From contig OZ004582.1 in assembly GCA_963924555.1 (NCBI GenBank), forward strand, positions 2,232,001 through 2,296,000: a DNA stretch of 64,000 nt, read 5' to 3'. This DNA comes from Crambe crambe. Its lineage: Eukaryota; Porifera; Demospongiae; Poecilosclerida; Crambeidae. The position numbers were made by a program, and so were the translations under genes. The notes under the pieces are model-generated. The model did not search any database. It worked only from the letters and a program-made list of their open reading frames with translations, and was not told where the DNA came from. Positions 1 through 64,000 of this stretch are shown one piece after another; position 1 is the stretch's first letter; each line of letters opens with the position of its first letter.

Positions 1-615
1 TAGCCATGATCTCTTCCAGGGAGTGTGGAGGTGGGGCAGCACGGTGTGCGTTCCACCACATGGACACCGAAGGTCAGTGTATCGATATGTGTGCCTCACA
101 CAACATAACATACAAATTAATGCTTTGCAGATGGTCAGCTGTAAGGGCCTGTCGAGCATCAGATGGCACACCAGACACTTGAGATCTCCATCCATGGAGG
201 GGTGGTGAGACAGCCTCTCTCTGAGGGCAAACGCTAGTGGTACACTTTGAGGTGCCTCCTCTTTCATGTATGCCACTAGCTCAACAATGAGGTGCGATGG
301 CCTCCCAATGGGTGCTTTTTTGGGCTTTTGACCCACTCTGCTCAAAACTGCCTCACTACCACTCTCTTCCCACTTGAATTTCGTTAGCCGAGGTGTATAG
401 TCCCTCCCCTCTTTGATGGCTTTCTCTGTTCTTTTGCAGATATTATTACACCCGTAGCAAAATCTCTGTGGGTGGACCTCTATTCGATCATCTGCTGTGA
501 TCACCCCTATCTGTGCCAGCTTTGCCTTGTTGGTAGTGGTGTGGCAGTCATAAGACACTTTGTACCTTGAGAGTTTCCCCCCACACACTCTACACCTATC
601 CTGCAACCAGGCCAT
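1..615 (-). CDS. RAG1 N-terminus-like (N-RAG-TP type) zinc-binding protein, partial at window edge
   Basis: On the minus strand an uninterrupted frame of 205 codons runs from an ATG at 615 to the left edge, where it is still open. Seen: an N-terminal C-x2-C-G knuckle (C8, C11), then HPQRFCYGC at residues 48-56 and basic spacing; a GRPSHL segment near residue 104; and a RING-like cluster with C147-x2-C150, C163, C168-x2-C171 and C184-P-C186. Vertebrate RAG1 has the same order: a CRICG knuckle, HPxxFCxxC, and later a RING of the form CxIC...CKHxFCxxC...CPSC. Here the RING histidine position after C163-K is alanine, so the finger is divergent. N-RAG-TP elements described from molluscs and other invertebrates carry this N-terminal part without the RAG1 catalytic core. 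No catalytic core is in view. The start is the first ATG, one residue run before the knuckle. It could also be an unrelated treble-clef plus RING protein. Confidence 0.6.
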   Translation of the reverse strand, partial: MAWLQDRCRVCGGKLSRYKVSYDCHTTTNKAKLAQIGVITADDRIEVHPQRFCYGCNNICKRTEKAIKEGRDYTPRLTKFKWEESGSEAVLSRVGQKPKKAPIGRPSHLIVELVAYMKEEAPQSVPLAFALRERLSHHPSMDGDLKCLVCHLMLDRPLQLTICKALICMLCCVRHTYRYTDLRCPCGGTHTVLPHLHTPWKRSWL

Positions 616-1082
616 CAACCTAAATTATACATGTTTGTTTTTTATAATTTTTTATTAATTTTATGTCAGCCAATACTGACCTCCAAAAAAGTAGGCACCT
701 CATCTTTGCAAGATCACCGGAAAGAGCTGAACTTCCTCTTCAAGATACTATGATTATCATAACTACATAATTGTGGTTTAGACAGGATGTCCATTCTTAC
801 CGCACTACTTCAGCGTTACCTCAGGAATGCATACTGCTGTTTTGCCTGCGCAGTGCTATAGCGCTGCAGCTGCGACTGCTCAGTCTAGTACTATGGCAAC
901 AGTATGGGAATGGGTTTATATGGAGTGTTGTGGAAAGTTCTGATTGGTTGCCATGGGCTGTGTGGTGGAGCTCTGGAATGTGACTGATTTTCATGAGTTT
1001 CCCTCCTGTACGTCGCTATGGTTTTTCCCGCGCATGCGTGAACTTGTTCAAAACTTAATTATTCAATAATAACAGCAGTGGG
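616..1082. other. AT-rich spacer, no gene seen
   Basis: Upstream of the RAG1-like frame. A 70-codon frame at 771-983 shows no motif and no splice context. I see no transposon terminus here. Confidence 0.5.
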
Positions 1083-1310
1083 ATATACTAGTATATTGCA
1101 TATCTGTAATTTCATACAAATCCCTCCAATGGTTTTCCCCTTAATAACTTAATGGAATTGGAAGAATTTCAAATATGTTGTAGAGATATCCTAGTATATT
1201 GTATATATAGAAAACCCTCTGATGGTTTTCTAGATATCATATTATGGTAATAACCCCTTAATGACTTGACAGAATTCAAAGAATTTCAAATAATTGTCTG
1301 AACAAAAAAT
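1083..1310. repeat. Interspersed repeat with GGGATATACTAGTATATTG core (copy 1)
   Basis: Two tandem-like units each contain the palindromic core ATACTAGTAT followed by 'ATGGTTTTC' and a TAATAAC..TTAA..AC tail. The same sequence blocks recur at about 32880-33290 and, inverted, at 42820-43380. It is non-coding. Confidence 0.75.
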
Positions 1311-1326
1311 ACGAGAAATAGAAAGA

Positions 1327-1957
1327 AACACTGCTGATCAACGGCTCTCTCCCGAGTGGTCGCTACCAGATTACGGCATCAACCTTTGGTGAGATATTTC
1401 ATCGTAAATCAGAAACCCCCCCTGATAAGCTTGTGCTCAGACTATTGCATCCCAAGGAGTTTACATTACCTGCTATTATCAGCACAGTCATGGGCATAAA
1501 GAACTTACCGTTTGTTCTTCTGGGTTCCAAATTGATTATGAATACCCCTTTCTAGGATCTTCACCAGATGGTAGTGTATATGATCCAACAAATTTAGCAG
1601 AACCATATGGATTTATAGAATCTAAGTGTCCATTTACACATAGAAATGTAAGTGTGCGTGATGCATCTATGGATAAGAATTTTTGCTGCAAAATTGTTGC
1701 TGATGATAATGGAAAAGAGATAACATCCTTATTTCTGTCAAGTTCAAGGTCAAATGGGCACTGGTAAAAGACCTTGGTGTGACTTTGTGATATGGACGAG
1801 TGTAGATATTCATATTGAAAGAATAAGATTTGACAAAAGCTTCTGGGAAGATTTATTACCTAAACTCTGTGAATCTTATGATTCCTGTTTTGCACCTGAA
1901 ATTGTCTCCCCAGTACATGCATTAGGGTTACCCTTGAGGGACCTAAGGAAAGAGTGA
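1327..1957 (+). pseudogene. YqaJ-type (lambda-exonuclease-like) nuclease relic
   Basis: YqaJ nucleases are PD-(D/E)XK-fold 5'-3' exonucleases. The plus strand shows the family's landmarks in order: ITASTFGEIFHRK (about 1360-1400), a PDKLV..L..PKEF..PAI stretch, FLGSSPDGSVYDP (about 1550-1590), FIESKCPFTH (the catalytic E-x-K segment, about 1613-1640), and VQGQMGTG..WCDFVIWTSVD (about 1740-1810), ending near FWEDLLPKL and a TGA-type end at 1957. These sit in more than one frame, with at least two frame breaks, so the copy is dead. In sponges and cnidarians I recall this domain in large, probably mobile, families; it is unlike bacterial contamination because it is flanked by animal-type repeats and a MULE gene with introns. 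Confidence 0.8.
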
Positions 1958-3540
1958 TAGGACAGTGTTTTTGTTTTTGAGCTTATTAAAAAATTAAATT
2001 AAATGACATTATTCTTCTTCATTAAGTGTACGGTGTACAATCCTACTGAACCAACATCTATGCTTTTGGATTGGACGACAGGTAGCCATTCTTCAGGATT
2101 ATGGGGATACTGTAATAGCGAAGGTGTGGCATGCCAACCGTCAACAGACCATGGCAAATGTCTGTCACATGACCTATAGTTCAGCAGGTAAATAATTAAT
2201 ATGCATGCATATATATTGGACCCGAGGAATCCACAAGTTCCTCTACATTGACTCGAGGCGATCACGAGGCTGTCTCTTATGGAGAAGCGGTCTCTGTGTG
2301 CTTCATTTAGTCTTTGCTAACACTGACACGATATGCTCTGCAGAAAGGTCGGATAGTGGTTACCACAGGTCATGTCTCGTCTGTAAGTCGGTTATCCAAA
2401 TGTAAAACACAAATTGACTGCAATAAAAACTTGCACCTATTCAGGAACAGCCACAGATTTCTTTGGACAACCGACTTGCAATCCTCACAATCTCATCCTC
2501 ACTATGGGTTCCCCGAAGGAGACATGCTTATCATACCTAATTTCAATAATCACACCCATGTTACCAAATACTTCTTCACTCGGGGCGTATTAAGATTCAC
2601 ATCGATTGATGATTCCTGCCAGCCAGTGAAAACGTGTTTTGAATCATGTGGCTATTAAATACAATGGGCCCCATCAGAGTGGTATCCTGAATTGATATCT
2701 ATCGGCTACCCATATTGCATCTACAGAGATGTGATGATTATGAATCGGGATACGCTCTGACCTCAAGCTCCTTGGTTTCCTTAGGGATCCCCTGCACAGC
2801 AAGCTGTGTGTGTTTTGAGTCAGCTATAGCGATGAGAGTAAAATATACATGTCACGGTACAGCCACACACACACAGGTGGCTCATCAGCTAACAAACTGG
2901 CTATGGTTGCCACACATAGAGAGAGAATATGCAGTTGCAAAAATAACTACTATAACGACTCATAGGGTCTTACCGAAGCTATAAGCTTTGGAGGGGGTAA
3001 TCTCCTGCCAAAAAGAATGTCAAGCTTGGATCTGATTACGCACCGCTAGTCAGCTAGTCTGAACGATATCTCCCGTGTCTTCTCTAGACCTTGCTTAACT
3101 GTTGGGTAAAAAAAGAAATGCTTTAATTGGCAATCAGCATGCTGCGATATGTTTACCTTGTATCGTTATCAAGTGATCGCTTTAGTGGAGAGAGCAAACC
3201 CGACTTCTTGGAGCATTCAGTGAGTCCATTTGCTATTCTGTCCACTAAAGTGGCTTCGCTATGGACTGGAGGGTCGTAATTATATCACACCATGGACTTT
3301 TACACACTTTCCCCCTTCTGAGACAGCTAGCAGATTAGTTACAAAAATACTGCCCCATCTGTGCCACTACTTTACAAACCTGGAACGTGCCACTTGTACC
3401 AACTGGACCGCATTTTACACACACTAAGTGAATGAGGGTCAAAGGTCAGGCCAAAATGAGGCTAGTAGGGCCTATAAAGGTAAACGCAGTGTCTACGGAG
3501 CCGGTACTGGTTCCGTATTCTTGAGCTTAAAGTGCCTGTA
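1958..3540. other. No recognised gene; several short open frames
   Basis: Open frames of 58-114 codons occur on the plus strand (about 2004-2177, 2314-2658, 2715-2984). The one at 2314-2658 has natural-looking composition and several cysteines but matches no domain I know. A short CA run lies near 2870. Nothing else stands out. Confidence 0.4.
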
Positions 3541-3552
3541 TTGAATTTTGAA

Positions 3553-5609
3553 CTCTGCCCAAACAGCTGTAATTGTGATGGCGGTCAGCACAGAGTCAAA
3601 TTTTTATATTGGAGAGGCCTTCCAGACTATAGAAGAAAGATTAAGATTTATGAACAGCAGCACTATGGAAACGGGATTCTAGGATCATAAAAACTGCTCA
3701 AAAACGAATCAATAAGCCTCTCAAGGAAGGCTTAAAGTATTATGAAGTGACTTATTGTTGCATTCATGGGGGGAAAAGATTCAAATCCAAGAGTGAAGCT
3801 ACATCGTAAGTCATCAAAAGTAATATTTGTTTGACGTTCACTTTCTTCTAACAGGACATTTCGAATGACTTGCTCATGTGTGCTATCATTACGAGCATCT
3901 TTAGATGGAACTTCTCTTGTGGTAAGAAAATTCATTGACGAACATAATCATCCCATTAGTCGAATAAGTAGTTATACAGAAACAAATATAATAGACATTG
4001 TTTGACTTCTTTATTTTAGGAACTGTTTAAGCAACAGAGAAAGCTTTCTAATAAGGAACAAAGTGAAGCAGAAAACCTTTTGCGCTTAAAAGCGAATAAG
4101 AAGATGGTACAGGATAAATGTCAGGGAAGGTGGTACTTTTGAAGGATCTATCCAATTTAAATTCTAAGATGGTACTAGAAATGACTTGAATGAAAGTGTG
4201 AGACTACTAACAGGTAAGAATATAACCTTGAAAGGAAGAAGGGTTTGCTGTATAGCCCAATCAAGGCCTTATAAAGTGGGACAGGCTTGTAACTAATATA
4301 GACAGCGAAATTACTGAAAGTGAAAAGTATCTGGATCAATGTTGCTATAATGTCTATACTAGTCCATGCGGGAGTTACAAGCCCTCTGGCAGTTGATAAG
4401 CCCTTGATGTTATGTTATATTATTGCAGGTGCTGTGGTAGATTAAAGATGACAACACTTTATATGGTATTTTCTTTCAAGATAAACAGATGCAGCAAGTA
4501 TTTGCTGCTTATCCAGAATTGCTGTGCATTGATGTGACATATAAGCTATTGGAATTACATTTTCCTGTATATATCAAGCATGGTAGCTGCCTTCAAAAAA
4601 TATAATCCAAAGTGGGAAGCAGTTCGAGTTTTGATGGCAGATAAAGACATGACGGAACGATTGGTCTTTGCTGCAGGTTTTCCTCAGGCTCAATTACTTA
4701 TATACCTTTCGAACATTTCGAAGGGAAATAACCTGTAAATAACTTCCGACAACGTACTATGATTTTGGAGATGCTGCAGCAGATGGCTTATGGTACTAGT
4801 GATGAGATTATTCAGTACTTCAATGATCATTGGCACCCTATTTGGCAACAATGGGTCATGGGTATGAAATATAGCTCAGGTAACTTTCTGAATGGAACAA
4901 ATAACCGCTTGGAATGCATAATTCAAAGATTAAAATCTGTGATTTCACGATACTCTTCTTTAGAGGATTTTGTTGCTAATTTTTTTCTAATTCTTCGAGT
5001 AATGCATTCTGAAAGAGATCACAAAGCTGCTCTTATTGTTCAAAAAGTTCCAATAGCTTTCCATGACACTTCTAGTATGAAATATCTCACACCTTACTCG
5101 TATCGTTTCATTGCAAAGCAGATATCCTTGATTGATAAAGTTAAATTAAAGGATATTGATGGAGAGCAATCTTTTCATACTTCATCCAGTGAAGGTGAAC
5201 TTACTGTAAGCTGTTCATCTTGTACATGTATGTTTTGGCAATCAATAAAGCTGCCTTGCAGGCATATATTTGCTGCCCGTTCCAAACTTGATCTCAACTT
5301 ATTCAATGAAGGTTTGTGTGATAGGCAGTGGTCTGCTGAATATTTTCAGCATAATCAAAGAATTTTTTGTAGTGATTTTGAAAATTATAAACCATCATTT
5401 TCTGTTATGGAGCTTCCACCACCACAAAAGAAAACTCTGTCACAGGTATAGCTAACATTCCAGAGGTATACATCAGTAACTTTCACTCTGTACTCTTACT
5501 TTAGTCTGAGAAATTTCGCTATGTGTCCAAAATAACAAAACTAGCCTCTTTGGCTTCTGAAGTGACTGGATCTGCCTTTGAACTAAATATGACGGTTCCT
5601 ACTTTATAG
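3553..5609 (+). pseudogene. MULE transposase with FAR1/FLYWCH-like DNA-binding region and C-terminal SWIM finger
   Basis: A ZSWIM/FAR1-like Mutator-family transposase gene. Seen: an N-terminal DNA-binding region (YYEVTYCCIHGG.., then EHNHPIS) split by a 49-bp intron at 3806-3854; a middle MULE domain with CIDVTYKL (first catalytic aspartate) near 4530; and an open 3' exon at 4759-5445 with FLNGTNNRLE and a SWIM finger CTC-x8-CRH at about 5221-5268. A 59-bp GT..AG intron (5446-5504) joins in phase to a last exon ending in TAG at 5607-5609, whose SLASEVTG tail is typical of these proteins. The 3' third is intact, but the 5' two thirds contain several stops and frame changes. The family could be a domesticated ZSWIM gene; the decay argues for a dead transposon. 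Confidence 0.85.
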
Positions 5610-5689
5610 ACTTCAGGACAGTGATGCTTTTTATCATTTTCTGGATTGTGCTTTAATGATATTATTTTTCATCAGATTCAGAATTTTTA

Positions 5690-5885
5690 CTCTCTTATTG
5701 ATATCCACAGTAACATCAAACATCAATTCAAAAGGAGTATACTGAGAGGATTCTTGCCTTGCAGTATTGTATGCAAATACACACTTGTCAAGATAATCTT
5801 CCCAGCTATTCTTTTGATTTTATGATGGTCTGATTAAAACGCTCATCCAAGCCATTTGCCTATTCCACATTAAGACATGCACACA
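5690..5885 (-). mobile_element. Ty3/gypsy-type integrase fossil fragment
   Basis: On the minus strand a short piece of retroelement integrase is recognisable from NGLDERFNQT and WEDYLDKCVFAYNTARQ, followed by TPFELMF. Only this end of the integrase is present and no LTRs were found beside it. It is an old fragment with a few breaks, lying tail to tail with the MULE gene. Confidence 0.75.
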
Positions 5886-5935
5886 TTAATAGCCACTGAA
5901 TATAATATGCTAACCTGTGGATGTACAGGGGCGGA

Positions 5936-6450
5936 TCTAGGAATTTTTAAAGTGGGTACTTTTTTATCTGTGCGCATAAGCGCGCGTAAAAAATTTCAAA
6001 CCACGCCCACTTTTGATTGGAAACGCCCACTTTAATTAGTTATTGCATAAAGACACCAAGTAGATTATAAGCTTACTAATTTATTCTTGAAAAAATTATG
6101 AAAAATCAACAGCAATGAATGAAGAAACATGATTACACTAAGCTGATTTGTAGGTGCTAGCAAATAATATTACAAAATTATTCTTCAATTACATTTCATT
6201 TTGAACCTATCTACTACATTATCAAGATCTACTGGTAATCTATAATGAATATGCGTTAAAGAAAGTGATGAAAGTCTCTCCTGTCCCATGCTACTTCTTA
6301 GGAATGTCTTCAAATTCTTGAGGACACTGTTAGCCCTCTCATGAAGTTAGTTACAGGGAGTGTGCAACCAATAAGGAGAAGTGCATTGAGATTAGGAAAG
6401 TAGTCCGGATCGCAACACTTCAGAGCAGACTCGAGAGTAGATGGACAACC
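5936..6450 (-). pseudogene. hAT transposase C-terminal end with terminal inverted repeat
   Basis: The minus strand carries the hAT dimerisation region: LPVT, then ERANSVLKNLKTFLRSSM and ERLSSLSLTHIHY, ending in TGA at 6185-6187. One frame slip lies just upstream of ERAN (about 6345). Downstream, 5936-5952 is CAGGGGCGGATCTAGGA, the kind of terminus used by hAT elements; similar ends occur at 15200-15214 and 16167-16183. The family resembles ZMYM/DUF4371-type hAT transposases. The other end of this copy was not located. Confidence 0.8.
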
Positions 6451-6590
6451 ATATCTCTCAAACCACTCAAGCTACAGCTATGATTTCACTCCAAATTCTA
6501 CGAACTACGATCTTTTCTACTCGTTGATCCTCGAAAGAGTCGATGAAAAGGGAGACACTACAGAGCACAGCACTCGACTAATTCAATTAG
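6450..6590. repeat. Repeat block shared with 10868-10975
   Basis: About 110-130 bp here, containing AACCACTCAAGCTACAGC and CACTACAGAGCACAGCACTC, are repeated at 10868-10975 with small internal length differences. The block abuts the hAT relic, so it may be an internal part of the same element. Confidence 0.7.
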
Positions 6591-6894
6591 GAAGCCATCT
6601 TTTCTATAATACGCATGTGCATGTATTTGATATCCAATCATTCTAAATTATAATATTACTCAGCTGTCTCTAGTTCTAAGCTAGCTAGCTCTAGATAATG
6701 ATGATAGACTACTGCATCGACTCGGGGATTTAGATTCACGGTGGTAGACTCTATTTCAACATCTTTCTTCGACCTCCAAGTATAGCTCAACAATGACACA
6801 GCACCTTGACTCGTGGGCTGGTATGCTATTGGAGAACTATTCTTTCATCTGTCCCTGCATAAAACCATGAAAGAGAGGAAAAAAGACCAGGAAC
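6591..6894. other. Spacer, nothing recognised
   Basis: AT-rich, no open frame with a recognisable motif. Confidence 0.4.
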
Positions 6895-7198
6895 AAGGGA
6901 AAAATCATTTCTTGAAATGAAAAAAGATGTAGGGATGACCACTGCTCGAAAAAGTAAGGAAACAAGAAGGATGGAAATGGGATCAATCTTTGTTCTGTAT
7001 ATCTAGCCAACAATCCCTACATATACGTTGGGTAGCTTCAGATTATAGTGTTGTAATGTACGTATATTATGTAGGGATTGTTGGCTGGATATACAGAACA
7101 AAGATTGATCCCATTTCCATCCTTCTTGTTTCCTTACTTTTTTGAGCAGTGGTCATCCCTACATCTTTTTTTTCATTTCAAGAAATGATTTTTCCCTT
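6895..7198. repeat. Long near-perfect inverted repeat (fold-back element)
   Basis: The left arm 6895-7026 and right arm about 7061-7198 are reverse complements over roughly 130 bp with only a few mismatches and one small indel near the outer end. The central spacer is about 35-40 bp. Landmarks: AAGGGAAAAATCATTTC opens the left arm and GAAATGATTTTTCCCTT closes the right. I see no clear target duplication. The low divergence suggests a young fold-back transposon or a recently formed palindrome; the transcript would form a long hairpin. Confidence 0.9.
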
Positions 7199-7239
7199 AC
7201 TTGTAATAATAATTATTAGTACATAATTTAACCGACTAT

Positions 7240-8180
7240 ACATGTATATTGCATTGTAATTATCAGGCTGACGATATGTTAGAGCTAATCATGTATCCAG
7301 ACTTGGAGCTCAAGTTTGAGATACTCGGTTCTAGGCACGGCATTGCCAGTAGACCTTGTCCTCTTTCTGACTCCAGCTGCGACGCTATCAGAAGATACTG
7401 CTGTATCTTTGTGGTCATCATCTTTGCTGCTATCATCACTAATATATTCATCTTCACTATCGTCAGACTCGAGCAACTCATTTGTTGTCTTTTCTTCTTT
7501 TGAGAAGATTACATAAATGCTTGGAATCGAGTTCGAAGACTTCAGGTTTCACGCTGCACGGAAGTTAGTGGATATGTGTGGAAGAACATCATCACCAACA
7601 TCTGTCCACTAAATCCCAAAACTGCTTCTTCTTTTTCAGGCGCCTGGCATACAGAGCTGACTTTGTTTCTCCCATAACTGTTCGCACCAGCACCAAAGTC
7701 TTTGACTTGTATTTTTTTGCTGTATGACCCTATTAACAAGTCAAAGTCCCCATGTACAGCTCCACTGGTCTTTAGTGGTTTGATAGAGGACTCATTTGAA
7801 ATCATGAGGTATCCATCGTCTGGTGCCTGGCTAAGCACAGTCAGAATGACTGCACTGACAGAATGATCAGTGCTCTCCTTGGCCGTGCTCTCCGAAGCCC
7901 CACTTCCCTCAACTGCAGTAGTGCCATTGCTTGGCACTTATTAGCAATGTGCTCTTCATCACTTCTCTTCGGCTGCTTCATCAGGAGTACCGGTTTATCA
8001 TGGTGTACTTTTACTGAGATGATCTACAAGGTTAAGGCGGTGGATATAAGTTGGACATATCCATTGAAGCAGGTTGTACACTGTCTCATTACTTTTGGGC
8101 TTTGTTTTATATCATTTTCATATCAGTCAAAAAATGATCATACATGTTATGTAATGGACACACCTGCTTGACCCTCATTA
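7240..8180 (-). other. Unrecognised minus-strand coding candidate, acidic
   Basis: Two minus-strand frames may be exons of one gene. The first (about 7937-7542) begins MPSNGTTAVEGSGAS and has no known motif. The second (about 7500-7290) is very acidic, with LLESDDSEDEYISDDSS followed by a basic KRTRST run, like a nuclear protein linker. No firm splice pairing was found. It may be a decayed transposon accessory protein. The stretch 7938-8180 shows nothing. Confidence 0.25.
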
Positions 8181-8339
8181 CAACTTACCTGATAGTTTTG
8201 AAAATGTCTTTTTGCTGTTTACTAAGAATTCACCCAGTTTTTCCAAGTTGTTACCCTTGTCATGATGGATAAAAAGCTTAGTTTGGGCTGTTTTAGAAAG
8301 AGAAAAATTCAGTGTAACCCTCCCACAGGAAAAAAAAAT

Positions 8340-8862
8340 CTTCCGGTCGACATGGGTTGAAGGAACCAAAAGTTAGTCGGGTATAAGAATTTCCCAGTGA
8401 AGAGTTATCTATTTCCCTTGGAAGGCTCTTCTGCAATGCTTGCAGAGAAACAATCTCTGTAAAGAGAAGTACGGTCCTCAATCATGTAAGCATGGGGAGA
8501 GCAAAGCTAAACTAAATAGCAGGCAAGCAAAGGACATCAATCTCGTTTCTGCTTTAAAGAAATATAATGCAGATAAAAATCCTGTTGGGCAAACTCTTCC
8601 TGATGATTAGAGGCTATACCGAGTGAAAGTTGTGAAGGCATTCATGAGAGCAGGAATTCCTATTGGGATGCTTGACATTCTGAGGGATATTCTCGAGGAG
8701 AAGGCTCTCCGTCTAGCTGACACTACACATGCTAAATTTGTTTCAGTGATCTTTGATGGAACGTCAAGGCTAGGTGAAGTTCTTGCAATTGTTCTCCGCT
8801 ATGTTGAAGATTATAAAATCAAGCAACGTCTTATTTGCCTAGAAATTTTAACAAAGATATGT
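8340..8862 (+). pseudogene. hAT transposase N-terminal half with BED-like finger
   Basis: Plus strand: FPSEELSISLGRLFCNACRE at about 8370-8445 leads into VKRSTVLNHV, a BED-type C-x2-C..H layout, followed by a linker and then VKVVKAFMRAGIPIGMLD (8623 on) and SVIFDGTSRLGEVLAIVLRYV (about 8745-8805). These are landmarks of the DUF4371-type hAT transposases common in cnidarians and sponges. Decay is clear: a frame slip after the finger and an in-frame TAG at 8608-8610. The gene stops where a minisatellite begins at 8863, so its catalytic half is missing here. Confidence 0.75.
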
Positions 8863-9216
8863 CCAAGTCTTAGATGTCCCAATACATCTGGGACGTCCTG
8901 GGACATTCTAGGATATCCCACATTATGTCCAAGTCCTAGTGAGACATCCTGGGATATCCCATCTCTCATACACATGTCCAAGTCCTAGATGTCCCAATAC
9001 ATCTGGGACGTCCTGGGATATCCTGCATTATGTCCAAGTCCTCCAAGGCCTAGTGGGACATCCCATCTCTCATACACATGTCCAAGTCCTAGATGTCCCA
9101 ATACATCTAGGACGTCCTGGGACATTCTAGAATATCCCATCTATTATGCATTATGTCTAAGTCCTAGATGCTGCTTCTAGGACATCCTGGGATATGTATG
9201 AGTCCTATATATCTGA
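8863..9216. repeat. Minisatellite built on TGTCCAAGTCCTAGATGTCC
   Basis: Degenerate tandem copies, roughly 90-130 bp long, each made of shorter CCTGGGA(C/T)AT and TCCAAGTCCTAG sub-motifs. It interrupts the hAT frame. Open frames across it are a by-product of the repeat. Confidence 0.85.
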
Positions 9217-10867
9217 TTCCAATACTCCTCAAAGATATACCTATTACATGACTGCATGTTAAATTATCAAATCAAAGTGATGAAGTTTATGAATATGTTT
9301 GTTATCAAATTTTAGTTGGGGATTGTACAACTTGCGTGGTGACAGGTTAGGGATTTGCGGGGAGAGGAAATACTTCACCAGCTTCTCAACTCTCTCTTCT
9401 TTGGCCTCTGGTATCATCAAACTCATATTGTTATAAGACACAAAAAGTCAGGTATGAAGTGAATTTTAGAAGGAAGGATATCCCACTTTCTAATCAATTA
9501 TTGAATCCCCCCTTAACATTATTTTATTGAGTGTGATAGCGCTCTATGTAGGGATAACCTATGACTCTCCTTAGTACTAAAGTTCTCAGAAAACAGTAGC
9601 TGGGGACTCCAGCATACTTGTGCCAGAAATTAACACGTCTGGATAGAACATTCAAAAGATGCTCCAGAGGAGGCATCCAAGCGTTTAGAATACACAGACT
9701 GAAAGCCTTCATTGTTGGCATAGCCACAGGCAATGATGTTTTGCCCATTGGGTTTGACAAGAGACAAATATAGCTTAGGGAGTTAAATACACGTGTCTTT
9801 TTTTGCGTGTGAGGGGCAGCACAACCAGTTGCCATAACTCACTTTCAAAATACAAAAGCCGTATTTTCCATGGTCTAGTCAAAGTTAATCTAGTACTTAT
9901 GGCTATAGGTACAAAAATTGAATGCTCAAGCTGCATGTAAGGTGTGCAGTATCAGAAATGAAAGCTAGGGGCTTAGCTATGAAGATAAATCGTTTACGTA
10001 AACCAGTGATTCAAATTGCAAGAGCTTTGAATTTCATGAAGAAAGATAACTTGTAAGTGACAGATACCCTCTACCAACCACTTGTTCAATTATACTATAA
10101 CTTGTACAAAAATTAGTAAAAGCAAGCTGTATAATGATGAACATCAAGATGTAAACATGATCTGAAGGAAATCGTGATATGTGTATAGATAATTGCAAAG
10201 GAACAGGACAATCAGCCCTTCTTTAATAGGCCTGGGAACAAGGCTAGCTGCTAATGTTAACACCTTAATTTTGAAAAAATTATAATCAGTAAGTCCCCCC
10301 AAAAAAACAAAACAAAAAAGACACACAAAAAACAACAACAACAACAACAAACAAACTTATTCCAGCATTATAAACTTGAACTTACACCATGTGAGCCTTT
10401 GGCATTAGCAAATTCCAACACCTTTCCCAATCCTTCATCAGCCAAAGTGTAAAATGCTCTCAGTGCCCCCCCCCCCCCCCCATCTTTGTTGCCCCTCTTC
10501 CTAAATTTTTTCAGTGCCAGGAGATGTCAGTTTCTTTCCTGGCAGGCAATCTTCAGTAAGATCAACTACAACACCGAATATCATATAAATCAAAGTTCCT
10601 AAACATTAATCTTTACACTATGCTGTCAATATACTTGGCTCACTCAATCATCCTCAAAAGCATAAGTTACGGTATAAAAGCAGTAATATGACTCGGACGG
10701 CTGCGCGCGCCGCCTATAAGTGAACTTCTAGTTCCCTCACTTAGACCTAACAAAAGCTACTATGAATGCTACTAGAGCCTACTACAATGTGCAGACCAAG
10801 ATTCAGGACCAGGGAGCTTACCATTTCAGAAATACGGCAAGCAGGTAAATCGCTGGATTCTTCTTCT
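9217..10867. other. Gene-poor spacer with simple repeats
   Basis: Frames of 60-103 codons (for example minus 9835-9524) have no recognisable motif. A CAA/CAAA microsatellite lies at about 10320-10352 and a run of about 17 cytosines at 10467-10483. Confidence 0.45.
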
Positions 10868-10975
10868 CCAACCATATCTCTCGAACCACTCAAGCTACAG
10901 CTATGATTTCCACTCCAAATTCTTTTTTTCGATGAAGAAGGAGACACTACAGAGCACAGCACTCGACTACGCAAG
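10868..10975. repeat. Second copy of the 6450-6590 repeat block
   Basis: Same orientation as at 6450-6590. It shares CATATCTCTCGAACCACTC and GACACTACAGAGCACAGCAC with a few indels. Confidence 0.7.
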
Positions 10976-11036
10976 AAACCCTGAATACAGTCACTATTGG
11001 AGTGGCTCAGTCACTATGGCAGACCTTCTCCAGTAC

Positions 11037-11260
11037 TCCATCAGCTTCTAGACGGCCCAAAGCTTCCTCAACTTTGCCTTTGAGTGCAAAGGGCACAGGG
11101 CGAGCTTGGGTCTGGCATTCAGGGTAACAGACAACTTTGCTGCACCATCACTGGAAGTGGACAAGTATCCCCTCCCTCGACCAGAAGATCTCTTTGCTAC
11201 CCTTGCTGGTGGGAAGAAATTCGCTACACTTGATTTATCACACGCATACGGAAGCATTAG
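11037..11260. mobile_element. Ty3/gypsy reverse-transcriptase fossil, rearranged
   Basis: Two neighbouring pieces of a gypsy-type reverse transcriptase, one on each strand. The minus-strand piece (about 11130-11037) reads ARPVPFALKGKVEEALGRL; the plus-strand piece (about 11150-11255) reads VDKYPLPRPEDLFATLAGG then FATLDLSHAY. In an intact element these would lie in one direction, so the copy was inverted or recombined after insertion. No LTRs seen. Old and broken, with a few breaks. Confidence 0.8.
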
Positions 11261-11650
11261 ATGCTGATAATGATTTTCATCTCTTTTGTCTCAACTTTAT
11301 CTTTATTCCACAGATAAACAGACACTTCATAACTTGGAGAGAAAACACCCAATGCGGTCAGAACATAACTTCTCAGCGGCCGTCGACAATCACTGGACTG
11401 GACTGATACATACAAGATGAAGAAAATAGGATTCTTAAATGGTGTTGAGGTGGCTACCTCAGCAAGAAACCTAGCCAGAGGTTTGTCTGCTGTAGTAGCT
11501 TGATAAGGCTATAAAATTCGCACCTCGAGATTGGGCTTTCCAATTTGCTCTGTTCCTGCTGACACTCCATGGGAAAGTCCTGACTTTCAAATTTAGACTC
11601 AGCTTTGCTACATATGCAAGATCCAAATTTCATTATGCACTTATACCTAT
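11261..11650. other. Spacer, nothing recognised
   Basis: No motif-bearing frame on either strand. Confidence 0.4.
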
Positions 11651-11652
11651 AC

Positions 11653-12296
11653 TTACATCACAAAAAACTTTTTTTGAGAGGGGGACATCTTGTACCACTT
11701 GCTTTCTGGAACTTCCAAGTGTTTGTATTCTGACTTGAACTGGTACTTTCCTGTACATATTACTGCCTTTTCTATCTCCCTTTCTTGGTCATCAATGACC
11801 TGTTTTAACTCGTCAACAAATTCAACCAGCTGATTACGCTTGTAGTCCACCTTATTTTTTACTATAAAGTTAGCAGTTTCACTGGCATTGGTAGTGAAGG
11901 AATCAGGAGGACATCCAAGGCCTGCAAAACCAGTCGTAAAAACCATGTTGAATGGCATGTAGGTCTTCCAAATCTTCCCGATGTGGTTTTTGCAGTCAAC
12001 CAGGCCCTCACAAAAACTGAACCCTTTTGACAACCCATGACATCATCAAGAATTTCAACAATCACACTTGAAGGAAATCCACGTTCTTGTAATTCCCTTT
12101 TAAGATTTCGCCTGAAATGGATGAAACATGTAAGATGACTTACGTAACGAAACTCGTGTGCAAAACCATCTGATAAAGCTTTTTCGCCATCAGTACCAAA
12201 AGCACGCAACCAATGACCACTTGGAATCAATGGCTGATTTTTGATATACAACTTCTTATACTTATTGCCATAAAAATTACATTTAGTTTTTGTCAA
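11653..12296 (-). pseudogene. MULE-like transposase fragment
   Basis: On the minus strand the first part (about 12296-12020) contains GHWLRAFGTDGEKALSDGF and SHLTCFIHFRRNLKREL, a MULE-style DDE segment with the TDGE aspartate/glutamate block and conserved CFxHxxRN. The second part (about 12030-11655) contains NASETANFIVKNKVDYKRNQ and a helical stretch ending KWYKMSPSQKKFF. The two parts lie in different frames that overlap near 12020-12033, so there is a frame slip there. Neither end of the element is visible. I recall close relatives in corals and sponges; the exact superfamily is uncertain. Confidence 0.65.
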
Positions 12297-13249
12297 TTCA
12301 CATTTTACTTTTCAATTTATCCATATAGGATCTTGTGTCCTGCACATTCTGTACTAGCTATAAACTAAAGCAAAATGTAACTTTTTAGACCTTATCAAGT
12401 AGTCGCCATATCAATGACTTGTTCACTATTCATGCTAGCATGGATTTTAATGTGCCAAAGCAGCAGCTGCTATCTGTTATTTTAGCGCGGTAGTGTTTGT
12501 GGTTAATTAGTGCTTGTACTAGCGCATGCCTTGGTTAGTATGTGCCACCACCCTTAACAAGCGCTGTGGAGAACAGTTCCCAAGAGTAGCACGTCGGCAG
12601 TGCTCGGCCACTAAAGATAAAATTAAGTCCGAGTTTCGAGTCATCCTTCACACATCTGATTCCCATGAGGATCATCTGCAGACATTCGAAGATCCCGCAG
12701 AAGATTTCAATTTACGTTCCTGTATGACGAGGAAAGGGTTCCAATTTTCTCTTGAAATATTTATTTTAGGTCAGAACTTAAATACTTTGACTTCACATCT
12801 GGTTCGCTAGTGCCTGATGAAAGTGAAGTTTGATTTCGAGAAGCTGGGCATCATTTAGAAAATTAATTGAGAGAGTGTGATAAATGTTGATATAGTTTCG
12901 AAGTGAGTTGGCTAGCCTCTTGAAATAAAAATGCTTTGACTTGTATCTAATATATTCAGTTGCACTGGACATTGGCTTCACAAGATATTGATACTGAGGA
13001 AGAGGCTGATGAGCTGTTGGAAGAAATGATTCATAAATGGATTACTGTTTGAGGATTTGCAATTGCAACTTCATGGATGGAAGCATACAAAACAGCTAAT
13101 CAACAAACCACAAAAAGTCTACTTCACTCTGAAAGCATTTATCGTAAAACACATCACAGCACACAAAATATCTAACCAGTGAATTTACTCCTTTTTTTTT
13201 TCTTTTTTTTTTTGGATCGATTTCTCTTTCTCAATAGATCCTTGCACTC
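12297..13249. other. Spacer with one faint coding fragment
   Basis: A plus-strand stretch at about 12981-13140 reads DIDTEEEADELLEEMIHKWI.. with a later SWMEAYKTANQ, which resembles part of an unnamed transposon protein family but has a stop and cannot be named. A T-rich tract lies at 13190-13213. The rest shows nothing. Confidence 0.3.
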
Positions 13250-13574
13250 TTCCTTAACAGTGTTTGGTTCCGACCCTTTGGCTGGCCTTAATGATTTAAA
13301 AAGAATCCGTCAGAAGGCCATGGAAGAAAGTGTCCCATCTCCAGAAGAACTTTTTAGTACTGTTGTCAATGGCATGGATGTTCCTTTTAGTAGTATATAA
13401 TTAAATATTTTTATGATATATAGGTTGCTGAGGACATTACAGATATGAAGGGTCACACCAACCACACTCGAGAACTTATGCGTCATATTGAGTGCAAAGT
13501 CTGCAAAAGCATTCCAAATTAACCAGTTTTAGCCTTATGTTGTGGCCAGGTAGTTGGATGCCGTTCTTGTTTTG
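13250..13574 (+). pseudogene. RING-like zinc-binding fragment, two exons
   Basis: Plus strand: an exon with SDPLAGLNDLKRIRQKAMEE ends near 13393 and is followed by a very short AT-rich GT..AG interval and a second exon (about 13425-13574) carrying CKVCKSIPN, PVLALCCG and GCRSCFE, a C-x2-C / C-C / C-x2-C arrangement like a degenerate RING. A stop follows CKSIPN (TAA at about 13519). The exon ends at a strong GTAAGT donor. I recall the CxVCK..P..CC..VGC..C pattern from unnamed sponge and coral proteins. Function unknown. Confidence 0.4.
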
Positions 13575-14062
13575 AGTAAGTCCATGGACCTGTGGCTGTG
13601 AACATTAGGAATTATTACCTGATTGATTGTATAATCAATTTTGTTACCTATTACCAGATTCATATGCAGCGAACAATTGTTAAGATGTCAGATAATGTCT
13701 TTATGCCATGCTCATGGATCATGATTTTTGATGCAATGATAATGAATGTCTATGGTGATAGCAGTGTTCATGATAGCCAATTGTGCCATTGTGTGGTTCT
13801 CTATGATGCTAGCTGCTGCACAGTCTTTTTTTACCTCACACCTGCAAAGTGCCATTATGATAGAACATAAGAATAATGTATATACAGCTTCATAGAGCAT
13901 GCACTAATCTACTATGGCCGTGGTGACAGGTATCATGCTCCACCTTGATCTCAAACACATTTTCATGAAAGATGAAACACAAGTTTCAATTTTTCCATCA
14001 ACAAAGTTAGGTTAAAAATACATTGGACCAAAAGTACACAGACCCTTTCAGCCCATCGAGTC
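13575..14062. other. Spacer, nothing recognised
   Basis: Two opposing frames (13592-13870 plus, 13900-13712 minus) carry no motif. Confidence 0.4.
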
Positions 14063-14510
14063 TTACACAAACCAACTAAATACTTTTTTTTGGTAGTTGC
14101 ACCCTTGATATCTCAAAAATTTCTGCCTTTTAGGTGAATTGTGAAAAAACAGGAATGTAGAATTGATCCCATCAATCATATTTCTTACCTCAGGTAGCTG
14201 GCAAGTTGCAGCAATACTCAAATTAAGAACATGGCTACGACAGTGTGTGTAAACTGCGAGTGGTGCCAATTCAGGAATAACACCAGATATATTTGAAGAC
14301 ATAGCTGAAGCACCATCATAAGCTTGGCCTCTGGCCTTCAAATCTATTTCCTTGGCTTTGGTGGTAATTTTGTAGCATCCCAAGACACATAACGTAAGCA
14401 TATTGACAAAATTTCTTTATTAGAATGTGTTTCAGTGACTTCGTCCAGAGAAGAACAATGGAAGATGACACCTTTTCACGAATTATCACCAATAATACCA
14501 ATAATATCAT
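14063..14510 (-). pseudogene. hAT transposase, DUF4371-type central domain
   Basis: Minus strand: SLDEVTETHSNKEILSICLRYV (two short segments around 14440-14390) leads to KARGQAYDGASAMSSNISGV (about 14341-14280), then YTHCRSHVLNLSIAATCQ and STFLFFHNSPKRQKFL. GQxYDGAxxMSS and HCxxHxLNL are hallmarks of the ZMYM/DUF4371 hAT group; the D of YDGA is a catalytic residue. The first part lies in another frame, so at least one slip and a stop are present. It faces the plus-strand hAT C-terminus that starts at 14590, so these are different insertions or an inverted rearrangement. Confidence 0.85.
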
Positions 14511-14589
14511 TTTGAATCATCTTGGAAACATAAAGTGCATTCTTCTTTCCATACTGAAGATGATTCTTTAAATCATCATCATACTCGGC

Positions 14590-15214
14590 CTGAGAGCCAA
14601 TATAGAGAAGGAGCATGAAGAGTGGTTTAAGGAAGCAGAACAACAAGCAGAAATACTTGAAACTGAGATGGCTTCACCTAGAGACACAGGGCCAACAATG
14701 TAGCTACAAATGCTCTTGAATATTACACAGGAGTAACTTCAGAGTTTAATGATTTTGTGATGATAATCAAGTTGATTTGAGGCTGTTCAAATTTTTCCCA
14801 GCTCACTTTCATGCTGAAGAAGGCCCTGTTGATTATGATGAGATAGTAAGTGATCTGTTGTACTGGGAGACTGATCCAGCTTCTTTGAAGAATGAAGTCA
14901 AGGATTGGTATGATAGATGGAAGAATGCTCCAGCTAGTGATATTCCCACTAATCTTACTAGCTGTGAAGCTTCTCAACTGCAATGAACCATTTACAATCC
15001 CATGACAGAAGGACGTTTAGCTGCATTGACTCCGATGAACACAGTTGAAATTTGTCTGAGACAAGTAGTTAATAGGTTTATAATGCAGCACAAAAGACGA
15101 TTATTCCAAACTTCCATACTTTTTTGATTATTGACTATTAATATTCATTTGTGTTTGTTCTCTAGGAGGGGCATGTTGGACCCCGCCCTTTCAAGATTGC
15201 TGGATCTGCCCCTG
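14590..15214 (+). pseudogene. hAT transposase C-terminal third with 3' terminal inverted repeat
   Basis: Plus strand: LLYWETDPASLKNEVKDWYD at about 14850-14910 and DIPTNLTSCEAS, then after a stop EGRLAALTPMNTVEI and VVNRFIMQHKRRLF near 15010-15105, the usual end of hAT transposases. The element end is the inverted CTGGATCTGCCCCTG at 15200-15214, matching the family terminus at 5936 and 16167. The expected 5' part on this strand is missing or displaced. Confidence 0.7.
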
Positions 15215-16166
15215 CTCAGTAGAGGTCAACTTCAGCCTTCTGGGTCCTCGGCTCACTCTTCAGCCTTTCTAAACTGGCTCTTTTCAGAGCCACCAAAAGC
15301 GAGAGACTTTATCCTTCCATAGTTAGCTAGACACGGGTGGGGCTGCCGCGAAAAAAAAAGCTATGCAAGGGGGTGTGTGCCTGATTTTGGGCCCATATGT
15401 TGCATGCAGCTACCAATAGGTAAGCCAAATAAATAGAAAAGTAAAGTAGAAATGGAAAAAAGCTTCTGTAATCTTGTAGAGAGAAATAGTTATTAGTAGC
15501 TTGATTATGAAATGCGCTCATATCTTGGGTAAGAATTGTCCCTCCTCCTTCATATTTGCTTACCTTTAAGCTATCTCTATTAACAAAGGCAGGAATTGAA
15601 CCTACTCCTCCGGGGCATGAGCCCGGCAACCTTCCTAGATCCACTCTGTAAACCTTATTCTCAGTAACTTTCTTTAGATCCAATTGAACCACCCCTACCG
15701 TAGCTGCAAAAAAAGCTGTTAAAGCCCGATTTGGTACCTAGTAAGACTGCAGAGTTAAAAAAACCTTTTTTGAAAGTAGTTTTTGAGTTAGTCTTTCCTT
15801 CGCAACCGTGTGTCGGCGTATGTGCCTCCACCCTTAACTGCACCATTACCTATTTTGTTGTTTATAATTGTTCTTGTTACATAAATCTTAGTCCTGAAGA
15901 GTTGTGGATAGCATTTGGTATTGGATCTAATTTCCATTATATACCAGTCCACAAAGTAGCTGCTGCAATCAGTGTATTAAAACTACTTACGTTAACTTAC
16001 ATTAATACATTCTGTCAATTTGTTTATTAAGTACTGCAAACCTTCAGCAGCATCCTGTTGTGCAGAACCAACTAGGCTACTCTTGAGCATGGACTAGAAG
16101 AAAAATTGTTTAAGTAATAATGTAGAAAATTAATAACGATTTCAGATTTTGTCACCTTTACATGTC
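15215..16166. other. Spacer between hAT ends, contains a tRNA-like segment
   Basis: No protein motif. Frames on both strands at 15327-15846 are by-products. The only structured piece I see is the tRNA-like fold at 15581-15659. Confidence 0.4.
15581..15659 (-). tRNA. tRNA-like sequence with CAT anticodon loop (pseudo-tRNA or SINE head)
   Basis: On the minus strand the acceptor arms AATAAGG (15659-15653) and CTTTGTT (15588-15582) pair in all seven positions with two G-T wobbles. The anticodon stem CCGGG/CCCGG encloses a 7-base loop CTCATGC, giving anticodon CAT. The T arm is GTAGG-TTCAATT-CCTGC, and GGTTCAATTCC matches a B box. The D-arm region is 26 bases, too long for a standard tRNA, and the variable loop is only 4 bases. 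The CCGGGCTCATG..CCGG anticodon arm looks more like an organellar or initiator Met tRNA than a nuclear elongator. It could be an organelle-derived pseudogene, the head of a tRNA-type SINE, or chance. Confidence 0.4.
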
Positions 16167-17890
16167 CAGGGGTGGATCCAGGACTTATAAAAGGGGGTGG
16201 GCAAATTTATGATTGGGGACCAAAGATATTTTTATTGAATTGAAAAGAGCAGACTGAAGCTACAGTACGCCACGCATACTTTTCTGAAGCCCTTCTGTAC
16301 AGCATCTGACACATGTAGGAGTAGGCGAGTGTCCGCTTCTTCGTGAGAGCAAGGAACGAGGTTTGCATCGACTATGGAGCTCAAAACATCATTTCCATGA
16401 GCTGTATAGACACTTTTGCCTTCATCTGTTGAGAGGCTTTTGACATGTGCAAAAAGCCTGAACAACTCTGTTTTGTTTTCATCCACACGTAGAAAGTCCT
16501 TCCAGTTCTGTGGGATTGCTGTTGTTGGAGCTACCCTTCCTTGCCCCTCTTCTGCCTGGTTGCACTCTTCAAGCTGTCTTCAATGTACATATCCCAGACA
16601 ATGTCCACTCATTCAACAATCATCTGGACAATAGCTGCACCATCAAAGAACTTGGCATTGACTACAGGGGCATTCGTTTCTTGCAACTGAAGACAGTGCA
16701 GGAGGTCTGACTTAGTACCAAGTCTAATTTTGTCCCCCAGTGATAATGATGGTGGAGTATTCTGATTCTCATGCTTGAAGAAGTATCAAGATCACCATTC
16801 CTTGTTTGACAAGCAATGTATAGTTGTTTGTCAGACATGCGTGGTCAGTGCTACGATGGCGCTTCCAACATGTCTGGTGCTCGTTCTGGCTGCAAAGCTA
16901 TTGTTCAGCAATCTGCCCCATTAGCAATGTATTATCATTGTGCCTCACATCAACTAAACTTGGCGGTTATTTCAGCTTGCACAATGCAGGCGTTCAAAAA
17001 TGCAGTCTTACATCGAAGAATTGCCCACTTCTTCAACTATTCAGCTAAAAGGCAATGTCTACTGGAAATGCATAGACATGCTCAATTCAACACCATGAGG
17101 TAAAAGGTTGAAAGATGCATGTAAAACACGCTAGGTAGAACATATTGAGTCTTATGCCAGTTTGTGCCTGCTGTAAATGCATGTCTTGATGCAATGGTTC
17201 ATCCTGCACTGGATGCAGATTTGGGGTTAGATTGGAGCTGGGATGGGGAAACGATCAAATGGGTTCTCTATCAACTGCAGTCCTCTCTTTTTCTTGTTGC
17301 ATTATTGGAGGTGACATCATTAGGCAAAAAGTTGCATGGAGATGATTTTGAGATACAAAAACCCAGAGTTACCACTCGTATGGCACATCGAGGAAACCCA
17401 TCAATGGGCAATGCAACAGGATAGTGATGTACAATGAGTTTCTCTCTCATAGTGTGTAAAGCTTCTAGATGATGATGTTGTAGTTCCAACTGAGCTTGCT
17501 GAAGCAGTTAACCTTTATGACATTGACCTGCCAAACCCATCAATGTTTTCAATATGGTATAGTGATTGGATTAGGAAGTGGGAAAGTGCTTTGAACAGCT
17601 CTTCAGGTAGCTTGTCTAATATCCCTGATAGACTGATTGATTCATTCAAGCAGTGCAGTGCAGTGCAATGACATACCCAAATTTACATGCCTTGATTAGA
17701 ATTGCTCTCACTCTTCCAATCATGATCGCTGAAATACCAAATACCTAGTTGCCATGACATAACGTAGCTCAGCTGTCTTTCGAGCGAGTGTGGTGTATTT
17801 CTTGACTTCCAAAGCGTAACTTGACAATTTTTGAGATAAGTTACTAGCTATCTATAGCTAACCTTTGAGATAAGTTAGTTAGCTATCTAG
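16167..17890 (+). pseudogene. hAT transposase element, 5' terminus and DUF4371-type coding relic
   Basis: The left terminus CAGGGGTGGATCCAGGA lies at 16167-16183. Plus-strand coding starts to be recognisable near 16840 with RGQCYDGASNMSG, then MYYHCASHQLNL, FFNYSAKRQCLLEM, a second exon-like part from 17164 with SSLFLVALLEVTS and KLHGDDFEIQK, and the C-terminal LPNPSMFSIWYSDWIRKWES near 17528-17585. The order matches ZMYM/DUF4371 hAT transposases. Several frame changes separate the pieces, and the right terminus was not found. A minus-strand fragment of another family lies inside (16240-16715). Confidence 0.75.
16240..16715 (-). pseudogene. Fragment of unnamed family with HEEADTRLLLH motif
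   Basis: Minus strand: NAKFFDGAAIVQMI (about 16660-16620), PQNWKDFLRVDENKTELF (about 16510-16460), VYTAHGNDVL and CSHEEADTRLLLHVSDA (about 16345-16290), KGFRKV. I recall this exact order from an uncharacterised family abundant in corals and sponges, in which the HEEADTR stretch precedes a DTDV-type acidic block, suggesting a nuclease-like fold; that block is absent here. At least one stop and a gap occur. Function not assigned. Confidence 0.5.
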
Positions 17891-18804
17891 CTAGCTATAT
17901 GCTGCAAAATGAATACTTTGGTCACAGAATTTGCCAAGGCTAATCCCAGGAGGATCAAGCTCCCATTCATGCTAGCTGATAATGATAATCAGGAAACCTG
18001 AAACTAAAGTGTAATAATTTATTTATAATTCACATTTTATTTCTTGTGTTTTTGTTTCTTGTGTCTTGTATATTCAATACCCGTACCTTCAAAGTAGCCA
18101 TCTCGATAGTGATCTTCTCTAAGGGTAGAAGGCCAGCTCCATTGAATTTGAACTTGACGTATTGAACAGTGGATTGGACAAGAATCATAGAATTTTTAGC
18201 CACCGAGTGTGCACTCTCCAGCAATAGACCAGTGATTGCAGCAGGTGGAATTACTGTGTTTTGGATATTGGCATACCAGGCAGACTATTTCTCTCTTTAT
18301 GAAGAGCTTCCATCACCTGTTTCAGCCACCCCATCTCGTCCTTTTTAGCTTCTGTGAAGGTTGCGAAGTAAGCAGGTTTCACGAGACCTTGGACAGAAAA
18401 ACTCCTTGGTCTTCAGTGCGGCTGGTAGGATGTTCATGTAGCTTGTTGGTAGGGGAGCAATTGACTTGGTGGAAGAAGATGATTCATTGCACCACGATTA
18501 TGTCCTTCAGACTGCTGAATTCCAGTACCATGAAGAGCATGGATTATAGTCTATTGTTAACTGCTGCAGAAGTGAAACTGCACTACGCATCTTCGTTCAC
18601 AGACCCCATTGCCAATATCAGTAGTGAGCTGCAAAAGACAGTCATAAGACACACATATTCCGAGGTTAAACAGAGGTTTTCGCTGCGTATAATGGCATGA
18701 ATTTTCTGTGCAACAAAGATAGGCAGTGGTGTTTCTCTCTCATGACTGAATTCCTCGTACATGTTTCATACAGTTAAACATCAAAAGTTGGGATATAGAA
18801 AGAC
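17891..18804. other. Spacer with one long unrecognised frame
   Basis: A 154-codon plus frame (18236-18700) has no domain I recognise. Other frames over the same stretch look equally protein-like in patches (for example IDLVEEDDSLHHDYVLQTAE near 18452-18512), which suggests a decayed gene with frame shifts rather than the long frame itself. Function unknown. Confidence 0.3.
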
Positions 18805-19143
18805 CAGCTGTGACCGGCTCCAGGAAAACCCTCCGTCCGGTGCTTATAATTAATTTTTCTATACGCCGTGCTAAAAAAAATTGTCGAAATTTATGAAAAC
18901 TATTTATAACACACCAAGTGATAAAACAACCTTTCTTGTATACTATGTCGTATTATAAGCGTCGCTGATACTCTATAATGGCGAGAATCTAAAACATACA
19001 GCCATGTCAACGTTCCAGGCTTCCTTGAAGTCTGTTTTACGGAGGCCGTCGCCAAGGACGCTTGGCGGCACCAAATACCCGCCAAAACTTTGATGCCAGC
19101 CTCTTTGTGAACAGCTCCAGCTTCTTTCTTCTTTCTCTGAACA

Positions 19144-21643
19144 ATGGCTGATCAGATCGCACAGGGTCTCAACAGACTTTCAAGAAATGGGTGCGACTTT
19201 CTCTCTAGTGAAGACTGCTCCGCCCTAATGGAATTCATGGGCGAGTATCTGGAAGAGGAAGAGCAGGAACTTCCTGACAATGATGAGGAATATACCGACA
19301 TCAACGACGGTATAGTCAACGAATGCAATAATAATAATAAACAAAGAAAGTATTACTAGCTAGCTATATTAATAGCTCTAGGTCTTGGAGCTGTAGCAGC
19401 CAGAATTTCTCAGGTAGAGAGAGAGGTGGAGTCTGCAGTTGGAGAGGAGGAGGATGTGCCATTTTTCACAGACAGGGAGGCTTTAGTTAGACATTTCACC
19501 CCTTCACCCGCTGCGTGAGGAGCAGCTGCAGCCAGAGCAGCCCCCAACTACACCAGTGACAGTCTAGCCATCATTAACACCAGCTTTTCGGCAGGACCAG
19601 TGTGAAAGCAGCTTGGTAAAAAAGAAAAGAAATGTTTACAATAATAAAAAAAACAACAATAACATTCTTTTTACTCGTACTATCAGGAGGAAGATTCTGA
19701 CCCCAAACTCACCAAGTTCTGGTCTAGTGGGTGTAGTTGCAAGTTGTACAGTGGGTCACCATGTTACATGCACTAGGAGCAAGAACTCACAAGCCACATA
19801 CGAATAGAGTCAGGCCCATCTGCTCTTATTACCATCAAGGCTGGCAGATCTGTAGAAATTGGTATGTGAAATTAAAATTAATGTTCGCTGTGCTATATAT
19901 ATTCACCTTGGCTTAGGCTTGGATCGACTCAAAAACATCAAGTCCCACTACCTGGCAACAGGTCTGACGGCCAGGGTTCATAAAAACACAAAGCGGCTCC
20001 CCAAGAATACCCTTAGCTTTGTAACTTCCAAGAAGGTCACTTACTTGTGCTGTATAACAATGGCTGACATTCCTCCCTTATTAGGCTGTCTGGGTCGAGT
20101 ATAAGCTCTCCTGTCTTGACACCGGCCTCAGAGCTGCAAAATACTCCACATTCTGCAAGGCATGGAGGAAGCTGCTGCCATTTATTACAGTAATGAAACC
20201 CATGTCTGACCTCTGCTGGGTCTGCCAGCAGAACAGCGTGGCGATCATGCGGGCAGCCAATTCTCCGGAGGCGCTCAAGTCGGAGGTGAGAATCACTAAA
20301 AAGATGTCAAAATTATTAGACAGTGATACTACAGACAGTGATGAAGGCACAAGCTCACTTGGATGTAGCTGTGAAAGTTCGCAGCTGTTACCAGGGGCAG
20401 ATAGATGACGCCAAAGCTTCCATCAAGGCCACCTTCACAGTTGATGGTACGCTCACCATCCCCCCTGTCTCAGACCCATGAGTCATGCACAACTGAAAGT
20501 GCATTTCAGTTTTGACATAGCTCAACAAGTACGTTATAATCTGAAAACATTACCTGGCTCAACTTGACTTTGTACGTAGGTGCATTATCCCTCTGATCCC
20601 CAGCAACCTGGGCCGATGTATTTCCTCACACCCAGAAAGTGTGCCACCTTTGGTGTCTGTTGTGAGGCCATCCCTAGGCAGGTAAGAATAGTGTGCTTTA
20701 AATAGAATGATAGTGCAGTGAAAAAAATAGTGGATACGTATTAAAAATCTCCATTCTTCAGGTGAACTATTTGATTGACGAGGCAGTAAATACAGGAAAG
20801 GGGTCAAATACTATTATCAGCATGTTGGGGAGAACTCCCTCCTCTTACATGCTGACAATTGCTCGGGCCAAAACAAAAATCGTTATGTGCTTGAGTACTT
20901 GGCATGGCGAGTTTTGTCTGGGCTGCATGAGGAGGTTGAGCTCTCCTTCTTGATTGTAGGTCATACAAAATTTTCACCTGATTGGTGCTTTGGCCTCTTT
21001 AAACGGGCATTTCGGAGAATTAAGGTAAGATGTTTATTACCTTGCCACAACAGAATGATTATTACATTATACAGGTTGGGTGTCTGGAAGATATCGCTAG
21101 GGTGTGCGAGACTTCTGCCGAAGTCAATTACAGTCAGCTAGTGGGAAAACACGATGGCACACCCATAGTCCCTACATATGACTGGCAAACTTACCTCCGG
21201 CCATTCTTTAAATCTGACCCCTTCAAGGGTATCAAGAAGCTTTGATCTCCTTCACCTCGCTGTCAGAGCTTGTTTGCACAAAGCACACTCCTGGCTTGGA
21301 CCTGGTGAAGCGCATGTGGTGAAGCAACAAGTTTTTGAGAGAGGGAGAGTCATGGAAGCCATCAGGATCTGAGCTTCCACCAGTTATTCCACCTGAGGGG
21401 CTATCATTGGAGAGGAAACATTATCTCTTCGAAAAAATTAGAGAATTTTGTCCCCGAGAATGCCAGGACCTGGTTTGTCCCGATCCTGCCACCCTTCATC
21501 CTACTTCCTCTGTTACTCCACCTCCACCTCATCCAGTTGTACCACAATCTGGCCCTCCACTACCAGTTTCAACCTCATCACCTACCCAAATTTACTCTAA
21601 CCCACCTCCATCTAAAAAACCTAGAAAGAAAAGGGAAAAATAG
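19144..21643 (+). pseudogene. Element A protein: DDE-like transposase candidate (DUF7869-like core)
   Basis: Start ATGGCTGATCAG at 19144 opens an acidic N-terminus (EEEEQELPDNDEEY). Recognisable in order: LKNIKSHYLATGLTARVHKN..RLPKNTL (about 19935-20015), FITVMKPMSDLCWVCQQNS (about 20180-20235), FDIAQQ then HYPSDPQQPGPMYFLTPRKC, CCEAIPRQ, LHADNCSGQNKNRYVLEYL (about 20845-20905), FLIVGHTKFSPDWCFGLFKR (about 20948-21005), and a proline-rich basic tail ending KKPRKKREK with TAG at 21641. HADN..GQNKN and GHTK..D are typical of a putative RNase H-fold transposase core. Introns 20529-20579, 20682-20761 and 21025-21074 (51, 80, 50 bp) have good GT..AG ends. Some frame slips occur (near 19370-19900, 20060, 20800). 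A relative lies at 54230-54780. Confidence 0.65.
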
Positions 21644-21888
21644 CTAGTTATCTTGGAAATCTATCATCAATAATCTCTAATAATCAACAAAATACTGGCC
21701 TACAAGATCTTATACTCAGCTGTGGACCCCTAAACAGCAAAAGAGCAGCCACTAAAGTTTCTTTCCCAATAAAACTGCTTGTATTACCACCCCCTTCTGG
21801 CTGTTTGTTATTCTAGCTGTAGTAACATCAAGGTTAGCCCTCCCCCCATCTTTTAGCCACCTTTAGCGCGCTAAGTAGCTATAACTTA

Positions 21889-24800
21889 GGCCACTCCAAG
21901 TTGCATGTTAGTTTCAGGTCCCCTCGCGCATTGAAATTTCAATTTATGCCTGTTTGAGGATATTATGACATCATCCTAATTAGTACCACGTGCGCGCTTT
22001 TGACACTTGACCAGCTGGCCACGGTTATTTGACAGCTCTCTAGTCTCTACACTTGTATCTCTGGTGAGTATTAAATAGTGCTAACACTAGCTAAAGAAAG
22101 ATAATTAGCTAGTTTTGACACAGTAGTCTCACAAGCCCCAGTCAGATCTGATGACTTGCTAGCTTTATTAAATAGTTTCTGGCTGAACGAGACTTTTATA
22201 GCCTGCTGATTAACCACATATTTTCCTTCATACAACAGGCTGTTGAAAATGAATATAGTGAATGTGTGTGCAGTCAAGTCTGGTAGTATTCTCTACCCAT
22301 GGAAAATACATTCGGTGTCCATCCCAGGAGTATCTGTACTTGATTTTTTTTCCTCCAAAGTGGAGCCCGAACTTCCAGGTTCAGATACATATGCTCTCAA
22401 AGAAGCCTACCTAGGAAGGTCACATGACAATCTTGACCGTGTTGACCTGTCGTTGCCCCTCAATGATTGTATACTACTCTTTGGGCATTTCTTGAAATAT
22501 GTTGTCAAGACTGGCCAAGCATCAATAGGGGGGATAATACCTACTAATGCCTTTACAGTGTTAATGGAGGCTGCAAAAATCCAGTCTTCTCATTCTTTCT
22601 TGCCCGACCGCAGGAATGCCTGTACAATTCCCTGTTGGAGTATCTGGATAAGCATAACTTGAAGTGGTCAGCATCTGAGGTTTCTAGCTATGGAAAAAAG
22701 TTCCTGAAAGCTTTAACTGATATTGATGGACAACATGATCGATCTAATCGTCAGTCATGCATCATCCCGGAAGTGTTTCAAATTTTCCAGGGATATAATC
22801 GTCCAGAATTACATGGTAACAGGAAAAGAGCAGCAGCAAACTTTTCCCGTACAGATCTTGAATCCTACTGTCATACAGTGTATCAGTGTCTACTCGGTGA
22901 TTATTGGGGACGAAAAGATTGGAAATCATTTAAAGCAGATGTCAGCCGTCTTCTAAATGCCATCACAAAATATACAGATGAATTGGAGCAACATAACAAA
23001 CGAACGAAACATAATCACCAGTGTCCATCACCTGTAAGAGAAGTAAGCTCTAGTATTTCTTACTCTTTAGTTGCTCCATCTACATCAATCCATTCCCAGC
23101 TGTTGATAATTGATGAAATTGTAACAAATTCATCATCACTCTCCTGTTGATGCTAGGCATCGGTACAATTTTTTTGCAACTGTTGAAAGGTGGCCTCAGT
23201 TTACCGGTGGTTCATTTGTCATTCAAGACAGGGAACAATATTGGTGATCTTCATTATGTATGGCGTGGAAACACTGAAGACACTGATGTAGCTCTCCTTG
23301 AAAAAAATTTAGCAGTAGTTGAGAAACTTCAGCCATCATGCGTCGAGCAATGTTTGTTAAGTTTGGTCGAGTATCTTCTGGAATTAAACCTGCTGTTTTG
23401 CGTTGCTATTATCGAGAACTAACAGGTGATAATGTGTCTTCTAGTAATCTTACAGAAGAGAAAGTGGATAAACACGTTAAACAGCTGCTAGACATGGAAC
23501 CAGAAGATCCCCAGACTATTGCTGATCTAGCTGATGGTAACTCACCCGAGCGAAAGACTAAATTTGATGTATTTTGGTCAGAGTGCTCCAAATTCCTTGC
23601 AGAAGATGTTGGGGAGGCTGTAGATGACCGTCGACACGATACTGTTACCCACTTGGCAAAAGCTATATCTATCCGGGATCTCTTAGAGCAGGTCAAAAGT
23701 CGCTGTCCCTCAGATGCTCTAATTCCAAGTCAGGAATGGCTTAGGCTGCAATTCTGGCCCAAAGTACCTCGTACACATGCAGCAATTCATTATACAGGTC
23801 GACTTTAATGTGAAATTCATGGTTCAACAAAGACAATTTCGTAAGGACCATGAAGATAGTCACTACGCTGCTGCTATTTTCAGATATCAGCGAGAGTGTG
23901 CAATCCGTTTCAAAGAACATTCATTCTTTGCATTGATGACAAACACAAAGGGAACCAGGCTACCCGGTAGCGGCAGCAGAGAGGGGACGCCGAGTAATAG
24001 TTTCTCGTGGCACTTCCTTCCAAGTTGGGGATCATGACTTCACGAAATTTAGCGTAATCCCTTCTGTGGTGCTAAATGTAGACATTCCAGATGATGTGGC
24101 TGATTCGTGGTATTGTGGTAATGTTACAATAACTCTGAAAGAGGCAGCACTGGAACCATCATCTCCCTTTAGACATGCAGCTGAATTGTTTGATTTACTC
24201 AAGCAAGAATCAAAGCCTATTCTTTTCCTCTATAGTGATGGAGGTCCTGACCATCGCCTCACCTATTTGAGTGTGCAAATATCACTTATTGCACTGTTCA
24301 GATCTTTGAATCTTGATTACCTTTGTGCTGCTCGTACTGCACCATGCCAGTCTTGGTGAAATCCTGTCGAGAGGGTGATGTCAACAGTCAATATGGGAAT
24401 GGTTTGATGAGAAGGAGAGGAAGTGATGAGTATGAAGCCCAAGTTGACAAATGTGATAGTTTATCAGACTTGAGAAAAGCAGCTGTGAAGTATCCCAATT
24501 TCTTAGATTCCATCTCTCCAGTAAAAATTCTCTTATCAGACTTATTTCAACGATTGAAGCTGAAGGAGAAGTCTTTTTCAATAGGATCTTCTGCAACTCC
24601 TATGGATATTGAAGCTATCTATGAATTTATTTCCAGAATAGATCCATCGTTGGATTGTACTGGAAGCTTGAGAAAAAGTATTCTTACCACCCACCCTGAT
24701 TTGAAACGATTCTTTGATCATTGCTGTAGACACAGACACTACTTTTTTGAAATTCGAAAATGTAACGAGTCTGCATGTGACATTTGTCTACCTAGACGTC

Positions 24801-25448
24801 TCCAGTCAGCTCAAGCCATTCCCAGACCCTACACTCAGTGGAATAGATGGTCATTATCTCTCTTTTAATGAAGTGTATGGCACATCTACATCTGAAAGTA
24901 GTAGACCATCACTCCAAAAGAAACCCCAGAGGAAGAAGACACTTCCATTTCATGGAGTTTTGCAGCATGTGAAAAATGTGGACATGATGCTAGAGTGCAT
25001 TGAATGTGGCATGTGGCGACTTCTGTACTCCAAAAAAAAGCTCTCAAGATGTGACAGAAAAGAATTACAAAAATGTCTTGACGATTGGGACTTTACTTGT
25101 GGAGCCCAGCTACAAGATCTGTCACTCTCTGGCCCATTGTCTGATTTTTATGTGAGGGAGATATCATGCAATGACCCAATTGAAAAGTTATACTATTCGG
25201 CTAAATATGAATCAATTTGTATATTTTGTGCTCAACCTCAAGCACCAATTGATCCTAACTATTACCCACAATGTGAAAACTGTAAAATCAGAGATCCGGT
25301 TAAAAAGATCTGATTTTTTTTGTTGTTGTGATAATTATTATTATGCATATTTTGTGGTTACATTTTTCTAACTACTATATCCTAGCCCTCTCGCCCCATT
25401 TTTTTGGCATGCAGAGGATCTGAAACTAACATGCAGGTTGGAGTGGCC
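21889..25448 (+). mobile_element. Element B: 3.56-kb DNA transposon with TTA target duplication
   Basis: Left TIR GGCCACTCCAAGTTGCATGT (21889 on, about 30 bp, running to TTAGTTTCAG) is matched by its inverse ending GGAGTGGCC at 25448, with two mismatches. TTA flanks both ends (21886-21888 and 25449-25451). It lies between the end of the element A gene and the right TIR of A. One gene fills it. A 3-bp TTA/TAA duplication is known for PIF/Harbinger, and 3-bp duplications for Zator and some others, but the encoded protein matches none of them in my memory. Confidence 0.8.
22249..25313 (+). pseudogene. Element B protein: DDE-type transposase candidate of unnamed family
   Basis: A likely 5' UTR intron (22064-22238, 175 bp, GTGAGT..CAACAG) ends just before ATG at 22249. 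Recognisable in order: YLGRSHDNLDRVDLS, LEYLDKHNLKWSASEVSSYG, GYNRPELHGNRKR, a helical region with SSGIKPAVLRCYYRELTGD, LIPSQEWLRLQFWP, YTGRLNVKFMVQQRQFRKDH, ERGRRVIVSRGTSFQVGDHD, FLYSDGGPDHRLTYLSVQ (about 24225-24280), a WRNPVERVMSTVNMGM-like segment (about 24350-24405) and a terminal Cys cluster FEIRKCNESACDIC. The acidic residues around the ID-DK region, SDGGPDH and NPVER would make a D-D-E triad. About eight frame changes separate these parts, so this copy is dead. I recall intact relatives in corals and sponges. Confidence 0.65.
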
Positions 25449-25742
25449 TTACCTTTGTTTTGAGCAGAATCATCTCAATAGTATTACGTAATGTTAGTGT
25501 ACGGAAGCTACGTATAGTATACGGATAATTGAATTTTAGCCCCTAGCAACGCATTCAAGCCAAGATTTCTCAATTGATGTCCAGAAGCTATGATGCAAGA
25601 TCTGTTTATAGCTTCAAGGTAACTAGCGCGATCACTCTAAAACTTTGTCGGTGATAACTTCAAACATTATACAATTATTTTATGGAATAAAAAATTTTTT
25701 TTTCACCCTCACCGGATGGAGGGTTGGAGCCGGTCACAGCTG

Positions 25743-25899
25743 ATGTGCTACCTGTGTCAATCTTAGATTGATGCTCAATATTTGGACCCTTTAGAATCAT
25801 ATTCACAAGAGACAACAGAGATTTTGGTACCGAATCTTGCTGGCAATTAGGCTTGAATGATCAATCATAGTTGAACTTTTTGTCAAACTTTCCTTTGCA
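25743..25899. other. Spacer
   Basis: Short flank of element A; nothing recognised. Confidence 0.4.
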
Positions 25900-26480
25900 C
25901 CTGCTCTTAGCATTGCATTGCTGTCATTATCTTTATAGCATTACCAACATCAAAAGTGAGAAGTACATCTCTCCCTTGTGAATGAGCCTGTAGATCAGGG
26001 ACAGAAACATCTAGTTGTTCTAGTCGAGCCTTGTACATGCGTGCCAGATCAGACAGTTTAAATGTAGGAACAAATATCACCAACTCAGCAAATGCAATGC
26101 CAGTGAGACGAGCGTCAACACCTGTATCAGCACTTGTACTGTCTGCAGCAGCACTTGCTTGCAAGGCATTTGGTGTGATACTTTGCCTCTATCTCCAGTA
26201 GCAAGTTTGGCCAGCAGATCAGTGTCTTCCACACTCTGACATCAATATCATGTGTATAAGCTCTGTGAAGAGTAGTAGAGCCAGCTGGCTCATTGCAAAG
26301 GAAGCATATGTCTTCTGTGAGGTCAACTTTATCATGTCTGGATCGTGTGGCAACAGGTGATGGACCAGTCTTCACATTTTTGAATTTCATTGAGTGCTCT
26401 AGTCATTCAAGCTTTGTTTGATTGGCTTTCAAGCGACATGCTTTATGCCATCGAGCACTATGTCTCCTCAGAGTTGCTTC
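25900..26480 (-). pseudogene. N-terminal fragment of unnamed Cys-rich family (ICFLCNEPAG type)
   Basis: Minus strand: SARWHKACRLKANQ (about 26460-26420), EDICFLCNEPAGSTTLHRA (about 26315-26260), DIDVRVWK, DLLAKLATGD, IEAKYHTKCLAS (about 26190-26155), then GIAFAELVIFV and FKLSDLARMYKARLEQL (about 26070-26015), SVPDLQAHSQGRDVLLTFD. The C-x2-C..H..H-x2-C layout suggests one zinc site. The same order occurs in an uncharacterised family that I recall from cnidarians and sponges. Two or three frame changes; the 3' part of the gene is absent. Confidence 0.55.
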
Positions 26481-26599
26481 AATGCCATCCCCATCATCAA
26501 CTCGTGGTTCATTGGTAACTGTCCAAGTTCAGAAAACCTAGCAAGGTGAGCTGTTAATGAGATATAGCCATACACAAGTCATGATATTCAGAATGAGAT

Positions 26600-27783
26600 C
26601 TTGCAAACCATGGCCCTGCATATCTTACGAAGTTTACTTGTAAGTATCCAATCATCTATGATTGATGAAACAACTGAAGAGTAGTCTTTCGTTGGGTAGA
26701 TTCCCAACTAGTGTCTCAAAGATTTTATTGGTCTATATGTTACAGACTTAATAACTTCGAATGCTCTTGTTGCTTTAATCAAGGACGTACTGCTCCGGAT
26801 GAATCTGAAACTGGAGAACTGCAGGTGTCAATGTCATGATGGTGCTAGCAATTTGAGGGGTAGAATTTCTGGTGTAGCCACACAGATCCTCAATGATGAG
26901 CCACGTGCAATCTACACCCACTGTTATGGCCATGCCCTTAATCTAGCATGTCAGGATACAGTACGTAGTGTTAAGGTGATCAAAGATGCACTTGATGATA
27001 TAGCACCTGCAGAGCCTGGTTTTCGAACCCTTTGTCCTACTAGATGGACAGTCAAAGCTGACTCTTTACATAGTGTAATAGTAAACTACTCGGTCTTGCA
27101 AGCCAGCTTAGATACCTTTACTGAAATGGCTGCACAGGGGAAATGTCTGCTAGGTATTGCTTCACAGTTGGACAAGTTTGATTTTCTTTTCGGTGTCTTT
27201 TTGGGAGAAAAGGTCTTGAGATTAGCAGGTAATAGTGCTGCTCTCCTTACATGTGATGCCTTGTCAGCTTTTCGAAATAACATTGAATTTGAGCATAGTG
27301 TACTTCTGAAAGCATCAGAAGTAGGTATTGAAGAGCCAGTCCTTCCATGGAGACGAAAAGCGCCAAGTCGCTTTGAAATTTACAGACCTCAATATTTTGA
27401 AGCACGTCAGCTAAGGAGCGGTTTGACGAGCCAGGTTACAAAGTATGGCAATGACTTCAGTGCTCAAGACACAGCTTCGAATCCTTTCAACCAAGTTTGT
27501 AGTAACACCCGTTTCTTTATCAGCAGTTAGTGTTGATCTTGGTGAGGCAAAGTCTGTCTTTCAGAGGTTGTGAAATTAATTTGGTAATGCCAGCAACCAA
27601 TCTACCAGTGAGCGCTCTTTTTCTGAAAGACGTACCTCAGCATGAAGCAACAACGCCTTAACAATTTTATGCTGCTGCATGTCCACAAGGAGTTAACTGA
27701 TAAACTTGACTTGATAGCTTGTGCAAATGACTTTGTGTCAGCTAATGAACATCGGCTGCAAGTGTTTGGAAAATTTCAGTAAG
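26600..27783 (+). pseudogene. hAT transposase, near full-length relic
   Basis: Plus strand: VTDLITSNALVALIKDVLLR (about 26745-26800) leads to an open stretch 26799-27530 with CQCHDGASNLRGRISG, IYTHCYGHALNLACQDTVRS, LCPTRWTVKADSLHSVI and SQLDKFDFLFGVFLGEKVLR. After frame changes the end is SERSFSERRTYLSMKQQRLN and MLLHVHKELTDKLDLIA with a stop near 27781. These are canonical landmarks of the ZMYM1/DUF4371 hAT group. Only the N-terminal third is unclear. Breaks: several stops before 26799 and two or three changes after 27480. Confidence 0.85.
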
Positions 27784-28999
27784 CACTGTTCTTTTCAGTC
27801 ACCTCACATTTTATTTCTATATAGTACACACCATTTCATTATAATACAGCGCGTGCTTACGCGCGCATAATACAACCTGACCACCTCAAAATTGCTTCCC
27901 AATACCATTTTTTTTCATAGATGGATTCTCATTCATGATCCAAAAATCGATGTTGTTTGGCAGTCTGTTGCAATAAAGTTAGCATGCTGGAAAGAGACCA
28001 TTTGGTACTTGGCCTGAAGAAACTCGATGTGACGGTTATACTTGAAGCAGAAGGTTGACTAGTACAACTAATTTTCTTGGTTTTTTGAGGTAGGGATTGT
28101 ACAGTAATTCCAGCCTTTTCAGCTCTAGCTGGGTGTCTCAAATTTTGAACTTCATTAGTAACTTTGTTCTCCAGGAGGTTTGTTAAAAAAATAAAAAAAT
28201 AAAAAAGGCAGATTAGCTAAAAGGGTTATGAAAGACTTACATAGCCACCATCAACACTATCTCTAAGCTTGGGACCAGTTTCCATCTGGAGATGGTTGAT
28301 TAGTAAAAAAAGAATTCCAGATTTAATAGCAGAAGTTGTCTCTGTTGAAAATTGTGTTGGAATTGTAAGACGTTCTGCCCAGTCCACTTGAGAGCTAGAT
28401 TAACACAGGAGTTCTTACATGGGTGTAATTCTAATTATAGAACACTACACTTCAAAGGATCATTGCCTGGTGCAAAAAATACCTTTCTGATTTTATCATT
28501 ATCTTTTCTTTAGTCTTAATAGCACTACATAAATATATAATATATAGCTAGCTAGGTAGCTTCTAATTAATAACAGTCATGAGGGAGGTTAGTAGCTATC
28601 TATCAACAAATTTTGGCAATTCAGAAGCTCTATAATGTACAATACATTGTTCTTTGACTCAACATTAATCATTAAATCGTATGTAGCACGCGTGCATTCA
28701 CTAGCTAGCTAGCTAGCTAGATCTGGCTCCAGACCTTATCCACATGAGTGAAATTAACTAATACACAATAAGAACAGCACTATGTCCCTCTCAAGCGAAG
28801 TTTATGGTCAAAAACAAAAGGTACGATACGATACGATAGAGAAGGGAATGTGGATGCCTGAAGAATGATCAAGGCCTGTAGTACCCAAGAGCACCACTAT
28901 TGATGTCTTCTATCTATGCACTAACACTATAGCTATATATTCTCACCTCATTGGCCCATTATCAGTAGCGTAGAGAGGTCAAAAATACGGACATCTCGT
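27784..28999. other. Gene-poor, simple repeats
   Basis: A GC-rich alternating tract CGCGCGTGCTTACGCGCGC at about 27848-27867 resembles the GCGCATAAGCGCGCGT next to the hAT end at 5970. A GCTA microsatellite lies at about 28696-28720 and a GATAC run at 28822-28840. No gene recognised. Confidence 0.45.
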
Positions 29000-29420
29000 T
29001 TGAACACTGCAACAATCCATATTGAGTAGCCTGTACACTTTCCATTCAATTTTTAACAAAATTAATGCAGAGGTAAAAGCTGGCCGAATTGAAGCCTCCA
29101 GAAAGTGGAGTATGCTACAACATGAACAGAGTCGTTCCTATTTGCAGCTTCTCTGTAGATATTCCAAATTTCTCTCTTTGATACAGAGTATTTGCAGGAA
29201 GCCTCTTGGTGTTGCCATGTACCCTGGGAGCTATTCCATTCTTGCTGAGGGAGCTTTTAATGTTAGAAAGCTTCTTCTTGCTTATGTCATGCAGAAACGA
29301 GAACATACTTCTGCAGATCAGTTTTCCCTGGTGCTGAAAACTGGTGTAGTTGTTCCTGTTGGAGGAATTAGTGGTTGCAAGGTGTCTTTATTCGGTGGAA
29401 TGGAATGTTAAATTGAGCAT
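29000..29420 (-). pseudogene. Fragment related to the element A protein N-terminal part
   Basis: Minus strand: FLHDISKKKLSNIKSSLSKN and GIAPRVHGNTKRLPANTL (about 29300-29200). The element A protein has the same LKNIKxHY..GLTARVHKNTKRLPKNTL block, so this is a separate, diverged member. The opposite-strand frame at 29022-29411 is its shadow. No TIRs seen near it. Confidence 0.55.
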
Positions 29421-30589
29421 GCGCAATAGTTTTAAGCTATTAGCATGTGGAGCGTCATACAGACTAGGTGGATCAAGATAAATCTCTTCTAATCTGTTTG
29501 TCAAGTTTGTCATTATGGCAGAAGGGACCCCTAGCTGTCCCATAGTAATAACTGATTCACCCGTGAAAGTGATGGATGGACAGCAGTACCGGTTAGTGTC
29601 TTTTTCTGTATCAACGTATCAGTTGTAATTTTGTGAGGCCAGATAGTGCATCTCTGATAGCTATGTAGAAGTAGTTGGTTTATCTATGTAGAAGTTTATC
29701 ACCTTTGCCTTCAGGCTCAGGTTATGTTTTCACACTATTTATTGGCAGACCAGATTTTCAATTGCTATTTTTAGCACTTTCAGCGATTCAATTGGAGTAC
29801 CCCTCCGGTTTCCAAATAATTATTCATCTATCAGAGAGTGCGGTAGCACTCTCTAAGTAGGGATGGCAGGTCAAAGTCCATAGGACAATATAAACTAAAA
29901 ACTCTTCTTTCTCTTCTACCCTTACTCTACAGGTTCTCAGAAGGCTACAGTGAATTATTATATAAGAGAGGAGTATGTTCAAAAGCCAAAAATTCATTCG
30001 CTAACATAAGAAAAAAACGAGTTCTAAAATTGACCTTTCGTTCTTTTTCTTTATAATAAGGATAATAATAATAATCAGATCGACGTACCGACTTACTGGC
30101 TATAGTCATCGAAATTCTGCTTTGGCCATCTGTTAGAGCGGCACCTAGAGGCTGATCTTTTGCTATTAGTTTTGACTAAGGCTCTACAATCTTTCTACGC
30201 CATTTTGAAGGGGGCGGGGCTTATGGGCGGAGCCACGTAAGCTTAAGTTTAGCTATAGCCAAGGTCTTCATTTATTATCTGATGATGTTCCAGTCACTCC
30301 TTGCTGAATTACAGTACATTATAGCCAGTACTTTGCTGTAGTGTAGTCAGCTCACTTCACCATGCCGTGTACATGTCATTTACATTGCTGTTGCTGTAAA
30401 GTTTTATATCAACAAAACTTAAATAGCTAAACAAATTGTTCAACCAGAGACACTGTATGTACCTACAAAAGAGGTTTATGTAGAGCTGGCTTTGTACTGT
30501 AGCCTCCCTCATTCAACTTCAAGCACTAAGAAAAAGGATAGAAACAAGTGAGCGTAAAAAATTTCTTCAAATAAAAAGGTTAAGTAGGG
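29421..30589. other. Spacer, one possible orphan exon
   Basis: A short plus frame ATGGCAGAAGGGACC (29515 on) runs to a GTTAGT donor at about 29592, encoding AEGTPSCPIVITDSPVKVM; no partner exon found. A TAA/ATA microsatellite lies near 30062-30076. Nothing else recognised. Confidence 0.35.
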
Positions 30590-31140
30590 ATAAACCAGCA
30601 AGAGCCATACAAAGGAACTACTTGAATTAGTTCATTCTGATGTGTGTGGGAAAATGAATGAGAAATCGATTAGAGGAGCCTCACCTTCACTGATGATAAA
30701 ACACATTGAAAGCATTGGTTGAGAATTCCAGTGGAAAAAGATTGAAAACACTTCTTCGCTCAGATAATAGAGGGGAGTACACCTCGAAAAGATTCGAAAC
30801 CTACATGAAGTCAGAACATACACCTAAATAAAATGGGGTTGCAGAAAGATTAAATCGAACCCTTGTTGAATCGTCTCTGCTAGATGCCAAACTCCCACAC
30901 AAGTTCTGGGCCGAAGCCATTTCAACTGCTGTGTACTTGAGGAACAGTGTCCTACTAAAGTTGTTAAGGGGATGACACCTTATGAAGCATGGCATGGAAA
31001 GAACCCAAAAGTGGAACATTTAAGGATGAGCGTAGCAAGCTTGATTCAAAGGCAAGAAAGTGTATCCTATTAGGATATGGCCAAGAAACGAAGGGGTACA
31101 GATTGCATACTTGTAAGGGTCAAAGAATAGTTTGAGTAGA
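30590..31140 (+). mobile_element. Ty1/copia integrase fossil
   Basis: Plus strand: LELVHSDVCGKMN opens the integrase core, LRSDNRGEYTSKRFETY carries its second catalytic aspartate, and NGVAERLNRTLVES, KFWAEAISTAVYLRN and MTPYEAWHGKNPKVEHLRM follow. These are standard copia-clade integrase landmarks. No LTR, gag or reverse transcriptase was found near it. Old and broken, with several breaks. Confidence 0.9.
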
Positions 31141-31420
31141 GGGTTATATCCTTCTTAAACCAAATCTGGTTCTTTTCTCTTTCTTTTTAGTTTCTGAAGG
31201 CTGATGGTCAATAATTGATATTTGTGCTCTAGCCTGAGCTTTGTATCTCTCATATTATTGCATAATAGTACTGGCAGATTTCTGACCCGGCAAAGTCTAC
31301 AGTATTTATTTGCTGCACTTCCCATGTGATTTAAGTAATTCAGATGATCTTGAATTGTCAGCCAATATGCTGAGTACTGGTGCCACTACTAAAACTTCTC
31401 TCTCATCGTACATAGCTGAT
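31141..31420. other. Spacer
   Basis: Nothing recognised. Confidence 0.4.
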
Positions 31421-33300
31421 GCTTGATGGTCCTACTGTACCGCATAGGTATTCTAAATGGTAGCTATTTCCATGGCTTTTTTGATGGTCCAACTGTGGCC
31501 ATAGCCAGTTTGTTAATGGCTATAGCCAACTATTAATGTCAGTCACATAGCTTATGTTTCCATTTTTGATGGTCCAACTATTAGGTACTATAGCCAGTTT
31601 ATTAATGGATTATTCGTAATGGTTAGTCTTTTCTTTGAATGGCAGTCTAAATTGCTATAGCTGATGTTTCCATTGTGATAGCATAATAATAGCTAGCCAG
31701 TTTAGCTGTAGCTGTTGTGTTTCCATAGCCATTCTAACTGGAGGTACACAGTCTTAGCTTATAATTAGTGTGTATATTCCTCCTAACCACAGATGGCCCT
31801 TATTCCCTGAATAGCAATCATCGACTCAATGGATATGAATCTTCAAACTGGATGGCTCTACCATGATCCGAATATCAATTTTGCAGACCCTCAACTATCA
31901 CTGTTTCAGTCCAATTTGCATCATATCTTTGAATTATGTGAGCTCCCTCAAAATCAGCTCATTCAAAGACCATAACCATGTTTTCTATATCTATATCAAT
32001 CATCATCTGTGTAGTTGTTCATTCCTTATTATTCAGTTATGTAAAACTAATGATCAGTAAAGTATTTTAGTTACACAATTGTCACTGTGGCAGGCTGGAG
32101 CTGTTTTCATAACCCTATTGTTACTAGCCAAATGGCAGTCTAAATAGCTACCAGGCCCAGGGAGATGGAAGCGCCGTGAGACAAATCCTCTTTCCGACCG
32201 GGTACCCCTACGTAAGTTCATTGCTATAGCCAGTTAGTTTGTTAAAATGGCAGATATAGCCGATGTTTCCAATAGCCAGTTTGTTAAAATGTCTATAACC
32301 AGTTTGTTAATCCAAGTTATGCAGAAGGTGGACACAAGGTTGGAAATGAAATTTCAGCTATAGCTAGCTATAGCTACACACACTTTGTAGCTGATTCGAG
32401 TTGATCACACACTTCAGTAGATGATAGCAAATCCAACTCTTCCGATACATAATTAGCCTTCATCAGCTGAAATACCGGTGCATTGCATATTGAACCTTCA
32501 GCTTCTTGTCTATTCACGCATGGTGCCTAGGTTATAATTTTTCACAAGACGGATATGAATCTAAACATTCAACACGATGCCTAGCCTCACTTTGACATCC
32601 ATAAATTTTTTTGTCCTACCAATGCTATAGACTTTGTGTTTTCCAACTGTAAGTACACTGATGTTTCAACCACCTTATAATTAATTTTTGTTGTGTGTAT
32701 ATTCCTCCTAACTACAACTGACGGCCCTTATTCCTATCTGAATAGCAATTGTCGACTCAATGGATATGAATCTTCAAACTGGATGGCTCTACCATAGTTC
32801 TATCACAGCTTTCCTATCCGAATATCAATTGTGCAGAAACTCTGCTACAGCTTTCCTATAATAACTATATGAATCATCATTACAGATATGCAATATACTA
32901 GTATATCCCTACAAAGTTCTTCGAATTCTGTAAAGTCGTTAAATTACAGGTCGTATCTCGAAAACCATCAGGGTGATTTCTATACAATATACTAGTATTA
33001 TCGTTATTGAAATCCATCATGACATACAAGATACTAAGGCAATGTGAAACATTTGACAGTGAGCAAGTGCTTCAGATTTTGAGGCAGTCTACATAGAAAG
33101 TTATGTAAGTGGTGGGAAGCTCCATACAGAAAGCTGTAAATGAATCCACTTTGATAAGCTTACACACATATCTGAATTTATTCAAATTCCATTAGTTATT
33201 ACCGCAATACCATATCTCGAAAACCTTCGGGGGGACTTCTATGAAATTACAGATACACAACAATTATACTAGTATATCCCCACAACAATTTAGTTATTAT
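31421..33300 (+). repeat. Kilobase-scale repeat, left copy (inverted partner at 42820-43990)
   Basis: Contains sub-blocks with CCATAGCCAGTTTGTTAATGG and GATGGTCCAACTGT motifs (31430-31760, again at 32220-32310), a block GACTCAATGGATATGAATC (twice: about 31831 and 32752), the ATACTAGTAT palindrome core (about 32888-33290) and a TGATAAGCTTACACAC segment. In inverted order the same blocks make up 42820-43990, at roughly 85-95 percent similarity by eye. About 600 bp near 31890-32640 are extra in this copy. No protein coding. Confidence 0.85.
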
Positions 33301-34516
33301 TTTTTCCTTTTTTTTGGGATGGGGAAAAGGAGAGCCTGGTATTATTTGCGCATGCGCCAATTTTTGAATTATATAATTATAAACGCACACGCGATGACAA
33401 GTTTTGACGTCCGGAAGTGCTAGCGATCTCATGCATGATCATGCATGATTATATTCCGAGAATGCTTAGATCCTCCAGGGCATCAGGGCTTCAGAGGCAC
33501 AAAAGAGAAGGCTATCTGATCTAAGACTGACAGATGTAGCAAGGTAACTGGCCAAAACATCGTTGGTTGATCATCAGAGCATATATATCAGAGAGAGGCC
33601 AGTACTGCACTACGCTTTCACCAGCATCATTATGAAGGGGAGAGTCTGAGCCACCAAGCCACCGTGCATGCATAATACACCCATAGTAGCTGGCAAAGCT
33701 ACACTGCACACCATTCTCTAAGAATCATTTTTCTGCAGATCCACCAATTGTTTGCTGCTGTTGCTGGTGGTGATCTGTATCCCTTGCTGCATCTTCGTTG
33801 TACACAGAAGGAGGTACTCCTACCAAGCTATCAATGCTTGAGATGAATTTCTGGATGCATTATTGTTGACTGAATAATTATAACTGTGACCCGTTTTAGG
33901 AAAATCCGCCTAAACGCGCGTGAACATTATTGTCACAATAGGTGATTTTATATTACAGGTCAATAATATATTCAACAAAAATTTTTTTCTGTATAGATCA
34001 AAACTATGATCCTCGAACAAACTTCTGACAAAGTTTTGGAACTTAGACTAAAGTAGAAAGGCTTCAAATGAAGCGTTAAAGTTAGCTAGTCAGCCATGAA
34101 ACCTTCGTGCACGGAAAATCCAGCAGCTGAAAATCACCAGAACTAAGGTAGGCTTTCCAGCTTATACGCTTGGAAATATGAACTAACTAAGCTTTCTACG
34201 CTATCTTTAGTACCTTGTTACTCTTTTCTAGGCTTTAGTTGGTACTTTTTGCTGTTCAATTGATATTTTTTGTTCGAGGCTCCGCCCACTTCAATTTGAT
34301 ATTTTTTTTAGCCCTGCAGGCAATCTTCAAAATTCTTGTCGGTGTGTGTAGTCTTCTATTTGCTAGTTAGATTGGTAGTCCGCCTCAGGGAGAACAGTCT
34401 GGCTGCCCTATTACTGTAGGAGCTGCTTGGGACTTGAAAACCCACTCCCTGACTGAGGTGTGTTAGTTTCTGTGCAGCAGGCGTGGTGGGCTTTTTTGGA
34501 ACTTTAAAGTGCAGGC
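33301..34516. other. Spacer, nothing recognised
   Basis: A CATGATCATGCATGAT palindromic run lies near 33432-33449. The stretch just before 34517 may be the 5' UTR of the LINE relic. Confidence 0.4.
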
Positions 34517-36750
34517 ATGCCTTCCAGCTCATCAAAGGGGGTCAATTGCTGTCGATGCAACCGCACTGGGACTTGTAAAAACTGTTCCTGCGTTAAAGCT
34601 GGCAGACCGTGTGGCAAGTGCTTACCAGGCAATCTCGGCCGTTGCCTCAACAAACTATCTACACAGCCACAGTCCAAAGCCCTCTCCCAGCCTCCCAATC
34701 ACCTCTCTGGGTCTAGTGAGCCATCTTTAACCACCCAATTATCCTCTACCTCTAGAGACCCTCCTTCATCAGAGTCCACCCAAACTCTGCCCTCTACTAC
34801 CTTACCAGAGTGGAGTTCAATTTTCTCCTCCCGTTCCACCACACTCCACCACATACCAAAGGGTGCCAGGAATGCTTGGGCTAGCGTGATCTCGGATGTC
34901 TTCACAGCCATCAATGTTGACACCTCTAACCCAGATCCATGGCGCAAGCTTTTTATATTGCCTCGCTGCATTTTGTTCAATCCTATAAAGGGCAACCGTT
35001 TATACTGGCGTGACCAGGTGAAGTTGGTGAAATCTCGCATAAGCATGTGGCAGTCAGGTGGTATTGCTGATCTTTGGGCAGAAGCCAAGATTACAGGAGA
35101 GAAATTCAACAAGCTTTGATATCCGAGGGGCTTGCCCCAACCAACGACGAGATTCTGAATGAGATGATGGATAAACACCCTCAATCTCCACTTCCTCACA
35201 CTCCTGATTCCCCACCTCCATCCCCACCAAGCATCAACGAAGCAGGAGTGGTCCAAGCTCTTCGCTCCTTTCCAAGTGATACTGCCCCAGGTCCTTCACT
35301 TCTGAGGGCTAACCATCTTAAAGAAGCCATCTTTTGTCCTTCCTCAGATCCCTCAGGTAGTCCCACATCTTTGTGGTGCTACATTGCTTGCAGTTAAGAA
35401 GAAAGGTGGTGGCCACCGGCCCATAGCAGTGGGAGAGGTTCTCCGTCGGTTAACATCCAAATGTCTCTCTCGGGCAGTCCAGAACGAGGCCCTCCGTAAT
35501 TTTACCCCCCTTCAGCTGGGGGTAGGGGTGGGTTGGGTGTGAAGCCATTGTTCATGCAGTCTCCCAGACTCTGGAGGATGAGGGGCTTTCTCCGGATTCC
35601 TGTCATGTCCTGCTCCTGGACTTCAGCAACGCCTTTAATAGCATTGACCGCAGTCATATGTTCTCCGAAATCAGAGCCCGCATACCTTCGCTATCAAGCT
35701 GGGTGGAGAGCTGCTACAGTTCTCAACCTATACTGCATTTTGGGAAACACACAATTCTCAGTCGATGTGGTGTTCAACAAGGGGAACCTCTTGGCCCTTT
35801 ATGCTTTGCCCTGACACATTTACTTAGTGACGCTTGGTATTTGGATGATGGGACCCTGTGTGGTACAGCAGAAGACCTGGCCAAGGCCTTAGCAATCATA
35901 GGAGAGGATGGGCCACCCAGAGGATTAAGGCTAAATAGATCGAAATCTCTCCATTACATCCCAGAAGATGCTGATGGCTCTCATAATCCCCTCCCACCGG
36001 AAATTCCCATCACCAGATCTGGTTTTTCCCTCTTAGGATCACCTATTGGCCCAGCCAGCTTTTGTGAATCCATCGCTGCAAAACGGGTTGAAAAGATAAG
36101 GTCTGCTGTGACCAAACTACGGGATCTCGAAGACTCTCAGATACAGTCTACCCTTCTCCGTTTGTACCTAGCCCTCCCAAAGCTCAATTTCCTTTTAAGG
36201 TCATGCCCTCCAGTGTACATTCATCAAGCCACCATGGCTTTTGATAATATGATGAGAGAGTGCCTTTTTGAATTAGCTGGTGGTCCCCTGTCCAAGTGGG
36301 CATGGCAAAAGGCCTCGCTACCTAGCTCCTTGGGGGGACTTAATATCAGATCTGCTAGCCTTCATGCTCCAGCTGCTTTTGTCAGCTCACTGGACCAGTC
36401 TCGCGCACTGATATCCAGAATCCGTAACCAACCCTCCTTTTCCTCCCATCTTGCTAGAGCTGTCTCTGACCTGGCCCTGACCTGGCCCTAGCGGCGGAAA
36501 GACCTGACTGGTCCTCAGTGGAGGAGATTGATGTCCCCCTTCGACAGCGACCAATTCTCTGCTGCATTTAGCTCCTGATACCCGGTCTCGGGCACTCGCT
36601 TTATCAACTGCCATGACAGGGAGTTTCGCTGTTGTTTGGACTACTGGCTTGGTCTTGAAGTTTTCGGCGGAACTCAAGATGCCCAGCATGTTCCAAAGAG
36701 GGCATTATGGATCCCTTCGGGGACCACCACTGGTTGGAATCAGCTCATTT
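34517..36750 (+). pseudogene. Non-LTR retrotransposon (LINE) relic with CxC-rich N-terminus and reverse transcriptase
   Basis: The 5' open part (34517-35119) begins MPSSSSKGVNCCRCN and has a Cys cluster CRCNRTGTCKNCSCVK..CGKC, followed by a proline/serine linker and HIPKGARNAWASVISDVF. From 35119 the frame shifts to FPSDTAPGPSLLRANHLKEA (RT entry). RT landmarks: GEVLRRLTSKCLSRAVQ, LLDFSNAFNSIDR, CGVQQGEPLGPLCFAL, AWYLDDGTLCG (YxDD-type active site), RGLRLNRSKS and SLLGSPIGP (35658-36491 open). The end has DREFRCCLDYWLGLE and CPAC..DPFGDHHW, a zinc-knuckle that in relatives precedes a restriction-like endonuclease; the element is cut off there at about 36745 by a repeat. At least four frame changes, and a deletion between FALT and LLSDAWYLDD. 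Confidence 0.85.
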
Positions 36751-37023
36751 TTGCAATATCAACGTAACTCTTCTTCTATATCTAGCCTAGACTTTTCAAA
36801 TCACAAGAAAAAATAAGAAAATGATTCATCCTCCTGACTGATATTCAGCGCGCGCTTGCAATAGCAACCCCCGTGCTTCTGTTTCTAGTAGATTTTGACT
36901 ACCTCGTACATCTCAGGAACCACTACTGGTTGGAATCAGCTCATTTTTTGCAATATCAATGTAACTCTTCTTCTATATCTAGCCTAGACTTTTTCAAATC
37001 ACAAGAAAAAATAAGAAAATAAT
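36726..37023. repeat. Direct repeat of about 105 bp, two copies
   Basis: 36726-36830 and 36918-37023 share CTGGTTGGAATCAGCTCATT, CTTCTATATCTAGCCTAGAC and CACAAGAAAAAATAAGAAAA, separated by about 90 bp. The first copy fuses to the LINE 3' end. Confidence 0.85.
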
Positions 37024-37499
37024 ATTGAAATTCAATGTTATGTTGTAGAATAGGTGTCTGAGAGAAAAAATTATCCAAGTAAGTCCAGAATTACAGGCAT
37101 TAGCGAAACTGTTCATAGCACCCACGAAAATTAGGCAACGTTTGAAATTTTTGGTGTGTGTGGTAGTGACACGGTACCGTATAGCTAGGATATTTTGCTT
37201 ACTGCTGCTCTAAACAGCTCTGGAATTATACTCCCCTAGCAACCGGAGCATTGCCAGCACCCTTAATAGATATCTGGGACGACGTTCCCCACATAAAAGC
37301 AATTAGATTACCCTTTAGAAGGTCTCAGAGAGCTCATATCAGCAAATGCATAGCATGTTGCCCCATGTTGTAATCAAGGACGGCAATGGAGGAACATGAC
37401 GAAAAACTTTGTAAAACACAATGATGTGCTGTGAATTCAGTTTACTTTTTTGAACCAATGAATAAAAGTAGCTCCAAATTTTGCTATGGTCTCCTACAG
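37024..37499. other. Spacer, nothing recognised
   Basis: No motif-bearing frame. Confidence 0.4.
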
Positions 37500-37860
37500 C
37501 AACCTGTGTATCCACATCAGCTATAGCAATTAACTACAGCAACCGGTGGATCCACATCAGCTATAGCAACCGGTGGGTCCACAATAGCTACAGCAACTGA
37601 TGGGTCCACATTGACTAGGTGGATCCACATCAGCTATAGCAACTGGTGGATCCACAACAGCTACAGTAACCGGTGGATCCACATTAACTACAGCAACCTG
37701 TGTATCCACATCTGGTTGGTCCACGTTAGCTACAGCAACCGGTGGATCCAAATTAACAACAGCAACCAGTGGATCAATTAGCTACAGCAACCGATGGGTC
37801 CACATTAACTGGGTGGATCATCAGCTATAGCAACTGGTGGATAAAGCAACCAGTGGGTCC
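37500..37860. repeat. 30-bp minisatellite (GTGGATCCACATCAGCTATA core)
   Basis: About twelve units of 24-30 bp, alternating GTGGATCCACA(T/A)(C/T)A and GCTA(T/C)AGCAACCG. Read on the plus strand it gives a Thr/Gly/Ser decapeptide (ATGGSTSAI); on the minus strand DPPVAVANV. The unit length being a multiple of three keeps frames open on both strands. Confidence 0.9.
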
Positions 37861-38045
37861 TGGTGGACCATCTGCTACAGCTGTTGCTACTTTGACCGAT
37901 ATAGAAGTGTGCATCATTTGTGGTTTGGAGAGGAAGACGAAGAAGAACGTATTCAATGCTTCCTTGACTGGACACACATTAGGTGTCTCCCAGAAAATAT
38001 CCCTTTCGGCATACCTATTATTTCAATTATCTGGCTAATTTTTAC
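37861..38045 (+). pseudogene. PHD-like finger fragment downstream of the minisatellite
   Basis: Following the Thr/Gly/Ser repeats the plus strand reads VCIICG, then in the next frame EEDEEERIQCFLDWTHIRCL and PENIPFGIP. Together the spacing C-x2-C..IQC..W-x-H-x2-C resembles a PHD finger, as found in some transposon proteins, but one frame slip lies near 37930 and one expected cysteine pair is missing. Low confidence. Confidence 0.35.
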
Positions 38046-38429
38046 TGTAGCTGTGGTTTCTTATTCACCATAAAATTAAAAAATTAAAAATAAAAAAAAA
38101 CAACAAAAAAAAAACAACCTAGGTAACAGCTTATTAATTTTGCCTTGCTAAAATTGTCGCTCTCCCATTTAGACACTACATGAATTTTCCTTAGCAATCA
38201 CCCAATGGCGGAAACCCGCTCCTTCGACAACACGGATGTGGTTTAAAAAATGGCATGCGCTAGTATTGAGTTTAGAACTTGAGAGGAATAAGTCGATTAC
38301 CATGACAGTAATCTCAAATCTTTTAATCTTGTCAAATATCTGTGCTATGTTGAAATTCTATCAATTATGTATTTTACAGCACAATCTACTCTTGGCTCGG
38401 GGGAAAGTTCAAATGGTGATTTTTTTTTT
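38046..38429. other. AT-rich spacer
   Basis: An A-rich run with CAACAAA lies at about 38078-38117. No gene seen. Confidence 0.4.
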
Positions 38430-39448
38430 CATAAACCATTGTACCAGCATTGAAATCCAGTGTTAATTTGAGGTTTCAACAATCCAAATGACAGTCCATA
38501 TGTGGATACTTTGGTCATTTTTTTCAGTGCAGAAATGGGGCTAGGCTTGTCAGCCTGCAAACGTTCTATCATTGCAACTGTGTGCCTTGCAGCAAACAGT
38601 AGCAAATTTGCCCTGGTCCTATGTTCTCCCGGTGACAAGGGGCTGCACACAGCAGATTCTTCCTCTTCGATGATATCATACACTGTATTTTCAATGCCAA
38701 CCATCATGACATGGTCTCCTCCCCCGGAGAACATGCATATTTTCCCTTCAGTTTCGGCATACACATGTCCATATTCTCTACAGTAACATTCCTGTTTTCT
38801 TCTCTGAATGCTTCTTTTGAAGTTTTCAGCCCGACTATTTTCTCGATCGACGGGTTATTTCTGATGTCGGTGAAAATCTCTTGTACTTCATTGTGTAGCT
38901 GCCATCTTCCATGTATTCTATCTCTAGGCCTAGGGACATGTTAGTATAATAATAGCTGCTTGACACGTTGACTGAGCTCTTGACTTGCAACAACTCGGCA
39001 TCGTTCATCGTTGGATCCGTGCACGGTGGTAAACGTCCGTGGTACTCGGCACTGACCGCACGGCAGCCAGCAGGGCTAGCAAAGATGAAAATGTACACCT
39101 GGAGTACTTGGTCAGCTTCGTAAAGTGTGGTACAGTGACTGAAAGATCCATCGAATTCTACATCGATCTCGAGATCCGAAGAGTGTAGTGTAGACCAAAA
39201 TAGGACCTTTAACCCCCGTTTACACGGAGCCACTTATCCGGATTCAAATCCGGATAGAAATCTACTTTTCCCAGTGTAAACGAAATTATCTAGAATGGAA
39301 TCCGGATTGAATAACCCACATCCGGAGGTGGATTCGATTCCGGATTAACCCACCTTAGGCGCGCAAAACCTGCGTGTAAACACTTGCGCAGAAACCAATC
39401 CGGTTAGCTAATAGCAGCAGTTTCTTGTTTGTTTACTACAAGTCAATT

Positions 39449-40584
39449 ATGGCTGTCTCTGCAAGTATTACTAAGGGTACTTTCTGGTGTGAGGAAGAAA
39501 TAAAAGCTCTCATAAAAATATGGGGAGAAGAAAACATACAATCTCAACTTGATGTGGCAGTAAGGAATAAGAATGTATATATGGAGATCGCTAAGCAATT
39601 AAGTACACAGGGATATGACAGGGATTGGGAGCAGTGCAAGAATAAAGTAAAAAACTTGAAAAAAATATAGAGAGAAGTAAAAGATAATAATGGGGAGACA
39701 GGACGAGGAAGAAAAACATGTAAATTTATGATGAATTGGACAGCATTCTTGGACATAGACTTGCTTCTGTTCCAACAGTTCTACTTGACACTGGTGAAGA
39801 ATCTGCACATGAATTAGAAACCTATGGTAAGACAGTATACGATTATTTCATATTAATTTTAGGAGGGGGGAGGGATTAACATCCATTGACGCCTTTTTGT
39901 TGATACCACAAAATTGGCAAATCAAACCCTTCTATCCCAGAATTATTTCTTAATGGACAGCTGTAAGGAATAGGGAGGATTAAAGAGAGATACATAGTAA
40001 AAGTCAATTGGACTTGGACATAGAGAAAGAAGCTAACTATTGTACAGTAGAAATTGAATGGCAAAATGATCACTTATCTGAATGGGAACGAGTCTACTGT
40101 ACAGAATTAAGTACTCACACAATAATTTATAGACGGAGTTGATATTCAACCGAAGTCTCCTTTGGATGGGGCATTAGTTCCTGCCACATCTCCATCGACC
40201 TCAAAGAAACGACCTGGAGAAGATACAGGTTAGTAAATTAATCAACAAAAAGGTGGAACCCCCCTAATGTATAGCTATAGTTGGTGGGCACAGTTGATAA
40301 TAACTACGCCCACCCCAACTACATGAACACAGCACTTCCAGAAGAGCAAGGCTGAGAAAATGATGGAAAAGGCAATGGAGGCATTTATGGTGTACCAGAG
40401 TGAAGCAGAAGAGAAATTTATGAAATCTGAAGAGGAAAGATGGAAGAAAGAAACAGAACTTGAAGATCGGCGAAGAAAAGAAGATAAAGAACATGAACTA
40501 AGGATGATGCAAATGCTAGGGCAAATGCTGCAATATCAGCAGCCGAGTTATCCCTCCAACTCCTATGACTATGAAGACTATTAA
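39449..40584 (+). CDS. Harbinger Myb/SANT-like (trihelix) DNA-binding partner protein, three exons, damaged
   Basis: In Harbinger elements this second protein binds subterminal DNA and helps the transposase reach the nucleus and the TIRs. Exon 1 (39449-39826) has the trihelix domain: FWCEEEIKALIKIWGEENI, then MEIAKQLSTQGYDRDWEQC and KNKVKNLKK. Exon 2 (40133-40228) joins in phase (TAT-G/AC) and reads QPKSPLDGALVPATSPST..KKRPGED. Exon 3 (about 40333-40584) is a charged coiled coil, KAEKMMEKAMEAFMVYQSEA.. to a tyrosine-rich end. Exon 1 carries a TAG at 39668-39670 and a one-base slip near 39723, and the exon 2 to 3 phase does not fit the nearest acceptor, so this copy probably makes no full protein. 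It converges on the transposase gene with about 90 bp between their ends. Confidence 0.85.
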
Positions 40585-40672
40585 GGGTGCACAGGTTATA
40601 CACTTTAGGGTAGCTTAATCATCTATTAGACATAATGAAATATAATTCTAGCATAGTTGTTCTTTTACAGTG

Positions 40673-41977
40673 TTATCTATTAAAATGTAACATGAGAGCT
40701 TTGCGGATACTATCAGCATCCTGTTGAGATGTTTGAACTGAAGCAGCAGTTGTAGAACTAAAACCATTTCTTTCAACCCCTTCCATCCACTCTACATTGA
40801 ACTCATCACCATGAATCTCACAAATGTTATGAAGAACACAGCATGCAGCTACAAGCTCTGGAACGTCATCAATATTCACATCCAGTCTTTTCAATAGACA
40901 CCTGCATCTCCCCTTTAGTTTACCATAACTATGCTCCACAATTACTCTGGCTCTGCTAAGACAGTAATTAAACTTTCTTTGCTGGTGAGATAAATTTCCA
41001 TTGTCTGGAAACGCTTTCATCACCCACCGTAGAAGGGGATATGCTGGATCTCCAAGAATAACAACGGGAATATCCACACCACTAATTTTCTCAGTCCAGT
41101 CCGGAAATAAGGTTTTGTTTTGACCTTTACGATATATGCTGGAATTTGCAAACACTCGTGCATCATGCACTTTACCAGGCCAACCAATATACACATCAAT
41201 AAACAACCCCTTATTGTCAACTGCACCTTGCATAATAATAGAGTGCCACCCCTTACGATTATAGTAATCTGCAGGACATTCATATGGTGATAAAATAGGA
41301 ATATGAGTTCCATCAAAAGCTCCCGCACACTGAGGAAAACCATGGTCACTTTTAAAACCTTCAATGACAGCTTTCAGGGTACTTCCTGTAGGTACTTTGA
41401 TGTAGTCCGGTAATAGCAACTCAACAATACAGAAACACACTTCTTTTACTATTACACACACTGTGGACTTTGACACACCAAATAAGTGGCCTATTGTCCT
41501 ATAATCAGCTCCGGTGGACAGAAACCACAATGTTATACCTAAACGCTTTTCAGTTACAATAGCTTTTCTCATCATTGTATCTTGCTTTTCTATGGTGCAC
41601 TTTAGTTTATCACACAAATACACAAAAGTAGAATGGGACATGCGAAAGTTCTTAAGCCAGTCTTCTGGTCCAAATCTATTAACCACATGCTCCCACCAAT
41701 GGCCACTCCTTTCCCTTGCCCAGATCATCCTCTCAGATGAGAAATACAAATGGGAACTCATCGCCATAATGGCTAAAAATAAAGCATGTTCTTTTGCTTG
41801 CCTCCTACGAAATGTTCTCAGTCTCCTTGCCTTCTGCTTCTTCATGTGCCTCATTCTCATACAAGAGTGCTGTTTTACTCCCCACAAACACACAAAGGTA
41901 CTCAAAACGAATTTATCCATCTTACACACTTTGGCTTGACATCTGTTACTAAGCAATCTAGTCCCCCTAGTGCGCAT
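40673..41977 (-). CDS. PIF/Harbinger DDE transposase, full-length
   Basis: A single uninterrupted 434-codon frame. The DDE catalytic domain (Pfam DDE_Tnp_4 type) shows GAFDGTHIPI (D222), VILGDPAYPLL (D310) and ARVIVEHSYGKLKGR (E349), with HDARVFANS (D272) between. Upstream, residues about 105-175 contain the usual helix-turn-helix-like region with MSHSTFVYLCDKL and RTIGHLFGVSKSTV. Length is normal for the family (about 350-450 aa). The enzyme would cut at the TIRs and insert at TWA sites. Related host gene: HARBI1. Start chosen at 41977, the first ATG; later methionines at residues 20 and 40 are alternatives. Intact coding suggests a fairly recent arrival compared with its surroundings. Confidence 0.95.
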   Translation of the reverse strand: MRTRGTRLLSNRCQAKVCKMDKFVLSTFVCLWGVKQHSCMRMRHMKKQKARRLRTFRRRQAKEHALFLAIMAMSSHLYFSSERMIWARERSGHWWEHVVNRFGPEDWLKNFRMSHSTFVYLCDKLKCTIEKQDTMMRKAIVTEKRLGITLWFLSTGADYRTIGHLFGVSKSTVCVIVKEVCFCIVELLLPDYIKVPTGSTLKAVIEGFKSDHGFPQCAGAFDGTHIPILSPYECPADYYNRKGWHSIIMQGAVDNKGLFIDVYIGWPGKVHDARVFANSSIYRKGQNKTLFPDWTEKISGVDIPVVILGDPAYPLLRWVMKAFPDNGNLSHQQRKFNYCLSRARVIVEHSYGKLKGRCRCLLKRLDVNIDDVPELVAACCVLHNICEIHGDEFNVEWMEGVERNGFSSTTAASVQTSQQDADSIRKALMLHFNR

Positions 41978-42244
41978 GCCTTTACCTACAGGCCTAAATA
42001 AAGAACTATAAAACTCACCTAATCCCTGTTTTGAGCTGTAACGGCTTCATCTTCTCTATTCACATGGCCTTCCTGGTCCGTTCCAAATGTAGAGCACCTC
42101 AATGAGAAAATTCACGTGTGGACAAAAGTTACCCGGATCTCTACCCGGATATGAATCCGGATAGAAGGCTCGTGTAAACGGGGCTTTAGATATACTTTCT
42201 GTACCGGAACTGCAAAGGTTAACGGTAGTGCTTCGATCTGCTGA

Positions 42245-42819
42245 TGGCTAACTAGCTATGCTGGTTAACTGTCAGAAGAGTTAGGTCGAAGGTGATTCCT
42301 TTCAATTCCAGATTTTGACTGTATACTGATTCAACCCCTCGGCTCATAAACTGATTACAAAAGACTATAATCTGACAAAATTCCCTCTAGTATAAAAAGA
42401 TTTCAATATTTTGATTGATCCTTTGCATCAACAGGAACTTTAACCCCTTAGTTCCTCACCTTTCCATTAACTCACTTTATGCACAAAAGAACATAAATCC
42501 CTTATTTAATGAAATATTTTCAAATATTCCAGAGGCACTGCCCATCTCTGCCTTATGTTTGACAACTGTTCTGCAAACTATACTGTACTTTCACCATGAA
42601 AGGATGGTATAATGATAAAGTATGCAACAGTACAGAAGGTGGTACTGATGACAATGTAGCTGGTTCAAGCTGATTACACACTTTGGTAGGTGACGATTGG
42701 CAAGGCATCAGCAGAAATTGGGTGCATTGAACCTTCAGCTTTGCATTGACTGAAAAAAAATTATTCAAATTTTTTTCCAGGAATTTACCAATATGGTAGC
42801 ACGGCGATAACCCCTTGAT
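42245..42819. other. Spacer, part repeat
   Basis: 42657-42750 (TGATTACACACTTTGGTAGG.. GCATTGAACCTTCAGCTT) matches 32390-32520 in direct orientation. No gene recognised. Confidence 0.45.
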
Positions 42820-43990
42820 AACTAAATTGTTGTGGGGATATACTAGTATAATTGTCGTGTATCTGTAATTTCATAATAAATTCTGATATGTGAGGGGTGG
42901 TTGGGTGTGTAAGCTTATCAAAGTGGATCGTAGGCTCAGCCTTTTGTCACATAGGCTCTAAGCTTATCAAAGTGGATTGTAGGAGCTCGGTGGCTTATCT
43001 AAGTGCTCATTTACAGCTTTCTGCCTGCCACTTACATAACTCTGTCTCTCTTTCTATGTAGACTGCCTGACACAGCAATATCTGAAGCACTTGCTCACTG
43101 TCAAATGTTTCACATTGCCTTAGTATCTTGTATGTCGCGATGGTTTTAAATTTCAAATAACGATAATACTAGTATATTGTATATCTGTAATTTCATAGAA
43201 ATCACCCTGATGGTTTTCGAGATACGACCTGTAATTTCATACAAATCCCTCCGATGGTTTTCTAGATAATGGTATTACGGTAATAACACCTTAACGACTT
43301 TACGGAATTCGAAGAACTTTGAATATGTTGTAGGGATATACTAGTATATTGCATATCTGTAATGATTATTCATATAGTTATTATAGGAAAGCTGTAGCAG
43401 AGTTTCTGCACAATTGATATTCGGATAGGAAAGCTGTGATAGAACTATGGTAGAGCCATCCAGTTTGAAGATTCATATCCATTGAGTCGACGATTGCCAT
43501 CTGTGGTAGTGTGATAGGGTCATCCAGCTACACACTAATTATAAGCTAAGACTGTGTACCTCCAGTTGGAATGGCTGGAAACACAACAGCTGCTATGACC
43601 ACGAACCTACATATTGAAATCAGAAATGGAAACATCAGCTATAGCAATTTAGACTGCCATTCAACGATTATAAACAATCCATTAACAAACTGGCTATAGT
43701 ACCTAACAGTTGGACCATCAAAAATGGAAATGTTAGCTATGGGCATATTTAGACTGACATTAATAGCTAAATGGCTATAACCATTTAACAATCTAGCTAT
43801 AGCCATTAACAAACTGGCTATGGTCACGGTTGGGCCATCAAAAAAGCCATGGAAATACTATTTAGACTGCCATTTGGTACCTACAGTACAGTAGGACCAT
43901 CAGAAATGGAAACATCAGCTATGGAAACATATCAGCCATAGCTATTCAGACTGCCATAGCCATAGCCATAGCCATAGCCTTTAGGTTCTC
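42820..43990 (-). repeat. Kilobase-scale repeat, right copy (inverse of 31421-33300)
   Basis: Reads in reverse order the blocks of the left copy: ATACTAGTAT palindromes (42840, 43166, 43340), GGTTTTCGAGATACGACCTG, GATTCATATCCATTGAGTC and AACAAACTGGCTATGG. It ends in a CCATAG microsatellite (about 43955-43980). Confidence 0.85.
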
Positions 43991-44115
43991 GTAAAAGGTT
44001 TTGTGGAGAGTTCAGAACAGAGTCCCTTTAATCATTTTTGGGTTGGCAGGGTGCTGTGAAGACCCAAGTGCTGTGTGCTGTCGTGTAACCCCACCCAAAC
44101 TGTTATTTTTTCTCG
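43991..44115. other. Short spacer
   Basis: Nothing recognised. Confidence 0.4.
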
Positions 44116-44646
44116 TTACAACACAGTGATATGTATTTTTAACACTGGCACAGCCCACCCCCTAGGTGCCAATGGCCTCAAGGGACGAGGTCTTCCTTGC
44201 GGACACCCATGTGGCCAACTCATTGTCATACATGCATACACACCCATACACAGGAGCTGAATAACTACAATTCTACATCCAAATAGAGCCCCCTTTGCAT
44301 ACACACTCGCTCCTGTCACACTCGTGGGGTGCCATGATGTGAACAAGGTTTGGTTGTGCACACCTGCAAGAGAAAACAAGAGAAAATTCAGATACACTAA
44401 ATGTGGTGGTCTGCTGAGCTCTAAATAGACACACAATAAAATTAGCCATGCAATTTTGTCTCAGGTTATAGATATCCACAAATACTGATGCTCACCTTTG
44501 TGATAAAGTGTTTCGATGTACTGGCCACTGAAAGTGGGTATATCTTTGTGTACATCAGTATTGCTCTCGATGTGACTAATCATTATGGCTAGCTGCCGCA
44601 TGTCTTGTTCGGCCCCTGTCCAAGGGGGCTGCCCAGGGCAATACAT
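44116..44646 (-). CDS. Candidate two-exon gene of unknown function
   Basis: Minus strand: exon 1 (44646-44496) opens MYCPGQPPWTGAEQDMRQLA and ends at a GTGAGC donor. After a 132-bp intron with a TTTTCTCTTGCAG acceptor, exon 2 (from 44363) continues in phase with VHNQTLFTSWHPTSVTGAS and stays open to 44116. The fitted phase and good splice sites make coding plausible. I do not recognise the protein; it may be a fragment of a larger host gene or an extracellular enzyme. No promoter or partner seen. Confidence 0.35.
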
Positions 44647-44749
44647 TAACGATTTACCATACTGAGTTGCAAGTGTTTTTATATTGCAAATTTTGCTGCT
44701 GGCTCTATCTAGAAGACCTAAGAGACATCTATGTCGTTCTCTGGACTTG

Positions 44750-44965
44750 GTAAGAGATTTTTAATAGCCACATTGGGAAATTTTTACTTTATCCTCACAT
44801 ATTTTATTAGCCACCTTGAAGAAAAAGGGCCACATCTTCTTCATCATCAGAAAAAAAAATTCTTAGCCACCAAAGAAAATTATTAGCCACCCAGAAATAT
44901 TTTAGCCACCTTTTTGAAATTATTTAGCCACATTTTAGCTAAATAGCCACATTTTTTGCCACAGT
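44750..44965. repeat. Degenerate TTAGCCACC tandem repeat
   Basis: About nine copies of (T)TAGCCAC(C/A) at 20-35 bp spacing in AT-rich DNA. Confidence 0.75.
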
Positions 44966-44969
44966 CTAA

Positions 44970-45330
44970 GGTCCTAGCCCTAGCCCTAGCCCTAGCTAAG
45001 CCCTTTGGCTGTACAATCCTAGCCTTGGAGTCAAGAAATCAACACAAGTACATCCCATACACCTAGATGTTGTCACAACACTGTGAGAAAACGACCCCTG
45101 TACACCTAGAGTTGGTCACAAGACCACACCCACTCTAGCTCTTCCCCTGGCCCTAGCTAAGCCCTTTGGCCGTACAAACCTAGCCTTACAAGTACAGCCA
45201 CAACACTGTCAGAAAACGACCCTAGGGGTGGCCACAAGACCACACCCACTCTAGCTCTCCCCCTGGCCCTAGCTAAGCCCTAGCTAAGCCCTTTGGCCGT
45301 ACAAACCTAGCCTTGCTACAAACAAAGCTG
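44970..45330. repeat. CCCTAG hexamer tract and 125-bp tandem repeats
   Basis: Begins with CCTAGCCCTAGCCCTAGCCC, then about three units of roughly 125 bp containing GCCCTTTGGCCGTACAAACC and CACAAGACCACACCCACTC. A similar hexamer tract opens the array at 50420. Confidence 0.85.
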
Positions 45331-46446
45331 AGATAACTGTCCAGCCCCAAACACTGGACACTATCACGGCTGTGTTTGGATCTGGTCCCAGACACCAGAT
45401 CAGAACACCCAACGAGACATCTCCGACATGGAGAACCACCAAGCAAACACCCTCTAACAAAACACCAAGACCCAACCCAACTGGCCAAGCAAAAAAAAAA
45501 ACCCCACCCGTCTCCCTGCTACAAACAAAGCCGAGATAACTGTCCAGCCCCAAACACTGGACACTATCACAGCCCAGACCAGAACCAAGCACCACACCCA
45601 ATGAGACACCTCTGACACGGAGAATCACCAAGCAAACACCCTCTGACAACCCCTTGCAGGACCCCACCCAAACCCCACCAAAGGACACCCAACAAGAAAA
45701 AGACCCAGCAAAGACAGAAAAGAAACAAGTTCTCCCCCCCCCCCCAACACAAGACCGAGAAAAAGATTGAGAAGACCACACCCACCAGGCGAAGCTGGAT
45801 GCCAATACGTCATAGCCGACCAATCAGACTCACCGAATGTTGACCAATCAGAACACCCATATAGCTAGGTATATAAGACACACACGCCACGTGCTCTAGA
45901 TCATATCACTAACACCATTAGTTGAAACGTTGGTTTTTCAAATAAAGAATATTTGACCTCATACCTGCTATATCTTTCTATCGAACTGTGGCAGAGACCA
46001 CTCTGCATTGTTTTACCAGACTCAGAACTTTATCTCCCAAAATTTTCCTACCAGACTTATCAAATGGCAACCAATGCAACAAAGAAGAAGAACTACCCAA
46101 AGAAGAACATGAATCAAGGCTTGGGTTCGCTGTATAACAAATTAGACGATGGAGCTGGAGCCGTGACTAGATCTGCCACCACCACCAAACAGACTGACAT
46201 CACAGAAGACGCACAAGAAGCCCTTCGCTACTCATGCAAACAGACCCTCCAGCTGCAGACTACACAATCCAACAAGAAGGACAAGGAGAACAACTGGACG
46301 ACAAGGCACTACTGGCCCTTCGCCAGAAATACAAGAGGACTGCCACCAAAACCTAGCCAAAGTTGACTCACATAGGCAGTTCCTCACAGAATGCCTCAGA
46401 AGCGACAGAATCCCCAAAGGCCTGCAAGTGGGGACTAAATGTAATG
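45331..46446 (+). mobile_element. 5' part of an unassigned retroelement family (promoter, leader, start of an ORF)
   Basis: Two GTCCAGCCCCAAACACTGGA blocks (about 45340 and 45541) precede a promoter-like region (45815-45880), a hairpin followed by GAAACG (45909-45930), an AATAAA-like CAAATAAAG, and an ATG at 46064 opening a basic ORF (KKKNYPKKN) of about 100 codons that ends where the satellite starts. A second copy of the same layout lies at 51640-52030. The layout recalls Penelope-like or other non-LTR retroelements, but no enzyme domain is present, so the family is unassigned. Confidence 0.45.
45815..45880 (+). promoter_or_regulatory. CCAAT/TATA promoter-like region (copy 1)
   Basis: Two CCAATCAG boxes (about 45820 and 45844) and TATATAAG at 45870-45877, correctly spaced for a Pol II core promoter reading rightward. 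Confidence 0.55.
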
Positions 46447-47060
46447 CCTAGCCCTTAGCCCACCATTACAAACCTAGCCTAACCTCATGGATATTTAACC
46501 CCATCATTAGGAACCTAACTTAACCTCATGGCTATTTAACCCCACCATTAGGAACCTAACCTAACCTCATGGCTATTTAACCCCACCATTAGAAACCTAA
46601 CCTAACCTTATCCTCATGGCTATTTCACCCCACCGTTATAAACCTAGCCTAACCTCATGGCTATCTTACCCCACCGTATAAACCTAGCCTAACCTCATGG
46701 CTATTTAACCCCACCATTAGGAACCTAACCTATTTTACCCCACCACTAAAAACCTAACCTATCCTCATGGCTATTTCACCCCACCGTTATATACCTAGCC
46801 TAACCTCATGGCTATCTTACCCCACCGTAACCTAGCCTAACCTCATGGCTACACCGTTATAAACCTCATGGCTGTTTCATCCCGCCTCATGGCTATTTTA
46901 CCCCACCTTCGTAGACCTAACCTCACGGCTATTTTAGCCCACCGTTGTAAACCTAGTCTAACCTCATGGCTATTTCAGCCCATCGTGTGAACCTAGCCTA
47001 ACCTCGTGGCTCCCGTTATAAACTTAGCCTAGCCCTCGTGGCTATTTTAGCCCATGCCCT
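46447..47060. repeat. About 43-bp satellite (CCTAACCTCATGGCTATTTA)
   Basis: Around 14 degenerate units of CCTAACCTAACCTCATGGCTATTT(A/C)ACCCCACC, with several deletions toward the right. Confidence 0.9.
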
Positions 47061-48039
47061 AAACTTAACCTATGGCAAGAATGTAATGGGAATCACAGAA
47101 AGATTTGGAGGACGGTCAAAAGTGCTAGAGACAGCCCTGAGGGCTGACCAATTGTTTTCCAGGTTGGTGCATGTCCTCTATGGCTACGAGGGATATCTAT
47201 AACAGGGAACTAGCTCTGGGGGATGGCACTGACGGACTCGCGGGCTATCCAATTGTCCTCTAGGGTAGCCTAACCTAGCCTAGCTGCCTGTGGACACACC
47301 TTACCGAACGTATTAACGATCTATACCAGTTCTAGGTAGGCGTGAATATGACAGTGCTTCACCAAAAGTTCATGTTTATTTCTTTTGGCCTCGTTGCTGA
47401 ATTCTATGAGAGGTTATTCGCAAAGTTTTATCTGGCTTCAGAGGTGGAGGAAGCAAATTTTCATTGATCAGGCAAAAAAACCATACATGAGTTAGAGATT
47501 TCATTGCAAGCCATACATTATTTGAAGCCTGAAAATGAAGGCAATGATTTCTCATTCGGTGCTCATTCCCACTCTACATTAAAGTCCAACTTCTCTGCTT
47601 ATGATGTTTAAGTTACTCTGATCTCTGATTACAGAGAGATCGACTTTCTAGATTTAATATGCTATGCTAGACTTTCTACCTAGTGTGTACTACATCCTAA
47701 TCCTGAGTCTTCTTTGAGGAGTAAGTTGCAAGTATTTACTTATTCTTTGCCATAGCTGTTTTCTTCATGGCCATAAAGTAGCCATGGCTGAAAAGAGAGA
47801 AGAGGAGAAGAGGAGATTCATTTCCTGTGTAACCACCCATAAGTGTACATCCCTCGGATGTCTGATCTTGTGACAAATGAAGGGTCTTTGTGATGAACAT
47901 GATAGCTAGCTCACTATGTGCATATCTAACTAGCTACATGCGCGGCATAAGAGGTCACCTAAGTACCTAGCCTGGCCTTGAGGGCGCTCGAGGTTACTAT
48001 AATTTTATAGGTTTACTATTTATAGCTACAGCCACGAGG
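47061..48039. other. Spacer, nothing recognised
   Basis: No motif-bearing frame on either strand. Confidence 0.45.
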
Positions 48040-48720
48040 GTGTCTGGGCGATTACTACGAGTTGAGGTCACCACGTGTACGAGGTCACCAACGTGGACTA
48101 TCGATAATGAACGATGGAACCAGAAAAGAAGAGAGCCAAGAGAGAGTGCCCAATCTGTGCCAACATCTACTGAGAAGACACCTGACCTGAGAATTACAAC
48201 CGTGTCTGCTGCATGCTTTATGCCTGTATTATATGCAGAGAGATTAGGAGTAGAGGGAGCCAGTAGTTACGCAAGGCCAAAGAGGAACAGCTATCCTTGC
48301 CCCTTTCCTCACTGCGGATCAAGGAAATACTCCAGGCTGGCTGACCACCTTACAACAGCTCATCACTTGACAGGCGCTGGATGGCAAAGACTGCGACGCC
48401 TGTTATTGGACATTTCTCACAGGATGGAGGATGATGATCTTTTGGATAAGGAAAGGACCTTGCTCTCCAGGCTTCCAATCAAGGTGGAAGATTACATGCA
48501 GCCAGCAGTCTCGTCCAAGGTTGTTTCAAAGTTTTCTAGTAGAAATTTATTATTGTATGATTTCCCTGCGAGATGTAGCAGAAGACTTTGCAATTCTCTC
48601 CTCGAGGTATGAATCGTATTTCATTTCGAGATGGCTTCATTATTTTGTATTAGGATGCTGTTGACAAAGAGTTGGAGAGGAAAATCTTGGGAGGGTTGGA
48701 TGATGGCTTGATACAGGTGG
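48040..48720 (+). CDS. Possible C2H2 zinc-finger protein, two exons
   Basis: Exon 1 (ATG at 48040, open to about 48609) carries one C2H2-like finger, YPCPFPHCGSRKYSRLADHL then TTAHH (C-x4-C-x12-H-x4-H), preceded by a basic N-terminus. It ends CNSLLE before a GTATGA donor. A 46-bp intron ends TGTATTAG at about 48655, and exon 2 reads DAVDKELERKILGGLDDGLIQ to a CAG/GTGGAG boundary at about 48716. The minisatellite at 48725 starts immediately after, so the gene either ends in it or has it in the next intron. Family unknown; single fingers of this type also occur in transposon proteins. Confidence 0.45.
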
Positions 48721-48724
48721 AGGT

Positions 48725-50115
48725 TGAAGGCAAAGGAAGGGGTGTTGGTAATCTCTATCAGTCCTTGAGGGACTTCAGAGGTCTTTACCTTGACCTGAGG
48801 GACTTCAGCATGCTTTGTAATACTTCTAATTATTGAGAGAGCATTACCATGACTTGAGGGACTTTGGTAATCTCTATCAGGCATTGAGGGACTTCAGAGG
48901 TCTTTACCTTGAACTGAGGGACTTCAGCATCATGCTTGGTAATACTTCAAAGTATTGAGGGAGCATTACCATGACTTGAGGATCTTTGGTAATCTCTATC
49001 AGGCATTGAGGGACTTCAGAGGTCTTTACATTGAACTGAGGGACTTCAGCATGCTTGGTAATACTTCTAAATATTGAGGGAGCATTACCATGACTTGAGG
49101 GACTTTGGTAATCTCTATCAGGGACTTCAGAGGTCTTTACCTTGAACTGAGGGACTTCACTTGGTAATACTTCTAAGTATTGAGGGAGCATTACCATGAC
49201 TTGGTAATCTCTATCAGGCATTGAGGGACTTCAGAGGTCTTTACCTTGAACTGACGGACTTCAGCATGCTTGAGGGAGCATTACCATGACTTGAGGAACT
49301 TTGGTAATCTCTATCAGGCATTGAGGGACTTCAGAGGTCTTTACCTTGAACTGAGGGACTTCAGCATCATGCTTGGTAAGAGGTCTTTACATTGAACTGA
49401 GGGACTTCAGCATGCTTGGTAATACTTCTAAATATTGAGGGAGCATTACCATGACTTGAGGGACTTCAGCATGCTTGGTAATACTTCTAAGTATTGAGGG
49501 AGCATTACCATGACTTTGGTAATCTCTATCGGGCATTGAGGGATTTCAGAGGTCTTACATTGAACTGAGGGACTTCAGCATGCTTGGTAATACTTCTAAG
49601 TATTGAGGGAGCAGGCATTGAGGGACTTCAGAGGTCTTTACCTTGAACTGAGGGACTTCAGCATGCTTGGTAATACTTACCATGACTTGAGGGACTTTGG
49701 TAATCTCTATCAGGCATTGAGGGACTTCAGAGGTCTTTACCTTGAACTGAGGGACTTCAGCATGCTTTGTTATACTTCTAAGTATTGGGGGAGCATTACC
49801 ATGACTTGAGGGACTTTGGTAATCTCTATCAGGCATTATTGAACTGAGGGACTTCAGCATGCTTGGTAATACATCTAAGTATTGAGGGAGCATTACCATG
49901 ACTTGAGGGACTTTGGTAATCTTTATCAGGCATTGAGGGACTTTATCTGGACTTGAGGGACTTTGGTAATCTCTATCAGTCCTTGAGGGACTTCAGAGGT
50001 CTTAACCTTGACTTGAGGGACTTCATCATGCTTGGTAATTGGTAATACTTCTAACTTTCGGAATAGACTTGAGGGACATCAACTGTGCATTATCTGGACT
50101 TGAGGGACTATTTAA
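48725..50115. repeat. About 119-bp minisatellite (ACTTGAGGGACTT family)
   Basis: About 12 units, each with GGTAATCTCTATCAGGCATT, GAGGGACTTCAGAGGTCTTT and GGGAGCATTACCATGACTTG. Some units lack one sub-block. Frames open on both strands here are by-products. Confidence 0.95.
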
Positions 50116-50279
50116 CCTCAACTCATGGCTATTTTACCTCCAAATCGAGAGAATTTTTAATCATTTAACTCCAACTTGAATTAAGGGTAAAATCCTTCAA
50201 GTATATGGTCCTAAGGGGACATAACGCATAAATTTAAGGGGTAAAACCCTTAAATATATGAATATAAAGGATAATAATA

Positions 50280-50384
50280 TGTGACAGTACTTGGGAAAAG
50301 GTACCTTTTCACGCAAAACATTAAAAGCTGTTAAACACTTGTAAAGTTTATAAGTTACATATAAAATGTACAAGTACTGTCACA
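50280..50384. mobile_element. 105-bp MITE with TA target duplication
   Basis: TIRs TGTGACAGTACTTG (50280-50293) and CAAGTACTGTCACA (50371-50384) are perfect inverses, flanked by TA on both sides (50278-50279, 50385-50386), the Tc1/mariner signature. Relatives lie at 52757-52911. Confidence 0.85.
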
Positions 50385-50419
50385 TATATTTAAGGGATAT
50401 TGAGGGACGTGACTCCAAG

Positions 50420-51250
50420 GCCCTAGCCCTAGCCCTAGCCCTAGCCCTAGCCCGAAAACCAAACAAACAGGGCCCTATACACCTAGCAATCCGAATAAAG
50501 AATCCCTAGCAGTCAGAATACTGCCACATATAGCCCCAAAGATAACCACATTCTCTCTGGTGGCCTTAGCCAAACCCTTACCTACATTGCTGGTTCTAGG
50601 TCCAAAAACAAACTTATAGACTTAGCAATCTGGATAAAGGATCCCTAGCAGTCCAAATACTGCCACATATATAACCACATCCTCTCTGGTGGCCTTAGCC
50701 AAACCCTTACCTACATTGCTGGTTCTAGGTCCGAAAATCAAACAAACAGGGCCCTATACACCTAGCAATCTGAATAAAGGATCCCTAGCAGTCCGAATAT
50801 TGCCACATATAGCCCCAAAGATTACCACATCCTCTCTGGTGGCCTTGAATAAAGGATCCCTAGCAGTCCAAATACTACCACATATAGCCCTAAAGATAAC
50901 CACATCCCCTCTGGTGGCCTTAGCCAAACCCTTACCTACATTGCTGGTTCTAGTCCGAAAACCAAACAAAAAGGACCCTGTAAACCTAGCAATCTGAATA
51001 AAGGATCCCTAGCAGTCCAAATACTGCCACATATAGCCCCATCCTCTCTGGTGGCCTTAGCCAAACCCTTACCTACTAGGTCCGAAAACCAAACAAAAAG
51101 GACCCTGTAAACCTAGCGATATAGCCCCAAAGATAACCACATCCTCTCTGGTGGCCTTAGCCAAACCCTTACCTACATTGCTGGTTCTAGGTCCGAAAAC
51201 CCTATACACCTAGCAATCCGAATAACAAACACCTGGTAGTCCGAACTTCA
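50420..51250. repeat. CCCTAG tract followed by about 140-bp satellite
   Basis: (CCCTAG)5 at about 50424-50455, then about six units of 138-142 bp (some shortened) with CACCTAGCAATC(C/T)GAATAAAG, CCACATATAGCCCCAAAGAT and TCTCTGGTGGCCTTAGCCAA. Confidence 0.95.
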
Positions 51251-51639
51251 CCATATGATACGGACTAAACCCCCTAATACATCCTTAGAGAAACCACACC
51301 CCTCTGGTGGCCTTAACCAAACCCTTACACACATAGGCCCGCTCCAGGTCCAAAAACCAAACAAGGGAAGGCCCACACGCCAAAGACAGACCCCATAAGC
51401 TAGTCCAGCACCACACACTGGACAGCATCTACGTGGAATGCACCCTGACACCACAATCAGGGCTGACATCCACACAAAAACTGTCAGTAACTGTGCATGA
51501 GCACCAAACTCAGCCAGACTGACAAACTAAACGGAAACCAATCCCTTAACACTCCCTCCCCCTCTCCTCCATACCCCCATACACCACAACCACACATGCA
51601 GGACTTCCACACTCCAAAGAAACCAAAGAATCAACCAAC
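51251..51639. repeat. Diverged satellite and leader sequence
   Basis: Carries CTCTGGTGGCCTTA and a CAGCACCACACACTGGACAG block that corresponds to the CACTGGACAC block at 45358 and CATACATTGGACAG at 52367. No gene. Confidence 0.6.
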
Positions 51640-52030
51640 AATTGACAAAATCCACCCATGACACAACTAAGATCGACGAAGCCACGCCCACCCGGATGCT
51701 ACGTCAATCATGAGAATGGCCAACCAATCAGATCCCTTCCAGGACTGACCAATCAGAACAACCATTTAGATAGATATAAAAGCACACCACATGTAGATAC
51801 AGAACATTCTAGACCTTGATAAAGGACGCTAACGTCCGAAACGTCGGTTTTTTTCAATAAACTTTTATCTATCGATAATATAATACCAGCCATTCTCCCA
51901 CTACCAGCCAACGATGTCACAGGCCATCAGACCAAAAAACCAGCCGAAGAAGACAGGCGTGGGCCTACCCCAGACCAGAAGTAGATCCCACAGATCCAAA
52001 CTGACCAACACGAGCCCCAGCACTAGCCCT
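51640..52030 (+). mobile_element. 5' part of the unassigned retroelement family, copy 2
   Basis: Promoter-like boxes: CCAATCAG at about 51724 and 51748, GATATAAAAG at 51773. Then a perfect 5-bp stem GGACG-CTAA-CGTCC (51824-51837) followed by GAAACGTCGG, a CAATAAAC, and an ATG at 51914 opening a basic frame (MSQAIRPKNQPKKTGVG). The order and spacing match copy 1. It runs into satellite after about 100 nt of coding. Confidence 0.5.
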
Positions 52031-52740
52031 AGGTCCGAAAATCAAACAACTGGAAGACCCATACACCTAGCAATCCTAACAAAGGACACCTAGCTGGTGG
52101 CCTTAGCCAAACCCTAAGAGATCCATGCTGGTTCTAGGTCTGAAAACCATACAACTGGAAGACCTATACACCTAGCAACCCTAATAAAGGACACCCAGTC
52201 CGAATACAAACCACACCCCTCTGGCGGCCTTAGCCAAACCCTAAGAGACGTAAGCTGGTTAGTAAACCACACCCCTCTGGTGGCGTTAGCCAAACCCTAA
52301 GAGACCCACGCTGGTTCTAGGTCCGAAAACCATACAACTGGAAGACCCATACACCTGTCCAAACACCATACATTGGACAGCAACAAGTGGAATCGACCCT
52401 GACACCATAACCAGGGAAGATCCACACACCAACTGTCAGTGGCTGAACCTCAGCCAGACTGACAAACCTAAAGGGAACATAGCCCCCTCATACTCCCTCC
52501 CCCTCTCCTCCACACACCTCTACCACATATACAGGACAGCCAGACACCCAAGAAACCTGAGAAACAACCAAAACTGACAGAATCCTACCGAGACTACAAA
52601 GATCGACGAAGCCACACACCCCGACGCTTCGTCAGATCACGAGAATGGCGAACCAATAAGATCCACCCTAGGATTGACCAATCAGAACACTCGCGTAGAT
52701 AGATATAAAAGCACACCACATGTAGCACAAATCAGGAGTT
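52031..52740. repeat. Satellite plus third promoter-like copy
   Basis: About three units of roughly 110-120 bp with CTGGTGGCCTTAGCCAAACC and AACTGGAAGACCCATACACC, then leader sequence and a third promoter block: GACCAATCAGAACAC (about 52676) and GATATAAAAGCACACCAC (52702). This copy ends before the hairpin. Confidence 0.8.
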
Positions 52741-52756
52741 AAACTTAATTGAATTT

Positions 52757-52911
52757 TACATCTCATGCACATTTTATATGTAGCTTGTAAACTTAACAAG
52801 CGTTTAATGTTTTGCATGATAAGAACCCTTTTTTCAAGCACTATCACATTTATTTGTGATAGTACTTGGTCTTATAGCGCAATTAGACCCCTTTTCTCAA
52901 GTACTATCACA
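52757..52911. mobile_element. Two adjacent relatives of the TA-flanked MITE
   Basis: 52757-52848 is an inverted relative of 50280-50384 (CACATTTTATATGTA.. TTTAATGTTTTGC) ending CAAGCACTATCACA. A second short copy runs from TGTGATAGTACTTG (52855) to CAAGTACTATCACA (52911). Confidence 0.75.
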
Positions 52912-53019
52912 TTAATATTAATAGCTATATTGAATGATTATGACATGGTTTACACACACCTAGCAAGCTAGTGTTAAGGAAAGTTGGTCAGATTTGCTTT
53001 ATCAAAACAAGAAATAAGA

Positions 53020-53840
53020 TGAGCTCACATTCGGCTCTGATCAAAACTCGTGTTTGGATCTTTTCCAAGTGCAAGAAAAGTTGCTATAGCATCCACAATC
53101 TCGTGCTTCCTTCTGTTTAGGACTGTTGATGGTGCAATGATTGCTTCGGGGAATGGAATATTTGGATATAACCTCTGACCCAACCTACTTCGGGTTTCAA
53201 CGTTGAGCATAATTTACGTGCTTATCATTAAGTTCAAAAATGTCCTGTTTATCACCTATGGTCAAGGTTAGTCTTTCAATTGAAACCCATTAACTATTAG
53301 TGTCAACATCATCAATTTTTCTTTTCTTGCTTTCACTATTATCATTTCCAGGATTCTTAATATCACTTTTTTCTTCCATATCTGTCACTACCTTCAAAAG
53401 ATCTTTGATTGAGTGGAATCTCCAGTGAAAGTTAAAATAGCAGACCACCTTGTGGTAGGTCAGCTGAATATTTCTTACTTCCAGTAACACAACACATGAT
53501 TGATCAACCCCTTCTTAGGAATAGAACATATTGCCGACACTTCCTTGGCACATGCCCGATAATAATAGAATCCTTCTTTACGACTGAAAAAGGATCATGT
53601 AAGCTTCCCAAATTTCTTTATAGACCAGACGTAAAATCCCCTGACCATTGAAGGGATCATCCTTCCAGCTGCTCACGATCACCACATGTGCACAGCAAGC
53701 GATATATTGCAACGCGCACGAAGTGAATTTAAAATCTTCAAAAATTTTATAATCTAGCTTGTACTGGTATTCACGAAATTTTAATTCCTCGAAAATATCT
53801 ACCCATACGGTAGATGAACTTGACATACCTCCCATTCTGC
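53020..53840 (-). other. Unrecognised minus-strand gene candidate, several exons
   Basis: Possible exons: 53835-53578 (MGGMSSSSTVWVDIFEELKF.., hydrophobic CALQYIACCAHVVIVSSWKD), about 53565-53500 (FYYYRACAKEVSAICSIPKK ending at a GTAAG-type donor), 53490-53290 (HWRFHSIKDLLKVV then a lysine-rich NDNSESKKRKIDD nuclear-signal-like tail) and 53210-53025. Composition is protein-like, but no known domain and no proven splice pairing. A further plus frame at 53814-54104 (RCEALRCKQCGPQKC) is also unassigned. Confidence 0.3.
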
Positions 53841-54229
53841 CACATGGAGAATATTCGCATCATTGTGGCATTTTCCTCTGGGTCAGATGACAATTACTTT
53901 GAACCAACAAGTTATGAACTAGAATCTAAAGCATTTATTGCAGGATGTAGGGAACAAATACGAGGTGCTATCACCAAGGTAGTCGCTATGCCACTTTCTC
54001 AAGTTCGCCTGCGATGTGAAGCTCTTAGATGCAAGCAGTGTGGCCCCCAAAAATGTTATTTCTATCCAGGGCTTTCAGTTGCCAGATGCTGTGTTGCTGG
54101 CTGATACTCTTTGATAGAAATCAACAGTTTCTTTCCCCCCGAACGCTGGTCTCTTTGAGACCTTTAGAAAAAGGGTTAACTATTGATACTGAAAGTTCCT
54201 GAGCCGGATGGGCTTGGCTATAAAGTAAA

Positions 54230-54780
54230 AGATGGTAGTAAGGTTAGTTGGCCAGTAATAGCTACTTTAGTTAGACTATTTTCTTCCTCCCGGGAGGGGG
54301 TGATGGAGAGGGAGAAGGGCTAGTGATCTGGGACAAATTCCCAGATCTTCTTGTACAACCTCTCCCGGGGGGTGGCAGGATGGGTGGCAGACCAGCCACA
54401 ATGGTCCTTCTTCAGGAGGGTGAGGGTCTTCTCCTCAGCATTGCAGTGCACCCTGACCTTTGCACTGCTGAGGAGACCATGTGGTGCCATGATCTGATGC
54501 CATCAAATGCACCCCTCCTGATTCAGAACTTTTGCTTTAGCAATCCGAAGCACTAATCGGGCGGGTGCAAATTAGTGTGGCCAACCAGCAGGAACGAGAT
54601 CTCAATATCTCTGTTAAGCCAGCACAAAACCCGCCAAGCCAAATACTGCATCACAAACCTGTCGAGAGTTACAGTGTATGATAATTTCCCGACTGCAGGC
54701 TGTATGATGTCAGGTGGAGAAATGGAGTTGTTGAACACTCGGCTCAAATCCTTCTTGGATAGCTCTACTTGGCTACGCAA
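54230..54780 (-). pseudogene. Second member of the element A protein family, C-terminal part
   Basis: Minus strand: LSYTVTLDRFVMQYLAWRVL (about 54690-54635) with DIEISFLLVGHTN right after it (about 54605-54570), then a PPGRGCTRR / KKIWEFVPD region (about 54380-54320). The element A protein has EYLAWRVLSGL..FLIVGHTKFSPD and LERKHYLFEKIREFCP in the same order. Several frame changes. No TIRs were found near it. Confidence 0.6.
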
Positions 54781-55439
54781 GTAGCTCCTGGCCTCTGTTG
54801 TGCTTGACCACCTGATATGTCATGTCATGTTGAATTCAGGTAATGAAGCAAGCATCACACCTCTGACTTATCTTCCTCAGCTTGGTTTAGCTAGATAAGA
54901 AGAAGCTGTGGTAGAAGCCATCCAACTTCACAGGTCAGAAAATTATGATCTGGAGGTGCTGTTCATCTGTCTCCTTCAACTCCAGGCCTGTTGACAATGA
55001 AAAACACAGCCCTGATCCCTCCAGTGTCTAGATTCCAACCCAGGCAAACACTGCTTCCACACGAATCAACTAATAAAGCTTAAAACATAGAGATAGGATA
55101 ATAGAACTTACCAGTATTTTAAAACTACTGTACACAAACATCTTTTTTTTCTTTTCTTTTGGTAAGGCATAAGAAAAAACAACGAAGGAAAAAAACAGTG
55201 TGCACAGCACAGTGTAAAACAGGATAGGATTCTGGTGAAAAGAGAGCAAAGTCAGATGATGAGAGATATAATTATGATAAGATGAAAACAAAATTATGCT
55301 TCAATGATAATTTTTATCTCAGAGACGACTAGATCTGGTGGTAGTCTTTGGATATCCAGTAGTGCCACAAGATGTCTTTGGTTGATCCATGTAGTACCAA
55401 TGTAAAGATGTACCAGCGTATCCTTTATCAACTAGTTAG
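54781..55439. other. Spacer, nothing recognised
   Basis: Short frames only. Confidence 0.4.
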
Positions 55440-55715
55440 AGGCACTCCTCCTCATACTTGCTGGAAAAGTTATCCGTGAATACATCGTAACTCCAGCCGT
55501 CCATGGATATCCAGGGATGGAGGTTATACTTGCTGGAAAAATCATGGACTATCCAGGAATGGAGGGGTTACACTTGCAAGAAAAGTTATCTGTGAATACA
55601 TTACATTGTAAACTCCAGCTGTCCATGGAGGTTATACTTGCTGGAAAAGTTATCTGTGAATACATTGTAACTCAAGCCGTCCATGGACTGGAGGGGTTAT
55701 ACTTATTTCAAAGTT
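55440..55715. repeat. Minisatellite of about 45-75 bp units
   Basis: Four units with CTTGCTGGAAAAGTTATC(C/T)GTGAATACAT and GCCGTCCATGGA..GGAGG; unit lengths vary by loss of the middle part. Confidence 0.85.
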
Positions 55716-55869
55716 AAAAAATATAATGTCTGCCAGAAGTGTTGGCTGGCTGGACTGAAACAAGTGAGAGAGAGAAGGGCCATATAACACGAATGAATAA
55801 CTTCTTCTGTGGGTTGCATTTTGACTTACTGATTGTGCCGAGGCTACTGTTAAAATTTGGGAAGAAAGT

Positions 55870-56829
55870 CATGAATTACAAGTAAACAAATATTCAGGAA
55901 CACAAGTACTTGTACGCAGTGCGTGTAAGAGCTTTCATTCCAGGCAGGCGGGATGCTCCTCTCAGTTCCGTGCTTACCTTCGCAGCAAGGATATTGACAA
56001 GTTACCCTTAGCTGCTTTTTGTGGGAATCGGTTCAATATTCTCTTTCATGATGCAGCCGGTGTATTCTTTTTGAAAAGCCACATGATCCAACTTCTCATG
56101 GATAACTAAACTTCTTGTGTTATCTAACCTGAATGTGCCACAGTACATTGCTGGGTGCAGGGCGTTTGGGATGATTGATAAGCTGGTAACAGGCCCTCTA
56201 TGGCGTCATCTGCAACTGAGCACTACATCGGTATTGAACATGAGTGATGTCTATACTGTAATGAAGGAGAAGTTTGTGTTATGGAGTAGAGATGCTCAAG
56301 CTGTGATGGAGCAACACGAAAAGGAGGATGAGGATTATAGGATGCTGTTCCTATCAGCAGAAGATGATGCCATGGTACAGGAGCTACCCCAACTTATTTT
56401 CAGATCTTTTGCTGCCACAGTGCAGCGGCTCCTTCTTGATCATTTGCCGGGTGGAGAGTTTCATACAGTACGAGATGTCGCAGTGATTGAAGAAACAAGA
56501 TCAGTACCAACAACTAATGTAAACCCCGAGCGAGATTTTGCAGTACTAGACAGACTGATGTCTGAAAAGCCAAATGCCACTCACATTGCCCTGGAATCAC
56601 TCCTACTTTTTTCCCATAACCAAACCTCCAAGTGGTTGGATTCTAAGCCAGCTAAAGAAAAAGAAAAATTCTTTAAGGCCGCTCGAACACTGTTTCCCGT
56701 TCTGAAGTCCAGATTCAAGAAGCGAAAAGAAGAAATCAACACCGAAGCAGTGAAGAAGAAAGAAGAGGACTACATAAAAAGTTATGGTGGAATCTTCACT
56801 TTTAGCTTTCTTAATCAGCTGAAAGTTTG
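55870..56829 (+). CDS. Unnamed conserved protein, mostly open, 5' part broken
   Basis: An open stretch 56117-56829 reads LNVPQYIAGCRAFGMIDKLV, TGPLWRHLQLSTTSVLNMSD, LPGGEFHTVRDVAVIEETRS, NPERDFAVLDRLMSEKPNAT, HIALESLLLFSHNQTSKWLD and a lysine-rich helix FKKRKEEINTEAVKKKEED. Upstream in another frame, DKLPLAAFCGNRFNILFHDA AG.. continues the same family back to about 55980, with one frame change and a stop between. I recall this arrangement from a highly copied but uncharacterised family in corals and sponges, often as multi-copy, poorly annotated genes, which suggests mobility. No catalytic motif is obvious, so no function is assigned. Confidence 0.55.
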
Positions 56830-57542
56830 AAAAGAAAATGCTTAATCAAACACAGCTATAAAATATAGAAGAATGGAGTACCCAGTGATCATTGCAGGCA
56901 AATACTTGCTAACTTGATCCTGGCTCTTTGTGATTTTTGCAGTCTTGTTCAGTTTCAACACCAATTTTTGGTAAATTAAACGGAATAATAACTGTTCTTG
57001 ACATATCCCTATTACAAAGGAATGATTTTAACTACATGCATGAGCATGACTCGTACATAAATACGTACTAAGAAAAGGGTCACTTCTCCCCTATTTTTTA
57101 GCCATTCTGGTATAACGATTCGTGTATTGCCAGGGCATGTGCCTTGGCAGCTATATGAAGCTCAAGGCTAAGAACTAAACCTACAGAGCAGCAACCAACC
57201 GGATAATCAGCCAATTGTGCCCATGCAACAGCCACCCCACTCATATGGTGTGAACCATTACCACTTATGGGATGTCTGGGCAGACATACACACACTACCC
57301 AAACTCCTACCAGGTCGAGCTAGATGCCACTCTCTAGCCTTAATGTACATGAGCAATGTAAGATGAGAACCAGTCATAGCTACCTAGGTAGTAAGCCAAA
57401 CCCAAGCAAGTATTGAAACGGTAAGTACTAAGAATTTGGGAAGAAGCTCGCTGGCTAGTTCACCACTGAAAAAGTGCGCACTCCCTTAAACTATAGTAAC
57501 TGAGTTATGTAAGTTTATATAGCTACTGCACTACTCCTGGAT
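56830..57542. other. Spacer with one odd conserved-looking frame
   Basis: A minus frame at 57295-57098 (MSGVAVAWAQLADYPVGCCS) has low-complexity hydrophobic content and no known motif. Otherwise nothing. Confidence 0.35.
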
Positions 57543-57842
57543 TTAGAAGGGTAACCATGCACCATCAAAAATATCATTCACCAAATCACTGGGCACAGTA
57601 TGATTTCCCTTTCTATGTTTAATATCACAGGGATCATCGATTACATTGATGATAATGTACTGAGATGTTATCTTCTTAAAGAAGCCCCTCTGAAGCATCC
57701 CCAATAATGCTAAGGCAGTTTTGCATGAATGGGTTTTTCCAGTTTGACTTGGTCCATATATAAATGGCACAGGACAACCTTCGTATGCTTTCAGCACAGT
57801 CTCATAGTTCAGTGCTAGTAGAGCAGCAGCTACAGTCATCAC
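57543..57842 (-). pseudogene. P-loop ATPase fragment
   Basis: Minus strand: ALLALNYETVLKAYEGCPVP precedes FIYGPSQTGKTHSCKTALAL, whose GPSQTGKTH is a Walker A nucleotide-binding loop. Later INVIDDPCDI and LVNDIFDGAW fit the position of a Walker B / sensor region. I recall helicase-like ATPases of an unnamed expanded family with GPPGTGKTT..ALS.FG and IDDP..LLVDLFNGA. The fragment is open but has neither a start context nor a plausible 3' end, and it abuts the next gene head to head at about 57850-57910. Confidence 0.55.
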
Positions 57843-57913
57843 TGATGGAATATAATTATGATTACCAACCCATCTTCATTAAGGTGTAGACTAGATGAAT
57901 TTAGTGCCGTGCT

Positions 57914-59824
57914 GATGGCTTGGAGAGGTGCAAGAGGATGACTGATCCATTTATTGGGAGCTGCAAGGCAGCCTTGAATAACCTGATCTCGTCAGACAGG
58001 ATTCAAGAGTCAGAAGACCCATACAAGGATTTTTTCCAAGGGATCTTGAACTTCCACTCTCACTACTGTCTGGATGAGCACTCTTCTTCCTGGTGTCATC
58101 ATGAAAAGGTCTAAGATAAAAATAGAGGAGTCATTTTAACTAATCCACACAACACATTCTAATTAACTCACACCAAATATTTCACACTAACCTCTGTAGG
58201 GAAATGAGTACAAGAGCAAGCACAAATTTACATGCAAGGCCCAAGCTAATGCCTTCAAATCACTTCTGGAGGACATGGCTACCCGTCCACAAGATTATGT
58301 GTCTGACCGTGGCCGTCTAACAACAAACACAGTGGAAGGCTTCCATGGCATAGCAGTGATGTACAGAAGCAAGCGGACAGACTTGCATCATGCACACTAT
58401 GTTTGCAAGACAAACATGGCTATCTGCCATAAGGTAAGCACGTACAAGCAAGCACGATAAAGTATGTACCATACAAATACCTCACAGAACTTGGTCCCTG
58501 TGTGGAAGGTGTTTGTCCTTGTTAGTATGGGTGTGGACATCCCTGTGGCTGGTGTGAACTCCATCTTGAAAGCACAAGCTGAATGGGAGAAGAGTTGTGT
58601 GGAGAGGTCAACGAAAGAGAAGATCCACAAGAGGTCTGATTTTGCCCTGTAGTTTCAGTCCAGAAAAAGGCCAAGAAAGTCCGCTATGAGAGAGAGAAGG
58701 ACTACATGGAGGCATTGCAGGGAACTGGGAATATTGTTGCGCAGTATGTTGGAGATGGACAGGGAGATGCTGAAGATGCTGCAGAGACACTGAACTTTGA
58801 TGATGTAGATGATGCTGATTTGGGGCTTGCAGTAGAGGATAGTGAAGATAACGATTCAGGAAATGAGTCCATGGAAGTTGGTGATGACCACACACATCCC
58901 CTCTTGTTTCTGTACGATTGCGAGTCCACTGGACTTAGCATATACAAAGAGCACATTATTGAAATTGCTGCTGAGGTTGTCGATCCTCCTGTGTCCTACA
59001 GCAACACCACCTTTGAGAGTTTGGTGAAAACAGCTCGCTCAATCCCACAAGCAGGTATCACTGAATAAAAAGTATAGTAACAAAAATAATTGTTTTGTTT
59101 CAGTCACCAAGGTAACCAACATCACACAAACAATGATTCGGGGCGAGAGGCCCCTTTCAGTGGTGCTGCCTATATTTCTTGAATGGATTGTCACCACCAC
59201 TTCAGATATTAGTAATGCTACTGGCAATTCTTATTACCCAGGTGTGACATAATTAGAATTCTTGGTGGTAACTCACTTTCTAATTCTTTAATAGTTCTCG
59301 TGGCACACAATGGCTACTCTTTTGACTTTCCCATTCTGTTTGCGGAGATAGAACGTCGTCTAGAGCCTTTTTCAAAATGAACAGGATTCACTTCAGTGAC
59401 ACACTGACTCTCCTGCGAAAGGTAATTCTATGATGTGTGTTACTACCACAAGTTACTTTAGCATTATTTTAAGATGAAGAAGGATAAACTAAAGGGAGCA
59501 AAATTGGGAATGGAAAGCCTCTAGCTCACCCTTCCTTGGACTGCTTTTCGTCCTCCCGGGGAGCAGTTGAAGTCTTGGGCCTCTCAGAAGGGGCTACATC
59601 AGAGAACAACCTCCCTTATCAGCTCTTTATCTCCTCAGGCCAAGAGGCTAGACTTCCTTGGGCTTTCCTATCCTAAGCTGGTGAAACTCCACTCTGAGGC
59701 TAAGGATGAAGGTGACTTTTTGAAGACATTGAAGGACAAGGGAGTCAGAGCCGCTACTATATACAAAAGCTTTTCTCTACGCTTACGCGTACTAATAATT
59801 ATAGTTGGGGGTGTGGTATTTAGT
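57914..59824 (+). pseudogene. Conserved protein with C-terminal DEDDh 3'-5' exonuclease (DnaQ/RNase T-like) domain, multi-exon
   Basis: Exons by splice sites: to 58108, 58200-58433, 58488 to about 58640, about 58664-59054, 59104-59241, 59295-59421, and a last part about 59560-59824. Introns of 91, 54, 49 and 53 bp have GT..AG ends and join in phase. The N-terminal region reads GSCKAALNNLISSDRIQ, HSHYCLDEHSSSWCHHEK, TTNTVEGFHGIAVMYRSKRT and HHAHYVCKTNMAICHK, with Cys/His pairs that may bind metal. An acidic linker follows, then ExoI motif LFLYDCESTGLSIY (D-x-E) and IIEIAAEVVDPP, and ExoII LVAHNGYSFDFPILFAEIE. The ExoIII H-x4-D block is missing (gap about 59422-59560). Frame slips near 58640 and 59377. 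The 5' end is cut off. Host or mobile origin unclear. Confidence 0.7.
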
Positions 59825-59889
59825 AGCTAATAATAGCGCGATGGCCAAAAATAGTAGCTACACCAGTTAGTGGGTTTGGATCAAGACTT

Positions 59890-62590
59890 ATCTGGATGCC
59901 AACTACAACAGCCCAGATTGAGCTGGATGGAAACACCTACTCCATGACTGTTGGAGTGTCAGAAGAAACTAAAGAGTTGGATGCCCTGGTTGGTGTAGAC
60001 TTCCCTGGATTTGACAAAGTTGCAGCACCAAGGATACTTGGCAGACTCAACCCTGTGCTGGCTGTTACCAGAGCTCAGGCACGAAAAGAGCAGAAGGCAG
60101 AGCAGGAAGCTGCACGACTGGAAGAAGAAGACCAGGTGCAACCTACCAACCTGTACAGAGGAGCATGTAGCCAGTGAGGGAGGAGCTACCCCAGAAGATG
60201 AACGTGAACAATGTGACCCAAGCAGAGACCATGACAGTTTTGAGAATAACTTCCATAATTTTGATTCTTCTCTTTTCCTGCAGGGCAAAACCCGGAGAAA
60301 GATGACCCGATCCAGCAGAAGGAGGCTTAAGCAGGAGTATGTTACCAACCAGAAGTCAACTCAACCAAAGCCTGAGAGGATCAACAAGGAGCAGCTGGGA
60401 GAACTGCAAAGATCTGACCCCACACTCAGACGAATCAGAAAACTGGCTGACTCCAACCGAGGAAACTACCACTGGGAGGATGGAATATTGACAGAGAAGA
60501 GAACAGGGAAGGATGCAGAAACCATATCTCTCCTTGTGTTGCCAATGTCATGCAGGGACGAGGTTCTCAAGATGGCACTTTTGGATGAGTTGGCTGATCA
60601 CTGGGTCGACCATTCAAGTGAGCCATCTAATGTGGTGGAGTACATGCGGGAACTTAGAGAGAAAATGGATAGGATCCGAGGACTCGTCAAGGAGAATGAA
60701 CAGCGAGCCAAGGAACAGCACAAGAAATTCCACGACCGGAATACTTCAGTGAGAGAGTTTAGAGAAGGGGACATGGTCCTTGTTCTACTTCCTGGGTTGA
60801 GAAACAAGTTGGAAACAGAGTGGCTGGGGCCCTATCAAGTTGTACAGAGGAAGTCAGATGTGACATACGAGATCGACATGCATGACCACAAGAGGACTTT
60901 TCACGTCAATGCCCTGAAAGCCTGGACATCACCTGTGCCTGCTGTTCTCCAGATTGCTACAGTGGGAGAAGCCGAACCTTTGACGTGGGGAGAGTTAGAA
61001 GACGATGAAGAAGGCAGGACCGCAAACCAACTGTCACCAGAACAGCAGAATGATTTGAAAAGGCTGAAGGAGCAATTTGTAGATGTCATCAGTGACATTT
61101 CTGGACGAACAAGTTTGGTTGAATACCGAATTGATACAGGAGATGCTAGTTCTATTCGCCTACCCCCATATCGGACACCCCAAGCCCTGAGAGAAGTGTT
61201 GAAGAAAGAGGTCAAGGAGATGCTAGACCAAGGAATCGTGGTCCCATCCACAAGTGAGTGGGCGGCACCTGTTATTCTCGTTCCCAAGAAGGATGGAACA
61301 AAAAGATTGTGTGTGGACTTCCGCAAACTGAACCATGTCACGAAAGCAGACCCCTATCCAATTCCGAGGGTGGAGGAACTGATAGACCGACTTGGAAGGG
61401 CTAGTGCCCTCGACCTCACAAAGGGATACTGGCAGGTACCCGTTGCGGAGGACAGTCAACACAAAACAGCGTTCATCACGCCCTTTGGCAAGTACCAATT
61501 CACAACGATGCCTGATGGGGGCACCCTTGACATTTCAGAGGCTGATGAATCAAGTCCTGGAGGATGTACAGGAATATGCAGCAGCCTATTTAGATGATGT
61601 ATTGGTGCACAGCAATACATGGAAGGAACATCTAGAACACTCGACTAAAGTATTCATGCAATACTTGGACACATCGTGGGAGAGGGACAAGTGAGGCCAG
61701 AGCAATGCAAGATTGATGCTGTGAGGGAATTTCAACAACCCAGAACCAAGAAGCAGGTCCGAGCATTTTTAGGACTGGCGGGGTATTATAGGAAATTTAT
61801 CCCTGACTTTGCCACCATTGCAGTGCCCCTAACTAATCTAACCAAAAAGTCAGCTTCAGCTCATGTACAGTGGGGAAAAGAACAAAAGTGTGCCTTTGAT
61901 CAGCTGAAGGAGATGTTGACATCATCACCAGTCCTCAACAATCCAGACTTTTCAAGGCCGTTCATCTTACAAACTGATGCCTCCGATGTAGGAATTGGCT
62001 CAGTCCTGAGTCAAATGGATGAGAAGGGAGAAGAACATCCCATCGCTTATGCATCCAGAAAATTACTACCTCGAGAAACTAGATATGCTGCAGTGGAGAA
62101 AGAATGCTTAGCCATTGTGGAGGGCGTACGGACCTTTCGAGTGTATCTGGAAGGAAGACCATTTCAAATCCAGACAGATCACAGGTCTCTGCAGTATCTC
62201 AACCGAATGAGAGATCACAATGGATGCTTAGCAAGATGGAGCCTGTACCTGCAACCATATCAGTTTTCTGTTAGAAATGCCGATGGTTTGTCCAGAGAGG
62301 ACTCCCCAGACTCCGTCTACCAAGGGAAGGGGGAGGTGTCAGGAGGCAGTCCTGACTTAATGACTTAGTATTGACACATCATCATTGACACATCATCACT
62401 GACACATCAGCATTTGCGGTCACACATCACTGCACATGATTCATGCCTTATATGGTAATTCCTAAAATATTCTGAGTATAGAACTTGTGAAGCTGTATCA
62501 TCTTTTTCTGTGTGTTGTGTTTCACCCTCTACCTAGATAGCTATTATTACTTTTGGCCAAATACTGTGTGTGCCTAGTTGACTGCTAGCT
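59890..62590 (+). mobile_element. Ty3/gypsy element with integrase upstream of reverse transcriptase (Gmr1-like order), fossil
   Basis: Parts in order on the plus strand: end of a retropepsin-like region (DALVGVDFPGF, about 59970-60010), an integrase zinc/N-terminal stretch (VLPMSCRDEVLKMALLDE), an integrase C-terminal region (HKKFHDRNTSVREFREGDMV and WLGPYQVVQRKSDVTYEIDM), reverse transcriptase (VPKKDGTKRLCVDFRKLNHV, ASALDLTKGYWQVPV, AAAYLDDVLVHS) and RNase H (FILQTDASDVGIGSVLSQMD, IQTDHRSLQYLNRM). Pol ends after RNase H with no second integrase. A polypurine tract (62321-62335) followed by TGTCAGGAGG at 62336 marks the probable 3' LTR start. The integrase core, gag and 5' LTR were not found. 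Broken, with a few breaks plus an internal loss; it looks younger than the other retroelement fossils because long frames survive. Confidence 0.9.
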
Positions 62591-63220
62591 AGCTTGAGAT
62601 CAAGATTGAACCCGAGTGAGCTGAGTAGAGTTCACGACAGGCGCACACCCAGGCACTTGTCGAGGGCAATCAGCCGACAGGCCAGGAAACTTGAGAGACC
62701 CTTAGGATCCACCAGGGAGGTGCAAAGGCGCCTTGCAAAGAGGGCGAGAGAGTGGCATAGCTCCTGTGAGGGGGCATAAAAGGATGTACATAGCCTTCTC
62801 CAGCAATGAGCATCAAGACCAGAAGGGCCTGCAGCACCCTTGGTCGATAAGGCTGCCGAGCAGATGGAGCTCGCATCAATGACAGGGGGTTGGTAGTGAC
62901 AATTGTAAGGTCGGCTGGGGCATGCACGAAGCTGAGCGAGGAGTGGCAGCTGGCTGTTGTGTACTGGCTGTCGAAGTTAGAACTGGCGCTGAGCGTGGGG
63001 CTGATGGCTGCATCATGTTCGAGCATTTGCCCCTTCTAGTAGGCAGGTGGTGCAAATCCTCCCTGCCTTCACACACGCACAGTTTCTACACTTGAAGGAA
63101 AAGAATGAGATGAAGCTCCATTGATGTCCCCTCTTTCATTTCCGTTCGAAAGTACTTATTCTTGAGGTACAGCGGTTTGCAACGAACTTGTAAAAAAGTG
63201 AGTTGGTTACTCTCGACAAA
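62591..63220. other. Spacer with one arginine-rich frame
   Basis: A plus frame at 62594-62779 (RVHDRRTPRHLSRAISRQAR) is basic and protein-like but matches nothing I know. The minus frames here look like shadows. Confidence 0.35.
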
Positions 63221-64000
63221 ATGGCTAGTACTTCTACTTCTGCTAATCCCTTGAATAAGCAGCTAAGGCCCCCTGCCACTGGCCAGCCAACTTTTTTCAA
63301 CATAGCAGGCAAGCATATTGGATTGAGTTTGTTGCCATCAGCCTGCGAGACTACTGCACCAGTGGCAGCCTCCAGCAATGAAGCTACTGCTATGCCTAGA
63401 GTATAAATCGTTGACGGGCTCTAATTATATATTTTACAGAAATTTTCATACAAAGTGAAGATTTATAATCCTGCTCGCAGAAGTAAGTTTGTCTGGAGGG
63501 AGCTGCACAATATTTCCCATAAGTTTGATAGTGTTGAAGCTGTTAAATCTGCATTGTATCATGAACTTGAAGAGGACATTCCTGATAATGGAGACTATAG
63601 CCTCGGGTACTTTGAAGGAAAGCAGCAAAAGAAAAAGTGGTTGATTTCACAATCTGATTTACAAGCTATTTATCGTGGGAAAACACAAATTTCTTTGTGG
63701 TGCGATGGAAAGGATCTGGCAGATGTATCTAGTGATGAAGATCAATCTAATCCCCCCAAAAAACGGAAGAGGAAAGATACTACTCAGTCTGACAAAGAAC
63801 TTAAACTGGAGAGTGTGTTTCAACAATTGAAAGCGAAACATGAAAATAAGTATTCTGGACCACAGCTTAGATTATGGGCTCGAATGATAGTGGCTAAAAC
63901 ACATGATGACCAGGATAATCCTCCCAAGGTCCCCATGCTAACTGGAGTCCAAAAGAGCAAACAGAAGAATCTTTATCTGATGCATTAACCAGTGCAGCTT
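63221..64000 (+). CDS. Unnamed conserved protein, two exons, reaches window edge
   Basis: Exon 1 (63221-63400) begins MASTSTSANPLNKQ, low-complexity Ser/Thr/Pro-rich. A 39-bp intron (63401-63439) joins in phase to exon 2, which reads KVKIYNPARRSKFVWRELHN, SLGYFEGKQQKKKWLISQSD, TQISLWCDGKDLADVSSDED, a basic KKRKRKD nuclear-signal-like run, and QLRLWARMIVAKTHDDQDNP. A TAA at 63986 closes the frame, but one base earlier or later the reading KQK.SLSDALTSAA continues, which is how I recall family members ending, so a one-base slip near 63970 is likely and the gene may run beyond the window. Uncharacterised family common in corals and sponges; the LRLWARMI segment is its best mark. It lies about 630 bp past the end of the gypsy fossil. 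Confidence 0.55.

Follow-up and report, generated by a model that had tools for sequence, protein, structure and literature searches.

A reading frame of 205 codons that runs off the left edge of the window, the 64,000-nucleotide stretch of Crambe crambe DNA analyzed here, may encode the start of the transposase of a Chapaev (CMC) type cut-and-paste DNA transposon, in which a Chapa zinc-finger domain would be followed by a RING. We give this reading a probability of about 45%. Two separate regions of the predicted protein, which occur in the order found in RAG1, agree in weakly supporting a likeness to the RAG1 N-terminus. The frame and its associated features are collected in the table.

Features of the 205-codon frame and of the DNA upstream of it, with window positions
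Feature	Positions	Strand	Basis
5′ part of open reading frame (P0001), 205 codons, running off the window edge	1–615	minus	Open-frame reading, cysteine positions
Residues 1–84, zinc-knuckle region resembling the central non-core domain of RAG1	364–615	minus	Pfam, PDB, cysteine positions
Residues 134–205, RING-like cluster	1–216	minus	PDB, Pfam, cysteine positions
Acceptor-like TTTAG then GTTGATGG at the start codon	612–624	minus	Words located
Promoter-like CCAATCAG (947–940) and TATAAA (920–915)	915–947	minus	Words located

As the sequence-only reading had described, the frame is uninterrupted, with an ATG and 204 sense codons, and is still open where the window ends; the stop-free stretch that holds it begins at position 624. 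The other five frames of the same interval contain 6 to 12 stops apiece. Stop-free segments of at least 205 amino acids number nine in the window, compared with a mean of 0.05 per window among 40 simulated windows that share its neighbor-base frequencies. The frame also carries four C-x2-C motifs, the most of any of the 69 stop-free segments of at least 100 amino acids, among which the runners-up have three. Base composition differs among the codon positions no more than chance would allow, and it is itself no argument for coding because 807 of 2,000 shuffles reach the asymmetry of the frame. The sequence-only reading further described the frame as lacking a visible catalytic core. Indeed, none is in view, but this reflects the window edge only, given that the frame is open there.

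Cysteines occupy residues 8, 11, 24, 53, 56, 60, 147, 150, 163, 168, 171, 172, 184 and 186 of the predicted protein. The best-matching Pfam family for residues 1–84, which hold the motifs CRVCG (residues 8–12) and HPQRFCYGC (residues 48–56), is RAG1_imp_bd (E 6.1e-4, 19.9 bits, under the curated cutoff of 23.3), and at a lax limit (E up to 10) this match comes as two stretches. The same family is matched by a 125-amino-acid piece (E 0.0011) and by the whole frame (E 0.0062, 16.6 bits, again under the cutoff), and no Pfam family is matched by residues 1–47 alone. DUF3079 scores nearly as well as RAG1_imp_bd on the HPQRFCYGC stretch of residues 1–84 (E 0.0026). NCBIfam yields just two matches (E 0.15 and 0.49), which we judge to be noise.

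Among solved structures, residues 1–84 give two matches (E up to 10), the better of which is the RAG1 N-terminal domain (21wb_A, E 0.046). In this alignment HPTEFCHDC lies opposite HPQRFCYGC, and a second stretch of just 3.1 bits places CRICG opposite CRVCG. The four aligned cysteines of the 21wb_A chain form pairs 65 residues apart, in agreement with RAG1 cysteines 110/113 and 175/178 as numbered in the relevant passages of PMC3124419. Those passages describe the RAG1 central non-core domain as binding two zinc ions and preferring double-stranded DNA, and they list pairs 110/113, 175/178 and 210/213 as the ones mutated as potential zinc ligands. Two of these three C-x2-C pairs have counterparts in the frame; the third is absent, the next cysteine after that at residue 60 being C147.

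The second region of likeness is a RING-like cluster at residues 147–186, laid out as C147-x2-C150, C163, C168-x2-C171 and C184-P-C186. Alanine 165 stands in place of the expected histidine and the last pair is C-x-C, such that the frame lacks the eight ligands at standard spacing of a C3HC4 RING. When the last 72 residues are compared with solved structures, RAG1 (3jbw_A, E 0.063) is the best RING protein, followed by PCGF5 (0.2) and PCGF6 (0.46). For this piece RAG1 is itself outscored by four chains of viral M1249L (E 0.0052 to 0.011), which also come first when the whole frame is compared (E 0.021 to 0.047, with RAG1 at 0.63). The M1249L alignment keeps C147, C150 and C184 but loses C163, C168, C171 and C186, and we take the resemblance to be due to chance. 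Pfam matches to RING models are not significant for the last 72 residues (zf-C3HC4_2, E 0.58), and for a 121-amino-acid C-terminal piece the RING model (E 1.9) ranks behind PSCyt3 (0.094). The degenerate or non-standard form of the second RING zinc site suggests that a ligase part may be altered or decaying.

None of 18 shuffled controls matches RAG1 (five of the whole protein, ten of the N-terminal piece and three of the RING piece). With E values up to 10 allowed, the five full shuffles of the whole protein match nothing in Pfam. The shuffles of the N-terminal piece, in which cysteines and histidines were held fixed and which were compared with Pfam only, give no RAG1_imp_bd match, although four of the ten match some other family (E 0.25 to 3.1). 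Those of the RING piece, with the same residues fixed and compared with solved structures only, return neither RAG1 nor a RING. Because the shuffles with fixed cysteines and histidines are without RAG1 matches, cysteine spacing alone did not yield such matches in these trials.

The parallel with the N-terminal part of RAG1 that was drawn from the letters alone therefore holds in part: no Pfam family or solved structure matches the N-terminal region better than RAG1, which is also the best RING structure for the C-terminal one, but the matches are weak. The profile search that had been proposed places RAG1_imp_bd first for residues 1–84, at a score below the cutoff. Every profile match of the frame falls under the curated cutoffs. 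Relative to the non-core region of vertebrate RAG1 (residues 87–217, the central non-core domain, together with the ring-containing dimerization domain) as presented in the passages of PMC3124419 that concern it, the frame shares the first two C-x2-C pairs, the HPxxFCxxC motif and, after the zinc pairs, a RING start of the form CxxC...CKxLxCxxC. It differs in lacking the third pair (210/213), in having alanine at the RING histidine and in ending with a C-x-C pair. On the features examined, namely the profile cutoff, the third cysteine pair and a standard RING, the frame does not belong to RAG1 proper. A single-sequence structure prediction, also proposed by the sequence-only reading, was run for the 205-amino-acid frame and is uninformative (mean pLDDT 36.7).

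Transposases of the Chapaev type with a Chapa domain and a RING were reportedly described by Kapitonov and Jurka in 2007. According to the passages of PMC4411706 that treat these elements, the Chapa domain is a truncated N-terminal part of RAG1 common to Chapaev transposons, a RING follows it in two Chapaev subgroups, and no other known transposable element encodes either the Chapa domain or the RING. The resemblance of the frame to these proteins, an N-terminal zinc domain and then a RING, is drawn by description only, and with regard to a Chapa domain, what the frame itself gives is a RAG1-type match. Since Chapaev transposases carry a similar N-terminal module in this account, a RAG1-like start need not indicate N-RAG-TP, and the link to N-RAG-TP genes drawn in the sequence-only reading does not follow. 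A Chapaev transposase would be the more ordinary home for such a frame. Weighing against it, neither a transposase core nor an inverted repeat nor a target duplication is seen for the frame, of which one flank lies within the window. The passages on sponges in PMC4298943 concern a transposon named Spongebob.

We infer the mobility of the frame, its transposon class, its core and all of its activities from the open frame and its weak RAG1-like matches in two regions. On the model of RAG1, a Chapaev-type protein would bind zinc and DNA through its zinc domain, and the RING part would aid protein pairing or serve as a ubiquitin ligase. The catalytic core would sit to the left of the window, in the continuing frame, and would cut at inverted repeats.

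Chapaev elements are described in the pertinent text of PMC4079192 as having termini of the form 5′-CAC ... GTG-3′ and a target site duplication of 3–4 base pairs. The lone CAC candidate for such an end lies at position 1080, where a copy of a repeat family with palindromic ATACTAGTAT units at first seemed to begin. This copy, to the right of the frame, was first placed at 1081–1292 and is now taken to cover 1004–1292; other copies are at about 32879–33291 and about 42824–43363. A transposon end at 1080 was first favored by a blastn match to the repeat that starts there and proceeds rightwards, together with the CAC read inwards. The letters ahead of the unit at 1082 read CAGCAGTGG, unlike those ahead of five other GATAT[A/C]CTAGTAT units (one of them, at 1185, in the same repeat copy), all five of which are preceded by TTGT plus AGA (one), AGG (two) or GGG (two); two more ATACTAGTAT places (43166 on the plus strand and 32998 on the minus strand), where the upstream sequence differs, are outside this count. 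The 19-base sequence at 1062–1080 occurs once in the window.

We have withdrawn this candidate because the repeat probably continues past 1080. The unit at 43166 is nearest to that at 1082 (88.7% over 53 bases), and upstream of the two, in the same order, lies a shared stretch of 22 bases (1004–1025 and 43126–43147) with 19 identities, whose score none of 1,000 shuffles attains. In a blastn comparison of the two repeat copies alone this stretch has an E value of 0.012; the corresponding stretch in the copy near 33 kb is unremarkable (522 of 1,000 shuffles as high). The copy beside the frame probably has about 40 extra bases around 1026–1080, and the break at 1080 is more plausibly a place where about 40 bases were inserted or altered within the repeat than a transposon end. 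No terminal repeat or mobile-element end is identified on the visible side of the frame, the other side lying outside the window. The withdrawal lowers the probability of the Chapaev reading from about 0.5 to about 0.45, and it slightly lowers those of an N-RAG-TP-like element and of a stand-alone module in an early animal; that of a host gene rises appreciably, and that of a coincidence marginally.

Several other features of the window were recorded. To the right of the repeat, at 1429–1767 on the plus strand, is a fragment that weakly matches YqaJ recombinase (Pfam PF09588, E 0.0036, under the cutoff). A 239-amino-acid frame with a SWIM zinc finger (4732–5451, plus strand, E 7.8e-5) possibly derives from a MULE-type element. 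An unbroken frame of 457 amino acids at 40673–42046 on the minus strand contains a DDE_Tnp_4 domain (E 4.8e-33), which we take to be Harbinger-like, and two long frames at 59999–62368 on the plus strand resemble, by eye, a retroelement polyprotein. The sole Rfam find in the window is a tRNA match of 41.7 bits (15581–15650, minus strand).

If the frame is not part of a transposon, it could be an old or domesticated host gene that carries a RAG1-N-like zinc module and has no mobile-element ends. We consider this unlikely, but its length and intactness would fit such a gene, as would the words found upstream. CCAAT-like and TATA-like words, CCAATCAG and TATAAA, lie upstream of the start codon, on the near side of the repeat, in the proper order and orientation and appear promoter-like, and TTTAG followed by GTTGATGG is possibly the 3′ end of a leader intron whose candidate donor is the donor-like GTAAGA at 800–795. 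The single copy of the frame points the same way (a tblastn search of the window finds no second copy of its protein, the other matches having E values of at least 0.28), as does the lack of an element end on the visible side. Weakly against a host gene, and weakly for a Chapaev transposase, stands the depletion of CpG in the frame (0.29 of expectation, compared with 0.41 in the window). Such depletion is common in methylated mobile DNA. In the passages of PMC4411706, moreover, the module is known from transposases of the Transib and Chapaev types and from RAG1 as their derivative.

Searches of viral, prokaryote and plasmid collections, a poor fit for a gene from an animal, return no relative of the frame. 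Peptide patterns produce seven matches in viral contigs and 14 in prokaryote genome contigs, none of which was confirmed as a relative. A search with four motif patterns, among which the variable-gap pattern recovers the frame in the window itself, finds nothing in viral contigs and two matches to one of the patterns in prokaryote genome contigs. Both are judged to be chance, one (L001) containing a ribosomal S14 motif and the other (L002) weakly matching a Nudix-type zinc ribbon (E 0.021). Plasmids searched by tblastn with the frame give no relative.

N-RAG-TP was reportedly described in Aplysia californica by Panchin and Moroz in 2008. It is unlikely that the frame belongs to a stand-alone mobile element of this kind, with only a RAG1 N-terminal-like module between RSS-like inverted repeats. 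The frame resembles the N-RAG-TP of A. californica in having a RAG1 N-terminal-like module, as portrayed in the relevant portions of PMC8355894 and PMC2996935, and the order of its modules is that of RAG1. N-RAG-TP is described in the same part of PMC8355894 as a transposable element made wholly of RAG1 N-terminal-like sequence, whereas the frame here is open at the window edge, with its full length beyond view, and neither an RSS-like nor any other mobile-element end is found beside it on the visible side.

It is improbable that the frame belongs to a RAG1-like transposase (RAGL or TransibVDJ type) whose Transib core would follow in the sequence to the left of the window. No family matches the N-terminal piece better than RAG1 and no RING protein the RING piece, and the passages of PMC7204232 on mollusc RAG1L proteins give them N-terminal zinc motifs and a ring dimerization domain; the missing third cysteine pair of the zinc domain and the non-standard second site of the RING argue the other way. 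Furthermore, no RAG2-like match appears by Pfam in ten window frames (nine of the 20 frames of at least 150 amino acids and one shorter), a partial search for a gene that could also sit outside the window. Finally, a frame that arose by chance, or one for a protein rich in cysteine but related to neither RAG1 nor Chapaev, would be compatible with matches that all fall under curated cutoffs, with a low-confidence single-sequence model, with undistinctive codon-position composition and with scores of DUF3079 and M1249L that equal or nearly equal those of RAG1 on parts of the frame, but two separate regions match RAG1 in its own order and none of the 18 shuffled controls does so, which makes coincidence improbable as well.

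The RAG1 N-terminal zinc module has been held either to descend from an ancestral transposon along with the core (in the passages of PMC4411706 on this point) or to be added later from N-RAG-TP (in those of PMC8355894). On this question the window gives a lead only, because the deciding part lies outside it. The prospect of a stand-alone mobile element that carries the RAG1 N-terminal module alone in an early-branching animal is slim indeed; if true, the module would have moved by itself before joining a Transib-type core. The origin of the zinc module of RAG1 could be addressed with a well-characterized copy from an early animal lineage whose core is known.
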